Shown piece after piece: positions 1 through 64,000 of a DNA stretch of 64,000 nucleotides (position 1 is its first letter; each line of letters starts with the position of its first letter). The stretch is from Hallerella succinigenes (GTDB taxonomy: Bacteria > Fibrobacterota > Fibrobacteria > Fibrobacterales > Fibrobacteraceae): NCBI RefSeq assembly GCF_002797675.1, contig NZ_PGEX01000001.1, forward strand, positions 1,550,001 to 1,614,000, read 5' to 3'. The notes under the pieces were generated by a model. The model was given only the letters and a program-made list of their open reading frames with translations, searched no databases and had not been told where the DNA came from. The position numbers were made by a program, and so were the translations under genes.

Positions 1-1
1 G

Positions 2-1207
2 TCAAATATCGATTTGGAAAAACCTCCGGTGCCGATTCCTTCGGGCGGCTATATGTTTGACCGGGATGGTGATGGCGTTGCCGATAGCTTGATGCTTTCG
101 TACGGCGAACCGATTACGGGAGAAGATGAACCGGATTCCGTTTCTTGGCAGTTCGGCGATTCGACGTGGCATCGCATTGTAAAGAAGGACTTGAAAAAGT
201 ACCGCTTCCTGGACTCTCTCCTCGTCTTTGAAAATGATTCGCTTTTGAACTTCCTCTTTACAGGAACTTCTTCGGGCGATGCTTACGCGGGAAGTTATAC
301 GACGCTCTTCAAGAAGGCGGTGACGGATTCGCTGACCGGTGAAACGGACACTCTTTCGTTCCATGTGACGGGAAAGATCCAAGACCGCCTAGGACCTGTG
401 ATTACGAATGCCATTGTGACGCCGCGCAGTGAAGACGTCTATCAGCTTGCAATCGTCTTCAGTGAAGCTCTCGATACGAACAGCTATCCGTTGGATTCAA
501 TCTTTGAATTCAAGGCGTGGCGTAACGGCGAAGAATCTTCTCGGAATATTTTCCCGATTTCGGGAACGCGTCGCACGGCCCGTTATGAAATCTTCTATTC
601 GAGCAAGAACGGTGTGCTGCCTTCTGTGGGCGACAGCATTCGCATTGCCCCGGGCGTTCTTTCGGACGTTTCGCAGAATGCGGCTTCGGAAGATAACCGC
701 TGGGTTCGCATTATCGGTGAACAGTATATTGTCGTGGAATCTTCGAAGCTCTTTGATGCAAAAACGGAAAAGCTCGATGCGTTCAAGCAGTCTTCAACGG
801 TGACGCCGCACAAGGTAACGCTTGGACTTCCGTATGAATCTGTTGAAAAACAGATTGGAATTCCGGGCTTCCTCATCCGTTACGATTTGAATGAACTATC
901 CGCTTCGACGGGAATCGGCCCGGACAGCCTTTATGTGAAGTACGAAACAAGCTTCTTTACGAATCTCGGCGCGTACATCAATTCCGCAAGTGGAAAGATT
1001 CTTTGCACCGACAAGATTTTCGACGGCGACTGTACCCAGAATCCGGGTAACATTTACCTCGGCTGGAACATGCGCAGTACCTCGGGTCGCTTGGTCGGAA
1101 CAGGCGCTTACATCGCCCGTTTGAAGGTCAAGATCGGCGCTGTCGGCGGCGATTCTCAAAAGAAGGAAGTCGTTCGCACGTGGGGCGTGCGCCGTGTCGC
1201 GGAATAA
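2..1207 (+). CDS. C-terminal part of a large secreted/surface protein (5' end outside window)
   Basis: The frame is open from the window edge, so the start lies upstream; at least 400 residues are present. The visible part begins with a linker and a calcium-binding-like run (DRDGDGVADS), typical of extracellular proteins. It ends with a module containing 'IYLGWNMRSTSGRLVGTGAYIARLKV', read here as segments LGWNMRS and GTGAYIARLKV, which resembles the FlgD-like Ig domain found at the C-terminus of many Fibrobacter and Bacteroidota secreted proteins. It converges on the ABC-F gene with only 15 bp between stops. Its exact function cannot be told. The cell-surface location is inferred from module type. 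Confidence 0.7.
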   Translation, partial: SNIDLEKPPVPIPSGGYMFDRDGDGVADSLMLSYGEPITGEDEPDSVSWQFGDSTWHRIVKKDLKKYRFLDSLLVFENDSLLNFLFTGTSSGDAYAGSYTTLFKKAVTDSLTGETDTLSFHVTGKIQDRLGPVITNAIVTPRSEDVYQLAIVFSEALDTNSYPLDSIFEFKAWRNGEESSRNIFPISGTRRTARYEIFYSSKNGVLPSVGDSIRIAPGVLSDVSQNAASEDNRWVRIIGEQYIVVESSKLFDAKTEKLDAFKQSSTVTPHKVTLGLPYESVEKQIGIPGFLIRYDLNELSASTGIGPDSLYVKYETSFFTNLGAYINSASGKILCTDKIFDGDCTQNPGNIYLGWNMRSTSGRLVGTGAYIARLKVKIGAVGGDSQKKEVVRTWGVRRVAE

Positions 1208-1222
1208 AATTTTCGAAAACGC

Positions 1223-3079
1223 TTAAAGCGGATATTTCTTTTGGGCCTCTTCTAATTCGGCAGAGGCCTTTTCCCATTCTTCGTAAGCTTCGTCGGTCTT
1301 CTTTTTCGCTTCGCCAAGATCCTTGGCAATCTGTGAAATCAAAGCTCCGTCGTTCTTTTCGCTCGCTTCCACGAGGTTTTGTTCTAGTTCGGCGGCGAGG
1401 GCTTCTTGCTTCTGGATTTCCTCTTCCCATTTCTTGATGCGCTTTTCGATGGGACGCACGATTTTCGAACGTTCTTCGACGTAAGCGGCTCGGGCGCGAC
1501 GGCTCTCTTTATCTTTTGCAACAGGAGCTGCCCCGTTTGCAGAAACATTGGAATTTTCGACGGCGACCTTGGTCGTGCTTTCGCTTTTTTCTTCTGCCCA
1601 ACCGACTTTTTCGAGGAAGTCCGCATAAGAGCCTTCGAACATAAAGCATTTGCCACCATCAAAAACAATGAGCTTGTTCGCAAACACGTGGAGAAGCTCT
1701 TCATCGTGCGAAACGACAATCGCCGTTCCTTGGTAATCTTCCAGGGCGTCGATCAGGCTTTCGATGCTTTCCATGTCCAAGTGGTTTGTCGGTTCGTCAA
1801 GGAGCAAAAGATTGCAGGGCGTGGCGAGAATCTTACCGAGAAGCACTCGGCTGCGTTCGCCACCGGAAAGAACCTTGATTTGCTTTAAGGCAGCGTCTCC
1901 GCTGAACATCATAAGGCCGGCGAGATTGCGGGCTTTTCCGCGTTCTGCGCTGGTGATGGAAGATTGCAGTTCTTCTTCGACGGTCTTGTTCAGGTCCAAA
2001 CGGTTGATGTTTGTCTGTCCAAAGTAGTTGATGATGACGTTCGGGTTCAGAGATACTTCTCCGCCGACCGGTTTTAACTCGTTTGCAATTAGGTTCAAGA
2101 GGGTCGTTTTACCGCGCCCGTTCGGGCCGATGATAGCAATGCGGTCGCCCTTGAAAATTTCGGCTGTGAGCTCCTGGATGAGGGTTGGACCGCCTTCAAA
2201 GTGAAAATTCAGATTTTTAATCTGAATCATGCGCTTTCCGGGGAAGTCCGCCTGGTTGAACGAAAATTCCAGATTGCGTTCATGTTCTAAACGGGATACT
2301 TCTCCCAGGCGCTCCACGGCTTTGATTTTGGACTGCACCATCGCAGCCTTGCTCGCCTTGAAGCGGAAACGGTCAATGACTTTTTCGAGCTGTTCGCGCT
2401 TGTGCGCTTCGTTTTCTTGCGTACGCTTTGCGACTTCTTCTTCGATGGCGATCGTTTCTTTGAGCTTTGCAACTGTACCCTGGATTTTACGCATTTTTTT
2501 GTGGTAAATGCCCACGACGTGAGTGCAGACGCTGTCCATGAATTTGCGGTCGTGCGTAATCAGTAAGACTTCGCCCTTCCAGCCCCTTAAAAAGCGGGCG
2601 AGCCAACGCGTTGAAACAATGTCCAGATAGTTTGTCGGTTCATCGAGCAAGAGCATATTCGGCTCGCTCGCAAGCACCTTTGCCAAATTCAAACGGATTT
2701 GGAAACCGCCTGAGAGAAGCATCGGATCCTTTTGCATAGATTCTTCGTCAAAGCCGAGACCGAAAAGGATGGATTCCACTTGATGCGTATCGAGCCAGCC
2801 GTCTTCATTGACTTTGAGAACGGAACAGGCTTCTTCGTGAACCGTCTTGTGCGTGAAGGCGATATGCTGCTTCAAGTATCCAAGCGTATAATTTTTGGGA
2901 ATGTCGATGTTTCCACCGTCGATATATTCTTCGCCGAGGATCATCTTGAAAAGGGTGGACTTTCCGCAACCGTTGCGTCCGACGATGCCGACGCGTTCAC
3001 GGGGGGCGACGAGAAAGCTCGCGTCGCGGAAAAGATCTTGGGTTCCAAAAGACTTGGTAATGTTTTGTACTTGGATCAC
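1223..3079 (-). CDS. ABC-F family ATPase (Uup/YheS/EttA type)
   Basis: This 618-residue protein has two ABC ATPase domains in one chain and no membrane segments, which defines the ABC-F class of ribosome-associated ATPases. Visible motifs are Walker A1 GRNGCGKST (residues 34-42), signature LSGG (about 122), Walker B LLLLDEPTNYLD (about 143), a charged helical linker (about 200-285), Walker A2 GPNGRGKTT (318-326), and a second LSGGERSR and LLLLDEPTNHLD. Residues from about 540 form a Glu/Lys-rich coiled coil like the Uup C-terminal domain. The family acts at the ribosomal E site or in ribosome rescue. Which subfamily this belongs to needs a phylogeny. Confidence 0.93.
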   Translation of the reverse strand: MIQVQNITKSFGTQDLFRDASFLVAPRERVGIVGRNGCGKSTLFKMILGEEYIDGGNIDIPKNYTLGYLKQHIAFTHKTVHEEACSVLKVNEDGWLDTHQVESILFGLGFDEESMQKDPMLLSGGFQIRLNLAKVLASEPNMLLLDEPTNYLDIVSTRWLARFLRGWKGEVLLITHDRKFMDSVCTHVVGIYHKKMRKIQGTVAKLKETIAIEEEVAKRTQENEAHKREQLEKVIDRFRFKASKAAMVQSKIKAVERLGEVSRLEHERNLEFSFNQADFPGKRMIQIKNLNFHFEGGPTLIQELTAEIFKGDRIAIIGPNGRGKTTLLNLIANELKPVGGEVSLNPNVIINYFGQTNINRLDLNKTVEEELQSSITSAERGKARNLAGLMMFSGDAALKQIKVLSGGERSRVLLGKILATPCNLLLLDEPTNHLDMESIESLIDALEDYQGTAIVVSHDEELLHVFANKLIVFDGGKCFMFEGSYADFLEKVGWAEEKSESTTKVAVENSNVSANGAAPVAKDKESRRARAAYVEERSKIVRPIEKRIKKWEEEIQKQEALAAELEQNLVEASEKNDGALISQIAKDLGEAKKKTDEAYEEWEKASAELEEAQKKYPL

Positions 3080-3114
3080 GCTTGCAAATTTAGAAAATGG
3101 AATGGGTTAGATGT

Positions 3115-3288
3115 ATGAAAATCTTCGAATGGCATGCCATCGACAAGAACGCCCGATACAAGAACTACATCAGCGCGTTCAACTTCATCAGAGAATCGAT
3201 GATTGGCAATATATGCACCAATGTAACAGTTCCCGATGTCGCAAAATTCCAACAACTGATGACGCATGAATTTTACGGCCAGCTAAAA
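3115..3288 (+). pseudogene. Possible N-terminal fragment of an unknown gene
   Basis: Starting at an ATG 35 bp from the divergent ABC-F start, the plus strand encodes about 58 residues of natural-looking sequence (begins MKIFEWHAIDKN). The frame then continues only as the antisense of the DUF285 gene. It could be the remnant of a gene cut by the rearrangements seen just to the right. It has no recognisable domain and may be spurious. Confidence 0.22.
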
Positions 3289-3653
3289 ATTACTCCGGGA
3301 GGATTTTCGTACACGGGGCCATTGTACCATTTGGGGAGCTTGCCCTTTTTCTCAAGCATCGATTGTCTAAAGATTTCGAATGTGTCCGCCTCGCTCAAAA
3401 CATTCCACCGGTCGATATCGCCCTCAAAGTTCGAACGTATGAACATGCGGCCCATCTTCCGCACGTTTGACACGTCCCAGTTACTGATGTCGCCATCGAA
3501 GCGCGACCTGGCGAACAACCGGCTCATATCCATCACCTTGGACACGTCGATAAAATTGAGGTCGCAATTCGGCCCCTGCTTATTGATGGTCCTGTTGATG
3601 AGCTGCTTGAGATGCTCGCGGTGCTTCGCCACGACGGTTGCAGAACTGGCCAT
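3273..3653 (-). CDS. Small BspA-like / DUF285 repeat protein
   Basis: The 126-residue product carries two clear DUF285 units, each with the FDGDISNWDVSNV-type core followed by M.MF (FDGDISNWDVSNVRKMGRMF and FEGDIDRWNV). DUF285 proteins are often multi-copy, leucine-rich-repeat-like proteins in Fibrobacter and in gut or rumen bacteria. There is no signal peptide. A good ribosome binding site (AGGAGGA) lies just before the ATG. It has few repeats for the family, so it may be a shortened copy. It sits immediately beside an IS insertion, with its promoter region interrupted about 40 bp upstream. Function is unknown. Confidence 0.7.
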   Translation of the reverse strand: MASSATVVAKHREHLKQLINRTINKQGPNCDLNFIDVSKVMDMSRLFARSRFDGDISNWDVSNVRKMGRMFIRSNFEGDIDRWNVLSEADTFEIFRQSMLEKKGKLPKWYNGPVYENPPGVIFSWP

Positions 3654-3693
3654 GGAATCCTCCTGCGACGATTACAGCGGGTACTGCGACAGG

Positions 3694-3713
3694 TATTTAG
3701 TCGTCCCTTAAAA
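3694..3713. repeat. Left terminal inverted repeat of IS5/IS1182-like element
   Basis: TATTTAGTCGTCCCTTAAAA is a perfect 20-bp inverted match to 5170-5189. The inner 14 bp starting GTCGTCCC are the likely IS end. The outer TATTTA may be palindromic target sequence including a TA duplication. Confidence 0.8.
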
Positions 3714-5183
3714 AGTCAATTCACGAGTGCAGGACAAGAGCGTTCGCATTTTTTGTTCATTCCGTTCCACAGAAGGCAAAAACCGTACAGCCATTCCAAC
3801 AGGACAAAAAAACGCCTCATGGCCCTCTTGAAGTTGAACGCCGCTGCTGCAAGCTTTGCATTGAGCATGTCGCCAAAGATTCCCTTGTAGAAGTTGCGAC
3901 CCATGCGGTGGTCGCTCTTCAAGTGACCATTGATTGGTTCGATGCCAGCCCTCTTGCAAAAAAGCTTGTGAGCCTTTTCCTTCTGGTAGTAAGTCGCGTT
4001 TTTCTTCGGAACGTCCGGTATCACGATCTTTGTCGTTCCGGATTCCTTTTGTCCGCGGTAGCCTCGGTCGCATGCGGCCCGGCTCGGCCTGAATCCAAGC
4101 ATTTGTTCAACATGGTCAAGCGTATCGTCTATCGTATGTCCGTCATACTCGTCCCGGAACGAGACCGCGCCGACAATGATGCCGCTGTAGCTCCGGGCGA
4201 TTGACACCTTGTTGCCGAACTCGTATTTCTTGTGTTCCTTGCCCTTGCCGATGCATTTTACTTCGGGTTCGTGAAGCGAATAGACCTTGTCCTTGTCGCA
4301 CCTCTTCTGCTCCAAAACTTTTTTGAAAAGCTCGATTTTTTCTTTGTACGTGTTCAACAAGTTCTTGCTGGCGAGATTTCGCTCTAATTCACGGACGAGC
4401 CGTCCCGCGATTGTCTTCTGCCTGCGATCCGCCTTGTGAGCCTTCTTGGCGTTTTTCGGGTGATTGCGGAAACGCTGGTCACGATGGACCTTCTTCAAGG
4501 TTCTCTTGTAGGACTGTCTCTGCGGAAGGCCGTGTTCTTCCACGATCCTCTGTACCTGTTCTATTATCTTGTTCGCAAGTTTGGCGTCTGTAGGGAACGT
4601 GATGTTCTTTTCCTGCACGGTCGTGTCGAGAAAGACCGTGCCGCTTCCTGTCGGTCCCTTTTTGTCATGGTCGGCATTGACACGGATACTTTCCTTGAGG
4701 ATCATGTCCATGCCCGCTTCGCCAATCATGTGCCGGAAGTGGACAAGTTCGCTCGGGTCGCAGGGCTGCTCCGTCGAGAAGAACCGTTCTCCGCAAAAAT
4801 ACTGGTAATAGGCGTTTTCCTGAAACTGCTCCACGACGGACTCGTCCGATACGTTGCGGATGTGCTTCAGGATGATGAGCCCGGTCATGAGACGGATCGG
4901 CTTGTTTGGCGCACCCATCTTTTCGTCGAACAATTTGGAAAACTCGGTCTCGAACTTGTTCCAGTCAATCTTGTTCGCAAGAACGTAAAGGGGATGCTTG
5001 TGGTTCAACTGTTCCTCAAGGGAGCAGAAAAGGCTTGTCTGGGCGTGGGATTTTGGCGGTCTGTACATGGGAAAAATTGCAAGGTTTTCAGTCATACTTT
5101 AGAAAACCTTGCAATATTTTCACAGGGTAGAAATCAATTTTTCCTAATAGTTATGCAGGCTGGGCGGGATTTTAAGGGACGAC
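3700..5183 (-). mobile_element. Insertion sequence, IS5/IS1182-like
   Basis: An element of about 1.48 kb bounded by perfect inverted repeats contains a single transposase ORF that fills it. TA on both sides fits a 2-bp target duplication, though the symmetrical flanks make the exact boundary ambiguous by a few bases. The element sits exactly at the 3' end of an IS30-type transposase gene, whose stop codon overlaps the right repeat. It looks intact. Confidence 0.8.
3716..5095 (-). CDS. DDE transposase, IS5/IS1182-like
   Basis: The 459-residue transposase has a DUF772-type N-terminal region (about 45-125, with PIRLMTGLIILKHIRNVSD) and a DDE catalytic core. Likely catalytic residues are D157 (FLDTT), D343 (ACDRGYRG) and E386 (GIEPINGHLK followed by DHRMGRN). 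A charged Lys/Arg insert separates the first two acids (about 195-275). The ORF is uninterrupted and nearly spans its element, so the element is probably active or recently active. It ends within a few bases of the left inverted repeat. Confidence 0.9.
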   Translation of the reverse strand: MTENLAIFPMYRPPKSHAQTSLFCSLEEQLNHKHPLYVLANKIDWNKFETEFSKLFDEKMGAPNKPIRLMTGLIILKHIRNVSDESVVEQFQENAYYQYFCGERFFSTEQPCDPSELVHFRHMIGEAGMDMILKESIRVNADHDKKGPTGSGTVFLDTTVQEKNITFPTDAKLANKIIEQVQRIVEEHGLPQRQSYKRTLKKVHRDQRFRNHPKNAKKAHKADRRQKTIAGRLVRELERNLASKNLLNTYKEKIELFKKVLEQKRCDKDKVYSLHEPEVKCIGKGKEHKKYEFGNKVSIARSYSGIIVGAVSFRDEYDGHTIDDTLDHVEQMLGFRPSRAACDRGYRGQKESGTTKIVIPDVPKKNATYYQKEKAHKLFCKRAGIEPINGHLKSDHRMGRNFYKGIFGDMLNAKLAAAAFNFKRAMRRFFVLLEWLYGFCLLWNGMNKKCERSCPALVN

Positions 5184-5189
5184 TAAATA
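5170..5189. repeat. Right terminal inverted repeat of IS5/IS1182-like element
   Basis: The exact reverse complement of 3694-3713. The stop codon of the adjacent IS30-type transposase (5183-5185) lies inside it. Confidence 0.8.
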
Positions 5190-6118
5190 TACTCTAAAGG
5201 GGTCATAAAGTCAAGCCTTTTTCGAGGCCTGTTGTTCAGTTTATCCTGTATCCAGCGAACTTTCCGGGGAGAGATTCCCTTGAACGACTCCTTCTTGGGA
5301 AGATATTGGCGTATTAGACCGTTCATGTTCTCGTTGGCACCGCGCTCCCAGGAGTGGTACGGGTTCGCAAAGTAGTAATCCGCCTTCATAGCTTTCGCTA
5401 TTTCTGCGTGACAGGCGAACTCCTTCCCGTTGTCCGAAGTGACTGTGAGAATCTTGACTTCGAACGTTTTCTCAAAGTCCTTCAGCGCCCTCACAAGCGT
5501 TCTCTTCAGGTCTTTCGCGTTCTTCGTCGGAAGATACCTTATCAGGCTGTAATTCGTCATCCTGTCGTTGATCGTGAGCAGGTTCGCGTCATGGTCCGCG
5601 CTGTTTATCAGGTCTATCTCGATGTCGCCTACGCGTGATTTCTCGTCCACGATCGCCGGACGTTCCTCGATGGGCACGCGGCCTACAATCTGGCCTCTCT
5701 TGTCCTTCTTCTCCCCGCGCTTACGGTATGGTTTCTTGCCGTGCCGCAAGTGCTTCTTCAGGTCCTCGTCCTTGTTCACATGCCTGTATATCGTGGCGAC
5801 GCTAGGGACACCCATCCCATCGAGTTTCGCGCGTCCGTTCACCTGTTCGGGAGAGTAGTCTTCCTTGATTTTCCCGTCCACGATTTTCCAGTCGTCCTCG
5901 TCGTAGTCGTAATGCAGGTGACTTGTCGCGGCAAGGAGGTCTGCCCGTTCCTGCGACTTGACCGGGTCGTAATGCTGGCGGCCGCCGCCCCTGTTTAGTT
6001 CCCTGTAGATTGTGGATTTGTGGACCTTCAGCTGCAAGGCTATGTTTTTCGGGGGGATCTTTGCCGCATTGAGCGCTCGTATTTCGTATCTTTGTGCTTG
6101 GTTGAGACTCACCGCCAT
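5183..6118 (-). CDS. IS30-family transposase
   Basis: This is an IS30-type protein: an N-terminal helix-turn-helix (SLNQAQRYEIRAL...HKSTIYRELNR), then an rve-type core. Counted from an upstream TTG, the catalytic acids are D173 (VGDIEIDLI), D237 (TSDNGKEF) and E271 (GANENMNG). It ends RPRKRLDFMTPLEYI. The ATG at 6118 is preferred; a TTG 24 bp upstream is possible but has no ribosome binding site. The 3' end abuts the neighbouring IS, so the last residues may be altered. If that IS is removed without any duplication the frame reads on as LEYLSQYPL and stops; if TA is a duplication the native stop could be the present one. Confidence 0.88.
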   Translation of the reverse strand: MAVSLNQAQRYEIRALNAAKIPPKNIALQLKVHKSTIYRELNRGGGRQHYDPVKSQERADLLAATSHLHYDYDEDDWKIVDGKIKEDYSPEQVNGRAKLDGMGVPSVATIYRHVNKDEDLKKHLRHGKKPYRKRGEKKDKRGQIVGRVPIEERPAIVDEKSRVGDIEIDLINSADHDANLLTINDRMTNYSLIRYLPTKNAKDLKRTLVRALKDFEKTFEVKILTVTSDNGKEFACHAEIAKAMKADYYFANPYHSWERGANENMNGLIRQYLPKKESFKGISPRKVRWIQDKLNNRPRKRLDFMTPLEYI

Positions 6119-6162
6119 GTCCTTTTTTGGTAGAATCGGCAAGGTAGAAAAGTTTCGGCCAG

Positions 6163-6197
6163 GTTCCCCAGGGGCTAGCCCTAGGGAACTTTTTTTT
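6163..6197 (+). terminator. Rho-independent terminator (plus strand)
   Basis: A GTTCCC/GGGAAC outer stem with an inner GGGCTAGCCC palindrome is followed by eight T. It lies just upstream of the IS30-type transposase and points against it, so it would stop transcription crossing that gene in antisense. Confidence 0.6.
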
Positions 6198-6244
6198 CTT
6201 CCCGATTCAACCTATATCAGTCGCATTGACGGTGAAAATTCGCG

Positions 6245-6300
6245 TCACATAATTTAATGATTTACACGTTAAATCAACCATAATTCACTAAATTATGTGA
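6245..6300. repeat. Nested AT-rich palindromes
   Basis: A 12-bp perfect inverted repeat (TCACATAATTTA at 6245-6256, TAAATTATGTGA at 6289-6300) encloses a second one (TGATTTA at 6258-6264, TAAATCA at 6270-6276). It lies 7 bp beyond the stop of the next gene, so it may be its 3' RNA structure, or a small mobile-element end. Confidence 0.6.
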
Positions 6301-6307
6301 TTTATTT

Positions 6308-6904
6308 TCAGAACGGGAGTTCGTCCGCAGATTCCTTTTTCGCCTGCTTGAGCCCGCGACGGAGTGCCGCGGCGTACTTTTTCTGGACAGGTAACGAGGG
6401 CGGGAGCACGCAAGTCGCATCACAAAGACGAGTGCAAAATTCAGCGTGACCTTTTTCGTCGATGTTGCATGCAACCACGGTGTAAGAGCCGCCAGCATTG
6501 TCAAAATCTTGAACAATCCCAAGCTCAGCATAGTCGTCATAGGCTATCTCGACGAAGTCGCCTTCCTTGAATTTAGCAGTCTCGTCGCTGCCCGTGCACC
6601 ATAGCGAGCCGTCATTCAGGTAACGCCGAATCGAAAGCGGCGCATACGTATCGACAAGGCAATCCCGCGGCATTTCCTTGATGACAAAACCATAAACATC
6701 ATCGCGGTTTCGACGAACGATTTTCTTGATGTTCTTTTCGGCATCGCGCAAGGTCTCGAAATACCCGAGCTTCGTTTGCCAAGTGAGGGCGCATGGACCG
6801 GCACAGCGGTAGCACTTTTCCTTATAGACCTGATATGTATGACTTTCGCCGGGTGCAAATTCGTAAACTTCCAGGACGAAAATGCTTTTTGTTTGTTTTT
6901 TCAT
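6308..6904 (-). CDS. Unknown protein with N-terminal cysteine cluster (operator-linked orphan)
   Basis: The product is 198 residues from the ATG at 6904, chosen because AAGG precedes it and the mapped-by-eye -10 box lies 26 bp upstream; a longer frame to 6952 would overlap that promoter. I recognise no family. It has a Cys-rich patch (CYRCAGPC, residues about 31-38), further cysteines at mid-protein and near residue 160, and a Lys/Ala-rich C-terminal helix ending DELPF. The middle (KFKEGDFVEIAYDDYAELGIV) resembles a small beta-barrel of SH3/KOW type, by pattern only. Its promoter carries the same operator as the AAA/WYL genes at 11.6-15.2 kb, so it probably belongs to their regulon. Confidence 0.65.
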   Translation of the reverse strand: MKKQTKSIFVLEVYEFAPGESHTYQVYKEKCYRCAGPCALTWQTKLGYFETLRDAEKNIKKIVRRNRDDVYGFVIKEMPRDCLVDTYAPLSIRRYLNDGSLWCTGSDETAKFKEGDFVEIAYDDYAELGIVQDFDNAGGSYTVVACNIDEKGHAEFCTRLCDATCVLPPSLPVQKKYAAALRRGLKQAKKESADELPF

Positions 6905-6929
6905 AATGAGCCTTTGACTTATAAGGCAT

Positions 6930-6962
6930 AATATACAACGGGAATGCGACAATTAAAGACGC
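6930..6962 (-). promoter_or_regulatory. Shared operator plus -10 box, copy D
   Basis: On the plus strand, GCGAC (6946-6950), 7 bp, then GACGC (6958-6962), a 4-of-5 match to the palindrome. Read on the minus strand, GTCGC is followed by exactly 10 bp and TATATT (6930-6935), giving a leader of about 19 nt before the ATG at 6904. Confidence 0.6.
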
Positions 6963-6981
6963 ATATAGCGATGATTTGTCT

Positions 6982-8256
6982 TCACCGTTCGTCCATAAAC
7001 ATCAGCATATACAGCGGCAGCGTCAATACACTGCCCGTATTGCCAACATTGTAGTTACCGAATTTGATAGCCCTATTGACATGGTATTTTTCGGGGTGGT
7101 TCAATATGGTCTTTACGCTCTTGGCGTTGCCATTTTCGGCCTTGACTTCCATCAACGTACATTCGCCCTTGTGCCTAATGACAAAGTCAATTTCCAGCCC
7201 AGAATCCTTACGGAAATAAAACAGCTTGCGTTTCATTTTATAGAGAATGCTTGCGGCAAGATTTTCAAAAATGGCTCCCTTGTATCCGAGAAGATTTCCG
7301 CGTAAAATATCGCCCTGCGTTCCTTGTTCAAGCATACTGACAAAAAGCCCGATATCATTCATATAGACCTTGAAAACGCTCTTGTCTGCATTGCCTTCTA
7401 GCGGAAGTTCCGTCGTATGTAGGTTGTAGCAGCGTGTAATGATTCCGGCGTCCTCAATCCACTGCAGGCTGCCCGCGAATTTTTCGGCGGTTCCTTTTTT
7501 CTCGATGAGCGAGTATTGGAATTTTTTGTTTTCCTTGGCGAGCTGGTTCGGAATGGAATCAAAACATTCCCTGATGCGAACCTTGTCGGAAGCCGAAGCG
7601 TACTTGACCATATCGTCGCGATAAGAATTGACAATGGATTCCTGCAGTTGGAACACGGTGTCCATTTGGTGGGTGTTTACGAATTCCTGCACGACTTCGG
7701 GCATGCCACCCACAACGGTGTATTGCAGTAGCAGTTGATGCATCCGATTGTGAAGAGCTTCGGGAACAGAAACAACTTGTTCAAAACATTCGCGAAGTTT
7801 CTTGAATACTGGAGGCTGGATATCGTTTGCCCATAGGAACTCTTCAAAATCTAGCGGGTACATCGTAATGACGGTTTCTGAACCGACGGGAATGGATTTT
7901 GGAGGCTTCCCGTAGCCCTGTACTCCCAGTAGCGAACCTGTTCCAATCACGTCGTAACGACCATCTTCCTTGAAAAACTTTAGCGCGGTGCGGGCGTTTG
8001 GAGCATCCTGAATTTCATCCAGGATAATCACCGTCTTGTGAGGCAGAAATTTTGTTCCGGGGATTGTCGCGCCAATTTGCATTGTAATCGTATCTATGTC
8101 AAGCGGGCCTTCGAAAATCTGGGCGTATTCGGGATTCTTGAAAAAATTGAGATAGACCACGCTTTGGTAATTCTTGTGGGAGAACTCTAAAACGGAATGC
8201 GTTTTGCCGCACTGCCTACACCCCTTTATGATAAGAGGCTTTTTGGATGGATTTTT
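6982..8256 (-). pseudogene. DUF4143/AAA_14 ATPase, 5'-truncated
   Basis: About 424 codons of an AAA_14-DUF4143 protein are readable. They include Walker A (GCRQCGKTHSV, near 8180-8220), Walker B (VIILDEIQDA), the sensor region GTGSLLGVQ, and the C-terminal DUF4143 nuclease-like part (FRKDSGLEIDFVI...CTLMEVKAENG). The frame has no start codon before Walker A: it stops at 8257-8259, inside an A7 run. The first usable start, GTG at 8160, would lose the nucleotide-binding loop. Family members normally have some 15-20 more N-terminal residues. I read it as a truncated, probably inactive passenger gene downstream of the VWA operon. Confidence 0.75.
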
Positions 8257-8335
8257 TTAAGCGACTTTCGACAAAAAGACAGACTTTTTCAAAGGACTTT
8301 ACGTAAAAAAGCCGTTTTTTATCAAAAACACCAAT

Positions 8336-8425
8336 TTACGCTTCGCTAGTGCCCTTGACGATTTCGCGCCAGTCATCTTCTAGCAGATTCACCAAGTTTT
8401 TGCTTTGAGTTTTCTTGGCTGGCAT
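8336..8425 (-). CDS. 29-residue ORF, translationally coupled to the VWA gene
   Basis: The ATG overlaps the TGA stop of the VWA gene (ATGA), and a strong GAGGAG ribosome binding site precedes it inside the VWA gene's end. The product begins MPAKKTQSKNLVNLLEDD and ends after 29 residues: a basic N-terminus followed by an acidic amphipathic helix. Such overlap usually means coupled translation. It could be a real microprotein or the remaining start of a longer gene cut by the rearrangement that also truncated the DUF4143 gene. Confidence 0.45.
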   Translation of the reverse strand: MPAKKTQSKNLVNLLEDDWREIVKGTSEA

Positions 8426-9798
8426 CATTCACTCCTCGGAATAAAGGTACCGCGGTTACGCTTGATTTTGCGGATCCACGCGGAATTCGCCATGTAGCAC
8501 TGCCTGCTGCACAGCACCCACAGCACGTCGATGGGGCGCTTGGTGTTGAATTTCGGAGGCGGGGCGTAGCCGTCGGTAAAGTAGATGAGCCCGTCGTATT
8601 CGGGGTGTTCGCAGTAGTAGTCGGCAGCGGGCTGAAAACTCGTACCGCCGCGGCCCATGATCTTCACGGTCTTGCGCGCCTTCTTGAGCGGCTCGATTTC
8701 GCCCTGAATTTGGGCGTCGAACTGCAATACGTCCAACTTCTCGACTCCGTATTTGAAAAGGCGGTTGATAACCGAGAAGAAAAACTGCAGGCTCCTGTCG
8801 GTAACGGACCCGCTTACATCTACCGCGATAAGCAAGTTCGTCGAGAGTTCGTAGCGGCTGCCCATCGCGTCGAAACCGGAACGGCGGTTGGGCCGCATGC
8901 GCGTGAGGCGGCGCCTGCTCGAGATGACCGAGGTCTTGAACAAACTAAGCATCTTGCGGTAGTCCATGTCGACTTTCAGGCTTGCCTTGATGAGGCCCTG
9001 CAACTTGCCCGCGACGGAGCCCCAGTTGTTGCTCGCGGTGGCGACTTCGATAAACTCGTTTATGTTGCAGCAGGCCTCCTCGTTTTCTTCCCAGAGTTCC
9101 GAGATTTGCGAGTCGCGATGTTCCTGCGAATTGCCGGCGCCGGAATTACCCGAAGCGCCCGAACCCTTGCCACCGGAGCCGCCGCCGTTCCGGCCAGAAC
9201 TGCCGCGCGAATCACTGGAAGCGTCGCCAGAATCTGCGCCGCTCCCGTCGCTACCCTGTTGTCCGGATTGACAGCCTTCCTGATTGCCGTTGCCGGAGCC
9301 ATCGCCATCTTGCCCAGACTTGTCGCCCCGGCCGGAGCCACTATCCGTTTTCTGCGGCTCGTCGCCAGACTTTCCTGAATTCGGTGTCGCACTTTGCAGG
9401 AGCAGATTGTAGTATTCCTCAAAACACAGCCCGCTGGGGAGCTTCAGTTCTGCACCGCTCATCTGTTTCTTCACTTCTCGCGAGACATCGTACACATCGG
9501 CAATCGTCACGTTGCTCGCCATGGTCAGCAGGGCCTTCGCGGCAAAGGAGGGCTGTCGCTGGTAGGGGTGCTTGAGCAATATGCGGAACATCTCGATTTT
9601 CATGTATTCCGCCAGCACGTCGTCCGCAATCCTGTCCAGGATTTTCGGGGAGAATTCCACCTTCATGTTGCCGGTTCTCATCGGTACATCAATCGAATTA
9701 TTTTCCACGAATTCGTGACAGCAATAAACCGCAAACAACAGCGGCTCCGTCAGGAACCACCGCTCGCCGATTTTCTTTATTCTGTCCAAGGCGTTCAT
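8425..9798 (-). CDS. DUF2201-type VWA protein, partner of MoxR ATPase
   Basis: The 457-residue protein has three parts. The N-terminal region (about 1-135) resembles the metallopeptidase-like DUF2201 N-domain, but where HExxH is expected the sequence reads IEMFR (68-72). Then comes a Gly/Ser/Asp/Asn low-complexity linker (about 139-228). The C-terminal part is a von Willebrand A domain with MIDAS motif DVSGS (327-331) and a later MGRGGTSF and YFTDG (T and D of the MIDAS). VWA proteins next to MoxR genes act as substrate or metal-dependent adaptors of the ATPase. It lies 7 bp after the MoxR gene on the same strand, so they are very likely co-transcribed. Confidence 0.85.
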   Translation of the reverse strand: MNALDRIKKIGERWFLTEPLLFAVYCCHEFVENNSIDVPMRTGNMKVEFSPKILDRIADDVLAEYMKIEMFRILLKHPYQRQPSFAAKALLTMASNVTIADVYDVSREVKKQMSGAELKLPSGLCFEEYYNLLLQSATPNSGKSGDEPQKTDSGSGRGDKSGQDGDGSGNGNQEGCQSGQQGSDGSGADSGDASSDSRGSSGRNGGGSGGKGSGASGNSGAGNSQEHRDSQISELWEENEEACCNINEFIEVATASNNWGSVAGKLQGLIKASLKVDMDYRKMLSLFKTSVISSRRRLTRMRPNRRSGFDAMGSRYELSTNLLIAVDVSGSVTDRSLQFFFSVINRLFKYGVEKLDVLQFDAQIQGEIEPLKKARKTVKIMGRGGTSFQPAADYYCEHPEYDGLIYFTDGYAPPPKFNTKRPIDVLWVLCSRQCYMANSAWIRKIKRNRGTFIPRSE

Positions 9799-9805
9799 AC
9801 CGACC

Positions 9806-10876
9806 TTAAATTGACTGGATGAATTGCGTGATTTTCTTGTACAGTTCGGGACACTTCATGATGACAAGCGTCATGGCAGCCGGGTACATCGAGGAGGAAT
9901 ACAGGTTTGCGAAATGCGCCTGCGCCTCGCGGAATTTTTCGCCTGAAAGGAATTCAAAGTATGCGGCGAAGTTCTCTATCACCTTCGCCTCGTCCTTCGC
10001 GTCATAGCCCTTCGTCTCGATAAAGCGGAACACGGACTCGTTCACGGAGGCAAGTTCCGGCGTGGTGCACTTCTTGATTGCCGACTTCTGCTTCGCGAAA
10101 TCGCCGAGCAGTATATCCTTCGCGCTGGGGAGCCTCTTCTGCTTGATTGTCGCGAAGAACTTCGATGCGGCAGGCATCCCGATGATGCCTGCTATGACGG
10201 TCTTTAAAAGCGCAGACACTTCGTTTGTCTGTAACACCTTCGAGACGCGTTCCCACCCGCGCCTGTCGGGCGACTTTTCGAGCCCCTGGTCCTCACGGGT
10301 AAAGGCGGCACCGTCGAGCATGTCTGGGTTTTCCGAGATGAAGTCGATAACGCGAGAATCGAGCCCCGCCTTGGATGCCCACAGGAGCCATTCCTGCGCG
10401 GTAGGCTTGAATTCGTAGATGTTGAAGCGGCTCACGAGCGCCGGGTCCAAGTCCGTGAGCTGGTATTCCTCGCCGTCGTTCACCGCGCTAATCACGCGGG
10501 AGCCCTCTGGCAATTTACGGCCCGCAAGAGTCCGGTTGAGCGTCAGGTCCATGATGGTCTGCAAAACCTCCGGGCGGGCGCGGTTCAGTTCGTCCAAAAA
10601 AAGTACCACGGGCTTGCCGTCCGTCGGGAACCAGTAAGGCGGCATAAAGTGAGTCTTGCCGGTCGCCTCGTCGAGACGCGGGAGCCCAATCAAATCGCCC
10701 GGATCGCTCATCTGCCCGAGGAAAAGAATCACCACGCGCTCGCCGCGCGCCGTGAAGTACTTTTCCAAAATCTGCGACTTGCCGATTCCGTGCTTGCCCG
10801 TGAGCATTATGTTCTGCGATGCGGGTGTCGCTGCTAACAGCTTTTCCAGTCCTAGCGCATTTATATGTACCGCCAT
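9806..10876 (-). CDS. MoxR-family AAA+ ATPase
   Basis: The 356-residue AAA_5/MoxR ATPase shows Walker A GKHGIGKS (27-34), the MoxR helix-2 region after GQMSDPGDLIGLP, Walker B VLFLDELNRA (91-100), sensor 1 SAVNDGEEY, and the arginine-containing ALVSRFNIYEF. Length and architecture fit MoxR proteins that work as chaperone-like ATPases with VWA partners. It lies between an unknown gene (13 bp upstream) and the VWA gene (7 bp downstream). The ATG at 10876 follows AGAGGAT. Confidence 0.93.
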   Translation of the reverse strand: MAVHINALGLEKLLAATPASQNIMLTGKHGIGKSQILEKYFTARGERVVILFLGQMSDPGDLIGLPRLDEATGKTHFMPPYWFPTDGKPVVLFLDELNRARPEVLQTIMDLTLNRTLAGRKLPEGSRVISAVNDGEEYQLTDLDPALVSRFNIYEFKPTAQEWLLWASKAGLDSRVIDFISENPDMLDGAAFTREDQGLEKSPDRRGWERVSKVLQTNEVSALLKTVIAGIIGMPAASKFFATIKQKRLPSAKDILLGDFAKQKSAIKKCTTPELASVNESVFRFIETKGYDAKDEAKVIENFAAYFEFLSGEKFREAQAHFANLYSSSMYPAAMTLVIMKCPELYKKITQFIQSI

Positions 10877-10889
10877 ACAATCCTCTTGT

Positions 10890-11603
10890 CTATTTTATTA
10901 TCTCTATATTCATCGAAAATGTCAATTTTTTTGTCAAAATTTCTATCTGACCGAGCACATCGGGCAATTCCGCGACCCGCGTGGTGAAATTTTTGCGGTT
11001 GAGTGTAAACTCGATCCTGGTTCCGCGCCCTCCAATCTTAAGCAAGAAATCCCGTTCTCGTTCGACCAGGTCCCAACGGTATCCCATCGGTGTAAGGAGC
11101 TGTGAAACGGTCGCCTGGATGCCGCTCTTCGCCATCTCCTCCAGCTTGTTATTTTTCTCGAATTCAAGTTTCTTTCGTTCGAGCCCTTCCATGTACCGCG
11201 GGAAATTGTCGATGAAATTTTCAAAGTTGCTTATTGTCTGCGTCAGATCGCAATTCGCTTCCGTCCGGAAAAACGGCATAAAGCCCTCTATTTCGAGACG
11301 AACATGAAAATTGCCTGACAAACAGAATTCAATCGAACCGACCAAACCGAGCTGCCGGACAATCCTGATTCCAGCAATTTTGTCGCCCTGCTGGAAGAAT
11401 TCACCCGAACCCTTACCCGTCCTAACTATAATGCATTCGCATTCGGGGTGACGTTCTTTAAGTTCATTGTATACGCTGAGAACCTCTCCCTCGGAAGGTA
11501 CGCAACCCCGCTCGCCAGGCACAAGAATCCCGTTGACCAGTTTTTCCCAGTACTTACGGGCAAACTGGTCAAAAGACCGCTCTTTGGACTTTTTTTTGAT
11601 CAT
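10890..11603 (-). CDS. Unknown protein with coiled coil, first gene of the MoxR-VWA unit
   Basis: A product of about 237 residues that I do not recognise. The N-terminal half is mixed (DQFARKYWEKLVNG, then beta-rich segments around GSIEFCLSGNFHVRLEI). Residues about 135-165 are a charged helix likely to form a coiled coil (YMEGLERKKLEFEKNNK). The C-terminal part is beta/alpha (IEFTLNRKNFTTRVAELP). The ATG at 11603 is preferred to the GTG at 11609 because the operator-linked -10 box ends at 11620, leaving a leader of about 10 nt. It is followed within 13 bp by the MoxR gene, so it probably contributes to the same complex, for example as substrate or recognition subunit (inference). Confidence 0.7.
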   Translation of the reverse strand: MIKKKSKERSFDQFARKYWEKLVNGILVPGERGCVPSEGEVLSVYNELKERHPECECIIVRTGKGSGEFFQQGDKIAGIRIVRQLGLVGSIEFCLSGNFHVRLEIEGFMPFFRTEANCDLTQTISNFENFIDNFPRYMEGLERKKLEFEKNNKLEEMAKSGIQATVSQLLTPMGYRWDLVERERDFLLKIGGRGTRIEFTLNRKNFTTRVAELPDVLGQIEILTKKLTFSMNIEIIK

Positions 11604-11619
11604 AATCACCTACATATAC

Positions 11620-11652
11620 AATATAGCATACGCAAGCGACAAATAATGACAT
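11620..11652 (-). promoter_or_regulatory. Shared operator plus -10 box, copy A
   Basis: GCGAC at 11636-11640 is followed on the plus strand by AAATAATG, identical to copy C for 13 bp; the second half-site is degenerate (GACAT). On the minus strand GTCGC, 10 bp, then TATATT (11620-11625). Confidence 0.6.
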
Positions 11653-11688
11653 TTAGCACCATCCCCAAAAAATCAAAAAATTTGTTTT

Positions 11689-12705
11689 TTAGCCGTAAAC
11701 CGAGCGCAAGTACTCCCCATATTCCTTGAGGCGCTTTTGCAGCGACGCCGGCTTTACTACGCGGGCGGTAGTTGAGAAAGAAGTGATCCAATTCACCAAA
11801 AGCTGGTTCACCTCGGCCTTCATTTTCACCTGGATTTTGGCATTACGCAACACCCGCATGTGCATGGAGCGGTTGAACTTATTTTCCATAAGGTAGTTAC
11901 GAACTTTCAAATCGAATTCGATTTCGATATCTTCGGGATGCGGCTCCTGTTCACTCATGAACGCCGCTCCCGATTCAACCTGCCTGCGCAACTTGTCAAT
12001 CACCTTCGGATTTTCGACGAAGGGTTCCTTGGAAAGCTTGACTTGTACTATTCGGCGGAATTTCAGAGTGTAGGTGGCTTCCTTGACTTTTTCCGATTCG
12101 CAGGCCACATAGATTTCGTTTTGATAGACGATAATCATCAGGGGAATGCGGGTGGACTTTCTTTGCGAAGCCGATGCCCCCATGTAAAATACATCTATTT
12201 TGCGGTGCTCGTGGATTGCCCGAAGAATGATCCGCAATTTTTCACTCGCATCTTCTTCGAAATCCGGCGGCGTACCCATGAAAAGAATTTTCGTATTCAG
12301 TTCGCTGCTGAGTTGACCGAGTGATTTCTGCTCGCTGGCCGGGAGACTTCTCTCGATGCGCTCCAAGAGTTGCGTGATAATTTCGCTTGTCGCGGGGTAG
12401 ATATTCGCGATACGCTTGAGGAATACGAAATGGAGCATCGTATTTTCAAAATCCGGGAACACGAGCCGTTCGGCATTGCGGAGCGCGGAACGATAAACCG
12501 CAGTTCTGCCCTCGGTCTCGACGGCAATGTAACGGCTAGCATCCATCTCCGAAAGGAACCGCATGTCGCGCTGCACATTGCGACGTTCGCCTTCGGGAAC
12601 ATTCAGCGACGACATCAAGTCCTTCACGGTAAATTTCTTGTCCGGGTTCGAAATCACCTTCGCAAAAAGTTGCACAGTCCTTTCGCCGCGAGTCATGTCT
12701 GCCAT
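11689..12705 (-). CDS. WYL-domain transcriptional regulator
   Basis: The 338-residue protein has the usual WYL regulator layout: an N-terminal winged helix-turn-helix (about 1-75; FTVKDLMSSLNVPEGERRNVQRDMRFL), a linker, a WYL domain (about 150-240; LRIILRAIHEHRKIDVFYMG through YTLKFRRIVQVKL), and a C-terminal WCX-like region (about 265-338). WYL proteins sense ligands, often nucleic acid or nucleotides, and commonly control phage-defence and DNA-damage genes. The ATG at 12705 has AGGAG 5 bp before it. It lies between the tandem-AAA gene and the MoxR unit, and carries the same operator in its own promoter, so autoregulation is likely. Confidence 0.9.
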   Translation of the reverse strand: MADMTRGERTVQLFAKVISNPDKKFTVKDLMSSLNVPEGERRNVQRDMRFLSEMDASRYIAVETEGRTAVYRSALRNAERLVFPDFENTMLHFVFLKRIANIYPATSEIITQLLERIERSLPASEQKSLGQLSSELNTKILFMGTPPDFEEDASEKLRIILRAIHEHRKIDVFYMGASASQRKSTRIPLMIIVYQNEIYVACESEKVKEATYTLKFRRIVQVKLSKEPFVENPKVIDKLRRQVESGAAFMSEQEPHPEDIEIEFDLKVRNYLMENKFNRSMHMRVLRNAKIQVKMKAEVNQLLVNWITSFSTTARVVKPASLQKRLKEYGEYLRSVYG

Positions 12706-12730
12706 ATATACTCCTAGATTTGTCCTCTAT

Positions 12731-12763
12731 CAAATATATATAAAACGCGACAAATGGCGTCGC
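12731..12763 (-). promoter_or_regulatory. Shared operator plus -10 box, copy B (WYL gene promoter)
   Basis: A perfect palindrome GCGAC (12747-12751), 7 bp, GTCGC (12759-12763). On the minus strand it is followed after exactly 10 bp by TATTTG (12731-12736), giving a leader of about 19 nt with AGGAG before the WYL start. Confidence 0.65.
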
Positions 12764-12781
12764 ATTATGAAGCTCAGCTCC

Positions 12782-15112
12782 TTACAATCCCATAGTTCTA
12801 CCTTCGCGACCATCCTTGTAAGCCATTTCGGACTTGAGGGCGTTCAAGATGGTATCAGCAGAGAGTTCGCTTTCGTCGTAAAAGCGGAGTGTACCGTAGG
12901 CAGCGTTAAAGTCGCCGGGGGCAAGCATACGCATATTTCTTGCGGCATCGGGGCAGGACACCGAAGGGAAAAAGCCGCGCCAAAGAGCCTCGATTCCTTC
13001 GGGCTTGAGATAGCCGAACTTCACCTTGAGCGCAAAGCGACGGCGGGAGGCCATATCAAGCGTGCCGTCAAAATTCGTAGCGGCGATAAAGATCCCCTTG
13101 AAGTTTTCCATTTGCGTGAGCATCTCGTTCACCTGAGTCACTTCCCAGCTGTGATTTGCGCCATTGCGGTCACGAATCAAGCTATCGGCTTCGTCAAGGA
13201 ACAAGATAGCCTTCGACTCCTCGGCCTCCTTGAACATTTTGCGGATGTTCTTTTCGGTGCCGCCCACATAACAGTTCAGCAGGTCGCTCGCCTTCTTGAC
13301 CACCAGCTTGCGGTTGAGCGTTCGCGCGAGGTGTTTCGCGAATTCGGTCTTGCCGGTACCCGGCGGCCCGTAAAGGAGCATATTCAGGCTATCGGGGCGG
13401 TCAACCTCCTTCATCTGCCTCCACCTGGCATCAAAGGCGGACATTGTCTTCAAAAGCCTGGGTATATCGGCATCGATGTTGAGCGCATTTAACATATAAC
13501 GCGGCGCGCGACTTTCCTTGTCGCGGTTCACGTATTCCAAATCCAGTTCCAAAAGTTCCGCCTGCGCCTCGGCAATGGTACGCACGCTCTGCACAGGATC
13601 CATGTCGCAACCCGCCAAGACAAGGCGCTTCGTGCCAGCCACGGCTTGCGTAATGCCTCCCGCCGTAATCGGCAATTCCGCCGAAAGCTGCCTGATGGTA
13701 TCTTGCGACAGGAGCGACTTTGCATCCTGTTCACGAACCACCGACTCCCACACCTGCAAACGTTTTTCGGCATCGGGACGTTCAAAATGGATGGAATAGT
13801 CAAAGCGACGCAAGGTGCTTTTTTCAATATTCTCCACCATGTTCGAAATCCAGATGACGGGCACCTTGATCTGTTCCAGGAAAAAGTTGAGCGCACCCTT
13901 TTCGCAGTTGTTCAGAATGATGTCAGATTCGTCGACAAGCAAGATGGCCTTCTGGTTCTGGTACTTGGTGGCCGCAAAAAGGATACTCCCCATACGTTCC
14001 TGAAGAGACTCGTTTTTAAGACTGTTCCTGTGAATCCCTTTGGTGCTAATGTTCGTCAGCACCAAGGGACGGTGCAGCTTGCTGGCAATCGATTTGGCAA
14101 GTTCCGTCTTGCCGGTTCCTTCAACACCGTAAAAGAATAGGTTGAGTCCTTGTCCCTTAGAAGCGTACTTGAGCAGATTAAAGGCTATCTGAATTTTTGG
14201 ATTGTCACGACAAAGCGTCTTGAACGGAACGGAACCGCCTTCGTAAACCTGAAAATAAAGCGAATCGAGGTCATCGCCCGACTGCCCATCCAGAAAACGG
14301 TCGGTGCGCAGCGTCGTATCCAAGTGGTCATCGAGTATGCCCATCTGCTTAAGAGACCCCCGGCATGAAATCGCCTTTTCAAATTCAAATTCAGGGAACA
14401 ACATCGGAAAAATATCAGACGGCGACGGATCGCTAAACCGGTTGTCGGACTTAAAAGTCCGCAAAAGGCATTCACACTGCGTCTTGTTGAAGAAAATCCA
14501 CGAGAACATAAGGATTTCCATTTCGGTGTCGTTCAGGCAGAAACTTCGCTGCATAATATTCAGACGCCTGACGTAGTCGTCATGGAAGTTCGGATTGTCA
14601 AACAAAATCGTGACGAGTTCATCGATTACACAGTCGTAAAAGACCTTTTGGGCGCTCCTGTCGAAAATACCCTCGCCATTCAGGTAGCTTTCGACGTATG
14701 CACTGACTTCGGAGCCTGCGCAACCGCGCTCCACGAGGTATTTAAAACGGTTCATGGCCTTGCGGCGGCGCTGGTAGGCAATGGACTTATTTTCGTCGTC
14801 ACTATCAATACGTTTTCCGATATACTTGTCGTTGGACTCCTTGATAAAAGCCAGGCGCTCGCACGTCGACATAGCGTCTTCTTCCTCGTTGAGTTTCGCA
14901 AAATGCGCCGAAAGAGCGCTGAGGATTCGAGCAACGCCCTCTTTAGGAAAAATTCGGATACAGTCATCGGCATCGGGATAGCACTTGGAATAGCGAATTA
15001 CACGAATCCAGTATTCGTAGGACTTGAGCAGGATAAAGTTAAGGGAGGCTTTGGTGTCGGCTTTGAGCGACAGCAGGGAATTTGCGACACACTTAAAATA
15101 ATCAGGCCTCAT
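12782..15112 (-). CDS. Tandem AAA+ ATPase
   Basis: The 776-residue protein has a helical N-terminal region of about 300 residues with no recognised domain, followed by two AAA modules. Module 1: Walker A GVEGTGKT (329-336), Walker B ILLVDESD (390-397). Module 2: Walker A GPPGTGKT (582-589), Walker B ILFLDEAD (637-644), sensor 1 IAATNFD, and arginines SRRRF near 690. Both modules keep their catalytic residues; the second looks like the classic FtsH/spastin-like clade. Tandem AAA proteins form hexameric remodelling machines. It is the first gene of the island, with operator copy C upstream. The specific role is unknown. Confidence 0.88.
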   Translation of the reverse strand: MRPDYFKCVANSLLSLKADTKASLNFILLKSYEYWIRVIRYSKCYPDADDCIRIFPKEGVARILSALSAHFAKLNEEEDAMSTCERLAFIKESNDKYIGKRIDSDDENKSIAYQRRRKAMNRFKYLVERGCAGSEVSAYVESYLNGEGIFDRSAQKVFYDCVIDELVTILFDNPNFHDDYVRRLNIMQRSFCLNDTEMEILMFSWIFFNKTQCECLLRTFKSDNRFSDPSPSDIFPMLFPEFEFEKAISCRGSLKQMGILDDHLDTTLRTDRFLDGQSGDDLDSLYFQVYEGGSVPFKTLCRDNPKIQIAFNLLKYASKGQGLNLFFYGVEGTGKTELAKSIASKLHRPLVLTNISTKGIHRNSLKNESLQERMGSILFAATKYQNQKAILLVDESDIILNNCEKGALNFFLEQIKVPVIWISNMVENIEKSTLRRFDYSIHFERPDAEKRLQVWESVVREQDAKSLLSQDTIRQLSAELPITAGGITQAVAGTKRLVLAGCDMDPVQSVRTIAEAQAELLELDLEYVNRDKESRAPRYMLNALNIDADIPRLLKTMSAFDARWRQMKEVDRPDSLNMLLYGPPGTGKTEFAKHLARTLNRKLVVKKASDLLNCYVGGTEKNIRKMFKEAEESKAILFLDEADSLIRDRNGANHSWEVTQVNEMLTQMENFKGIFIAATNFDGTLDMASRRRFALKVKFGYLKPEGIEALWRGFFPSVSCPDAARNMRMLAPGDFNAAYGTLRFYDESELSADTILNALKSEMAYKDGREGRTMGL

Positions 15113-15196
15113 TTACACCTCCATTTTTGCGGTTTTCACATGGAGCCGCCATTATATATCGCCTTTTTAATCCAAATTGTCAAAAAGTTCGATAAA

Positions 15197-15229
15197 AATA
15201 TAGGAGATGTACGCGACAAATAATGTCGC
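15197..15229 (-). promoter_or_regulatory. Shared operator plus -10 box, copy C (tandem AAA promoter)
   Basis: A perfect palindrome GCGAC (15213-15217), AAATAAT, GTCGC (15225-15229). On the minus strand it is followed after exactly 10 bp by TATATT (15197-15202). The leader to the AAA start would be about 78 nt. A second possible promoter (TTGACA with an over-long spacer to TATAAT) lies nearer the gene. Confidence 0.65.
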
Positions 15230-15240
15230 AAGTAAAACGT

Positions 15241-15348
15241 TTACTTAAAGTTAATCCCGAACGACTTGGGAACTACGATTTCCTTGTAGGCGTCAAGAAC
15301 AGCCCTTCGGTACGATCCGTTAAACCGTTCGATATAGCTGTTCCTTTG
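15241..15348 (-). pseudogene. 3' remnant of an IS3-family transposase (OrfB)
   Basis: Thirty-five codons encode the typical end of an IS3 OrfB integrase core (NSYIERFNGSYRRAVLDAY, with the catalytic Glu of the DDE triad), then a stop. An in-frame TAG directly upstream shows the rest is gone. It lies 11 bp from operator copy C. Confidence 0.75.
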
Positions 15349-15391
15349 CTATCAAAGGTATCATTTTGACGCAGGCAGAATTGCCTTTTGT

Positions 15392-15733
15392 CTAGTTATG
15401 AACAGTCCTAATTATGGGGAAGTTTACAAAAATGGGTAGCTGGACTTCCTGCTCCTTGCATCCCCTTCCGGATGTCTTGATTTCAACATACGAAACGATC
15501 CTCGCCCTGTGCGTCGTGCCGTCCTTGTGAAAGACGAACGTCGCCATCGTCCAAGTTCGCGTGCTTCTGCATGAAATTGTTGTCTCCAAAGATCGACTCG
15601 CTCTTTTTTGCGTTGGCATCCCCCAGCGTGCTCCGCCAGATTCCGTGCTGATCTTGAGGACTTCGTCCCTGTCGAGGTACTTGCAGAGTTGCGCGAAGAC
15701 CGGCTGTCCGGTAAAAAATGTACTTTTGGCCAT
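15392..15733 (-). pseudogene. 5' remnant of an IS4-family transposase (DUF4372 N-terminus)
   Basis: The first about 35 residues (MAKSTFFTGQPVFAQLCKYL...) match the DUF4372 N-terminus of IS4-type transposases as I remember them. After STESGGARWG the reading becomes unlike a transposase, and other frames carry protein-like stretches, so internal deletions or frameshifts are likely. No catalytic core remains. Confidence 0.6.
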
Positions 15734-15763
15734 AGCGTTAAAATAAAATCGTGTAAGATTTTT

Positions 15764-17221
15764 ATGAAAAAGTTGGGATTATTTTCTATTCTCTTTCTTC
15801 TCTTCGCGATAAGCCTCTTCGGAGAGAAAATCCCCGTGCAGGATGGGGCGGGTTTTGATGGGGAATTTTACCGTCTAGTGGCTGAAAATTTTTCAGCCGA
15901 TTTTTGGAATCAGGGCTACGACGCTTTTCGCATTCAGAGAATTTTTCCGTTTTGTGCCATTCACTATGGATTTAAATTTTTCCATGTCGCGACAACTCAT
16001 GAAAATTTGATGAAAGCGATGCTTGGTTTGCATGGCCTAAATTTATTGTTGCAGATATTTTTGTTTTCTCGGATTTCCAAAATTTTGCAGTGGAAGCCGA
16101 CAACCGAAATCCTTTTATTTGCCGCCTTTTTCTTGAACTTTTTTACGCTCAAGAATTGTGGCTATGAACCTTTTCAAAGCGATGCGTTTGCCATTTCACT
16201 TTCCCTCTTGAGCCTTTACTTTTATTTGAAAGGAATGAAATGGGGAAATTTGGGAATCGCTCTTTTAGGCGCGATAACCTGGCCGCTGATTACGTTGCAG
16301 TGCATTTTCCTCGTTGCTTTTGACAGACCGTTTTCGCTTGAAAAAGAAGGGAGAAATCTCTCGGGAAAATGGGCTTTGCTTTACAGCGCGCTCGCTGTTT
16401 TGGGGATTGTGGCGCTAAAGATGACGGGACATGGAATTGTGGTGACGAATTTGCTGATGCGGGATTCTAACCTAGCTTGGACAGCGGCGTCGATCCTGTT
16501 TATCTCTGCGGCGCTTTGGAGCGTTTTCCGTTGCATGCCGCGGTTCCGCCTGAATTGTGGAGACTTTGTGAAAAAATGCGATTGGAAATTTTTGACGCTT
16601 TCCGTTTTTATTTGGGTAGCTGTAAAAATCTTCCTCAAAATTCATACAAATGAAGAATTCTTTAGTAGCAGTTCGTTTTTTGCGTTACAGATTTTGCTGC
16701 GTCCACTCAAGTATCCGCTGATTTCTTTTGTGGGACATGTCGCTTTTTACGGAATCTTGCCCATTTTAGTTGCATTTACATTTAGAAATTTTGTAAAAGC
16801 ATTCGTAAATCGTTCTGTGGGCTTCGCTCTGATTTTTGCCTTGCTGATGGTGTTTGCATTGGACAGTGAGAGCCGGCATTTGGCGAGTCTGATTCCGCTT
16901 TTGTTGCTGCCACTGGGCGAAGTGTTGAATTCATGGGAACTTAAAAAATATCAGATTTTTTCTCTAGTGGGAATTCAACTTTTGCTTTCACATTTTTATC
17001 TTCCGATCAATTCCGAAAATATCCTTTCGGAAATGGAAGCGGCAAATTGGACGGGTGAGGCGGCGCAACGCTACTTGATGAATTTTGGCGCATATATGAG
17101 CTTGGAATCTTACCTTCTGTGGCTAGGAATTTCTGTACTTGCGATTCTTGCTTGCTACGGGATTTTAAAAATCCAATCAAAACGGAAAATGAGATTTCCA
17201 GATGGCGGTGAACAATTCTAA
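15764..17221 (+). CDS. Multi-pass inner-membrane protein, unknown function
   Basis: The product is about 485 residues, with roughly 10-12 hydrophobic helices spread over its length and a short N-terminal signal-anchor (MKKLGLFSILFLLFAISLFG). The early periplasmic loop, with DGAGFDGEFYRLVAE and a following RIQRIFP, is reminiscent of the first loop of GT-C-type or DUF2029-like membrane proteins, but I cannot assign a family. The start is placed at the ATG before this helix; a longer frame from 15608 overlaps the IS4 remnant in antisense. It is followed 11 bp later by the GroES-like gene, so it is probably the first gene of a four-gene run. Confidence 0.75.
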   Translation: MKKLGLFSILFLLFAISLFGEKIPVQDGAGFDGEFYRLVAENFSADFWNQGYDAFRIQRIFPFCAIHYGFKFFHVATTHENLMKAMLGLHGLNLLLQIFLFSRISKILQWKPTTEILLFAAFFLNFFTLKNCGYEPFQSDAFAISLSLLSLYFYLKGMKWGNLGIALLGAITWPLITLQCIFLVAFDRPFSLEKEGRNLSGKWALLYSALAVLGIVALKMTGHGIVVTNLLMRDSNLAWTAASILFISAALWSVFRCMPRFRLNCGDFVKKCDWKFLTLSVFIWVAVKIFLKIHTNEEFFSSSSFFALQILLRPLKYPLISFVGHVAFYGILPILVAFTFRNFVKAFVNRSVGFALIFALLMVFALDSESRHLASLIPLLLLPLGEVLNSWELKKYQIFSLVGIQLLLSHFYLPINSENILSEMEAANWTGEAAQRYLMNFGAYMSLESYLLWLGISVLAILACYGILKIQSKRKMRFPDGGEQF

Positions 17222-17232
17222 TTTTAAAGCAT

Positions 17233-17607
17233 ATGGATAAGAATGTGGAAAAAATTGTGATGATCGGGGACCGCATTTTGCTAAAGCCCCAAGAAGCCGC
17301 CTCGAAGACTGGAAGTGGACTTTATTTGCCGCCGGGAGTCCGTGAAAAGGACGCCGTTCACACGGGAACCGTGGTCAAAGTCGGCCCGGGCTATCCGATT
17401 CCGTCGAACGATCCGGATTCCTTTTTGAAGGAAGCTTCGGATCCGATCAATTATGTACCGCTTCAGGTGGAAGAGGGCGATCAGGCTCTTTATTTGCACG
17501 GAAACGCTTTTGAAATTGAAATCAACGGTGAACGTTATGAAGTCGTCGGTCAGAACGCGATTCTTTTGGTGATTCGTGATGACGGCCTTGCTGAACTTGG
17601 AGTGTAA
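17233..17607 (+). CDS. GroES-like (Cpn10 fold) protein
   Basis: The 124-residue protein has the Cpn10 pattern: GDRILLKP at the start, a flexible mobile-loop-like segment followed by LYLPPGVREK, then GTVVKVGPG, and a C-terminal strand IEINGERYEVVGQNAILLVI. It is about 25 residues longer than ordinary GroES because of an insert (YPIPSNDPDSFLKE...) after the GPG. No GroEL gene is adjacent, and it lies among membrane-protein genes, so it is more likely a stand-alone GroES-fold paralogue than the main co-chaperonin. Confidence 0.8.
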   Translation: MDKNVEKIVMIGDRILLKPQEAASKTGSGLYLPPGVREKDAVHTGTVVKVGPGYPIPSNDPDSFLKEASDPINYVPLQVEEGDQALYLHGNAFEIEINGERYEVVGQNAILLVIRDDGLAELGV

Positions 17608-18441
17608 ATGAGACGTCAACCGGTCAAGATTCCCATAATTCTCGCGATTCTTTCGGCGCTCGTTCTTCCGATTGCGACGCTTGGATATGCGGGCTTGTAT
17701 GCGATGGAATTTGCTGGTTTGCTTTCGATCTTTTCGACAGCCTCCATTTTACTCGATGTGTTCCTTGCGTTCCTCTTTTTGATTTTTACATGGGGGAACG
17801 TTTATCTGCTGCACGCCTTTTTACACACGCTGCCGGAACTGCCTGAAAAGCGCAAGATGTTTATCGTGTGGAAAGTCCTTGCGTTTGTAGCGGGTGCTTT
17901 AAGCCTTTTGACTCCGCTGTATTCCATTTTTCCGGATGCGTTCGGAATTTTGTTTGGCTGGTCGCTTGCGTACTCGATTGAATTTTTGGCGGGAATCATT
18001 TTCAGCTGCCTGCTGATGCGCTTTGCGCTGCGTGGGCGGAACTCGTTGATGTTTGCGATGGCTCTTGCTTTGGCGCTTAGCTATGCGTTCGATTTTAGCG
18101 GTTGTCGCGTTTTGCAGACGCAGATGGATCAGGAAATTGCGGCGGTGCAGACTTTAGACGAAGAGACTTCGGGCGAATGTCTGTTGCTTTCTCTGTGGGG
18201 ACTTTCGCCTGTGGAATTTGAAACTTTGGACGAAGCTTCATTGGCAGACGTCCAAGAAATTTCGGTGGGTGTGCTGCTAGGAGCGGCGGTTCTTTTTGCG
18301 GGATTTGTGATTTTGCATTCCGCAGCGGCACTTGTCTTTTACGTCTTGGTGTCGCTTTATTTTGTACGTAAAAATGCGTATCGCCCGAATGTAAAATGGC
18401 GGCGTCATCGCCATTCAAAACAAGAAGTTCAAATATGTTGA
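17608..18441 (+). CDS. Membrane protein, unknown function
   Basis: The 277-residue protein begins on the base after the GroES-like stop codon. It has about 6-7 hydrophobic segments and one soluble loop (about 175-210, Glu/Asp-rich) before the last two helices, and a basic C-terminal tail. I recognise no family. Tight spacing indicates co-transcription with its neighbours. Confidence 0.7.
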   Translation: MRRQPVKIPIILAILSALVLPIATLGYAGLYAMEFAGLLSIFSTASILLDVFLAFLFLIFTWGNVYLLHAFLHTLPELPEKRKMFIVWKVLAFVAGALSLLTPLYSIFPDAFGILFGWSLAYSIEFLAGIIFSCLLMRFALRGRNSLMFAMALALALSYAFDFSGCRVLQTQMDQEIAAVQTLDEETSGECLLLSLWGLSPVEFETLDEASLADVQEISVGVLLGAAVLFAGFVILHSAAALVFYVLVSLYFVRKNAYRPNVKWRRHRHSKQEVQIC

Positions 18442-18776
18442 AAGTTGCATTGATTACGGCAGGCCTGTTAGTCTGCTCGAATCTTTTTATGACATTTGCC
18501 TGGTATGGGCATCTTAAGTTTTTAAGCAATAAGCCTTGGATTATCGCAGCGATTGTCAGCTGGGGAATCGCTCTAATGGAGTATATGATTCAGGTGCCGG
18601 CAAACCGCTACGGTTATACCGCACTGAACGTGGTACAGCTCAAGGTAATTCAGGAAGTGGTTGCGCTGACCGTCTTTGCTCCTTTTGCGGTGTTCATGAT
18701 GAATCAGCCGCTGAAGCTCGATTACTTGTGGTCTGCGCTTTGCTTGATCGGCGCCGTTTACTTTGCGTTCCGCTGA
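18435..18776 (+). CDS. DUF486 / small DMT-type membrane protein
   Basis: The product is 113 residues with four predicted membrane helices and the conserved core WGIALMEYMIQVPANRYGY followed by QLKVIQEVV, characteristic of DUF486 proteins in the drug/metabolite-transporter superfamily. The ATG at 18435 overlaps the end of the previous gene by 7 bp, suggesting coupled translation. The substrate is unknown. It converges on the RavA-like gene with no spacer. Confidence 0.85.
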   Translation: MLKVALITAGLLVCSNLFMTFAWYGHLKFLSNKPWIIAAIVSWGIALMEYMIQVPANRYGYTALNVVQLKVIQEVVALTVFAPFAVFMMNQPLKLDYLWSALCLIGAVYFAFR

Positions 18777-20258
18777 TTACTGAATGCCTGTCGAAGCTTG
18801 GGCGATGGCCGCTTCGTACTGTTGCAGTTCCTTGCTGAACGAGCTCAGAGACTTATAGCGCTTTAAGATCAAATCCATGAAAATCTTGTACGGGCGCATC
18901 GGCAGGAACGGGTCGTTCTGATAGTCCGAACACTTGGTATAGAGCGCTTTTAAACTCTTGAGGCTTTGCACGGCTTGCGTGATGACGTCGTAAAGTTTTT
19001 CGTGGGCGTTCTGCAAACCGACTTTGTTCCGTTCGATGATTTCCGGATCGTTTGTCTGGATGATTTCGGACGGGAGCTTTGCATAGTCTTCGAAAACAGG
19101 GGCTAGGTTCGAAGAATTCGACTGGCTGTTCTGCATAATGCTCGAGGCACGCATGCCGTTGCGCTTTGCCTTGGAATCAATCGAAATTTTGCAGACGTCG
19201 CCGCCCATGTAGTTGCACTTGGCGCGGGTTTCCACATGGTGCAAGGCGTTCAACGGGTGGAAGTCTTCGTTTGTGCCGATGCGGGAAAGTGGCGCATACA
19301 GCGTAATCGGTTCGTTGAAAACCGTGATTGAATAACTAATGTATTCTTCACCGTTGATCGTGGTCGTCTTGTAGCGGTTGCCGTTCGAATTCTTAAAATG
19401 TTCGGCGGTCACCAAAAGATCCTGAGAAGTTTTTCGCAGGTTTTCCGGATCCGGTGCATAGGCGTTCAAGAACTCGTTTATGCCGTTGGCAAAACCCTTT
19501 GCGATGGCTTCGTTCGTGGTGCGTTTTCCCCAAAGATCTTCGGAAAGGAACAGCATATCGGCAACGCTTGTTTCGGAACGGCCCGCGAAGAAGGCTTGGG
19601 CGCGAGCCATCTTGGCAAGTCCACGCCAGCGGCGTGCCGAAATGTAAATGTTGCTGCGCTCGCATTCCGCAGCAATCGCCTTGAGAATGAAGAGACTGTC
19701 GTCAGAAATCGGAATTTTTTCAATTTCGCAGGCCCACTTCTCGACTTCGGCCTGGGAAATTTTCAGGTCTTCAGAAATACTGTAGTTTGACGGGTCGCCT
19801 GCGTCCGAAAGCAGATCCTTCAAAGCGCTGGGCGGAACGGTATCCGGGAAGGTGAGGACCAGGTGGATGCTGTCGGCAATGCCCGCTTGTGAAAGAGAAG
19901 AGTCGGGGCGCAGTCTTCCGGAGAGGATGATTTCGTTGGCGAGATTCTCGCCGATGACCGCGCTGATCGCGTTTGTCATCGGAGGAAATCCGCTGTCGAA
20001 GCTTGTAAAGATGGCGATGTTTGCGGGTTTTGTCGGCAGATTGAAACTGCGACAGCCGTAGGTCTGCACATCGAGATCCTTAAAGCCGGCGAGCATGTGT
20101 TGCAGCACGGAACGTTTGCCAGAGCCGGCTCGGCCGTACAGGTAGGTCGGCTGCCGAGTGAGAACGGCAAGGTAGAGCAAACGTAAAATGCTTTCACGTT
20201 CTACAAGTCCCTGTTCCGCCTCACTTAAAAGTTTCTGAATTCTCTCTGCAAGTGTCAT
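18777..20258 (-). CDS. RavA-like MoxR ATPase with degenerate nucleotide-binding motifs
   Basis: The overall layout matches RavA: an N-terminal AERIQKLLSEAEQGLVERE helix, AAA core, then the ISARRWRGLAKMARAQAFFAGRS segment and SVADMLFLSEDLWG as in E. coli RavA, and a C-terminal triple-helical part; 493 residues, like RavA. The catalytic motifs are unusual. Walker A reads GRAGSGKR (42-49), with Arg in place of the usual Ser/Thr. No Walker B FLDE-type motif is visible where expected; the region reads ANIAIFTSFDSGFPP and IHLVLTFPD. It may be a non-hydrolysing relative. No ViaA-type VWA gene is adjacent. Confidence 0.75.
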   Translation of the reverse strand: MTLAERIQKLLSEAEQGLVERESILRLLYLAVLTRQPTYLYGRAGSGKRSVLQHMLAGFKDLDVQTYGCRSFNLPTKPANIAIFTSFDSGFPPMTNAISAVIGENLANEIILSGRLRPDSSLSQAGIADSIHLVLTFPDTVPPSALKDLLSDAGDPSNYSISEDLKISQAEVEKWACEIEKIPISDDSLFILKAIAAECERSNIYISARRWRGLAKMARAQAFFAGRSETSVADMLFLSEDLWGKRTTNEAIAKGFANGINEFLNAYAPDPENLRKTSQDLLVTAEHFKNSNGNRYKTTTINGEEYISYSITVFNEPITLYAPLSRIGTNEDFHPLNALHHVETRAKCNYMGGDVCKISIDSKAKRNGMRASSIMQNSQSNSSNLAPVFEDYAKLPSEIIQTNDPEIIERNKVGLQNAHEKLYDVITQAVQSLKSLKALYTKCSDYQNDPFLPMRPYKIFMDLILKRYKSLSSFSKELQQYEAAIAQASTGIQ

Positions 20259-20309
20259 ATATGCTCCTTACGCCAATGGAAATATAGCCGATTTTTCTAA
20301 ACTGATGTT

Positions 20310-21284
20310 ATGTTCGATTCAATTCTGTTCGTGCAATTAGGTTCTCCGGAAGATGCTTCTCCGAAGAGCGTAGAAAAATATCTGGTGGAATTCTTGGGAG
20401 ATCGCCACACGCTCGGAAATCCTCCGTTCTACTGGAATTGGCTTTTAAGGCATATTATTGCACCGAAGCGTTCTGTGAAAAGCGCGAAAAAGTACCAGGA
20501 TTTGATCGATCGCGCCGGGGTGGGAGAAATGCCGCTCCTCTATTACACGCGCCTTTTTGTCAAGGGAATCGCTCAAGCGGTCGGTTCCCAAATTGCGGTG
20601 CGTTATGCGTTTGAATTCGGCGCAAAGCCTTCGATTGCAGATGCGTTGCAGGAACTTTCAGATCTCGGGAAAAAAGACATCCGGATCATTCCGCTTTATC
20701 CGCAGCGTTCCATGGTGACGACTGTTGCCGTGTATGATCTTGCCAAAGCGGCGTTTGAAAAATATCCCGAACTTCGCATGCACTTTATCGACGGTTTTCC
20801 GCAGAATGAAGTCTGGCTCGACGAAACCCTGCAAGAAATTTTGAAAGTCTGGGACAAAAAATGTCCGATTATTTTTTCGTTCCACGGTACGCCGCAGAAT
20901 TGGGTCGCCTCTGGTGATCCGTACAGCTTAGACTGTGAAGCGGAAGTCGACTGGTTCCGTCGCAAGCTGACCGCGATGAATCCCGACGCTCGCATTTACA
21001 TCACCTATCAGAGCCGGTTTGGTCCGGTTAAATGGCTTGGACCTTATTCCACAGCTCTTGCCGAGGAATTCGGCCAAAAGCATGAAGACTTGCTAGTCGT
21101 CTGCCCATCCTTTATGGTTGATAACTTGGAAACGATTTTTGAAATTGACGTCGAACTGAAAGACGTCTTTGAAAAAGCGGGCGGTAAAAGCTTCAAACGC
21201 GTTCCCTGCTTAAATGCAAATCCGCATTGGGTGGAACGCTTTGCCAAAGAAGTCGTTCGCGAAGATTTGAAAGGAGAACGATGA
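20310..21284 (+). CDS. hemH: Ferrochelatase
   Basis: The 324-residue protein fits ferrochelatase in length and motifs: ILFVQLGSPE at the start, GEMPLLYYTR, IPLYPQRS, the catalytic histidine in FSFHGTP (H192), and the conserved acidic segment PSFMVDNLETIFEI. It inserts iron into a porphyrin in haem synthesis. No other haem genes are in view. The start is 51 bp from the divergent RavA-like gene; a TAAACT -10-like box lies close to the ATG, implying a short leader. It overlaps the next gene by 4 bp. Confidence 0.92.
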   Translation: MFDSILFVQLGSPEDASPKSVEKYLVEFLGDRHTLGNPPFYWNWLLRHIIAPKRSVKSAKKYQDLIDRAGVGEMPLLYYTRLFVKGIAQAVGSQIAVRYAFEFGAKPSIADALQELSDLGKKDIRIIPLYPQRSMVTTVAVYDLAKAAFEKYPELRMHFIDGFPQNEVWLDETLQEILKVWDKKCPIIFSFHGTPQNWVASGDPYSLDCEAEVDWFRRKLTAMNPDARIYITYQSRFGPVKWLGPYSTALAEEFGQKHEDLLVVCPSFMVDNLETIFEIDVELKDVFEKAGGKSFKRVPCLNANPHWVERFAKEVVREDLKGER

Positions 21285-22369
21285 AGTATCGCCACGGACT
21301 GTTTTTATGCCTTTTGTTCGTGCTGCTTTTGCAGAAGGCGTTTGCGCAGGGGGATTCTACGGCGAAAGAGGACTTTCAACGTTTTGCAGCGCTGCCCGTG
21401 CTGGGCTATGCGGAAGAGACCGGTCTCAAGTACGGCGCCATGGTTCTGCTTTTTACGCGGCCCGATTTCCCGGGAGCGAACGCGACGTCTGTGGACTTTG
21501 CCGTGATGGGAACGACCGAGGGTCAGCTCGAGGTAAACCTTTCGCCGGATCTGTATCTGCTCGGTGGACTTTTGCATTCGGACGTTTCGTTCATCTATTG
21601 GAACTGGCGAGCAAAGTATTACGGCATTGGAAACGATCCGAACCGAGACGTCTATACGCGTTACGATATGGATCTCTTCAAGATGAGTGTTCCGGTAGAT
21701 ATTGCAGTGCTTCCGCCGCCCTTTGCGCGGTACCTCACTTTTGGCCCGTACTTTTACTTTGAAACGAATGATGTTTCTTTCCACAATGGAGATGTTTCAA
21801 GTCCGCGGAATTCTGCGGGGCTGCGGACCGGATTAGGTTATCAAGTGACGCTCGATATGCGGGATAATATCAACTGGCCGGTCTTCGGTGTATACGGTCA
21901 ATTCCGTCAAATCTTTTACACCAAGGCTTTTGGCGGCGATTACGATTTCTTTGCTCAGGAAATCGATCTTAGATCTTATACCTATCTCTTTTGGGGAACT
22001 TCGGTTGCGGTAGGTGCCTATTACGACATTCGCAAGGGAGACGTACCGTTCGATATGCTCGCCACGTTGGACGGCATTAAAAGGTTCCGCGGTGTTGAAC
22101 GGGGAATGTTCCTCGACCGTCAAAGTTTGACAGTGCAACTTGAATTCCGGAAGACTCTTTTTTGGCGCTTGGCGGGAACGATTTTCTTTGAAGCGGGTAA
22201 AGTCGGACCTTACTTTTCAAAGCTCGCCCGAAACGATTGGCATTACGCTCCGGGCTTTGGGGGAAGGCTTTTGCTGAACAAGTCCGAAAAGACTTATGTC
22301 CGTTGTGACTTCTCGCTTGTCGACGGGAAACATCTCGGGCTCACGATCTACCTCCGAGAAGCTTTCTAG
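21281..22369 (+). CDS. Outer-membrane beta-barrel protein (BamA/TamA C-terminal type)
   Basis: The 362-residue product starts with a signal peptide (cleavage after ...QKAFA), then a long series of amphipathic strands rich in aromatic residues ending YVRCDFSLVDGKHLGLTIYLREAF, typical of the Bac_surface_Ag (Omp85-like) barrel. No POTRA domains are present, so it is a barrel-only member. RFRGVERGMFLDRQ resembles the loop-6 region. The ATG overlaps the hemH stop (ATGA), so the two are translated together. A link to haem or porphyrin export or uptake is possible but is inference from this coupling. Confidence 0.78.
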   Translation: MKYRHGLFLCLLFVLLLQKAFAQGDSTAKEDFQRFAALPVLGYAEETGLKYGAMVLLFTRPDFPGANATSVDFAVMGTTEGQLEVNLSPDLYLLGGLLHSDVSFIYWNWRAKYYGIGNDPNRDVYTRYDMDLFKMSVPVDIAVLPPPFARYLTFGPYFYFETNDVSFHNGDVSSPRNSAGLRTGLGYQVTLDMRDNINWPVFGVYGQFRQIFYTKAFGGDYDFFAQEIDLRSYTYLFWGTSVAVGAYYDIRKGDVPFDMLATLDGIKRFRGVERGMFLDRQSLTVQLEFRKTLFWRLAGTIFFEAGKVGPYFSKLARNDWHYAPGFGGRLLLNKSEKTYVRCDFSLVDGKHLGLTIYLREAF

Positions 22370-22402
22370 AATTCGAAAATGTTTTACATCTGATTTGGGT
22401 AC

Positions 22403-22432
22403 AAAAAAAGCGCCGCGGATTGCGACGCTTTT
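22403..22432 (-). terminator. Rho-independent terminator after nuoA
   Basis: On the minus strand, AAAAGCGTCGC and GCGGCGCTTTT form an 11-bp stem (one T-G pair) with a 5-nt loop and a run of seven T. It also has a short T-run on the plus strand, so it may serve the convergent barrel gene. Confidence 0.8.
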
Positions 22433-22452
22433 GAAACTTTGAAGGCTCTAAC

Positions 22453-22845
22453 TTAGTCGGACAACTTGTTCCAGTCGAGAACACCCTTGCGGTAGAGATA
22501 GAGGTAACCGCTTTCGAGGATGAGCAAGAAGGCGAGGAGCACGGCAAGCAAGCTCCACGGGCTCGAAAGGAAAACGACAGCGAGCGGGTAGAGGAATGCC
22601 ACTTCGATATCGAATACGAGGAAGAGCATGGCGACCATATAGTACTTGATCGGATAGCGCTCGTTTGCCGTTCCGGCGACGTGTGCAAGACCGCATTCAT
22701 AAGCGGTACCCTTGATTTCCGTATTCTTGATTTTACCCGGATGGAGAACCCAGTTCGAAAAGAGGAGGAGCAGAGGGACTGCCACAGCCAAGACGACGAG
22801 AATCGTCAGGGCAAAAGTCGAATCAAAAATTTCAACGTTACTCAT
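22453..22845 (-). CDS. nuoA: NADH-quinone oxidoreductase subunit A
   Basis: The 130-residue protein has three membrane helices and the NuoA hallmarks: the loop YECGL after helix 1 and the helix-2 motif YYMVAMLFLVFDIEVAFLYP with its conserved acidic residues. It is a membrane-arm subunit of complex I. No other nuo gene is present. It is the last gene of a minus-strand group (LOG protein, kinase, rhomboid-like protein), 17 bp after the previous stop, and ends at a strong terminator. Confidence 0.93.
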   Translation of the reverse strand: MSNVEIFDSTFALTILVVLAVAVPLLLLFSNWVLHPGKIKNTEIKGTAYECGLAHVAGTANERYPIKYYMVAMLFLVFDIEVAFLYPLAVVFLSSPWSLLAVLLAFLLILESGYLYLYRKGVLDWNKLSD

Positions 22846-22862
22846 AGTAATCCTTAAAATAG

Positions 22863-24263
22863 CTATTTCGCGAGCAGTTTGCGAGCTTCTGCCGCCAAAA
22901 TGTCGTCCGAGTCCATTTGAATGACCTTTTCGAGCTCTTCTCGACCTTTATCTTCCTCTAAGTGTTCCCTGAGGCGGAGGTCGGCGGCACAAAAAAGTCC
23001 ACGGCGTCGGTTTTTCGTGTTCTGTTCAATGGAAGCGCCTTTTTCGTAAAGGTCGATCGCGATTCGGGGTAATTTCTTTTTGGCGGCTTCGGCTCCCCAA
23101 GACATCCACATCAACCCCGGCATCGTGAAGAAGAAATGCGGATAGAGCATCGACTCTACCGTTTTTTCAATGGTTGGAATGTCGAGCGGATTTTCACGCA
23201 GAAGCTGTATAAAGGACTTGGAAAGGATTAGGCTTGCGTGTTCGTATTCCGCTTTATTCGCAAGGTCTAACGCCTCCTTTAGATCCTCACGCGTGCGAAC
23301 CTTGGGGTTCACTGTCACTTCTTCTATGACGACGGACTTTTTGGATTTTACGCTGCCGCCGGTCAGGCGAGGAACCTTGAATCCGAGGAACGCTCCGATG
23401 CCGAAGAATGCAATTTCGAGAATTGCCACCCAGCCGTAAAGGTTCGGGTTTGCGTTCCAGTTCGTCAGAACGTCTACGGCAAGAGTCAGAATGGCTCCCG
23501 CAGTCGAAAGTTTTGAAACGTCATTCTTCGGACCGAATGCTGCAATTCCCAAAAGCATCGCCATCGAAAGGCTCATGCCCATGTACGGCATGTACGCATA
23601 ACGATCGAAGTACGAAAGGGAAAGCGTTCCCATAAAAACAAATCCTCCAAAGATCGTTCCTACGGCAAAGAAAAGGCTCGACTGCAAATATCCCCAGCGC
23701 TTTTCAAGAACCTTCATTGCAAATAAAAATCCCACCGCAAAAACTAGGAACGAAAGCGCTCCCGGGAATAAGAACCAGCAGGTGAACAAGGCCGTAATGC
23801 TTGAATCTTCAGGGATAAAGAACAGCTGATATTCCGGAATGGTTTTCGTGTAGCCCTGGATGTAACGTTTGAGCTCTTGCTTGTAAAGCTTTTCGTCGGG
23901 AGCGACTTCGTTTACCGCGTAAGACTTTTTACCGGTCGTTTCCCACCAAGCCTGAAAATCTTCCTTCATCTGCGCAATACGCTTTTCGGGGATGAACGTC
24001 GGATTTCTTGCCCGGAACTTTTTTAGATGTGCATCGAGTTCTTCGTTGTAAATCTTTTCGGTCGGTTCGACTCCCACGTCTTTAAACCTTTGCGCGCCTT
24101 CGCTTTCCCAGTAATTGTCAAAGTCGGCGACAGCCGCACGTTCGCGCGACCATTCGGCGATTTCCGGAGCAAATTGAATCTTTAGATTCAGCATTCCCAG
24201 AACAAGAACGAATAGAATGCAAATCGTCAAAGGCGACTTGCAATAAGCCAGAAAACGAGCCAT
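22863..24263 (-). CDS. Rhomboid-like membrane protein with TPR-like C-terminus
   Basis: The product is about 466 residues from the ATG at 24263, which follows GAGGGA. It has a signal-anchor at the N-terminus, a soluble segment (about 30-150) with two similar units ending in LKKFRARNPTF- and LKRYIQGYTKTIPE-type helices, then six hydrophobic helices (about 165-330) in a rhomboid-like arrangement, then a helical C-terminal part like TPR repeats. In the helix expected to carry the serine motif it reads YMGMSLSMAM. The later helix reads LEIAFFGIGAFLGF, with no histidine where the catalytic one is expected. It is therefore probably a non-protease relative. It follows the kinase gene by 19 bp. Confidence 0.6.
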   Translation of the reverse strand: MARFLAYCKSPLTICILFVLVLGMLNLKIQFAPEIAEWSRERAAVADFDNYWESEGAQRFKDVGVEPTEKIYNEELDAHLKKFRARNPTFIPEKRIAQMKEDFQAWWETTGKKSYAVNEVAPDEKLYKQELKRYIQGYTKTIPEYQLFFIPEDSSITALFTCWFLFPGALSFLVFAVGFLFAMKVLEKRWGYLQSSLFFAVGTIFGGFVFMGTLSLSYFDRYAYMPYMGMSLSMAMLLGIAAFGPKNDVSKLSTAGAILTLAVDVLTNWNANPNLYGWVAILEIAFFGIGAFLGFKVPRLTGGSVKSKKSVVIEEVTVNPKVRTREDLKEALDLANKAEYEHASLILSKSFIQLLRENPLDIPTIEKTVESMLYPHFFFTMPGLMWMSWGAEAAKKKLPRIAIDLYEKGASIEQNTKNRRRGLFCAADLRLREHLEEDKGREELEKVIQMDSDDILAAEARKLLAK

Positions 24264-24282
24264 GAAAATCCCTCGAAAGTGA

Positions 24283-25392
24283 TTACCGTTTTGTTTCGCC
24301 GCGGTATTCCCGCAGCTGATTCCACAAGAAGTCTGTATTGACATCGCGGTAGCCGAGTGCGTTCACGCGTTCGCGCAACTTATGTGCGATGTTGAAAAGG
24401 TTTTCGCTTTTCTGCATACGTTCAATGCTGTCGAAGGTGGTGAGCTGGTCAATCCAGTCGTGAATCTCCGGGAAGCGGTCGTCGAAGAACGTATTCTGTC
24501 TACCTGTGCGCAGGTATTCCAGATAGCGTTCCGTGATGTGATAGTGGTCTTCGGTGAAAATTTTGATCGTATCCGGGAATGGATTTTTGCCGGTCAAAAA
24601 TTCGTGCATGATGATGCCGAAGCTAAAATAGTCCACGGAGCTGGAAAGGTTTTCACCCATCACGGCCTGTTCCGGGGCGCTGTAAGCAGGGGTCATTTGG
24701 CCACCGTATTCCGTAACGCTTTCACGCAGTTTCGCCTGGGCGTAGCCGAAGTCGCAGATTAGAATCTTATGATTGTTGATATGCGTAGGATCTTGGCACA
24801 AGAGAAGATTCTTAGGCTTCAAATCCTTGTGGACGATTTGATAGTAGTGCAGCTGACTGATTGTGTTTGCAAGATAAGCGATCTGTGCCACGCGTGGAAT
24901 GATTTCATCTTTTGAAATTTCCGTCTTGAACATTTTGTCGAGGGAGCAACCTTTAATCAGCTCCATCTTCAAGTAGGGAAGTCGACCGGCAATACCGCCG
25001 CCCAGACTTTGGACGACGCCTTCCACGTTCGTTGCACGAATCAGATTGTTGATGCGAATTTCATCTTCGAACGAACTGATGATCATGTTCAGACGATGCA
25101 AACGGTTCGATCCAGGAGGCACGTAATATTTGCAGAATTTTACGACAATATTGCGTTCGCCATGGCGTTCGTCGTCGCCCGGACGTTCAATCCAATAGCT
25201 GGCACGGAACAGGTCGTTGGTGCCGTCCAAGGTCAAACGGTCGAGCAACTGAATGCGTTCCACAGCTCCGCTATGCAAGTAGACGGGGTTGTGGTCGAGC
25301 CACCACTGGTAATCGTCTAAGGTGTAATGTTCGCGAACAGCGAGCTTTCTCGATAGACGGTCGAAAAATTCTGCAAATCGATTTTCAATCAC
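24283..25392 (-). CDS. Serine/threonine protein kinase (Hanks type)
   Basis: The 369-residue cytoplasmic kinase has a lysine in NIVVKFCKYY (beta-3), the catalytic loop HKDLKPKN, metal-binding DFG in ICDFGYAQ, the activation segment TPAYSAPEQ, and SVDYFSFGIIMHEFLTGKNPF. An N-terminal extension of about 50 residues precedes the kinase fold, and the last about 60 residues are helical. There is no transmembrane segment, but the gene lies directly before a membrane protein gene in the same direction, so the two may work together. Targets are unknown. Confidence 0.93.
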   Translation of the reverse strand: MIENRFAEFFDRLSRKLAVREHYTLDDYQWWLDHNPVYLHSGAVERIQLLDRLTLDGTNDLFRASYWIERPGDDERHGERNIVVKFCKYYVPPGSNRLHRLNMIISSFEDEIRINNLIRATNVEGVVQSLGGGIAGRLPYLKMELIKGCSLDKMFKTEISKDEIIPRVAQIAYLANTISQLHYYQIVHKDLKPKNLLLCQDPTHINNHKILICDFGYAQAKLRESVTEYGGQMTPAYSAPEQAVMGENLSSSVDYFSFGIIMHEFLTGKNPFPDTIKIFTEDHYHITERYLEYLRTGRQNTFFDDRFPEIHDWIDQLTTFDSIERMQKSENLFNIAHKLRERVNALGYRDVNTDFLWNQLREYRGETKR

Positions 25393-25405
25393 GCGTGCAA
25401 TTTAG

Positions 25406-26233
25406 CTATTTGTGGTACCCGAAGTAATGGACTCCGGTTTTAGTTTGGAGCTTATTCTGTTTTTCTAACATCTGTGTCACATAAGTGTATGCGTCGCCGA
25501 TGTCACTTGTCATGTGGAAAATCTTCAGGTCCTCTGCGTTGATCATTCCGGTGTCGACCAGGAATTCCCAGTTGATGAGATTTTTCCAGTATTCTTCGCC
25601 GAACAGCACGACCGGGATTTTGTTGTGCAACTTGTTCGTCTGAATCAAGGTCAGCGTTTCGAAAAGCTCGTCCAAAGTGCCAAAGCCTCCCGGGAACACG
25701 ATCAGGGCGCGGGCCTTGAACATGAACCAGAACTTGCGAATGAAGAAGTAGCGGAACTGCAGGTTCAATTCCGGATCGATGTACGGATTCGGATGCTGTT
25801 CAAACGGTAGCTTGATGTTAAAGCCGATAGACGGAACGCCTGCGTCATGGGCTCCGCGGTTACCCGCTTCCATAATGCCTGGACCGCCACCTGTGCATAT
25901 CGCAAAGCAGTCGTCTTTGTGTTTCTTGATCCAGTTGCCAAAGAGCCTGCCGAGAACGTGTGCTGCGTCGTAGTATTCCGCCACCTTGGAAAGTCTTTCC
26001 AAGCGCTTGAGTTCTTTCGGGTCTTTTGCTGCTTTGAGTTTCTTCTTCAAGTCCTTCGCGCCGATTGTTCTTGCGGAACCGAACATCGTAATCGTGTTTC
26101 GGACGTTGCATTCGTCCAAGACAACTCCCGGAGCGCGAAATTCCGAGAGAATGCGGACTTGGCGACCTGCATCGCTTTCGAGGAACTTAGTATTCAAATA
26201 AGAGAGCAGAGGTTCTTGTTTCTTGGAAACCAT
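25406..26233 (-). CDS. LOG-family protein (TIGR00730-type Rossmann fold)
   Basis: The product is 275 residues from the ATG at 26233, preceded by AAGGAG; a frame to 26389 exists but lacks such a site. The family motif is PGGFGTLDELFETLT, with the upstream GGGPGIMEAGNRGAHDAG forming the nucleotide-phosphate site. Characterised relatives are cytokinin riboside monophosphate phosphoribohydrolases (LOG) or nucleotide 5'-monophosphate nucleosidases (PpnN). This larger form with an N-terminal FGSAR segment is closest to the latter group by pattern. It stands 13 bp ahead of the kinase gene. Confidence 0.88.
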   Translation of the reverse strand: MVSKKQEPLLSYLNTKFLESDAGRQVRILSEFRAPGVVLDECNVRNTITMFGSARTIGAKDLKKKLKAAKDPKELKRLERLSKVAEYYDAAHVLGRLFGNWIKKHKDDCFAICTGGGPGIMEAGNRGAHDAGVPSIGFNIKLPFEQHPNPYIDPELNLQFRYFFIRKFWFMFKARALIVFPGGFGTLDELFETLTLIQTNKLHNKIPVVLFGEEYWKNLINWEFLVDTGMINAEDLKIFHMTSDIGDAYTYVTQMLEKQNKLQTKTGVHYFGYHK

Positions 26234-26338
26234 AAAAAACTCCTTGTTTATCTTATTTTCAAAATACACCAAAAACGCATATGGGAAGCTTTTTTTTTGA
26301 ATGCAAGTTTTTAAATTGTTGTCTTCTAGGGACTCGTG

Positions 26339-27433
26339 ATGATATTCTTCTTTATTTTTCTGCTCCTCGCCTTGTATCTTTTTTTCCATTTTAGAACGGT
26401 CATTCCGGGAGTGCGCGGAACGCTCTTTTCTGCGGCAATCATCCTCGTTTTTGCGGGGGGATTCTTTGCTCGAGGCTTTTTGGCAGGAGTTCTTGTCGAA
26501 GCTTTTTTCACGGTCTGGCTTTGCGAAGCGGCTTTGGTCTTTGTTTTTTGGGACTTCTTCCGGCTTGTGCGAAGGGTGGTGGTTCGAAAACCTTTCGAAT
26601 CGGTGAAGCTTTTACGGGGACATCGGATTGCTTTTGGCATCGGATTTTTGATGGCGATGCTTTTCTTCTTGATCGGCGTCCCGATGAATTTTCATTATCA
26701 GATCCGAAATGCGACAGTTTCGCATGCGTCTGTGAAAACACCTTTTACCGCAGTATTCTTCACCGATCTGCATGTGGATCCTCTCTTTTCAAAACAAAAG
26801 CTCGTCCGTTTTGCAGCAGAGCTTGATAGCATCGCACCGGATTTTCTCCTCTTTGGCGGGGATCTCGCTGACGTGGACGATAAAACGCTTTCCGTCATAG
26901 GATACGATTCTCTCTTTGGACGTTTGACCCGGACCGCAAAAGTCGCAGCGATCGGCATCAATGGAAATCACGAAGCCTATGCGGAACGCGAAGGCTCGGA
27001 ACCGGAAAACTGGATGCGGAAAAATGGAATGCTCGTACTGGACGACTCCACGATCTGCACGCCGCTCGCATGCTTTACCGGCAGAACGGATTTTCAGATG
27101 GCGCGTGTTCGCGATGTCGTTCGCCGTCCGCTCGCGGAGCTTCTCCCTCAAGACTCTTCAAAGATTTGGATTCTTCTCGATCATCAGCCGAAAGGTATTG
27201 AAAAGGAACATGCAGGCCGTTTACCGGCGCTCGCCCTTTCCGGACATACGCATAACGGACAGTTCTTTCCGGTGACTGTTCTGATAGGGCTTTTTTGGCG
27301 CCTGTCGAATGGAGAAGGAATTTTGGACGGAGTCCCATGGATCGTTTCTTCGGGAATCGACTCGTGGGGTCCTCCGGTCCGCATCGGCAGTCGAACGGAC
27401 ATCTGGGTGATTCATTTTGAACCGAATCGTTAG
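26339..27433 (+). CDS. Membrane-anchored metallophosphoesterase (YaeI-like)
   Basis: The 364-residue protein has 4-5 N-terminal hydrophobic helices (to about 125) followed by a calcineurin-type phosphoesterase domain. Metal-ligand motifs are TDLHVD, GGDLADV, GNHEA, LLDHQP and SGHTHNGQ. The layout is that of membrane-bound lipid- or nucleotide-directed phosphoesterases such as YaeI/YkuE. The ATG at 26339 is used; a GTG immediately before it is an alternative. It is divergent from the LOG gene. Confidence 0.88.
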   Translation: MIFFFIFLLLALYLFFHFRTVIPGVRGTLFSAAIILVFAGGFFARGFLAGVLVEAFFTVWLCEAALVFVFWDFFRLVRRVVVRKPFESVKLLRGHRIAFGIGFLMAMLFFLIGVPMNFHYQIRNATVSHASVKTPFTAVFFTDLHVDPLFSKQKLVRFAAELDSIAPDFLLFGGDLADVDDKTLSVIGYDSLFGRLTRTAKVAAIGINGNHEAYAEREGSEPENWMRKNGMLVLDDSTICTPLACFTGRTDFQMARVRDVVRRPLAELLPQDSSKIWILLDHQPKGIEKEHAGRLPALALSGHTHNGQFFPVTVLIGLFWRLSNGEGILDGVPWIVSSGIDSWGPPVRIGSRTDIWVIHFEPNR

Positions 27434-27454
27434 AACCCTTATTATATTTAGACT

Positions 27455-27667
27455 ATGCTAGTTAAAATTTGGACCGATACATTTATCATTACGGGAGAAA
27501 TCGATACGATGCGTGACGAACGCCTCACCGATTATGTCCGTGAAAACAAAGAATTCATCGCCGTGACCCAGGTGAACGTGACGGATCGCGAAGGCAAGGA
27601 CCTTTTCCGCACGCACTTCTTGAACGTGAGTACGAGTCACATTGAAATCATCCTGCCTGCTGAATAA
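27455..27667 (+). CDS. Small conserved-type protein (possibly DUF6812)
   Basis: The 70-residue protein is predicted to be mostly beta-strand (VKIWTDTFIITGEI, FIAVTQVNVTD, HIEIILPAE), soluble and acidic. A TATATT box ends only 6 bp before the ATG, so its mRNA may be leaderless or nearly so. The domain name is from memory and weak. Confidence 0.6.
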   Translation: MLVKIWTDTFIITGEIDTMRDERLTDYVRENKEFIAVTQVNVTDREGKDLFRTHFLNVSTSHIEIILPAE

Positions 27668-27722
27668 CTGCCCCTGTGGACGATATCCTCTGTATGGGGG
27701 TTAATTTATATGCTACAAGGGG

Positions 27723-28148
27723 TTAGACCGCGTCGCTAAAGAAGGCTTTCAAAAAGGCTTCCGGAGCGCGGCGGCAAGGTTTGTCGTGCATCGTAAAGAT
27801 GTGTGTCGTTTTTCCTGTCGTGCGCAGTTCGCCGTTCACACGTATTTCATAAAAGAATGCGAAACGCAGACGGTCTACCTGCGCAAGTTTCAAATGCACA
27901 TCGACAACTTCCCCGTAGCGACAGGGCTTCATAAATTGTGATTCTATCGAAAGGAGCGGACTGTGATAGCCCTCTGCTTCAAAGGCGTCAAACGGGACGC
28001 CGTTGTTTCTAAAGATTTCTGTGCGAGCCTGTTCGAACCAGATGGCGTAGACAGAATGGTGGACGATTGCCATCGCATCGGTTTCTGCGTAGCGGACTTC
28101 AATGTGGGCGGTGTGTTCAATGGGGCTGTATTTCATTTCTTGATTCAT
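27723..28148 (-). CDS. Acyl-CoA thioesterase, YbgC/4HBT family
   Basis: The 141-residue hot-dog-fold protein has the family motif VRYAETDAMAIVHHSVYAIWFEQAR containing the catalytic Asp-type residue, here read as the segments YAETD and VHHSVY. It also has FEIRV-like central strands (FFYEIRVNG). YbgC-type enzymes hydrolyse acyl-CoA thioesters and associate with Tol-Pal genes in other bacteria. No tol genes are nearby here. It is a single gene on the minus strand, divergent from the tRNA/tuf cluster. Confidence 0.88.
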   Translation of the reverse strand: MNQEMKYSPIEHTAHIEVRYAETDAMAIVHHSVYAIWFEQARTEIFRNNGVPFDAFEAEGYHSPLLSIESQFMKPCRYGEVVDVHLKLAQVDRLRFAFFYEIRVNGELRTTGKTTHIFTMHDKPCRRAPEAFLKAFFSDAV

Positions 28149-28313
28149 ACGATCAAAACTACATAATTTGTTGATTTGTTTGGCTTTAGGTAAGATTTCT
28201 TATCTATCCACATTAAACAACGTTCTATTTACAATCTGTCCACATTTTTCTGCAAAAAAGAGGACGAAAATCAGGAAAAAAATATTTTTTTCAATGAAGT
28301 TTGGGTTTTTTCC

Positions 28314-28342
28314 TTGACAAAAATCAAGAATCCATCTAGATT
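28314..28342 (+). promoter_or_regulatory. Promoter of the tRNA-tuf-secE-rpoBC cluster
   Basis: TTGACA (28314-28319), a 17-bp spacer, and TAGATT (28337-28342), about 40 bp before the first tRNA. It is preceded by AT-rich sequence with A and T tracts (28245-28310), fitting an UP-like element. Confidence 0.75.
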
Positions 28343-28388
28343 TGCCGCACTCTGAGTTTGACTTTTCGAGGCCAAACGAAGAGAACTT

Positions 28389-28461
28389 GCCAAAGTAGCT
28401 CAGCTGGTAGAGCAGCTGATTTGTAATCAGCCGGTCGTAGGTTCGATTCCTATCTTTGGCT
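28389..28461 (+). tRNA. tRNA-Thr (anticodon TGT)
   Basis: A full cloverleaf of 73 nt: acceptor GCCAAAG/CTTTGGC, D-loop AGCTCAGCTGGTAGAGC, anticodon arm CTGATTTGTAATCAG, T-arm with GGTTCGATTCC. CCA is not encoded. Confidence 0.95.
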
Positions 28462-28469
28462 TGAGAAAA

Positions 28470-28552
28470 GGGTCGTTGCCCGAGTGGTTAAAGGGGACGG
28501 ACTGTAAATCCGTTGACTTACGTCTACCGTGGTTCGAAACCACGACGGCCCA
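28470..28552 (+). tRNA. tRNA-Tyr (anticodon GTA)
   Basis: A class II tRNA with a long variable arm, 83 nt: acceptor GGGTCGT/ACGGCCC, anticodon loop CTGTAAA, T-loop GGTTCGAAACC. CCA is not encoded. Confidence 0.93.
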
Positions 28553-28562
28553 CGCGAAATAG

Positions 28563-28592
28563 CTCCCCCCGTTGCGAATGTAACGGGGGGAG
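28563..28592 (+). other. Perfect 11-bp hairpin between tRNA-Tyr and tRNA-Thr
   Basis: CTCCCCCCGTT and AACGGGGGGAG pair perfectly around an 8-nt loop. It lacks a T-run, so it is not a standard terminator. It could be an RNA-processing signal or the scar of a lost tRNA; in E. coli a tRNA-Gly occupies this slot. Confidence 0.7.
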
Positions 28593-28598
28593 ATTAAT

Positions 28599-28670
<72 letters not shown>

Positions 28671-28694
28671 CTATATAATTCGGAGGCTATAATT

Positions 28695-29879
28695 ATGGCA
28701 AAAGAACATTTTGAAAGAACCAAGCCGCATTGCAACATTGGCACAATCGGCCACGTTGACCACGGTAAGACGACCCTGACGGCCGCAATTTGCACGACTC
28801 TCGCTGCAAAGGGCCTCGCTGCTGCAAAGAAGTTCGATGAAATCGACAATGCACCGGAAGAAAAGGCTCGTGGTATCACGATCAATACCTCCCACGTGGA
28901 ATATCAGACTGCAAACCGTCACTACGCACACGTCGACTGCCCGGGGCACGCCGACTACGTCAAGAACATGGTGACCGGTGCCGCCCAGATGGACGGCGCA
29001 ATCCTCGTCGTCGCGGCGACTGACGGCCCGATGCCGCAGACCCGCGAACACATCCTTCTCGCCCACCAGGTCGGCGTTCCTAAGATCGTCGTGTTCCTGA
29101 ACAAGTGCGACATGGTCGACGATCCGGAACTCCTCGAACTCGTCGAAGAAGAAGTCCGCGACCTCCTCAAGCAGTACGGCTACGACGGCGACAACACCCC
29201 GATCGTCCGCGGCTCCGCGCTCAAGGCCCTCGAAGGCGACGCAGAATACCAGGAAAAGATCATGGAACTCATGGCTGCTGTCGACGAATACATCCCGCAG
29301 CCGGCACGCGAAACCGAAAAGCCGTTCCTCATGCCGATCGAAGACGTGTTCACGATCACCGGTCGCGGCACCGTCGCGACGGGCCGTATCGAACGCGGCA
29401 TCGTCCGTCTCAACGACAAGGTCGAACGCATCGGTCTCGGCGAAACCACCGAATACGTCGTCACGGGCGTGGAAATGTTCCGCAAGCTCCTCGACGACGC
29501 CCAGGCAGGCGACAATGTCGGCCTCCTCCTCCGCGGCGCAGAAAAGAAGGACATCATCCGCGGCATGGTTCTCGCCGCTCCGAAGTCCGTCACCCCGCAC
29601 GCCCACTTCAAGGGCCAGATCTACGTTCTCAAGAAGGAAGAAGGTGGCCGTCATACTCCGTTCATGAACGGCTATCGTCCGCAGTTCTACTTCCGCACGA
29701 CCGACGTTACCGGTACGATCAAGCTTCCGGAAGGCATCGAAATGGTGACTCCGGGCGACACCGTCACGATCGACGTCGAACTCATCGCACCTGTTGCTAT
29801 GGAACAGCAGCTCCGCTTCGCAATCCGCGAAGGTGGCCGTACGGTCGGTGCTGGTTCCGTCACTGAAATCATCAAGTAA
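28695..29879 (+). CDS. tuf: Elongation factor Tu (copy 1)
   Basis: The 394-residue EF-Tu delivers aminoacyl-tRNA to the ribosome. GTPase motifs are [37 protein letters not shown] and SALKALEG, followed by domains 2 and 3 ([21 protein letters not shown]-like [18 protein letters not shown] at the end). The start is the ATG after CGGAGG; an upstream in-frame extension crosses the tRNA and is rejected. The protein is identical to copy 2 at 58.8 kb, and the genes differ at only about six synonymous positions. Its strong C-ending codon bias shows high expression. Confidence 0.98.
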
Positions 29880-29888
29880 GGAATAACA

Positions 29889-30041
29889 ATGGCACGAGAA
29901 CTCATTACGCTTGAATGCACTGTTTGCCATCAGCGTAACTATGATTGCGACAAGAATAAGCGCCTTCATCCTTCCCGCGTGGAATACAAGAAGTACTGCC
30001 CGTTCTGCCGCAAGCATACAGTTCATAAGGAAACCAAGTAA
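29889..30041 (+). CDS. rpmG: 50S ribosomal protein L33
   Basis: A 50-residue protein, [18 protein letters not shown]..., with the zinc-binding pairs CTVC and CPFC of the L33 type that keeps its cysteines. It starts 9 bp after tuf with the same GGAATAAC sequence that precedes rpsJ after the second tuf. The position between tuf and tRNA-Trp/secE is conserved in many bacteria. Confidence 0.95.
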
Positions 30042-30050
30042 GGTGGTTTT

Positions 30051-30123
30051 AGGTCGGTAGCTCAATTGGTAGAGTCACGGTCTCCAAAACCGTTGGTTGG
30101 GGGTTCGAGTCCCTCCCGACCTG
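30051..30123 (+). tRNA. tRNA-Trp (anticodon CCA)
   Basis: 73 nt: acceptor AGGTCGG/CCGACCT, D-arm AGCTCAATTGGTAGAGT, anticodon loop TCTCCAAAA, T-arm GGGTTCGAGTCCC. It is located between rpmG and secE, as in many bacteria. Confidence 0.94.
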
Positions 30124-30148
30124 CTTCCTTTCTTCCGGAGTCATGATT

Positions 30149-30337
30149 ATGCAAAAGATTCAGCAATACATCAAAGAAGTTATCCAAGAAATGAAGAAGG
30201 TCACCTGGCCGACTTGGGAAGAGCTGAAAGGTTCGACTTTGGTTGTAATGCTCTTCAGCGTTATCATGGGTTGCTATATTGCTGCGATTGATTTGGGTCT
30301 TTCCTTCATCGTTGACAAACTGTTAGGACGTGGGTAA
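30149..30337 (+). CDS. secE: Preprotein translocase subunit SecE
   Basis: A protein of about 62 residues in the single-helix SecE form: the amphipathic helix with EVIQEMKKVTWPTWEEL followed by one membrane helix (VVMLFSVIMGCYIAAIDL). The second ATG (30149) is preferred because GGAG lies 8 bp before it; the ATG at 30143 is too close. It is followed 3 bp later by nusG. Confidence 0.93.
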   Translation: MQKIQQYIKEVIQEMKKVTWPTWEELKGSTLVVMLFSVIMGCYIAAIDLGLSFIVDKLLGRG

Positions 30338-30340
30338 ATC

Positions 30341-30883
30341 ATGGCTATGTTGTGGTATGCTGTCCATACGTTTTCCGGTCAGGAAAGCACAATCAAGAAG
30401 AATATTGAAATGTTGATTGAACGCGAAGGCGTTCAAGAAAAGTTTGGTCGCATTCTCATCCCCGAGAAAGTGACAGTCGTAAACGTCCGAGGAAAGCGCA
30501 AGAACGTCGTTTCTAAGCTTTTCCCGGCGTATTTGATTATAGAGATGGAGCTGGACGAGCTCACCCAGCACCTGGTAACATCCGTTCAGGGCGTTACCCA
30601 TTTCGGAGGAACTAGTCGCGTTAACAAGACGCCGATTCCTCTTCGTCAGAGCGAGGTCGATAGACTGCTCGGTGTCGAATCTCAAGATGCCGAACAGGAT
30701 GTGATCCAGAATCCGTATATTGTCGGTGATCATGTTTCCATCAAGGATGGCCCATTCCAGGGATTTGATGGTACGGTTGAAGAAATCCTCACGGAGAAGA
30801 ACAAACTTCGCGTAACGGTTTCTGTGTTTGGCCGTGCTACTCCCGTCGAACTTGGCTTTAACCAGGTGGAATCAATATCGTAA
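30341..30883 (+). CDS. nusG: Transcription termination/antitermination protein NusG
   Basis: The 180-residue protein has an N-terminal NGN domain (LWYAVHTFSGQE, FPAYLIIEMEL, VTHFGGTSRVN) and a C-terminal KOW domain (VGDHVSIKDGPFQGFDGTVEEI). It couples RNA polymerase to the ribosome or Rho. The order secE-nusG-rplK is conserved. Confidence 0.97.
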   Translation: MAMLWYAVHTFSGQESTIKKNIEMLIEREGVQEKFGRILIPEKVTVVNVRGKRKNVVSKLFPAYLIIEMELDELTQHLVTSVQGVTHFGGTSRVNKTPIPLRQSEVDRLLGVESQDAEQDVIQNPYIVGDHVSIKDGPFQGFDGTVEEILTEKNKLRVTVSVFGRATPVELGFNQVESIS

Positions 30884-30910
30884 TATTGGGTTCTGAAACG
30901 GAGAAATACA

Positions 30911-31336
30911 GTGGCAAAGAAAATTGCAGGTTATATTAAGCTTCAGATCCCCGGCGGGGCTGCAAACCCGTCTCCTCCGGTAGGTCCTGCTTTGGGTCAG
31001 AAGGGTGTGAACATCATGCAGTTCTGCAAGGCGTTCAATGCTCAGACTCAGAATGAAAAGGGAATGATCATCCCGGTCGTCATTACTGTTTATGCCGATA
31101 AGAGCTTTACCTTCATCACGAAGGTACCTCCTGTTCCTGTCCTCGTCAAGAAGGCAGCTGGCATTGACAAGGCTTCCGGTGAACCGAACCGTAAGAAGGT
31201 CGGTAAGATCACCAAGGCACAAGTCAAGGAAATCGCTGAAAAGAAGATGCCGGACTTGAACACAATCGACATTGAAGCCGCAATGCGCATGGTTGCGGGC
31301 ACCGCACGCTCTATGGGCGTCGATGTTGTCGACTAA
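30911..31336 (+). CDS. rplK: 50S ribosomal protein L11
   Basis: 141 residues with the L11 signature: [21 protein letters not shown] at the N-terminus (read as [17 protein letters not shown]), RNA-binding C-terminal domain with [11 protein letters not shown], and the final [13 protein letters not shown]. The start is GTG. It binds the GTPase-associated centre of 23S rRNA. Confidence 0.97.
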
Positions 31337-31374
31337 TCAGGCAGACCTTAACCCTATTTCTGACAGGAAACACC

Positions 31375-32061
31375 ATGTTCAGAGGAAAGAAGTATAAGAA
31401 AGTAGCTGAAGCTTACGATCGTACCAAGTCGTACGGTCTCGAGCAGGCGCTCGAAATTCTTAAAAAATCCGAGGTTAAGTTCGACCAGACTGTCGAGCTT
31501 CATTTCAATCTCGGTGTTGATCCCAAAAACTCCGATCAAGCTGTCCGTGGCACGGTTGTGCTTCCGAACGGTACCGGTCGTCAGGTTCGCGTTCTTGTGT
31601 TCTGCAAGGATAATAACTATCAGGCAGCACAGGATGCAGGCGCTGATTACGTCGGTGGCGCAGACTTGGTCCAGAAAATCCAGGAAGGCTGGCTCGAATT
31701 TGATGCAGTCGTTGCTACTCCCGACATGATGCCGGTGATTAGTAAGGTTGCTCGCGTGCTCGGTCCTCGTGGACTTATGCCGAGCCCGAAGTCCGGCACG
31801 GTGACGGTTAACGTCGCTCAGACCGTGAAGGAACTCAAGGCTGGTAAGATTCAGTACCGCGTCGACAAGGGCGCTAATGTCCATGCTCCGGTCGGTAAGC
31901 TCTCCTTTACGGCAGAACAGCTTATTGAAAACGTGAAGGCTGTGATTGATTCTGTGATCAAGAACAAGCCGCAGACCGCAAAGGGCACATATATCAAGTC
32001 CTTGTTCCTCACGGCAACTATGACCCCGAGCCTCAAGCTCGATATGAGCCTCACTCGATAG
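31375..32061 (+). CDS. rplA: 50S ribosomal protein L1
   Basis: 228 residues: the L1 N-terminal domain (FDQTVELHFNLGVDPKNSDQ as segments VELHFNLGVD and KNSDQAVRG), LVFCKDNN, and the conserved GPRGLMPSPKSGTV. It forms the L1 stalk and in other bacteria represses its own operon. It follows rplK by 38 bp. Confidence 0.97.
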   Translation: MFRGKKYKKVAEAYDRTKSYGLEQALEILKKSEVKFDQTVELHFNLGVDPKNSDQAVRGTVVLPNGTGRQVRVLVFCKDNNYQAAQDAGADYVGGADLVQKIQEGWLEFDAVVATPDMMPVISKVARVLGPRGLMPSPKSGTVTVNVAQTVKELKAGKIQYRVDKGANVHAPVGKLSFTAEQLIENVKAVIDSVIKNKPQTAKGTYIKSLFLTATMTPSLKLDMSLTR

Positions 32062-32071
32062 GAGATAAACA

Positions 32072-32587
32072 ATGAAAGCTGTAGTTAAAAAACAACAGAA
32101 AGTTGACTCTCTTGTCAAGAAGTTTGAAGGCGCTGCTTCGATCTATCTTCTCAACTACGAAAAGATTCCGGTCGAACTCGACAACAAGCTCCGTATGAGT
32201 CTCAAGTCTAAGGGTGTCGTTTACACTGCTGTGAAGAATACCCTCTTGAAGAAGGTTCTCGAGAAGATGAACATCTCGGGTCTCGACGAAGCCCTTAAGG
32301 GTGCAACCTCCATCATGATTGGCCCGGAAGACGATCCGATTCTCCCGGCACGTGAAATCGAAGCTTTCCATAAGGAAAATCCGGATTTCCTCGTTGCAAA
32401 GAGCCTCTATGTGGAAGGTAAGGTCAGACCGGGTTCTGATATTGTTGCTCTCTCCAAGATTCCGGACCGCGCAGGCATGCTTGCCCAGTTGGTCACGATT
32501 ATTCTTGGACCGGGTTCCACTATCGCGGGCCAGATCAAGTCTCTCACGGAAAAACTGGAAAAGGAAGAGGCTGGAGCAACCGCCTAA
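32072..32587 (+). CDS. rplJ: 50S ribosomal protein L10
   Basis: 171 residues; the N-terminal rRNA-binding part (YLLNYEKIPVELDNKLR, KNTLLKKVLEK) and C-terminal helix that carries the L7/L12 dimers (MLAQLVTIILGPGSTIAGQI). It follows rplA by 10 bp, so there is no long leader here. Confidence 0.96.
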   Translation: MKAVVKKQQKVDSLVKKFEGAASIYLLNYEKIPVELDNKLRMSLKSKGVVYTAVKNTLLKKVLEKMNISGLDEALKGATSIMIGPEDDPILPAREIEAFHKENPDFLVAKSLYVEGKVRPGSDIVALSKIPDRAGMLAQLVTIILGPGSTIAGQIKSLTEKLEKEEAGATA

Positions 32588-32647
32588 TTCCTCAACACAA
32601 CCATTCACAAACAACTTTTCAAAACGGAATAATTGGAGAAAAACATC

Positions 32648-33019
32648 ATGGCAACAGATATCAAGGCTATTGGTGATCAAATCGCGGGTCTCACCCTTCT
32701 CGAAGCTAAGCAATTGGCTGACTACCTCAAGGAAGCTCACGGCATTGAAGCCGCTGCTGGTGGCGTTGTTGTCGCTGCAGCTGCTGCTGGTGCTGCCGCT
32801 GAAGAAAAGAGCGAATTCGACGTCGTTCTCGCTGAATGCGGTGCTAACAAGATGGCTGTCCTCAAGGCTGTTCGCGCAATCACTGGCCTTGGCTTGAAGG
32901 AAGCTAAGGAAATGGTCGAAAAGGCCGATAGCGTTGTGAAGGAAGCAGCCCCGAAGGCTGATGCCGAAAAGATTAAGAAGGAACTCGAAGATCTTGGTGC
33001 CAAGGTCGTTCTGAAGTAA
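32648..33019 (+). CDS. rplL: 50S ribosomal protein L7/L12
   Basis: 123 residues: N-terminal dimerisation helices, an Ala-rich hinge ([20 protein letters not shown] in the middle), and the C-terminal factor-binding domain ([35 protein letters not shown]). The ATG at 32648 follows GGAG; an upstream start five codons earlier is unlikely. Confidence 0.97.
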
Positions 33020-33044
33020 TGCCTTCTATTCGTTAATTCGAATA

Positions 33045-33086
33045 CGCCAAAACGCCTGCACAATCGTGTGGGCTTTTGGTGTTTTT
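33045..33086 (+). terminator. Attenuator-type hairpin between rplL and rpoB
   Basis: A long imperfect stem (CCAAAA...GCC...CAC / GTG...GGC...TTTTGG) with five T after it, in the only sizeable gap of the cluster. Partial termination here would set the ratio of ribosomal proteins to RNA polymerase, as in other bacteria. Confidence 0.65.
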
Positions 33087-33124
33087 CCCGTGCTCAAGGT
33101 TTTTTCACTGGATGAGGTTTCTAA

Positions 33125-36100
33125 ATGACGGAGCGAAAGAATTATTCCTCCAATAAGTTCCAGTTGGAACTTCCGTATTTGGTCGAAGTGCAAAAAGCTT
33201 CTTATGACCACTTCCTCCAAAAAGGCGTTCCTCAAGAGAAGCGTCTCAAAGTAGGTCTGGAACGCGTTTTCCAAGACATTTTCCCCATCACAGATATGAA
33301 GAAGCTCTTCGCGCTCAAGTACGAAGGCTACTTCTTCGGTATTCCCAAGTATAGCCTTCGCGAATGCCGTGAACGCGGGCTTACGCATTCTATTCCTCTG
33401 CATGCAAACCTCTCTCTTCAGGTTTTTGAAGAAGATGGCGAAGATCGCAAGCTGAAGGAAGAAATTAAGAATGACGTGATGATCTGCGATCTGCCGATCA
33501 TGACGGATAATGGTACGTTCATTATCAACGGTGCCGAACGCGTTGTCGTTTCTCAGTTGCATCGTTCTCCTGGTGTGAGTTTCGACGAAGAACTCCTTCC
33601 GAACGGTCGCTCTAACTTCAAGAGCCGTATCATTCCGCATCGCGGGGCTTGGCTTGAATTCAATACGGACGGTGACATTCTCTATTTGATCATCGACCGT
33701 AAGAAGAAGATTCCGGCTACGGCTCTTCTCCGCTGCATTGGTTTTGAAACGACTGCGGATATTATCAAGCTGTTCTATAAGAATATCGAAGACGTTACCC
33801 TCAACGTGGGTGACATGGAACAGTACTACGGTCGCATCGTCGCCGCTGACGTGATTGATACGTCTTCGGGCGAAGTCATCCTCGACGCGAACCGCGTTTT
33901 CGATGACAAGTGCGCCGCACGTTTGACGGAAAGCGGAGTCTTCGAACTCTCCTTCATCGCTGAAAACGAAGAAAACCTCCTTATCCACAACACCCTCCTT
34001 GCCGATAAGTGCAAGACGAAGGAAGACGCTTTGAAGCTCATCTACTTCGTGATGCACCAGTCTCAGGAAGAAGCTCCGAACCTTGCAACCGCTCAGATTG
34101 CCTTTGAAAGCACCTTCCTTGACGATCCGCGCAAGTATGATCTCGGTGAAGTGGGGCGCTACCGTTTGAATGCCAAGGTTTATACCCCGGCAATCGAAAA
34201 GCTTTTGGCAGAAATCGGTCTCTCTAAGCCAGCTCTCAACACGATGACGATGACCGAAGCCGACTTCCTCGGCATCATCGAATACATGGTCGGTCTCTAC
34301 TGCGACGCCGACGGTTACGTCCTTGACGATATCGACCACTTGGGCAACCGTCGTACCCGTTCCGTTGGTGAACTCGTCGCAAACCAGCTCTCTGTGGGAC
34401 TTTCCCGCATGAGTCGCGTCATTCGTGAAAACTTTACTTCCGGTGACAACGAAACTCCGACTCCGCGTGACTTGGTGAACACTCGCACGGTGAACTCCGT
34501 CGTCCAGGCGTTCTTCAGCTCGAGCCAGCTTTCTCAGTTCATGGATCAGATGAACCCGCTGTCCGAACTTACGCACAAGCGTCGTCTTTCCGCTCTCGGT
34601 CCGGGTGGTCTTTCCCGTGAACGCGCAGGCTTCGAAGTCCGTGACGTCCACTACACGCACTATGGCCGCCTCTGCCCGATCGAAACTCCGGAAGGTCCGA
34701 ACATCGGTCTTATCAACTCTCTTGCCACGTTTGCTGTGGTGAACCACTTCGGCTTCATTGAAACTCCGTACCGCGTTGTCGGTCTTCAGGAATTCAAGGA
34801 TGCTTCGGGCAAGCCTCTCTATTTCCCGGAAGAAAAGTGGCACTTTGGTCTTTACAAGGGCTTTGTCCGCGAACCGCGTTTGTTCGTGCAGCTTGAACTC
34901 GGCGCCAAGGATATCAAGGCTGTCCGTTCGAACCTTGACAACAACCAGCGCATTCTCTTTGACTCCTTCGTGAATAAGGTGTTCGAATTCAAGAAGGCGG
35001 ATGGCTCTAGCCTCTTCGTCCGTAACGGTAACCCGCTCGAATCTTTCTCGGGCAAGGCTGATTACGTTCAGCAGTCCTCGACGGTTTACGACGTGGTTTC
35101 TTCCTTCGTCGTGTACCTCACGGCTGATGAAGAAGACGCTTTCAACATTGCTCCGGCAAACACGATCCTGAAAGCTGCCGCTTTCGACCCGCTGTTTGAA
35201 GGTGAGCTTGCGAAGGCATCTTCCGAAGCTGAAAAGGCTGACATTTTGGATCGTCACCAGTTGACCGCTTTTGCGGAAGACTTCGTGATGGTGCGTGAAA
35301 AGGATGAATATCCGCTCAAGCCGCGCTTGATCGCCGGTGGTGAATTCGACGAATCCGACCGTTTTGAAAAGGGTGTCGTTCCGACGTTTGATGCGAACTC
35401 GGACGATTTCGACGAAGATGCGCTTGAAGGTCGTATTCAGTTGATGGACGTTTCTCCGCAACAGATTATCTCGGTCGCTGCAGGCCTTATCCCGTTCCTC
35501 GAACACGATGACGCTAACCGCGCTTTGATGGGATCTAACATGCAACGCCAGGCTGTGCCTCTGCTCCGCTCGGAAGCTCCGGTTGTCGGTACGGGTCTTG
35601 AACGCCGTGCGGCTCTCGACTCGGGTACCGTTGTCCGTGCTAAGCATGAAGGTCGCGTGAGCTTTGTCGACGCCATGACGGTTGTCGTGGAACGAGGTAC
35701 TTTGGATGCAGCCGGTGAATTCCATGCTTTGGAAGGCCTCGGCGAAAACTTCGAATTCCTCGATCATGAACCGGTTGACGAATACATTCTCCGTAAATTT
35801 GAACGTTCCAACCAGGATTCCTGCATTAACCAGAAACCGGTTGTGAATGTGGGCGATTACGTGAAGAAGGGTGACGTCCTCGCTGATGGCGCTTCTACGG
35901 ATCACGGCGAACTCGCTCTTGGTAAAAACATTCTTATTGCGTTCATTCCTTGGAATGGTTATAACTACGAAGACGCTGTTATCGTCTCCGAAGAACTCGC
36001 CATCAAGGATGCGTTCACCTCTATCCACGTTGAAGAATACGAAGTGGAAGTGCGCGAAACGAAGCGCGGTCCGGAAGAACTCACCCGTGAAATTCCAAAC

Positions 36101-37507
36101 GTCGGTGAAGACGCTCTGAAAAACCTCGACGAACGCGGCATTATCCGTGTCGGTGCTGAAGTCCATGCGGACGACATTCTCGTCGGTAAGGTTACCCCGA
36201 AGGGTGAAACGGAACTCTCTCCGGAAGAAAGACTTCTCCGCGCTATCTTCGGCGAAAAGGCCGGCGATGTGCGAGATACCTCTCTCGTTGCTCCTCCGGG
36301 CATGCACGGTATCGTTCTCGAAACCCGCGTGTTCAGCCGTAAGGACCACAACGACAAGAAGAGCCGTGCTGAAGATCAGGAACGTATCAACGAAATCAAG
36401 GAAAAGTTCCAGGCTGATATCGACAAGATTAAGACGACTTGCGCTAATGCGATGGTCGAAATGCTCGTCGGCAAGGTCTCTGGCAATATCATCGATTTCG
36501 ATACTCACGAAGTTCGCATTCCGGACGGTTCTACCGTTTCCGAAAAGATGCTTCGCACGATTGATCTTTTGACTCTTGCTCCGTCTTCTACCTTCGCTCG
36601 CGATGACGCGGAAGCTCAGGAAAAGGCATCTAGCCTTCTCTCCGTGGCTCGCGAATCGATCGATCGCTTGACCCGCACGATGGAAAAGGAAATCGATAAG
36701 GTTACGAAGGGTGACGAACTCAAGCCGGGCGTTCTCCAGACTGTTAAGGTTTACATCGCCAAGAAGAAGAAGCTTCAGGTCGGTGACAAGATGGCTGGTC
36801 GTCACGGTAACAAGGGTTGCGTATCCAAAATCGTTCCGGTCGAAGACATGCCGTTCACCGAAGATGGCCGCCCGATTCAGATCCTTTTGAACCCGCTGGG
36901 CGTTCCGTCTCGTATGAACGTCGGTCAGGTGCTTGAAGTTCACTTGGGCTGGGCTGCTAAGGTCCTCGGCATGAAGATTGCCACCCCGGTGTTCGACGGT
37001 GCTTCCTTCGAAGACATCGTGGACGAACTGGAAAAGGCTTACCAGAAGATGCCGGTTGTTTCTTATAAGATGGATCCGGATCACGGTCAGATTATCGGTA
37101 AGGCAAAGCTTTACGATGGCCGCACCGGCGAAGCCTTCTTGAACCCGGTCACGATCGGTTACATGTATTATCTCAAGCTCGGTCACTTGGTCGAAGACAA
37201 GATCCACGCACGTTCGATCGGTTCTTACGCTCTCGTGACGCAGCAGCCGCTCGGCGGTAAGAGCCAGTTCGGTGGCCAGCGCTTCGGTGAAATGGAAGTC
37301 TGGGCTCTCGAAGCTTACGGTGCTGCTTACACGCTCCAGGAACTCTTGACGGTGAAGTCCGACGATGTGATGGGTCGTTCCAGAATCTACGACGCTATCG
37401 TCCACGGCAAGAATACTCCGGAACCGGGCATTCCTGAATCCTTCAATGTTATGATTCGTGAAGTGCGTTCGCTCTGCCTCGATATCAAGACTAATGGAGA
37501 AAAGTAA
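33125..37507 (+). CDS. rpoB: RNA polymerase beta subunit
   Basis: 1460 residues, some 120 longer than the E. coli subunit, so lineage-specific inserts are present. Clear motifs: INGAERVVVSQLHRSPGV, the rifampicin region SQLSQFMDQMNPLSELTHKR followed by RLSALGPGG, GRLCPIETPEGPNIGL, VAAG..PFLEHDDANRALMGSNMQRQ-like segment, GRHGNKG, and the C-terminal GGKSQFGGQRFGEMEVWALEAYGA. The residues of the rifampicin pocket look wild type (drug-sensitive pattern). The start ATG follows a weak site after the attenuator. Confidence 0.98.
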   Translation: MTERKNYSSNKFQLELPYLVEVQKASYDHFLQKGVPQEKRLKVGLERVFQDIFPITDMKKLFALKYEGYFFGIPKYSLRECRERGLTHSIPLHANLSLQVFEEDGEDRKLKEEIKNDVMICDLPIMTDNGTFIINGAERVVVSQLHRSPGVSFDEELLPNGRSNFKSRIIPHRGAWLEFNTDGDILYLIIDRKKKIPATALLRCIGFETTADIIKLFYKNIEDVTLNVGDMEQYYGRIVAADVIDTSSGEVILDANRVFDDKCAARLTESGVFELSFIAENEENLLIHNTLLADKCKTKEDALKLIYFVMHQSQEEAPNLATAQIAFESTFLDDPRKYDLGEVGRYRLNAKVYTPAIEKLLAEIGLSKPALNTMTMTEADFLGIIEYMVGLYCDADGYVLDDIDHLGNRRTRSVGELVANQLSVGLSRMSRVIRENFTSGDNETPTPRDLVNTRTVNSVVQAFFSSSQLSQFMDQMNPLSELTHKRRLSALGPGGLSRERAGFEVRDVHYTHYGRLCPIETPEGPNIGLINSLATFAVVNHFGFIETPYRVVGLQEFKDASGKPLYFPEEKWHFGLYKGFVREPRLFVQLELGAKDIKAVRSNLDNNQRILFDSFVNKVFEFKKADGSSLFVRNGNPLESFSGKADYVQQSSTVYDVVSSFVVYLTADEEDAFNIAPANTILKAAAFDPLFEGELAKASSEAEKADILDRHQLTAFAEDFVMVREKDEYPLKPRLIAGGEFDESDRFEKGVVPTFDANSDDFDEDALEGRIQLMDVSPQQIISVAAGLIPFLEHDDANRALMGSNMQRQAVPLLRSEAPVVGTGLERRAALDSGTVVRAKHEGRVSFVDAMTVVVERGTLDAAGEFHALEGLGENFEFLDHEPVDEYILRKFERSNQDSCINQKPVVNVGDYVKKGDVLADGASTDHGELALGKNILIAFIPWNGYNYEDAVIVSEELAIKDAFTSIHVEEYEVEVRETKRGPEELTREIPNVGEDALKNLDERGIIRVGAEVHADDILVGKVTPKGETELSPEERLLRAIFGEKAGDVRDTSLVAPPGMHGIVLETRVFSRKDHNDKKSRAEDQERINEIKEKFQADIDKIKTTCANAMVEMLVGKVSGNIIDFDTHEVRIPDGSTVSEKMLRTIDLLTLAPSSTFARDDAEAQEKASSLLSVARESIDRLTRTMEKEIDKVTKGDELKPGVLQTVKVYIAKKKKLQVGDKMAGRHGNKGCVSKIVPVEDMPFTEDGRPIQILLNPLGVPSRMNVGQVLEVHLGWAAKVLGMKIATPVFDGASFEDIVDELEKAYQKMPVVSYKMDPDHGQIIGKAKLYDGRTGEAFLNPVTIGYMYYLKLGHLVEDKIHARSIGSYALVTQQPLGGKSQFGGQRFGEMEVWALEAYGAAYTLQELLTVKSDDVMGRSRIYDAIVHGKNTPEPGIPESFNVMIREVRSLCLDIKTNGEK

Positions 37508-37508
37508 T

Positions 37509-40500
37509 ATGTCAGAAGAAACTTTCGATTATTCTGAAAACAACAATGGTGAAGTCTCCATTCACCTTGCTTCTCCTGAATTGATTCGTCAGTGGTCCTA
37601 TGGTGAAGTCACCAAGCCTGAAACGATCAATTACCGTTCTTTCAAGCCGGAACGCGATGGCTTGTTCTGTGAACGCATTTTCGGACCGGTGAAGAACTGG
37701 GAATGTAATTGCGGTAAGTACAAGCGTATCCGTTTCAAGGGTGTCATTTGCGACCGTTGCGGTGTGGAAGTTACCCATTCCAAGGTTCGTCGTGAACGTA
37801 TGGGTCACATCGAACTCGCTATCCCTCTCGCACACGTTTGGTTCGTGAAGAATCAGCCGTGCGTGCTCGGTGCGATTTTGAATCTTGACACCAAGTCCCT
37901 CGACAACATCATTTACTACGAAAAGTACATCGTGCTCGATCCGGGTGATACCGATCTCCAGCCGAATGAACTGATCGACGAAAGCAAGTATATCGACCTC
38001 GAAAGAGAAGGTCGTCACTTCTCCGCGAAGATGGGTGCAGCCGCTTTGAAACAGCTCCTTGCAAACATCGACTTCGTCCAGCTTTCTGACGAACTCCGCG
38101 TGGAAGCCGCGTCCAAGTCCAAGACGAAGCGTGACGATGCCATCAAGCGCTTGAAGATTGTCGAATCCTTCAAGAAGTCTCAGATGGACGACTTCCTTTC
38201 TTACTACGAAGATCCGGAAAAGAAAAAGAACAGCGATATTCCTTGGGCTAAGGACATCGCCGAAAAGGTCGAAGACTTTAAGTACGGCGTCATCGGTGCT
38301 GATGGCGAACGCAAGGGCGGTTATGCCGCTAAGACCGAAGGCAAGGAATTCAACCTTCTCGATGCGTTTACCCAGTTCCGCGAAGCGTATCCGCATGAAG
38401 CCAAGAACCTCTCTAACCAGCCGGAATGGATGATTCTTGACGTTCTCCCGGTGATTCCGCCCGATCTGCGCCCGCTTGTTCCGCTCGATGGTGGCCGTTT
38501 CGCTACCTCTGACTTGAACGAGCTCTATCGTCGTGTCATCAACCGCAATAACCGCTTGAAGAAGTTGATCGACATCAAGGCTCCGGACGTGATTCTTTGC
38601 AACGAAAAGCGCATGCTCCAGGAAGCTGTGGACCAGCTGTTCGACAGCGGTCGTCGTTCCGTCCGCGCTGGTTCTAACCGTCCGTTGAAGTCGCTCTCTG
38701 AACTTCTCAAGGGTAAGCAGGGCCGCTTCCGTATGAACCTTCTCGGTAAGCGTGTGGACTATTCTGGTCGTTCCGTGATCGTCGTGGGTCCGGAACTCAA
38801 GATGCACCAGTGCGGTCTTCCGAAGCGCATGGCTCTTGAACTTTACAAGCCGTTCATCATCCAGCGTTTGGAAGAAGAAGGCATTGTTTATACGCTCAAG
38901 GCTGCTAAGAAGTATGTCGATGCAGAACGTCCTGAAGTTTGGGACATTCTCGAACAGATTATTGAAGACCATCCGGTTATGTTGAACCGTGCTCCGACGC
39001 TTCACCGTCTGGGTATTCAGGCCTTCTATCCGAAGCTCATCGAAGGTAATGCGATCCGTCTTCACCCGCTCGTTTGTACGGCTTTCAACGCTGACTTCGA
39101 CGGTGACCAGATGGCAGTCCATCTTCCGCTGTCCTTCGAAACGCAGCTCGAATGCCGCGTGCTCATGCTTTCCTCCAACAACATTCTTCACCCGGCTTCC
39201 GGTCAGCCGATTGCTGTTCCGGGCCAGGATATCGTGCTCGGCTTGTACTACATCTCCAAGCCGCGTCCGAACCGCAAGGGTGCTGGAATGCGCTTCTACG
39301 ATCCGGACGAAGCTCTTCGTGCATACAATACCGGCGTGATCGATTTGAATGCGGAATGCTACCTCCATTTGCCGGCAGGCCGTAAGATCTACATGGGCGC
39401 TCTTGAAAAGGATACCCCGTGCTTGACCGAACAGCCGGATGATAACGGCAAGTGCGAAGTGATCGCGAAGGCTGGTCAGAAGATTAAGTTCCTCACCTTG
39501 AAGGAACCGTCTCTCATCAAGACCACCATGGGTCGTATCATTCTGAACGAAATTATCCCGAACGCAGTCGGTTATGCAAACGAAACCTTCGGTAAGAAGG
39601 TGATTGCGAAGTCCATCGACGATCTTTATCGTCGTACCGGCAACCGCGTGACGGTCGAATACCTCGATGACCTGAAGGCCCTCGGTTATAAGTGGGCTGC
39701 TATCTCGGGCTCCTCTGTGGCCATCTCCGAAATGGTGATTCCGCCAGAAAAGCAGCAGTTGCTCGAAGAAGCAAACGAAAAGGTCACCCGTATTCGCGAA
39801 CTTTACGAAGACGGTGTCATCACGGACGGTGAACGTTATAACCAGATTATTGACGTTTGGTCCAAGACGACGAGCGATGTCGCTGCTAAGCAGTGGGATC
39901 TCCTCTCTCACGACCGTGACGGATTCAACCCTGTCTATATGATGGCGGATTCCGGCGCTCGTGGTAGCCGTGAACAGATCAAGCAGCTCTCTGGTATGCG
40001 TGGTTTGATGCAGAAGCCGACCAAGCAACTCGGCGGTCAGGAAGTCATCGAAAACCCGATTAAGTCCTGCTTCCGTGAAGGCTTGAACGAAATGGAATAC
40101 TTCATTTCTGCTCACGGTGCTCGTAAGGGTCTTGCTGATACCGCTCTGAAGACGGCTGACGCTGGTTACTTGACCCGTCGTCTTGTTGACGTCGCCCAGG
40201 ACCTCGTGATTGTGGAAGAAGATTGCCACACGAAGGATGGTATCGATATTTCCGCCTATAAGGACGGTGACGATACGATTATCCCGCTCGAAGAACGTCT
40301 CCTCGGTCGCGCTCCGGTCGAAGACATCGTTCACCCGGTGACAGGTGAAGTGATTGTCAAGGCTGGCGAACTTGTGACGGAAAGTGATCTTCCGAAGATT
40401 TCTGCAACGGGTCTTGAACACGTGAAGATGCGCTCTGTGCTTACCTGTAGTGCCCGCCACGGTGTCTGTGCGAAGTGCTACGGCCGTATGCTGGCGTCCG

Positions 40501-41990
40501 GTCGTCCGGTTGACCTCGGCGAAGCCGTCGGTGTTATCGCGGCTCAATCCATCGGTGAACCGGGTACGCAGCTGACTCTCCGTACGTTCCACATTGGTGG
40601 TGCTTCTAGCCGTCTCACGGTTGAAAACTCGAAGAGCGCTCCGGTTGATGGCAAGGTTGAACTTGATAACGTCAATACGCTTGAACACGACGGTCACAAG
40701 GTTGTCGTGAGCCGTATGGGCGAACTCGTGATTTTTGACTCCACCGGCATTAACAAGGGTCGTTGGCAGATTCCATATGGTGCAATCCTCTATGTGGAAA
40801 ATGGCGCAGCGGTAACGAAGGATACGAAGCTCTTTGAATGGGATCCGTATACGAGCCCGATTCTTAGTAACGTCAGCGGTAAGATCCAGTTCATCGACTT
40901 GATTGAAAACACGACCTATCGTGTGGATAAGGACGATGTGACCGGCGTGGAAACCTGGACCGTCATTAGTGACCGTCATGGTAAGCACCGCCCGGCTATC
41001 AACGTTCTCGACGCAGCTGGCAACCGTCAGGGTGTTTACTACCTGCCGGATGGTGCTATTCTTTCTGTCCACGACGGCGACAACGCTGTGCCGGGCGAAA
41101 TCCTCGCCAAGTTGCCGCGTGCTGTCGGTAAGACTAAGGATATTACGGGTGGTCTTCCTCGTGTTGCAGAACTCTTCGAAGCGCGTGTTCCGAAGAATGT
41201 CGCTGTGATTGCTCCAATCGACGGTATCGTCGAATACGGTAACGAAGAACGCGGCAACCAGAAGGTAATCATCAAGAACGCCGAAGAAGAACAGAGCGTG
41301 CTCGTGCCACGTGGCCGTCATCTCGCCGTGCTCGAAGGCGACCGTGTCAGCAGAGGTCAGAAGATCTGCGACGGTTCTGTCGATCCGCACGATATTCTTC
41401 GTGTTCAGGGCCCAGAAGCCGTGCAGCGTCACCTGGTGAATGAAATCCAGGCCGTGTACCGCCTTCAGGGTGTGGCTATCGCTGATAAGCACATTGAATG
41501 CATTGTGCGTCAGATGATGCGTAAAATCAAAATTTCCGATCCTGGTGATTCCGATCTCCTTCCGGATGAAGAAATCTCCAAGGCTCGTCTGCGCGTGAAA
41601 AACGACAAGCTCAAGGCAGAAGGTCGTGCCGAAGCAAAGGGAACCCCGATGCTCCTCGGTATTACCAAGTCCTCGCTTGCTACGGATAGCTTCATTTCCG
41701 CAGCGTCCTTCCAGGAAACAACGAAGATCCTCACTCGTGCTGCAATTGAAGGTAGTGTGGACCCGTTGATGGGACTTAAGGAAAACGTCATTATGGGTCA
41801 CCTGATTCCATGCGGAACGGGTGCAAGACATCTGCGTGACGTCGTGGTCATTGATTCCGACGCAGAAGCTGAGGCTGCCGCTAACCGGGCTTCCCAGTTG
41901 GAATCTGAAAATTCGGTCGGCGATATCGATTTCTCGCTGCCGGATACCGGATCCGAAGCCTCGGAAGATAATGGAGATAACATCGAATAA
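37509..41990 (+). CDS. rpoC: RNA polymerase beta' subunit
   Basis: 1493 residues. An N-terminal zinc finger (CNCGKYKR...CDRCGVEV), the catalytic [14 protein letters not shown], the trigger-loop and bridge-helix regions ([20 protein letters not shown]), the second zinc site ([14 protein letters not shown]), and the C-terminal [18 protein letters not shown]. The ATG lies 2 bp after the rpoB stop with GGAG inside rpoB; an extension into rpoB is rejected. The long C-terminal tail beyond the last conserved block is acidic ([10 protein letters not shown]). Confidence 0.98.
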
Positions 41991-42006
41991 TTTCGAAGGC
42001 AAAACT

Positions 42007-42034
42007 TGAAATTATTCGAAAAAGAACTATATTT
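42007..42034 (+). promoter_or_regulatory. Promoter for rpsL-rpsG
   Basis: TTGAAA (42007-42012), a 16-bp spacer, and TATATT (42029-42034), 31 bp before the rpsL ATG and just after the rpoC stop. Confidence 0.6.
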
Positions 42035-42065
42035 GGGTTTCCAAAATTATAGGGAAAAATAAACA

Positions 42066-42449
42066 ATGCCTACTATACAACAGCTCGTCCGTAAGGGCCG
42101 TGAAAAAATCCTCAACAGAACCGCTTCGCCGGCTCTGAAACAAAGTCCGCAGAAGCGCGGTGTTTGCACTCGTGTGTACACCACCACGCCGAAGAAGCCG
42201 AACTCCGCTCTCCGTAAGATTGCTCGTGTCCGTCTTTCCAACAAGATGGAAGTGACAGCTTACATTCCGGGTGAAGGCCACAACCTCCAGGAACACTCTA
42301 TCGTCCTCATTCGTGGCGGTCGTGTTAAGGATGTTCCGGGTGTCCGTTACCACATCATTCGCGGTACGCTCGATACTCAGGCTGTGAACGGTCGTAATCA
42401 GGCACGTTCCAAGTACGGTGTTAAGAGAAAAGCTCCGGCTAAGAAGTAA
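42066..42449 (+). CDS. rpsL: 30S ribosomal protein S12
   Basis: 127 residues: [35 protein letters not shown] with the lysine of the decoding-site loop unchanged (streptomycin-sensitive pattern), [10 protein letters not shown] and GVRYHIIRG. It is the first gene of the str operon. Confidence 0.98.
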
Positions 42450-42460
42450 AGGAAGAGCAT

Positions 42461-42937
42461 ATGTCTAGAAGAAGAAAGACTATTCACAAGCGCACCATTG
42501 CAGACCCGCGTTATCATTCCGTTTTAATCACCGAACTCATTGGTGTCGTTCTCAAGCAGGGCAAAAAGACGATCGCTGAACAGATCGTTTACACCGCTCT
42601 CGATCTCTTGGACAAGAAGGTGGAAGGCGAAGGTTCTCCGCTCGACAAGTTCGAAGAATGCCTTGAAAACATCAAGCCGAAGCTTGAAGTGAAGTCCCGT
42701 CGTATCGGTGGTGCAAACTACCAGGTACCGATGGAAGTTGCTCCGGATCGTGCTAAGGCTCTCGCTCTTCGTTGGTTGCTTACCGCTGCCCGTAATCGTA
42801 CGGAAGCTAATATGGCACAGCGTCTTGCTGCAGAACTTGTTGCTGCCAAGAACAACGAAGGCAACGCCATCCGCAAGAAGCAGGATGTGCACAAGATGGC
42901 AGAAGCAAACCGAGCATTCGCTCACTTCCGCTTCTAA
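42461..42937 (+). CDS. rpsG: 30S ribosomal protein S7
   Basis: 158 residues with the S7 signature: SRRRKTIHKR, GKKTIAEQIVYTALDLL, NIKPKLEVKSRRIGGANYQVP as segments, and HKMAEANRAFAHFRF at the end. It nucleates assembly of the 30S head. The gene expected next, fusA, is absent; a terminator follows at once. Confidence 0.98.
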   Translation: MSRRRKTIHKRTIADPRYHSVLITELIGVVLKQGKKTIAEQIVYTALDLLDKKVEGEGSPLDKFEECLENIKPKLEVKSRRIGGANYQVPMEVAPDRAKALALRWLLTAARNRTEANMAQRLAAELVAAKNNEGNAIRKKQDVHKMAEANRAFAHFRF

Positions 42938-42960
42938 TATCTTTAGCCCTTTGTTTTGGA

Positions 42961-42990
42961 AAAAGCCCCGCAGAAATGCGGAGCTTTTCT
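42961..42990 (+). terminator. Rho-independent terminator after rpsG
   Basis: AAAAGCCCCGCA and TGCGGAGCTTTT form an 11-of-12 bp stem around GAAA, followed by CTT. A smaller hairpin (CCCAA/TTGGG plus TTTTT, about 43008-43026) lies just beyond. No gene is evident from 42991 to 43238. Confidence 0.75.
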
Positions 42991-43238
42991 TGTATATGGT
43001 TTGCAGCCCAAATTATTGGGTTTTTGTGTCTCATTTGACACGGATGATCCCTCATACCATGGAATTACCGGATATGAACAGGTTGAGACCGACTCGGTCG
43101 TAATTCTAGATTTGTCAGGCAATTTGCTTTGGGGGCATGCCCCAAGTCCGATTTTAGTCTTTCGGCAGGATGCTATCTCGTTCTCCGTCAAGGTTCTCGT
43201 ATTTTAACATGGCAACTTTTAAAATAGAGGTAATCAAA

Positions 43239-43904
43239 ATGAATAAGAAACAAGCTTTTTTGTCAATCACTCTTGCCGCATTCTTAGCATCGTGTTCTGA
43301 CGATAGCAATAGCTGGAACGCTAACGAAGTCTGTCCAGAAAGCGGTCGAGGAACATTTGTTGATGAACGGGATGGGCAAGTGTATAAATACACGACCATT
43401 GGCAACCAGGTTTGGATGGCTGATAACTTGAATTATGAAACAGACTATAGTATCTGTTATGACAACGGTGATTCGGATTGTAATTTTTGGGGGCGATACT
43501 ATTCTTTGCAAGAGAACAATGATGAACATGGTAAGCTAGACTATGCTAGAGTCGATTCTGTTTGTCCCATGGGATGGCATGTGCCAACCAAAGATGATCT
43601 TTCATATGTCGTTGATATGATGGGCAAATATGAGGATGAATCCACTGCTGATAGATTTAAAAGTGAAACACTTTGGGATGGGTCGGAGTTTTCAAAAAAC
43701 GGTGTGGATGAATGTGGCTTTTCGGCAATTCCTAGTGGCTATTTATGGTCTTCAGGTGAATTACAATCTTTGCATATTTCTGCGAATTATTGGCTTGCGA
43801 CAATGAAAACTTCAGGAAAAGCGTATCAAGTGAATATTGCTAGCGTTGTGACTGGGGAAGGTCATTCTGCTGCTTATATGTCTATTCGTTGCATAAAGGA
43901 TTAA
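43239..43904 (+). CDS. Lipoprotein with FISUMP domain
   Basis: The product is 221 residues. It has a lipoprotein signal peptide with lipobox LASC (Cys about residue 19), then a short linker and a FISUMP domain (Fib_succ_major, TIGR02145): DERDGQVYKYTTIGNQVWMADNLNYE in segments, GRYYSL, CPMGWHVPTKDDL, GYLWSS and ANYWLATM, ending MSIRCIKD. These proteins are abundant, surface-located and of unknown function in Fibrobacter. The ATG follows TAGAGG. The next gene begins on the base after its stop. Codon use is AT-richer than in the ribosomal genes beside it. Confidence 0.9.
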   Translation: MNKKQAFLSITLAAFLASCSDDSNSWNANEVCPESGRGTFVDERDGQVYKYTTIGNQVWMADNLNYETDYSICYDNGDSDCNFWGRYYSLQENNDEHGKLDYARVDSVCPMGWHVPTKDDLSYVVDMMGKYEDESTADRFKSETLWDGSEFSKNGVDECGFSAIPSGYLWSSGELQSLHISANYWLATMKTSGKAYQVNIASVVTGEGHSAAYMSIRCIKD

Positions 43905-44378
43905 TTGCGTAAAATACTATTGTTCATTCTGCTAATAATTTCCATACATTCTTTTGCTTTAACGCTTGATCAGGTTCGAGCAAACTTGAAGAAAAATTCT
44001 ATATCAGGCGATTCTATAGAAATTAATGTTCGCACATCTGTTTCTACAGCTGGTTCAAAGCAATCGGTCTCCGTTTTCTTTGTTCAAAAAGGAAAAAAAA
44101 TTTATTCTGAAATAAATACCTCTTTTTTGAATCAAAGAAGTATTGTGAACGATTCTCGGATGAAAATTATTGATTTGAATACCAATAAATTTCAAATAAT
44201 ACCGTATAACGGGGAACCATTGAATGTTGTGTCTTACACGCATTTTATGCTGCCTCTGCCATTGAACGCCACAAACGGATCCGATTTCGCATCTCAGGAA
44301 CATTTGATACAAATCCAAAATTCAAAGAGGTCGGGAAATGGTGGTAAAACTTCATGCATTATAAATTATATGCCATGA
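43905..44378 (+). CDS. Exported protein with LolA-like N-terminus, probably truncated
   Basis: A 157-residue frame beginning with TTG (AAAGGA 5 bp before) directly after the FISUMP gene. It has a signal peptide (KILLFILLIISIHSFA) followed by a beta-rich mature part (SIEINVRTSV, KIYSEINTSFL, MKIIDLNTNKFQIIPYNGE) resembling the LolA/outer-membrane lipoprotein sorting fold. The frame loses character after about residue 135 and ends inside the 3' end of a membrane-protein remnant on the opposite strand, so the true C-terminus appears to have been lost. Confidence 0.5.
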   Translation: MRKILLFILLIISIHSFALTLDQVRANLKKNSISGDSIEINVRTSVSTAGSKQSVSVFFVQKGKKIYSEINTSFLNQRSIVNDSRMKIIDLNTNKFQIIPYNGEPLNVVSYTHFMLPLPLNATNGSDFASQEHLIQIQNSKRSGNGGKTSCIINYMP

Positions 44379-44701
44379 TGGAGGTGTTTTTCCACTTGGA
44401 CCGATTTTTCGGGGGAGTATCCTGCAATGCCCGGATCTACCATGCCGAAAATCATTGCGAGATGGGAAAGTACGAGGAAAGCGGCGAGAAGGATCATGGG
44501 AATTCCCGCTGTGAGATATGAGAAGATGGCGGTTGCGTCTACCCACGTGCGAAATTCGCCATTTGAAGTGAGGGGAATGACCACGGTGGGAACAAGGTAA
44601 GTGATGATTAGAATGAATGCGATTCCGCCAAGAATGCTACTGCATCGGTTTAAAATACGAATCCAGCCGTTTTTGTGCTGCCAATCTCGCTCTTTACGAC
44701 G
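44366..44701 (-). pseudogene. C-terminal remnant of a membrane protein
   Basis: About 111 codons with two strong hydrophobic helices (GGIAFILIITYLVPTVVIPL and AGIPMILLAAFLVLSHLAMI) and a soluble tail. The frame has a stop just upstream and no credible start; only the 3' part of a gene remains. The family was not recognised. Confidence 0.5.
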
Positions 44702-44953
44702 TCAAGTCAAATGGGAGAAATTCTTGTAAAGTGTTTGTTCCGTCAATGATTTCCTAAAAACGATAGCCCTAAATTATCTTTTGATGTTTTGCAGCGTCAT
44801 GAATGGATGCCTTTGGAATTTCCATTTCGTCATTGCCTTTGTGGACAATTTGTCAATAATCATTTTGTAAGGGTTATCAATCTTTTGCTTTATTCGGCTA
44901 TTTTTTTGTAGCGATAAACAAAAAGTTTCGCTAAGGATGTTAGGGTGTCTAGA
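44702..44953. other. Intergenic region without visible gene
   Basis: AT-rich sequence between gene remnants and a glycoside hydrolase. I see no tRNA, strong promoter or convincing ORF; short frames here look random. Confidence 0.5.
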
Positions 44954-46921
44954 ATGCATTGTAAGGCTATAACTTCGGCGTTTGTTGTAATTTCTTGCTT
45001 TTTTGCATCAACGTCATTGGCGGAAACCTCTCTTCATGTTCGTCTTGGCGATAGTATTCGCCCTGTAACTCATGTAGCAACAGGGTCTTTGTATGGGTTG
45101 ACGGAAACTTATCCTGTCGATATAGCCAGGGACGTGGAACCTTTGAAACCGAACGCTTTTTTGGCTCCTGCCCGTAGCGGACAGGGGCGTCAACAACCGA
45201 TTGGCGGTGCGTTTCTCGTTTCTCCACGGATTGAAAATACCACAGCGAAGATTCATATTCGGCTGGCTGACATTCTACCGGGATGGCCCTATAATTTCAA
45301 AGACATGAATCATTGGCTTTCTGAAGTGGAATCTGTCATCGAAGATAGAAAAGCGGCCAAGGTACAGAATTTTGATGGCTATGAAATTTGGAATGAACCC
45401 GGCGGAACTTGGACAAGTACGACCATCGATTTTAATTCCGGATTATGGAAAACAACTTATGACTTTATTCGTCAAAAAGATCCGGAAGCAAGAATCATTG
45501 GTCCCTCGTATGCTTGGTACAACAGCAGCCGCATGGAGGCTTTTATAAAGTATTGTTCGGAAAACGATTGCTTGCCCGATGTTATCAGCTGGCATCAATG
45601 GGGTTCCGAAGGATTTGTTGGCGCCATTGAACATTATCGGAGTCTTGAAAAAAAGTACAATGTAACGCCACGCGCGGTGAGTATTAATGAGTATTCATCC
45701 GGCACGCATACGTTGGAAGGTTGCCCGGGAGTTTCTGTGCCATTTATCGCTAAATTTGAACGTCATGGGGTGGAAAGCGCGATGATTTCTTGGTGGTTCA
45801 CCAATTTGCCCGGACGTCTGGGAAGCTTGCTCACGGCAAAAAATGAACGCGGGGGCGGTTGGTATTTATACAAATGGTATGGAGACATGAGCGGTTATAT
45901 GGCAAAAGTCATTCCGCCAAATGACAAGAGCGACAGTGTCGATGGATTTGCCGCTGTAGATTTACAAAGAAAAGTGGCGAGCATTGTTGTGGGAGGAAAT
46001 ACCCTAGGGGAAGTCCCTGTAAAAATTGACAACATTCCCGAAGTCTTTGGAAACAAGGTCAATGTTGATGTTGAATATGTCGTTTGGGTAGACAAGGATT
46101 CGGCCGTTGCCTCTACAATTCTTGAATCTAGCCAGGAATACGAAGTGTCAAATTCCTCCATTACGATTCCAATCCATATCCAGAATGTTTACTATGCCTA
46201 TCGCATTTACATAACGCCTTCTATTCCTCAAGCGCCTTTTGGGGAGGAGGCAAAGAGTATTCCGGGCAAAATTGAAAGTGAAAATTACGATTTAGGGGGA
46301 GAAGGAAAGTCCTATCATGATATGGATGCCGAAAACAGGGGCGGGATGTATCGAGAAGATGGGGTGGATATCGTTGAAACGGGGGATGGTTACGCTTTGG
46401 GATACACGGTTGCTGATGAATGGACGGAGTATACTATTCATGTGGATTCCAATGGTGTTTATAATGTGGATGCTCGTGTAGCAACTGCTATGGATACAGC
46501 AGGTTTTGAACTATACATCGATGAAAAGCGGATTTTAGACCCGATTTTCGTTGCCAAAGTGGATTCTACATTTGATACATACAAAGAAATAGCATTGGGT
46601 TCCGTGGAACTGGATAGAGGGGAGCATGTTTTGAAATTGAAAATTGTCAAGAGCTATATCAATATAGACTGGATTCAATTCCGTCTTGCCGGAAACGAAG
46701 AACATACTAGTATCAAAACACCGTCAATGCAATTCCAAAAGGCAATTTCTGCTGAATATCGTGTATTTGATTTTCAAGGAAATTGGCTCGGAACGATTTC
46801 AGGCAAAAGCCGGGAAGAGTTGCAATTCAAAATCGGGAACTTGGTGAATCGGAACGGTGTCTTTTTGTTGAAACCGCTGAAATCGGGAAAAGGATTCCGG
46901 ATTCAAGTACTGGATAAGTAG
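44954..46921 (+). CDS. Secreted glycoside hydrolase, clan GH-A (GH39-like), with CBM6-like module
   Basis: The product is about 655 residues from the ATG at 44954 (a GTG three codons earlier is possible). Signal peptide to about residue 23. The catalytic domain (about 30-330) keeps a clan GH-A pattern: probable acid/base Glu in YEIWNEPGG (E148) and nucleophile Glu in SINEYSSG (E246). After a beta-sandwich linker comes a CBM6/35-like module (PGKIESENYDLGGEGKSY... through INIDWIQFRL). The C-terminal part (YRVFDFQGNWLGTISG...) resembles the Fibrobacter secretion/attachment tail. Probably a hemicellulose-active enzyme; the family number is tentative. Confidence 0.75.
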   Translation: MHCKAITSAFVVISCFFASTSLAETSLHVRLGDSIRPVTHVATGSLYGLTETYPVDIARDVEPLKPNAFLAPARSGQGRQQPIGGAFLVSPRIENTTAKIHIRLADILPGWPYNFKDMNHWLSEVESVIEDRKAAKVQNFDGYEIWNEPGGTWTSTTIDFNSGLWKTTYDFIRQKDPEARIIGPSYAWYNSSRMEAFIKYCSENDCLPDVISWHQWGSEGFVGAIEHYRSLEKKYNVTPRAVSINEYSSGTHTLEGCPGVSVPFIAKFERHGVESAMISWWFTNLPGRLGSLLTAKNERGGGWYLYKWYGDMSGYMAKVIPPNDKSDSVDGFAAVDLQRKVASIVVGGNTLGEVPVKIDNIPEVFGNKVNVDVEYVVWVDKDSAVASTILESSQEYEVSNSSITIPIHIQNVYYAYRIYITPSIPQAPFGEEAKSIPGKIESENYDLGGEGKSYHDMDAENRGGMYREDGVDIVETGDGYALGYTVADEWTEYTIHVDSNGVYNVDARVATAMDTAGFELYIDEKRILDPIFVAKVDSTFDTYKEIALGSVELDRGEHVLKLKIVKSYINIDWIQFRLAGNEEHTSIKTPSMQFQKAISAEYRVFDFQGNWLGTISGKSREELQFKIGNLVNRNGVFLLKPLKSGKGFRIQVLDK

Positions 46922-46938
46922 CAATGCTCGGCTTTTAA

Positions 46939-47076
46939 AAAGAAGACTCTACGAAGCAATTCTTTTTGCTTGCCATCGTGGTGCTTTGCGCATTCACCGC
47001 TTGTAGCGATGATAGCGACGTTTCTCCTAAGCAGCGTGGCAAGGTGGGCGTGGAATTCCTTGGACCATTTGTTTGA
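46939..47076 (+). pseudogene. Remnant of a lipoprotein gene start
   Basis: The frame encodes a lipoprotein signal (FFLLAIVVLCAFTAC, lipobox FTAC) followed by SDDSDVSPKQ and about 15 more residues to a stop. There is no start codon before the signal, so it appears broken at both ends. From here to enolase the sequence shows only a TATATT box near 47180 and an 8-bp inverted repeat (GTTGAAAA/TTTTCAAC, 47166-47191). Confidence 0.45.
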
Positions 47077-47222
47077 AAAATAGTTTTCTTCGAGTCCGAG
47101 AAAGCGTTGCGTTGGTCTATAGCATTTCTGGTTTTGCATATGGTGTGGATAGTCGGTGAACCGAAGTTGAAAAATTTTATATATTTTCAACGACTTTTCA
47201 CTCTAACCAAAAGGCAAAAAAT

Positions 47223-48632
47223 ATGGCTTCTAAAATTAAATCCGTTGTTGCCCGCCAGATCCTCGATTCTCGCGGCAATCCCTCCCTCGAAGTTGATGTT
47301 ACCCTCGAAAACGGTGTGACCGGTCACGCTGCTGTTCCGAGCGGCGCTTCCACCGGCGAACGCGAAGCTTGCGAACTCCGCGACGGTGACAAGAAGACTT
47401 ACTGCGGTAAGGGCACGCTCACTGCTGTGAAGAACGTGAACACCAAGATTGCTAAGAAGATCATCGGCATGGATCCGTCCAAGCAGACCGAAGTTGACGA
47501 TGCCATGATTGCTCTCGACGGCAACCGCATGCTCAAGAACAAGCTCGGTGCAAACGCTATCCTCGGCGTTTCCATGGCTGTCTGCGTTGCTGCCGCTAAG
47601 GACGCAGGCCTTCCGCTTTATCAGTATATCGCCAATCTCCATGGCACCAAGAAGCTCACGCTCCCGTGCCCGATGTGCAACGTGATCAACGGCGGTGCAC
47701 ACTCTAGCGCTCCGATCGACTTCCAGGAATTCATGATTGCTCCGGTTGGCGCAAAGACTTTCTCCAAGGGCCTCCAGATGGTCACCGAAATCTTCCACGC
47801 CCTCAAGGCTGTGTTGAAGAAGGGTGGCTTCGACACCACCGTTGGTGACGAAGGCGGCTTCGCTCCTGGTGTTTCTATCAAGCCGGCTAAGAACAAGTTC
47901 GGTTACGAAATCACTGGCGTGATGACCCTCGAAAAGGCTCTCGACGCTTTGAAGACTGCAACCACCAATGCCGGTTACAAGTTCGGCACTGACATCAAGA
48001 TCGCTCTTGACGTTGCTTCTTCCGAATTCTGCGACAAGAACACCAAGGCTGGCAAGCCGGAAACCTACACCTTCAAGAAGAGCACCAAGAAGACTCTCAA
48101 GTCTGCCGACATGGTGAAGCTCTATGAAAAGCTCATTGACAAGTATTCCATCTTCTCCATCGAAGACGGTCTCGATGAAGCTGACTGGGCTGGCTGGAAG
48201 GTCATGACCGACAAGCTTGGGTCCAAGATCAACCTCGTGGGTGACGACCTGTTCGTGACGAACCCGACCATCTTCGACGAAGGCATCAAGGCCGGCATCG
48301 CTAACGCCATCCTCATCAAGGTGAACCAGGTGGGTTCCGTTTCTGAAACCCTCGCTGCTATCAAGCGCGCTCAGGTCGAAGGCTATGCTCCGATCGTTTC
48401 TCACCGTTCTGGTGAAACGGAAGACACCTTCATTGCGGACCTCGCCGTCGGTACCGCCGCTGGCCAGATCAAGACGGGTTCTCTCTCCCGTACGGACCGC
48501 GTCTGCAAGTACAACCGTCTTCTCCGCATCGAAGAAGAACTCGGCAAGAAGGCTGTCTACGCAGGCGATCCTCGCAAGGCTGTAAAGCCGGCTGCTAAGA
48601 AGGCTGCCTGCAAGAAGTGCTGCAAGAAGTAA
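47223..48632 (+). CDS. eno: Enolase with Cys/Lys-rich C-terminal tail
   Basis: The 469-residue enolase interconverts 2-phosphoglycerate and phosphoenolpyruvate. Motifs: [34 protein letters not shown], the loop [16 protein letters not shown] (read in two parts), [43 protein letters not shown] and [18 protein letters not shown]. It is longer than the usual 430. Much of the excess is a tail after [10 protein letters not shown] that is rich in Ala/Lys and ends [11 protein letters not shown]. Strong codon bias indicates high expression. A strong terminator follows. Confidence 0.97.
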
Positions 48633-48655
48633 TTTCTAACCATTAGAATTGCTGA

Positions 48656-48684
48656 AAGAGGCGCCCTTTCGGGGGCGCCTCTTT
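48656..48684 (+). terminator. Rho-independent terminator after eno
   Basis: AAAGAGGCGCCC and GGGGCGCCTCTTT pair around a TTTCG-type loop. It is nearly symmetrical, so it may work in both directions. Confidence 0.85.
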
Positions 48685-48713
48685 GCGTATATGACGGCAA
48701 GCCTTGTATAATC
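48684..48713 (+). promoter_or_regulatory. Candidate promoter for the opp operon
   Basis: TTGCGT (48684-48689), an 18-bp spacer, and a perfect TATAAT (48708-48713). The leader to the first opp gene would be about 190 nt and holds an 8-bp inverted repeat (ATTTACAT 48816-48823, ATGTAAAT 48846-48853). Confidence 0.4.
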
Positions 48714-48910
48714 CGCTATGCTTCGGAAAATCGCGATTTAATCTTATAATTGGAGCTTGAGCCTTTTTTGTTTTGGGAATAAAAGTTTATCTGTTTGCAG
48801 AAATCGTATGAAAAAATTTACATGGCCTGATTTATGGCAAAAGAAATGTAAATTATGCTTGTCAAGTTTAAACTGGACTTTCTTGTGCAGAAACATCAAG
48901 AGGATTATAG

Positions 48911-50734
48911 ATGAATTCATTGAAAACAATCGCCACAGGCACACTTGCCTTGTCGGCGTGTTTTAGCGTTTTGGTCGGTTGCGGTGGCGCATCTTCGGAT
49001 GGCGAAATGGCTAACGGCGCGTTACTCCGTCAGGAAACGCTTTACTTGTCTGGTCAGCAGAATTCAGCACCGGGTTCTTTCAACCCGTTGGCAGAAAGCT
49101 GGGCTGCATCCTGGCCGGTAGGCGGTCGCTTCAACCTGATGTACGAACCGTTGATTACGTACAACTCTTTGAATGGTCAGATCGAAGATCTTTTGGGCCA
49201 TTTGGTTGAAGAACTTTCCAACAACGATAGTATCGTTGTGGATTTGAACCCGGCGGCAAAGTGGAGCGATGGTAAACCGGTTACCTCTAACGATGTGACT
49301 TTCATGTTCCTCCGCGGCTCGATTAACACCGCGGAACAGATTTCTGCTATTCACGTTGATACTTTGAAAAATGACGCAGGCCCTGTGGAACGTCTTTCTT
49401 TTATGGTGAACAAGCAGGCTCGAAATAATCCGCTTACCGTGCGTGACTTATTGCAGGCGACTCGTATCGCTCCGGCCCATGTCTTTGAACCGATGATTAA
49501 GGAAAAGGGCCTGGACGAAGTCAAGAAGATGCTCATGGATCAAAATCCGGTTGTTTCCGGTCCTTATGGCCTTCAGTCCTACAACGAATCCAAAATTATC
49601 TTGAAGCGTCGTGATGATTATTGGGGAAACGCGGCTCTCCATAACGGCCAGCTGCCGGCTCCTAAGTATATCGTTCACCCGATTTACAAGAACAACGAAC
49701 ATAACACGATCGCCATGCGCGAAGGCAACTTGGACGCTTCCCAGAGCTTCATTCCGCGTATCGAACGTAAGGCTGGCGCAGGCGTTCACACTTGGTGGAA
49801 CGAACCTCCTTACTTTCGCCCGGGTGCGATGCCGATGCTCGTCATCAACACGACGAAGGAACCGCTTAACGACAAGCGTTTCCGTCGTGCACTGGCTACT
49901 GCAATCGACTATACCGCACTCCGTCAGTTTGCAGTTTCGAATTACACTTCCTCTTTGAAACCTGGACTCATTATGCCGACCGATTTGGAAGGCAAGTATA
50001 TTGTTGACGAAGACCTTTCTACGTACGGTGCAAATCTTTCGATTACCGATGATGCAGAACGTTTGAACGTGGTGAAGCAGATGCTTTCCGAAGCGGGCAT
50101 CAAATCCGTCTTCAACGAAGATGGCTCTCTCAATCACATGGAAAATGCTAAGGGTGAACGTTTGCCGACGCTTTCGATTACGTCTCCTGCTGGATGGACC
50201 GACTGGGAAGCCATGGTGACGATCGCTGTTGACGGTATGCGTAAGGCTGGTATCGATATCCGTGAAGGCTTTGTGGATGGTGGTCAGTATTGGCCGGCTA
50301 TGGGTCTTGGAAACTTTGACTTGGTGATGCACAAGCCGGTCGCAGATGTAACACCGTCTCTTCCGTGGAGCCGCTTCAACGAAATCATGTCTTCTCGTGA
50401 TTGGCAGCCGCTTGGCGGTTGGGCTGGTGTGAACATCGGACGTTACAACAAGCCGGGTTCTCCGGAATACCGCCCGGAAGTGGATCAGCTTTTGTCTGCA
50501 ATTCCGCTGATGACCGATTCTTCCGAAATTGCAAAGGCTTATCGTGAATTGAACAAGATCTTCATGGAAGATCAACCGTCTATTCCGCTGGTTTATCTGC
50601 CGGAACAGTTCTATGAATTCAGCGATCGCGTGTGGACGAATTGGCCTACCGCTGAGAATCCTTATGCTCCGGCTCAGCTTCCTTGGGTTGCTTCCGGCAC
50701 CAAGATCCTCTGGAACTTGAAGCTTGCAAAATAA
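48911..50734 (+). CDS. Peptide/oligopeptide ABC transporter substrate-binding lipoprotein
   Basis: The 607-residue SBP_bac_5-type protein has a lipoprotein signal peptide (lipobox VLVGC, Cys about residue 24). The mature part shows the family pattern: FNPLAESWAASW, MYEPLITYNS, WSDGKPVTSNDVTFMF, SGPYGLQSYNESKIILKRRDDYWG in segments, RRALATAIDYTALR, and late SIPLVYLPEQFYEFS. Such proteins usually bind oligopeptides; some bind oligosaccharides, which is possible here given nearby polysaccharide enzymes. It is the first gene of a five-gene transporter operon, with AGAGGA before the ATG. Confidence 0.92.
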   Translation: MNSLKTIATGTLALSACFSVLVGCGGASSDGEMANGALLRQETLYLSGQQNSAPGSFNPLAESWAASWPVGGRFNLMYEPLITYNSLNGQIEDLLGHLVEELSNNDSIVVDLNPAAKWSDGKPVTSNDVTFMFLRGSINTAEQISAIHVDTLKNDAGPVERLSFMVNKQARNNPLTVRDLLQATRIAPAHVFEPMIKEKGLDEVKKMLMDQNPVVSGPYGLQSYNESKIILKRRDDYWGNAALHNGQLPAPKYIVHPIYKNNEHNTIAMREGNLDASQSFIPRIERKAGAGVHTWWNEPPYFRPGAMPMLVINTTKEPLNDKRFRRALATAIDYTALRQFAVSNYTSSLKPGLIMPTDLEGKYIVDEDLSTYGANLSITDDAERLNVVKQMLSEAGIKSVFNEDGSLNHMENAKGERLPTLSITSPAGWTDWEAMVTIAVDGMRKAGIDIREGFVDGGQYWPAMGLGNFDLVMHKPVADVTPSLPWSRFNEIMSSRDWQPLGGWAGVNIGRYNKPGSPEYRPEVDQLLSAIPLMTDSSEIAKAYRELNKIFMEDQPSIPLVYLPEQFYEFSDRVWTNWPTAENPYAPAQLPWVASGTKILWNLKLAK

Positions 50735-50752
50735 AGGTTAAAAGGAATACAA

Positions 50753-52135
50753 ATGCTTAAACAATATCCTATGCTTCGCTATGTCCTGCAGAAGGGGTTC
50801 TGGTATCTCCTGACCTTCTTCTTTGCGGTGGCTTTGAACTTCGCATTGCCTCGTGTGGGCGGTAGCGATCCGGTTGACATCATTATGGGTCAGGCCGGTA
50901 AGGGTCTTTCTCCGACTGAAGCTCAGAAGAAGAAAGCCGAACTCCTGGTTTCTTTCGGCATGGCCGAATTGGACGATCAGGGCAATCCTATTTACGAACC
51001 TGAATTGGATAGTGCTGGCAACGCCGTTACTCGTAAGGTTGCAAAACTTGACGAAAATGGTGCTCCGGTTGTAACGACTGTGAAGGTTGTGAACGAAGAC
51101 GGAACTCCGAAGATGGTGGAACGTCAAAAGCTTGATGCGGAAGGTAAGCCTGTTTTTGAAGAAAAACCGGTCCTTGATGCGAAGGGCAAGCCGGTGATGG
51201 AAAAAGACCCGAAGACTAAAAAGAAGGTCGCCAAGGTTGAAAAAGTCGCCGTTATGGAACAGGTCCAGGCAGAACGTCAGGACACCGTCATGGTGGACGA
51301 AGTCGTTCTCAAGACCGAACCAAAGCGTGCTTCTGCAATCTCTCAGTTCTTCTCTTACATTGGCAATGTGTGCAAGGGTGACCTTGGCAAGTCTTATACG
51401 AACAATACCGAAGTGACGACCATTATTAAGAACGCCCTTCCGTGGACGCTTTTGATTCAGGCTCCGACCATTCTTTTGGGCTGGATCATCGGTAACCTTC
51501 TTGGCGCTTTTGCTGCTTACAAGCGTGGCATCTTTGATAAGGTGTTTTTCCCGGTTGCGATGTTCTTGAATGGTGTTCCGTACTTTGTGTTCGGTATGCT
51601 TCTCGTGGCTCTCTTCTCGATCACTCTTGGCTGGTTCCCGGCTGTGGGTAACATGAGCCCGGATATTTCTGAATTTACGTTCTCCTGGGCTTGTTTGAAG
51701 AGCGTAGGTTGGTACTATATCCTTCCGTTCTTCTCCTGCTTCCCGATTCTTCTTTCCGGTCAGGCAACAGGTATGCGTTCCATGTCCATTTATGAGCTCG
51801 GTACGGATTACATGAAGTATGCGAAGTGGCTTGGACTTCGTGAAGGACGCATCATCAGCTATGTGTTCCGCAATGCGATGCTCCCGCAGCTCACCGGTCT
51901 TGCTCAGTCTCTTGGTGCAATGGTTGGCGGCGCTCTCATTACTGAAATGATCTTCTCTTACCCGGGCCTCGGCATGGCTATGCTCGACGCCATTAATAAG
52001 CAGGATTACGCTACCATTCAGGGTTGCACCTTGATGATTTCTACCTGCGTTCTTGTTGCAAACTTCGCCGTTGACGTCTTAATCGCGATTTTCGATCCGC
52101 GCGTTAAGGCCGGTCTTCAGATGGGAGGTAAGTAA
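50753..52135 (+). CDS. OppB-type permease with a repeat-containing periplasmic insert
   Basis: The product is 460 residues against about 305-335 for ordinary OppB/DppB. Membrane helix 1 (15-35) is followed by an insert (about 72-192) carrying six units with a mostly 14-residue period. They start at residues 73, 85, 99, 113, 127 and 141 and have the core LDxxGxP (LDENGAP, LDAEGKP, LDAKGKP), followed by a Lys/Val/Glu-rich stretch. The normal permease domain resumes with GDLGKSYTNNTEV and ends with the EAA-like loop ELGTDYMKYAKWLGLREGRI and ALITEMIFSYPGLGMAMLDA. Topology places the insert in the periplasm, facing the binding protein. Confidence 0.93.
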   Translation: MLKQYPMLRYVLQKGFWYLLTFFFAVALNFALPRVGGSDPVDIIMGQAGKGLSPTEAQKKKAELLVSFGMAELDDQGNPIYEPELDSAGNAVTRKVAKLDENGAPVVTTVKVVNEDGTPKMVERQKLDAEGKPVFEEKPVLDAKGKPVMEKDPKTKKKVAKVEKVAVMEQVQAERQDTVMVDEVVLKTEPKRASAISQFFSYIGNVCKGDLGKSYTNNTEVTTIIKNALPWTLLIQAPTILLGWIIGNLLGAFAAYKRGIFDKVFFPVAMFLNGVPYFVFGMLLVALFSITLGWFPAVGNMSPDISEFTFSWACLKSVGWYYILPFFSCFPILLSGQATGMRSMSIYELGTDYMKYAKWLGLREGRIISYVFRNAMLPQLTGLAQSLGAMVGGALITEMIFSYPGLGMAMLDAINKQDYATIQGCTLMISTCVLVANFAVDVLIAIFDPRVKAGLQMGGK

Positions 52136-52137
52136 TC

Positions 52138-52983
52138 ATGGGAAAGCTTCTTAAAAACCTTCTCAAATCTCCGATGTTTGTCATCGGCATCTCGATCTTT
52201 GTTCTTACACTGTTGATCGCTGTCTTTGGACCGCTGTTCTACAATGTTGACACCCACGCTCGTGATATCATGGCTGGCCCTTATGCGGGTTCTAGCGCAG
52301 CTCACTTGCTCGGTACTGACCGTCTTGGCCGCGACTATGTTTCGCTTTTGATCGAAGGCCTTGGCAACTCCCTTTATGTGGGTTTCCTTGCCGGTATCAT
52401 TGCAACGACTCTCGGTGTTTTGATCGGTCTGTTTGGCGGTTTCCGCGGTGGATGGATTGACGAAATCTTGAACATGGGAACGAACCTCTTCATCGTTATC
52501 CCGCAGTTCGTGATTCTCGTGCTCATTAGCTCCGCCTTTAAGGAAGGCCGCTCATTGACTTTGATCGGCGTGGTGATCGGTCTTACCGCTTGGAGCTGGT
52601 CTGCTCGTGCCGTTCGTGCTCAGGCTTCGTCTCTCCGTAGCCGCGACCACATTGCGCTCGCTCGTATCAATGGCGCTAGCACTTTGACGATTGTGATTAA
52701 GCACGTGCTTCCGTATTTGCTTTCTTATGTGTTCATGGTGTTCATCATGCAGGTAGGTTCCGGAATTCTTTCCGAAGCTTCCATTTCGATGATTGGCCTT
52801 GGCCCTGTGGATACCACTTCGTTGGGTATCATTTTGAACCAGGCTAAGGATAACGGCGCTCTCGCTGACTCCATTTGGATTGCGTTCTTGCCGGCAACAC
52901 TCGTCGTCACTTTGACCGTGTTCGCTCTGTATTTGATCAATACGTCGATGGAAGGCGTATTCAACCCACGTCTTCGCAAGTAA
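52138..52983 (+). CDS. OppC-type permease
   Basis: 281 residues; the second membrane subunit, with N-terminal helix, HLLGTDRLGRDYVSLLIEG, and the EAA-like loop (SRDHIALARINGASTLTIVIKHVLP in segments). It starts 2 bp after the previous stop with GGAGG inside that gene. It pairs with the OppB-type subunit to form the channel. Confidence 0.94.
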   Translation: MGKLLKNLLKSPMFVIGISIFVLTLLIAVFGPLFYNVDTHARDIMAGPYAGSSAAHLLGTDRLGRDYVSLLIEGLGNSLYVGFLAGIIATTLGVLIGLFGGFRGGWIDEILNMGTNLFIVIPQFVILVLISSAFKEGRSLTLIGVVIGLTAWSWSARAVRAQASSLRSRDHIALARINGASTLTIVIKHVLPYLLSYVFMVFIMQVGSGILSEASISMIGLGPVDTTSLGIILNQAKDNGALADSIWIAFLPATLVVTLTVFALYLINTSMEGVFNPRLRK

Positions 52984-52995
52984 GAGGTTTATCCT

Positions 52996-53997
52996 ATGTC
53001 AGATAATGTTTTTGAAGTAGACAATCTCAGCCTCTATTATCTCGGACGTTTTGGCGACAAAACCCATGCTGTGACCAATGTTTCGTTCTCGATGAAACAG
53101 GGTGAAATCCTCGGTATCGCGGGTGAATCCGGTTGCGGTAAGTCCACTCTCGTGAGCGGTCTTATGGGTATGTGCATTCCGCCGCTTTATCCGGAATCGG
53201 GTGATGTGCGTGTGAGAAACGAAAAGGGTGAAATGGAATCCCTGATGCATCGCTCGATTAGCGATGTGCGTGCAAACGTTCTCGCTCAGAAGGTTTCTAT
53301 GATTCCACAGGGCGCATTCAATGCTCTGAACCCGGTCCGCAAAATCAAGGACATCGCTGCAGACGTGATCGCCGCTCACCAACAGCCGGGCAAGGCTTTG
53401 GACAGCAAGGAAATTTACGATCGTCTTTGCGAACGCTTTGACTTGTTCGGTATGGACACAAAGCGCGTTCTGAATTCCTTCCCGATTCAGTTGACCGCTG
53501 GTGAACGTCAGCGTTCCGTGATCGGCATTTCCACCATTTTGAATCCTCAGATGGTGATTGCAGACGAACCGACATCCGCTTTGGACGTTTCGACTCAGAA
53601 GGAAGTGATCAAGATGATTTTCGATCTTCTGGACAAGGGAATTTTCCAGACGATGATTTTCATCACGCATGAACTTCCGCTGTTGTATCATGTTGCCGAT
53701 AATATCGCTATTATGTATGCTGGCGAAATCGTGGAAAAGGGTACAGCGGAACAGGTCGTGAAGGATCCGCGTCATCCGTATACCAAGGCTTTGATGGGCG
53801 CCATGCTTAGCACGGAAGCGAGCCAGCGTTCTCGTCATCCGGTGGCTATCGAAGGTGCGCCTCCTAGCCTCAGAAACAAAATCGTTGGTTGCCGCTTTGC
53901 TCCGCGTTGCAAAATGGCATGTGAAGATTGCAAGAAGAATACCCAGAATCTCCGCGTTGTCGGCGATCGTGATGTGAGGTGCGATTATGCAAAGTGA
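52996..53997 (+). CDS. OppD-type ATP-binding protein
   Basis: 333 residues: Walker A GESGCGKST, Walker B VIADEPTSALD, H-loop ITHEL, and the C-terminal oligopeptide-transport extension with its cysteine cluster (GCRFAPRCKMACEDCKK), which in this family can bind an iron-sulfur cluster. The signature reads LTAGERQR rather than LSGGQ. It overlaps the next gene by 11 bp. Confidence 0.93.
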   Translation: MSDNVFEVDNLSLYYLGRFGDKTHAVTNVSFSMKQGEILGIAGESGCGKSTLVSGLMGMCIPPLYPESGDVRVRNEKGEMESLMHRSISDVRANVLAQKVSMIPQGAFNALNPVRKIKDIAADVIAAHQQPGKALDSKEIYDRLCERFDLFGMDTKRVLNSFPIQLTAGERQRSVIGISTILNPQMVIADEPTSALDVSTQKEVIKMIFDLLDKGIFQTMIFITHELPLLYHVADNIAIMYAGEIVEKGTAEQVVKDPRHPYTKALMGAMLSTEASQRSRHPVAIEGAPPSLRNKIVGCRFAPRCKMACEDCKKNTQNLRVVGDRDVRCDYAK

Positions 53998-54799
53998 TAA
54001 GCCCGTAGTTTTTTCTGCAAAGGGAGTCAGCAAAACTTTTGGTGCTGGCAAAAATTTGAAGACCGCTGTCGATAATGTGACCTTCGACATTTATGACGAA
54101 GAATTCATTTCGATCGTGGGCGGTTCGGGCTGCGGTAAATCCGTTCTTGCAAAGATCATGCTCGGCCTTTACAAACCGACGGAAGGCGAATTCACTTATC
54201 GCGGAGCTCCGATCAAGAATCAGAAGTCTCATTGGAACGAAGTCCAGTTTGTTTTCCAGGATCCGTTTGGATGCTTTAACCAGTTCTTCACCATTCGCAG
54301 CCAGCTTGAAGATGCTCTGAACATTCTCAAGGACAAGCCGAGTAAGGAAGAAATCCGCCAACGTGTCGATGAAGGCTTGATGGCGGTGAACGTGAAACCG
54401 GAAGATATCGAAGGTAAATATCCGTTCGAACTTTCCGGCGGCCAGATGCAGCGAATGCTTCTTGCCCGTATCTTTGCTCTTCGTCCGAAGGTTTTGATCG
54501 CTGACGAAGCGACATCCATGGTGGACGCTTGCGTTCGTGCTAACATCCTTGACTATCTTCGTAAGTTGAAAGATCAGCTGAAGATGACGGTCGTGTTTGT
54601 GACTCACGATATCGGTCTTGCAAACTATGTTTCGGATCGCATTTTCATTATGCATAAGGGAAAAATCGTGAACCAGGGAACTCCGGCAGAAGTCCTCGAC
54701 AACACGAGTGAACCGAACACGCTGAAGTTGCTCGACGACATTCCTGAAGTCCACAAGACGGAATGGATTCCGAACAGCCACCGCGCGAAAAAAGCTTAG
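53987..54799 (+). CDS. OppF-type ATP-binding protein
   Basis: 270 residues: Walker A GGSGCGKS, Q-loop FVFQDPFGCFNQ, signature LSGGQMQRMLLAR, Walker B VLIADEATSMVD (Ala in place of the usual Pro) and H-loop VTHDIGL. It is the last gene of the transporter operon and would form a heterodimer with the OppD-type subunit. It lacks the cysteine-rich tail and is shorter than usual OppF. Confidence 0.93.
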   Translation: MQSDKPVVFSAKGVSKTFGAGKNLKTAVDNVTFDIYDEEFISIVGGSGCGKSVLAKIMLGLYKPTEGEFTYRGAPIKNQKSHWNEVQFVFQDPFGCFNQFFTIRSQLEDALNILKDKPSKEEIRQRVDEGLMAVNVKPEDIEGKYPFELSGGQMQRMLLARIFALRPKVLIADEATSMVDACVRANILDYLRKLKDQLKMTVVFVTHDIGLANYVSDRIFIMHKGKIVNQGTPAEVLDNTSEPNTLKLLDDIPEVHKTEWIPNSHRAKKA

Positions 54800-54820
54800 C
54801 GGTTTTGAAATAGCTTGTTC

Positions 54821-54850
54821 AAGAGGCGTCGCGGTTGGCGGCGCTTCCTT
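54821..54850 (+). terminator. Weak terminator-like hairpin after the opp operon
   Basis: GCGTCGC and GCGGCGC pair (one G-T) around GGTTG; the following T-run is interrupted (TTCCTTGTT). Confidence 0.35.
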
Positions 54851-54915
54851 GTTATAGGCAAGATGCCTTAGGAAAGGGCATATCGATCCGAATTTTTAAT
54901 TGAAAGGAGAATAGC

Positions 54916-56676
54916 ATGGGTTGGTGTATAAAATGGGGTTTGGGAATGTTGGCCGCCGTGATGTCGCTCCCGGCGATTTCCCTTGCGGCGATAGAGGTAC
55001 GGGTGGATTCCAAAGCGGGAATACAAAAAATTTCCCCGTATATTTTCGGGAAAAACATCAGCGGTTTAAATGATGCAGAAACAAGTGATCCTGCTAAAAT
55101 CGCTGCGGAAGATTCGACCATCAAACGGATGAACGAAATCGGCTTTCGTTTTTTCCGGGCGAATAACGGGAACAACGCGACGCGTTACAATTGGCGTAAA
55201 AAATTGACCGTACACCCGGACTGGTACAATAATGTCTATCCCCACGACTGGGACATAACCGCCAAAACGATTCAGGATAAGCTTCCCGGCGCTAATGCCA
55301 TGTATGCGTTCCAGCTTTCGGGCTATGCCGCTTCATCTGCCGATTATAATTTTAAGGATTGGGATTTTTTTCAAACGAATGGCTCGTGGGCCAAATCCAC
55401 TTTGGATCTAGCTGGTGGTGGTGTAGCTTCTGCCGATGGACAGACCGCATTGAAAACGGGGGATTACTCCCTTTACAACGAGGAGTGGCCAGCGGATTCG
55501 ACGGTTGCCATTTTGAACCATTGGAAGGACGATGTGAAGTTGGACATGAAAAGGTTTGAATACTGGAGCATGGACAATGAAATGGAAATTTGGAGCGGGA
55601 CGCACAGCGACTTGCCGCTGACCGTAACGCAGCAATTTTTGGTCGAACGTTATTTGGACGTGGCGAAGAAAGCCAAAAAGGCTTGGAAAGATATCAAGCT
55701 GACGGGTCCTGTGGCGGCGAACGAATGGCAATGGTGCGGAGTGGATTCCGACCCGAATGCGGCGGAGGAGCGCAATTATTGCTGGCTGGAATACTTTATC
55801 AAAAAAGTGGCCGAAGCGCAAAAGGCAAGTGGCGTCAAATTGCTGGATGTTTTGGACATTCACTGGTATCCGACGGAAAAAACATACGAAGATCGCATCA
55901 ACTGGCATCGGGTATTTTTCGATACGACATACGTTTATCCGGGAGCAAACGGCATAAAAAAAGTTAACGGTGGCTGGGATAATTCTATCGTCAAAGAATT
56001 TATTTTCAAACGCCTGAACGATTGGATGAATGCCTACTTTGGAAAAAATCACGGCATTGGTTTAGGATTGACGGAAACGGATTTGACAACGGACGACGCC
56101 ATGCTGACAGCGCTGATCTACGCATCTTTTTTGGGAACGTTCATGGACAACGGCGTGGAATTGTTCACTCCTTGGAGTTGGGGGGACGGCATGGATGAAG
56201 TGGTTCACCTGTTCATTCGCTACGGCCACGAATTTCGGGTCGCATCGACCTCTAGCAATGATTCCCTGGTGTCCGCCTATTCATCGGTGACAGAATCGCA
56301 GGATTCGATGACGATTATTTTGGTGAACCGCTCCGAAAAAATGTCGCAGGCGGTGAATTTGTCGGTAGAAAATTTTGAGGCACTGCCGCAGGTGCAAACG
56401 CTCACCCTTTCGGATTTGTCCGGCGAAACTTTTGTATCTCACACGGAAAACGCCCTGCGGCACGGAACCGCCGTGGCAAGCGACGCCAAATTTTCTCTTG
56501 AACTTCCCGCGAAGTCCATTACGGCGCTTCTTTTGATACATCAAAACCCGACGTCCATTCCCAAGAAAACCCTTCGTTCCGTTAAGAAAAAATCCGGCAC
56601 GCCCCGGTATGTGAACGGGAGAATTGCCAAGGAAAAGGCGACCGGCTCCTATCCGACGCCCACCTTTGCAAAATAA
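54916..56676 (+). CDS. Secreted glycoside hydrolase family 44 enzyme (endoglucanase/xyloglucanase type)
   Basis: 586 residues with a signal peptide (cleavage near SLAA). The catalytic domain follows the GH44 pattern: ISPYIFGKNISG near the start, FRFFRANNGNNATRYNW in two segments, WSMDNEMEIW with the probable acid/base (E222), LDVLDIHWYP, GLTETD with the probable nucleophile (E387), and ALIYASFLGTFMDNGVELF, then a beta-sandwich part. GH44 enzymes cut cellulose or xyloglucan chains internally. The C-terminus is a basic tail (KKTLRSVKKKS...). AAAGGAG precedes the ATG. It ends 18 bp before the EF-G-like gene, an unusual neighbour. Confidence 0.85.
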   Translation: MGWCIKWGLGMLAAVMSLPAISLAAIEVRVDSKAGIQKISPYIFGKNISGLNDAETSDPAKIAAEDSTIKRMNEIGFRFFRANNGNNATRYNWRKKLTVHPDWYNNVYPHDWDITAKTIQDKLPGANAMYAFQLSGYAASSADYNFKDWDFFQTNGSWAKSTLDLAGGGVASADGQTALKTGDYSLYNEEWPADSTVAILNHWKDDVKLDMKRFEYWSMDNEMEIWSGTHSDLPLTVTQQFLVERYLDVAKKAKKAWKDIKLTGPVAANEWQWCGVDSDPNAAEERNYCWLEYFIKKVAEAQKASGVKLLDVLDIHWYPTEKTYEDRINWHRVFFDTTYVYPGANGIKKVNGGWDNSIVKEFIFKRLNDWMNAYFGKNHGIGLGLTETDLTTDDAMLTALIYASFLGTFMDNGVELFTPWSWGDGMDEVVHLFIRYGHEFRVASTSSNDSLVSAYSSVTESQDSMTIILVNRSEKMSQAVNLSVENFEALPQVQTLTLSDLSGETFVSHTENALRHGTAVASDAKFSLELPAKSITALLLIHQNPTSIPKKTLRSVKKKSGTPRYVNGRIAKEKATGSYPTPTFAK

Positions 56677-56694
56677 GCCGGATAGAATTCGCGC

Positions 56695-58629
56695 ATGCAG
56701 CCCATTCGTAACATCGCTATTCTAGCTCACGTGGATGCGGGCAAGACGACCCTTTCTGAACGTATTCTGTTCACCGCAGGGGAAGTCCGTCGTCCCGGTG
56801 ACGTAGAAGATGGCCTTGCGACCATGGACTATCTTCCGGAAGAACGGGAACGCGGTATTACAATCGAAGCGGGCGTCGCTCATTTTGAATGGCGAAACAT
56901 CTGGTTCAATTTCATCGATACGCCGGGGCATGTGGACTTTGGCGCAGAAGTCGATATGGCGCTTTCTTCCGTAGAAGGGGCCATCTTGATCGTCTCTGCC
57001 GCGGACGGCGTTGAAACGCAAACGCTTTCTGCGTGGAAGAAGCTTCGCAAAAAAGGAATCCGCACGCTTGTCTACATCAACAAGCTCGACAACCCGGACT
57101 TTTCTCTCGATGAAACCTTGATCGCTATTGAGGAACATCTGGGTGCACGCCCCGTGTTGCTTTCCATTCCGGAATACGCACAAATTAATGGTGCGACGAA
57201 GATTGCATCGGAACTTGACGTCATCAGCGGTACAAGGCTTATCCAATCCGAAGGCAAGGAAGAGGCGAAAAAGCTTTCCGCCAAGGATCCTGCCGCGGCA
57301 AAGCTTCAAGGCGCTTACGCCGAAGCGGTCGAAGCCGCCTCGGAATTCGACGATGAAATTCTTTCCCTCGCCATGGACGGTGAGAAGGTCCCCCCGAAAA
57401 CGCTTATCCGCGGACTTGCAGAACTTTGTGCATCCGACAAGTATGTGCTTTGCTATGCAGGCTCTGCCAAAGAAAACTTCGGCGTGCGAAGCCTCATGAC
57501 AGGACTTTCGTTTTTCCTTCCGCCGCCGCCCAAGTTCCCGGCGAATTGCCTGGGCGAAGTGGTGCGCTTAAGACATTTTTCCGACATGGATGAAATCGCG
57601 CTCTTCCGCAGCATGGCAAATCTTTCGAGTGAAAAATTTCCGAGCGATTTTGAATTTTTCCGCCTAAAGGCATCTACGCTTGAACCTGTGCAGCAGATTG
57701 TCGCAGGCGACATCTACGCTCTGCGTTCTCCGAAGCCTCTTTCGCTCGGTTCCCGCCTTTCCGTTAAAGGAAATGTGCTCCAGAATTCGGGAACTTCTTC
57801 TGAAGTCTATGATCCGCTGCTACAGACCCACGTGGAATGTATCCGCGCAGAAGATTACACTTCTGTCGAAAAAAGCCTTCAGCTCTTGACGCGGATGGAT
57901 CCGTCCGTTCGCATTACTCCTCACCCGGAAGCGGGCTACTGGGTTTTACATACGGTGGGGGAGGTGCAGCTCGAAGTTGTCATGGAACGACTCAAACGTG
58001 AATTTGGTTGTGATGTTCGGGCGGGAAGTCCCGAAGTCATGTGGCTGGAACGCTTGCGAAAAAAGCTCGGTCCCGTCGAAAATTCTTTCCAGGCGGGCCC
58101 GTTTAAGGTAGAGCTCTCTCTATCTGCAAAGCCTCTTTCGGAATCCGAAAAGGATATTCGTCTTTCCGGGGAATTCTTGGAAGAAGCGCCCCCTGAGATT
58201 CTTGCCGGTATCCGTTCTGCGCTTCTCGAAAGTGCTGAAGTCGGATTTTTGGGCAAAGGCCCCCTCGTCGGCGTGGAGTTTCAGATTGGATTCTTCGACT
58301 GCGAAGGCTCGGTCTCCGTTCCGATGATCAAAAAGGCTTGCTCTGACGCGGTCATCAAATTGATACATGCCTCCGACATCGTCCTGTACGAGCCGTATAT
58401 GGAACTTTCCCTCGAATGTCCGGCGGAATATGCAGGAATGCTCAGCGGGGATATCCAATCCCGCGAAGGCAAAATTATCGAAATCGGCGGTGACGGAATT
58501 ATGCATTCGTTCAAGGCAGAGCTTCCGCTCCGAAATCTTTTCGGGTATGCAACGTCGGTCCGTTCCGGTTGTAAGGGACGTGCACAATATTCAATCCGCC
58601 TTTTAGGGTATAGAGTCCACAATATCTAG
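56695..58629 (+). CDS. EF-G/Tet(M)-like translational GTPase
   Basis: The 644-residue protein has GTPase motifs AHVDAGKTT (11-19), RGITIEA, DTPGH, NKLD and GSAKENFGV, then domains II-V (LTRMDPSVRITPHPEAGY, VGEVQLEVVMERLKREFG, a final YEPYMELSLECP). It is about 50 residues shorter than canonical EF-G, and its G-domain and late G5 motif resemble ribosomal-protection proteins such as Tet(M) and the EF-G-like class. It lies where fusA normally is, directly before tuf and the S10 operon. Whether it is a translocase, recycling factor or protection protein cannot be decided from sequence reading. Confidence 0.85.
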   Translation: MQPIRNIAILAHVDAGKTTLSERILFTAGEVRRPGDVEDGLATMDYLPEERERGITIEAGVAHFEWRNIWFNFIDTPGHVDFGAEVDMALSSVEGAILIVSAADGVETQTLSAWKKLRKKGIRTLVYINKLDNPDFSLDETLIAIEEHLGARPVLLSIPEYAQINGATKIASELDVISGTRLIQSEGKEEAKKLSAKDPAAAKLQGAYAEAVEAASEFDDEILSLAMDGEKVPPKTLIRGLAELCASDKYVLCYAGSAKENFGVRSLMTGLSFFLPPPPKFPANCLGEVVRLRHFSDMDEIALFRSMANLSSEKFPSDFEFFRLKASTLEPVQQIVAGDIYALRSPKPLSLGSRLSVKGNVLQNSGTSSEVYDPLLQTHVECIRAEDYTSVEKSLQLLTRMDPSVRITPHPEAGYWVLHTVGEVQLEVVMERLKREFGCDVRAGSPEVMWLERLRKKLGPVENSFQAGPFKVELSLSAKPLSESEKDIRLSGEFLEEAPPEILAGIRSALLESAEVGFLGKGPLVGVEFQIGFFDCEGSVSVPMIKKACSDAVIKLIHASDIVLYEPYMELSLECPAEYAGMLSGDIQSREGKIIEIGGDGIMHSFKAELPLRNLFGYATSVRSGCKGRAQYSIRLLGYRVHNI

Positions 58630-58681
58630 TGGCGAACCTACCCTGTTTGTATATTTTTTGTAAAATATTTTTCAAAAAGTC

Positions 58682-58709
58682 TTGTCTTTTCATAAAAAAC
58701 AACTAAATT
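58682..58709 (+). promoter_or_regulatory. Promoter for tuf2 and the S10 operon
   Basis: TTGTCT (58682-58687), a 16-bp spacer, and TAAATT (58704-58709), preceded by AT-rich sequence. The leader to tuf would be about 105 nt. Confidence 0.5.
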
Positions 58710-58820
58710 TGGGACTCCAATTTCGGGAAGTAGCGCTTCCTATGCTTTCCGAAGTATCAGGGTGAAATGTTTCATCCGCTGACTTGAAGCGATAAACCTT
58801 CTGGTGAAGAAGAGGAAAAA

Positions 58821-60005
58821 ATGGCAAAAGAACATTTTGAAAGAACCAAGCCGCATTGCAACATTGGCACAATCGGCCACGTTGACCACGGTAAGACGAC
58901 CCTGACGGCCGCAATTTGCACGACTCTCGCTGCAAAGGGCCTCGCTGCTGCAAAGAAGTTCGATGAAATCGACAATGCACCGGAAGAAAAGGCTCGTGGT
59001 ATCACGATCAATACCTCCCACGTGGAATACCAGACTGCAAACCGTCACTACGCACACGTCGACTGCCCGGGGCACGCCGACTACGTCAAGAACATGGTGA
59101 CCGGTGCCGCCCAGATGGACGGCGCAATCCTCGTCGTCGCGGCGACTGACGGCCCGATGCCGCAGACCCGCGAACACATCCTTCTCGCCCACCAGGTCGG
59201 CGTTCCTAAGATCGTCGTGTTCCTGAACAAGTGCGACATGGTCGACGATCCGGAACTCCTCGAACTCGTCGAAGAAGAAGTCCGCGACCTCCTCAAGCAG
59301 TACGGCTACGACGGCGACAACACCCCGATCGTCCGCGGCTCCGCACTCAAGGCCCTCGAAGGCGACGCGGAATACCAGGAAAAGATCATGGAACTCATGG
59401 CTGCTGTCGACGAATACATCCCGCAGCCGGCACGCGAAACCGAAAAGCCGTTCCTCATGCCGATCGAAGACGTGTTCACGATCACCGGTCGCGGCACCGT
59501 CGCGACGGGCCGTATCGAACGCGGTATCGTCCGTCTCAACGACAAGGTCGAACGTATCGGTCTCGGCGAAACCACCGAATACGTCGTCACGGGCGTGGAA
59601 ATGTTCCGCAAGCTCCTCGACGACGCCCAGGCAGGCGACAACGTCGGCCTCCTCCTCCGCGGCGCAGAAAAGAAGGACATCATCCGCGGCATGGTTCTCG
59701 CCGCTCCGAAGTCCGTCACCCCGCACGCCCACTTCAAGGGCCAGATCTACGTTCTCAAGAAGGAAGAAGGTGGCCGTCATACTCCGTTCATGAACGGCTA
59801 TCGTCCGCAGTTCTACTTCCGCACGACCGACGTTACCGGTACGATCAAGCTTCCGGAAGGCATCGAAATGGTGACTCCGGGCGACACCGTCACGATCGAC
59901 GTCGAACTCATCGCACCTGTTGCTATGGAACAGCAGCTCCGCTTCGCAATCCGCGAAGGTGGCCGTACGGTCGGTGCTGGTTCCGTCACTGAAATCATCA
60001 AGTAA
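58821..60005 (+). CDS. tuf: Elongation factor Tu (copy 2)
   Basis: The 394-residue protein is the same as copy 1 at 28.7 kb. The nucleotide sequences differ at only about six third-codon positions, and the match continues about 17 bp past the stop into the ribosome binding site of the next gene, while the upstream sequences are unrelated. This is what gene conversion between duplicated tuf genes produces. It is preceded by GAGGAAAAA and followed by rpsJ. Confidence 0.98.
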
Positions 60006-60014
60006 GGAATAACA

Positions 60015-60323
60015 ATGGCTGGTGAACGCATTCGTATTTGCTTGAAGTCGTTCGATCATCGCATGATTGATCGTTCCGCTCAAGATATCGTAAATACGGC
60101 AAAGAACACGGGAGCCCGCATCGCGGGTCCGATCCCTCTCCCGACCAAGATTCAGAAGTACACGGTTCTTCGCTCTCCGCATGTCAATAAGGCGTCCCGT
60201 GAACAGTTTGAATCTCGTACCCACAAACGCTTGATTGACATTCTGGACGCTACTCCGCAGACCGTTGATTCCCTGATGAAGTTGGAATTGCCGGCAGGTG
60301 TCGAAGTCGAAATTAAGGTGTAA
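60015..60323 (+). CDS. rpsJ: 30S ribosomal protein S10
   Basis: 102 residues: [37 protein letters not shown] and [11 protein letters not shown]. First gene of the S10 operon. In other bacteria S10 is also NusE, a NusG partner in antitermination. Confidence 0.97.
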
Positions 60324-60328
60324 TACAA

Positions 60329-60946
60329 ATGAACGGTATTCTTGCAAAGAAGCTGGGAATGACCCAAGTATTCACGGATAACGGAGAATGCGTTCCGGTA
60401 ACGGTTCTCGAAGCTGGTCCGTGCGTGGTCGTTTGCCACAAGACTGAAGAAAAAGACGGCTATACCGCAATTCAGGTCGGTTTTGGTCTCGTCAAGGAAT
60501 CTCGCGCAGATAAGGCAACCATTGGTCACTTCAAGAAGGCTAACCTCGATGTTCGCGGTTATCTCGCTGAATTTGACGTGGAAAACCTCGAAGAATGGCC
60601 GATCGGCAAGGAATTCGGCGCTGCTGATTTCGCAGAAGTGAAGACTGTTGACGTTTCGGGTATCTCGAAGGGGCATGGTTTCTCTGGTACTGTGAAGCGT
60701 CACGGTTTCCACACGGGTCCTCGTGGTCACGGTACTCACAACATCCGTGAACCGGGTGGTCTTTCTGCTCACTCTTATCCGGGTCGTGTTTTCCCGGGTA
60801 AGCGTATGGCTGGTCAATATGGTAACAAGAAGGTCACAGTCAAGCACCTCCAGGTGGTCAAGGTTGACGGTGAACGCAATTTGATCTTTGTTCGCGGTGC
60901 TGTTCCGGGCCCGAAGAATGGAGTCATCGTGGTGAGGAAAGGCTAA
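60329..60946 (+). CDS. rplC: 50S ribosomal protein L3
   Basis: 205 residues: [12 protein letters not shown] at the N-terminus, then [29 protein letters not shown] and [16 protein letters not shown]. Its stop codon overlaps the rplD start by one base. Confidence 0.97.
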
Positions 60947-61569
60947 TGGCAAAGGCAAAGCTCTACGCCGCTAGCGGCGAATTTAAGAACGAAATCGATC
61001 TCCCGGCCGTTTTCGATACTGAGGTTAACAAGGTCTGCATTTACTTGCACATCAAGGCAATCCTCAACAACCGTCGTCAGGGTACTGCTCAGACCAAGAC
61101 TCGCTCTCAGGTCAGCGGTGGTACGACAAAGCCGTGGAAGCAGAAGGGTACCGGTCGCGCTCGCGCTGGTCAGAACACTTCCGCAATCTGGGTCCGTGGT
61201 AACAAGGCTCATGGTCCGAAGTCCCACGACTACTTCGAAAAGGTGAACAAGAAGGTGAAGCGTCTCGCTTTCCATTCTGCCCTTTCCGACAAGGCTCAGG
61301 AAGGCAAGATCCTCGTGTTCGAAAGCCTCTCTTTCGAAACTCCGAAGACCAAGGACTTCCTCTCTGTGGTTAAGAAGGCTGGCCTCGAACAGCGCAATGC
61401 GCTTTTCCTCGTCGGTTCGAACGATAAGAATCTCCGTCTCTCCTCCGCCAACGTTCCTTGGGTTCGTACGGCTCGCGTGCAGGACGTGAACACTTACGAT
61501 CTCGTTCGTGCAAACAATATCGCGATCTCCCAGGAAGCTCTGGGTGAACTCACTGGAGGTTCCAGATGA
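60946..61569 (+). CDS. rplD: 50S ribosomal protein L4
   Basis: 207 residues: [21 protein letters not shown] followed by [15 protein letters not shown], the conserved exit-tunnel loop, and later [14 protein letters not shown]. Translationally coupled to rplC (TAATG) and overlapping rplW by 4 bp. In enterobacteria L4 represses the operon; no leader hairpin of that kind was recognised here. Confidence 0.97.
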
Positions 61570-61868
61570 AAGAACTCCACGAAATTCTGAAAGAACCGCA
61601 CATCACTGAAAGTTCTTCCAAGAATATGGTTAACCCGCGCACGGGTGTCCACCAGTATGTTTTCAAGGTCGGTCTTGATGCTACCAAGCAGGAAATCAAG
61701 AATGCAATCGAATCCCGCTTTGGCGTGAAGGTTGATTCCGTGAATACCTTGATCAACCGTGGCAAGATGAAACGTGTTCGTATGGCTGTAGGCAAGAAGT
61801 CCAACTGGAAGAAGGCTTACATCACATTGAAGGCTGGCAACAAGATTGCCGAGTTTGAAGGAGTGTAA
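61566..61868 (+). CDS. rplW: 50S ribosomal protein L23
   Basis: 100 residues: [31 protein letters not shown] and [14 protein letters not shown]. It lies at the tunnel exit, where signal recognition particle and trigger factor dock. Confidence 0.96.
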
Positions 61869-61870
61869 CT

Positions 61871-62704
61871 ATGGGTCTGAAAAGCTATAGACCTCTTACC
61901 CCGACTCTGCGTTACAAGCAGCTGAACGATAAGAAGGAAATCACTGCTGACAAGCCGTACAAGCCTCTTACCGTTGGCAAGAAGCGCAGCTCTGGCCGTA
62001 GCAACGTTGGTGAAATCACTTCCCGTCGTCGCGGTGGTGGCCACAAGAAGGCTTACCGTATTATTGACTTCAAGCGTAATCGTGTTGGTATTCCGTGCAC
62101 GGTTGAAACGATTGAATACGATCCGAACCGTTCTGCGCGCATCGCTCTCGTGAAGTATGCAGATGGCAAGCGTCAGTACATCATCGCTCCGGCTAACATC
62201 AAGGTCGGCGATGTGCTCAACTCCGGTGTCGGTGCTGAATACCGCATTGGTAATGCTCTTCCGCTGAAGGACATTCCGCTCAACGCTACGATTCACAACG
62301 TCGAAATGATTCCGGGCAAGGGTGCTCAGATTGCTCGATCCGCCGGTGCTGGTGCGGAACTCATTGCGAAGGATGGCAAGCTCTGCCAGGTCCGTCTCCC
62401 GAGTGGTGAAATCCGCTACATTCCGGAAGATGCTCTCGCAACGATCGGCCAGGTTTCCAACATCGACCACATGAATGAATCTTCGGGTTCTGCAGGTCGA
62501 TCCCGTTGGCTCGGTATTCGTCCGTCCGTTCGCGGTGTCGTGATGAACCCGGTCGACCACCCGCTCGGTGGTGGTGAAGGTCGAACCTCTGGTGGTCGTC
62601 ACCCGGTTTCTCCGTGGGGCAAGCCGGCCAAGGGTAAGAAAACTCGTAACAACAAGCGTACAGACCACTACATCGTGCGTCGTCGCCAGAAGAAGAGGGC
62701 ATAA
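61871..62704 (+). CDS. rplB: 50S ribosomal protein L2
   Basis: 277 residues: [19 protein letters not shown], the RNA-binding core, and the conserved late segment [18 protein letters not shown] with the histidine near the peptidyl-transferase centre, ending in a basic tail (RRRQKKRA). Confidence 0.98.
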
Positions 62705-62707
62705 GCT

Positions 62708-62988
<281 letters not shown>

Positions 62989-62989
<1 letters not shown>

Positions 62990-63345
62990 TGAAAGCTACA
63001 GCAAAAGTAAAGAATATCCGCTACGGTGTGCTCAAGCTCCGTTTGGTTACGGATTTGGTTCGTGGCAAGTCTGTTGATCAGGCTTTCGCAATTCTCTCCG
63101 TTCTTCGCAACAAGAAGAAGGGTGCTCCGATCGTCGAAAACGCTCTCAAGTCCGCTGTTGCGAACTTCAAGCAGAAGGCTCCGGGTGCAGTCACTACGGA
63201 AGAACTCAAGATCGATTCCATCTATGCTGATGGTGCTACGATTATGAAGCGTATGCGTCCGCGTTCCCATGGTAGCGCAGACCGTATCGCCAAGCCTTTG
63301 TCCCACTTGACCGTCGTTGTTGCTGACAACGCTGATAAGGAGTAA
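62989..63345 (+). CDS. rplV: 50S ribosomal protein L22
   Basis: 118 residues: VRGKSVDQAFAILSVL, NALKSAVANFKQK and the tunnel-loop hairpin MKRMRPRSHGSADRI. The start overlaps the rpsS stop (TAATG). Confidence 0.96.
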
Positions 63346-63348
63346 ACT

Positions 63349-64000
63349 ATGGGTCAGAAATCTCATCCGTATGGTCTTCGTCTCGGCGTTATCGATGACT
63401 GGCAGTCCAAGTGGTATGCCGAAAACGATAAGTTCGCAGACTTCCTTTATGAAGATATCGTCCTCCGTCGCTACTTGATGAAGCGCTTCGAACATGCCTC
63501 CCTTGCTAAGGTAGGTATCGAACGCACCGTCAAAAAGGTGAACGTGAACCTCTTCACCGCCCGTCCGGGTGTCGTGATTGGTAAAAAGGGCGAAGAATTG
63601 GATCGTTTGAAGAGCGAACTCCAATATCTTACCGGCAAAGAAATCTATATTAGCGTCCACGAAATCAAGCGTCCGGAAGCTGATGCGAAGCTCGTTGCCG
63701 AAAACATTGCTCGTCAACTTGAAAAGCGTGTTTCCTTCCGTCGCGCGATGAAGCGTGCGATGCAGAGTGCAATGCGCATGGGCGTCGAAGGCGTGAAGAT
63801 TCAGTGCGGTGGCCGTCTCGGTGGTGCTGAAATCGCTCGTGTTGAAAAGTATGCTGAAGGTCGCGTACCTCTGCACACCCTTCGTGCTGATATCGATTAT
63901 GCAACTGCTACCGCTAAGACCGTTTACGGTTCTGTCGGTATCAAGGTCTGGATCATGCACGGCGAAAAAATTGGTAAGGACGTTTTCACGGCCGAACCGA
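63349..64000 (+). CDS. rpsC: 30S ribosomal protein S3 (3' end outside window)
   Basis: The visible 217 codons cover most of S3: [14 protein letters not shown], the KH domain with [17 protein letters not shown], and the C-terminal domain [14 protein letters not shown]...[14 protein letters not shown]. The frame is open to the window edge. The ATG follows AAGGAG. Confidence 0.97.

Follow-up and report, generated by a model that had tools for sequence, protein, structure and literature searches.

In this study, we describe four promoters, A to D, in a 64-kb window (the whole stretch of DNA that was analysed, 64,000 nucleotides), which very probably depend on activation by a DriD-type WYL transcription factor encoded at 11689-12705. 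Established by sequence are the sites, their spacing, their phylogenetic coupling to the WYL gene, the identity of operator and register with those of DriD and the domain architecture of the protein. Most likely, the system is a DriD-type regulon under positive autoregulation and not a repressor system. The sites and the gene of their proposed reader are as follows.

15197-15229, minus strand: site C, operator GCGAC-ATTATTT-GTCGC (15213-15229), -10 box TATATT (15197-15202), promoter of the tandem AAA+ gene
12731-12763, minus strand: site B, operator GCGAC-GCCATTT-GTCGC (12747-12763), -10 box TATTTG (12731-12736), promoter of the WYL gene (predicted autoregulation)
11689-12705, minus strand: 338-aa WYL transcription factor composed of wHTH, helical linker region, WYL and WCX; presumed to read the operators
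11620-11652, minus strand: site A, operator ATGTC-ATTATTT-GTCGC (11636-11652), -10 box TATATT (11620-11625), promoter of the p239-MoxR-VWA operon
6930-6962, minus strand: site D, operator GCGTC-TTTAATT-GTCGC (6946-6962), -10 box TATATT (6930-6935), promoter of the 198-aa gene

Operator sites and their distance from the -10 box

Our re-check of the sequence agrees with the preliminary description in the sequences, coordinates and 10-bp spacing of A to D. On the minus strand, exactly 10 bp separate GTCGC from the next hexamer, which is TATATT in A, C and D and TATTTG, a weak -10 box, in B. The operators of C and B are perfect 5-7-5 palindromes, that of D has one mismatch, and that of A matches that of C over the first 13 bp and has a poor distal half. 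The operator had been called palindromic; what stands of this is a nearly invariant proximal half (TTGTCGY), whereas the distal half is variable (CGAC, CGTC or TGTC). Judged from this invariant proximal and degenerate distal half, exact operator symmetry appears to be dispensable. An additional perfect palindrome, absent from the preliminary description, is located within the AAA+ gene, at 13508-13524, and lacks a -10 box at that distance.

Within the window, neither the palindrome alone (40 matches with at most 2 mismatches against 37.9 expected) nor TTGTCGC-N10-TANNNT (6 matches with at most 1 mismatch against 4.25 expected) is enriched. The combined pattern CGWC-N6-TGTCGY-N10-TAWWTT (at most 2 mismatches) gives five matches against 0.63 in shuffled sequences, a number reached in 0 of 100 shuffles, and these five are the four sites plus site C read on its opposite strand. 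Across the genome, exact TTGTCGC-N10-TANNNT occurs 8 times and equally 8 times in the reversed control, and therefore detection requires both the distal half and the sequence of the -10 box. The LexA-type box of Fibrobacter, TGCNCN4GTGCA, is absent from the 64-kb window.

As far as sequence can tell, the decisive support for a phased operator comes from comparative data and not from counts in the window. In 40 loci picked solely for encoding a WYL homologue, 67 of 224 operator cores have a -10 box at exactly this distance, compared with a mean of 0.72 at the other 40 distances, and eight control palindromes or spacings give 0 at this distance in these WYL-anchored loci. A hold-out set of 26 loci shows the same, with 46 of 126 cores at this distance against a mean of 0.40 elsewhere. 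The arrangement of operator and -10 box is not due to chance. Strict matches number about 130 among 101 relatives, against 3 reversed-control matches, and about 135 in a phylum-wide search of 168 genomes, against 1 control match; the phasing is kept across families of the phylum. A profile of 133 sites, in which positions fixed in the search pattern cannot vary, displays a near-invariant proximal TTGTCG, a strong TATATT and no conserved -35 consensus. In five loci (L086, L090, L094, L097 and L098) a single palindrome has a -10 box at 10 bp on both sides and serves divergent promoters, as would be expected of a dimeric activator.

Likeness to DriD and other WYL regulators

The 338-aa protein matches Pfam WYL and WCX above cut-off. 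A single-sequence search of the PDB with this protein matched no WYL protein, while a profile search found PafC and DriD. Its AlphaFold2 model is of moderate confidence (mean pLDDT 74.8), and the best PDB match of the model is DriD (Foldseek E 2.6e-15). The C-terminal domain superimposes on that of DriD with a VIA Z of 15.7 and an rmsd of 4.5 over 190 residues, whereas the comparison with full-length DriD (8tp8; 276 residues, Z 14.5, rmsd 14.6) indicates that the placement of the domains differs.

DriD is a WYL activator of Caulobacter crescentus that is activated by single-stranded DNA (ssDNA), and the source of its cryo-EM structure is a preprint. It recognizes the consensus ATACGAC-N7-GTCGTAT, and its sites lie over the -35 region at a fixed distance from the -10 box in all its promoters. 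Both features recur here: the operator core CGAC-N7-GTCG is exact in C and B and has a degenerate distal half in D and A, and the operator covers the -35 position at one fixed distance from the -10 box. When placed in register from the operator position in our analysis, the promoters of three published DriD targets, didA, CCNA_03891 and bapE, display the same GYCGC-N10-hexamer register. The wHTH-3HB-WYL-WCX architecture is also shared. However, DriD belongs to another phylum and has only about 15% overall sequence identity with our protein; its promoters have weak -10 boxes, whereas those described here are good (TATATT), and its regulon comprises didA, bapE, recJ and dnaG rather than AAA+/MoxR/VWA islands.

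The mycobacterial activator PafBC provides a second comparison. Its motif, tTGTCRgtg-8-TannnT, is not reproduced in full, since the sites read TTGTCGY and lack RGTG, but the TTGTC-N12-TAnnnT spacing of the proximal half-site and the -26 position of PafBC/RecA-NDp promoters are retained. The ssDNA-contacting arginine pair of PafC, R201/R204, WYL residues required for ssDNA binding, aligns with the invariant K215/R218 of our protein, one position being Lys instead of Arg. PafBC differs in being a heterodimer, or a fusion, of two different WYL subunits with a non-palindromic motif, whereas each locus here has one WYL gene and a pseudo-palindrome. The results suggest that the geometry of the proximal half-site is common to DriD and PafBC. 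SiwR of Mycobacterium smegmatis activates transcription as a WYL homodimer and has, next to its target genes, an imperfect palindrome that lies between -35 and -10, but its operator has another sequence (GGA at -26) and controls a single target operon.

The preliminary description placed the regulator at about -39 to -23 and left it undecided whether it acts with or against RNA polymerase. Action with the polymerase is now favoured, because the operator and its register are those of the activator DriD, the PafBC spacing is kept and no -35 element is conserved. The opposite reading, in which the WYL protein works like the repressors BrxR and CapW, with its operator blocking RNA polymerase until a ligand releases the block, appears improbable. 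BrxR and CapW are WYL regulators tied to defence islands and match the WYL fold; WYL repressors of such islands bind inverted repeats, and defence-like genes are present in the islands described here. Nevertheless, a repressor would need no single exact distance to the -10 box, which here is fixed to the base, and would normally cover a functional -35 element. Furthermore, BrxR sites are longer repeats of a different kind, and the structural similarity to BrxR/CapW is below that to DriD.

For the DriD-type activator, which resembles a DNA-damage sensor, we infer binding, activation, ssDNA as the ligand and the biological role in the following way. A nucleic-acid signal, probably ssDNA, would fill the WYL domains, upon which the WYL dimer would bind CGWC-N7-GTCG with its centre near -31. 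The bound dimer, lying over the absent -35 element, may then hold sigma-70-type RNA polymerase at the TATATT -10 box and, via site B, would activate its own gene.

Coupling of the sites to the WYL gene

The proposal that the regulator is the WYL protein whose gene lies between the sites gains support from co-occurrence in family genomes. Strict sites and this WYL protein occur together in 28 genomes and are both absent from 27, with 5 genomes having the WYL gene without a strict site and 1 having a site without a detected WYL gene (Fisher p = 3e-11). In addition, the bases flanking the site vary with the clade of the WYL protein, even between the two islands of this genome. Autoregulation, also suggested earlier, is in keeping with the position of site B ahead of the WYL gene and with relatives, in which WYL genes stand behind 21 of 118 strict sites and are among the commonest genes there.

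It is quite unlikely that the operator is read by another DNA-binding protein, for instance a specialized sigma factor or a different WYL regulator. Many genomes of the family do carry a more distant second WYL protein (matches over about residues 155-328), but genomes with only this protein have no strict sites, the flank signatures correspond to the clade to which the WYL protein of the island belongs, and the -10 box is of the sigma-70 type. The gene cluster in the window contains no second WYL gene, and the two WYL homologues of the genome, which may form a heterodimer, are 0.7 Mb apart. No relatives of the WYL protein were found in viral contigs, and those in genome contigs came only from Fibrobacter, Fibrobacteraceae or Fibrobacterales records at the sensitivity of that scan. 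There is hardly any chance that these are ordinary promoters with the palindrome as a recurrent by-product of shared promoter ancestry: although many sites precede homologous genes, and hence are not all independent, and the palindrome by itself is about as frequent in the window as chance predicts, the spacing tests, the phasing across families of the phylum and the spread of sites ahead of more than 20 unrelated gene families in relatives speak strongly against it.

Genes behind the sites

The following genes of the window lie behind sites C, A and D.

12782-15112, minus strand: tandem AAA+ ATPase, 776 aa, with two stretches of Pfam AAA, behind site C
10890-11603, minus strand: p239 family protein, first gene behind site A; an upstream GTG start at 11609 is also possible
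9806-10876, minus strand: MoxR-like AAA_5 ATPase (Pfam AAA_5), second gene behind site A, a short gap from p239
8425-9798, minus strand: VWA-like DUF2201 protein (Pfam DUF2201 and DUF2201_N), third gene behind site A, a short gap from the MoxR gene
6308-6904, minus strand: 198-aa protein behind site D, with its ATG at 6904; a longer TTG open reading frame would begin within operator D

In relatives, no gene follows the operator more frequently than that of the tandem AAA+ ATPase, which stands behind 23 of 118 strict sites. Its identification as IetA was rejected, as the scores (151 bits with NCBIfam against a cut-off of 510; 161 bits with the IetA models in PADLOC) fall on generic AAA regions. 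The confident model of p239 has no Foldseek match below E 0.001, its best VIA Z is 7.9, to an unrelated designed protein, and no fold is assigned. A homologue of the 198-aa protein sits behind a site in a relative (locus L070).

The whole genome, covered by pattern search and in stretches only, contains seven such promoters, A to D and three more at 855738, 862300 and 2241597. Two of these three are within a second WYL/AAA+ island, and each site outside the window lies either in such an island or ahead of a gene family known from them. An occurrence at many unrelated promoters genome-wide, which had been named as evidence to the contrary, was not found. The seven promoters serve the WYL gene, two tandem AAA+ genes, the p239-MoxR-VWA operon and three genes without assigned function.

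In relatives, the switch recurs within gene clusters of conflict- or defence-island appearance, and genes for Fic, PLD, nucleases and replication-protein mimics are also found behind the sites. These look-alikes include DnaB with an altered P-loop, a free-standing Pol III finger domain and a GyrA/ParC fragment with the catalytic-site Tyr replaced by Phe. By its gene content, the regulon looks like a stress or conflict island. We tentatively speculate, as an idea of rather low probability, that the islands are inducible conflict systems in which a self-amplifying, nucleic-acid-sensing WYL activator induces AAA+ machines and inactive replication-protein look-alikes that jam or decoy phage or plasmid replication. 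We found no mention of DUF2201 or Fibrobacter in the NTPase conflict systems of Kaur et al., and our literature search found no paper linking Fibrobacter with the WYL domain.

The DriD-type promoter architecture, detailed so far for one alphaproteobacterium, is now seen in another phylum with more than 100 phased sites. It provides a sequence rule by which WYL-activated promoters may be found without experiments: TTGTCGY-N10-TATATT, preceded by a less strict CGWC that lies 7 bp ahead of GTCG. If the signal is ssDNA, the sensing of ssDNA would be tied to AAA+/MoxR/VWA islands, and the sites offer a ready way to define the gene content of these islands. The islands come and go between related Fibrobacter genomes.

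Phased operator promoters in the window and the host genome

Re-reading of the window confirms the four promoters of the preliminary description, in which a palindromic operator lies 10 bp before each -10 box, and its coordinates for sites A to D are correct.

Operators and -10 boxes in the window
Site C, 15213-15229, minus strand: CTT GCGAC ATTATTT GTCGC GTACATCTCC TATATT
Site B, 12747-12763, minus strand: AAT GCGAC GCCATTT GTCGC GTTTTATATA TATTTG
Site A, 11636-11652, minus strand: TAA ATGTC ATTATTT GTCGC TTGCGTATGC TATATT
Site D, 6946-6962, minus strand: TAT GCGTC TTTAATT GTCGC ATTCCCGTTG TATATT

The operator span proposed there, -39 to -23, holds when the first base of the hexamer is set at -12. 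The palindrome without a -10 box occurs in the window at chance level, and the combined operator and -10 pattern gives 5 matches versus 0.63 in shuffles. Behind these sites lie genes for a tandem AAA+ ATPase, the WYL protein (11689-12705, minus strand) and a 198-aa protein, as well as a p239-MoxR-VWA(DUF2201) operon.

The host genome is a single contig of 3.13 Mb, of which the window is 1550001-1614000. The suggested genome scan, by exact and one-mismatch pattern searches combined with gene context, yielded three more convincing sites.

Additional sites in the host genome
855738: GCGAC-GCTATTT-GTCGC-N10-TATTTT, upstream of a 223-aa gene
862300: ACGAC-ATTATTT-GTCGT-N10-TATTTT, upstream of a second tandem AAA+ copy
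2241597: GAGAC-AGTATTT-GTCGC-N10-TATATT, upstream of a 274-aa gene

The second AAA+ copy is 56% identical to that of the window and adjoins a second WYL gene (53% identical), which retains the TATATT box but not the operator; homologues of the 274-aa gene are found within WYL islands of other genomes. The remaining inspected exact TTGTCGC-N10-TANNNT matches in this genome all lie within long reading frames. The island of the second AAA+ and WYL genes adjoins a DUF3584 gene, SMC-like with a weak JetC match, and contains an HNH nuclease gene (L034:842-4552 and 9304-10347).

Spacing and promoter anatomy among relatives

Homologues of the WYL protein are patchy: at E <= 0.001, 49 of the 101 relatives have one, and for about 35 of these the match reaches E < 1e-15. 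Around the stronger homologues, 40 loci (624 kb) picked blind to motifs contain 224 CGWC-N7-KTCG cores, and in 67 of them TAWWTT lies exactly 11 bp past GTCG (10 bp past GTCGY), while the other 40 distances average 0.72. None of eight controls, four with a scrambled palindrome and four with a changed distance between the half-sites, had a box at this position, and 26 further hold-out loci from genome contigs gave 46 at the exact distance versus 0.40. The strict pattern of operator and -10 box at fixed spacing has about 130 matches in 101 genomes (reversed control, 3) and, with a stricter -10, about 135 in 168 genomes of the phylum (reversed control, 1), and its co-occurrence with a strong WYL homologue among 61 genomes of the family is 28/5/1/27 (p = 3e-11); all these counts come from related genomes and are not independent events. 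The set is also present in genomes outside the family: at loci L112 and L110, a WYL-profile match (weak in L110, E 2e-4) adjoins a tandem AAA+ gene that has operators of this kind.

A profile of 133 sites, in which positions specified by the search pattern are necessarily constant, has an almost invariant proximal TTGTCGY, TATATT in fixed register and no -35-like hexamer between them. Many of these sites are A/T-rich upstream of the operator at about -59 to -50, possibly an UP element. Where TTGTCG lacks any distal CGWC, the box still lies at 11 bp in 22 cases versus about 1.4 per other distance; the core is therefore the proximal half, with the distal half tolerant of change, as in site A. 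The flanks follow the WYL clade, with GTCGCAT in clade I, GTCGCAGTA in II and GTCGTG in III, and the second-island sites of the host genome (GTCGCAGTCA, GTCGTAGTAA) have the flanks typical of clade II and lie beside the clade II WYL gene. In at least five loci, divergent genes share a single palindrome that is flanked in both directions by a -10 box 10 bp away.

Two-sided palindromes
L086: 7854/7858
L090: 2084/2088
L094: 7610/7614
L097: 7752/7756
L098: 7335/7339

Likeness to DriD, PafBC and SiwR

The Caulobacter activator DriD has the consensus operator ATACGAC-N7-GTCGTAT, and its sites cover the -35 element, all equally far from the -10 (PMC12340889). When we placed three promoter sequences from that paper in register by operator, didA (GGCGC-N10-CAAGGT), CCNA_03891 (GTCGC-N10-CAATCT) and bapE (GGCGC-N10-CAAGCC) showed the operator-to-hexamer register of the window sites, and all three have G at -14, in agreement with PMC12340889. 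The PafBC motif tTGTCRgtg-8-TannnT (PMC5656591) sets TTGTC 12 bp ahead of TA, the same spacing as in the window. When the WYL protein is modelled with AlphaFold (mean pLDDT 74.8), the top PDB match is DriD, followed by PafBC, CapW and BrxR. In PafBC and SiwR, ssDNA binding requires two WYL-domain arginines, whose counterparts, read off the PafC alignment, are K215 and R218, invariant across 30 homologues. By spacing only, R42/R46 in the recognition helix of the WYL protein correspond to the pairs R44/R48 of PafB and R38/R42 of SiwR.

The earlier interpretation, a regulator acting with or against RNA polymerase and most simply the WYL protein, is largely sustained and now narrowed to promoters of the DriD type of activator. 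The window regulator is likely a new DriD-type WYL activator with putative activation and ligand; by analogy with DriD and PafBC, it may activate transcription and sense ssDNA. A WYL dimer with bound signal would occupy the operator, from about -39 to -23, replace -35 recognition and fix RNA polymerase at TATATT. Since site B drives the WYL gene, such activation would be self-amplifying.

Genes behind the operators and neighbouring features

In relatives, the first gene behind strict sites (n = 118) encodes AAA+ (23), WYL (21), Fic-domain (8), 223-aa family (7), DnaB_C-domain family (5), p239 (4) or PLD-domain (4) proteins, with many singletons including a GTPase, a PD-(D/E)XK protein of PADLOC candidate PDC-S26, a topoisomerase IV A fragment and a Pol III alpha finger domain. 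At L117:3639-4835, a PD-(D/E)XK gene directly behind an operator matches PDC-S26, a candidate defence family of PADLOC, at E 6e-91. The WYL loci occur patchily and in several copies per genome, which together with their gene contents suggests, as a lead, a stress or conflict island.

For p239 (10890-11603, minus strand), a confident model (pLDDT 85) found no clear counterpart among solved structures. A GyrA/ParC-like fragment of 345 aa lies behind a WYL operator in L095:10549-11583 and also in L183, L192 and L195, with the catalytic Tyr replaced by Phe in every copy seen (AAMRFTE versus AAMRYTE in own-genome GyrA). DnaB_C-domain proteins behind WYL operators (L128:4681-6030, L136, L147) combine a new N-terminal part with an unusual P-loop that reads GVGMKT or GIGMKT. 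A free-standing Pol III alpha finger domain of 247 aa lies behind a WYL operator in L194:2447-3190, with a homologue in L189.

Within the window, two ORFs at 3716-6142 (459 and 319 aa), transposase-like by eye only, adjoin the regulon genes. Matching pattern hits in 28770-29525 and 58896-59651, offset almost uniformly by about 30126 bp, point to a long direct repeat. A tRNA cluster lies at 28389-28671 and an EF-Tu start in L005; gene content suggests that the repeat represents two tuf copies.
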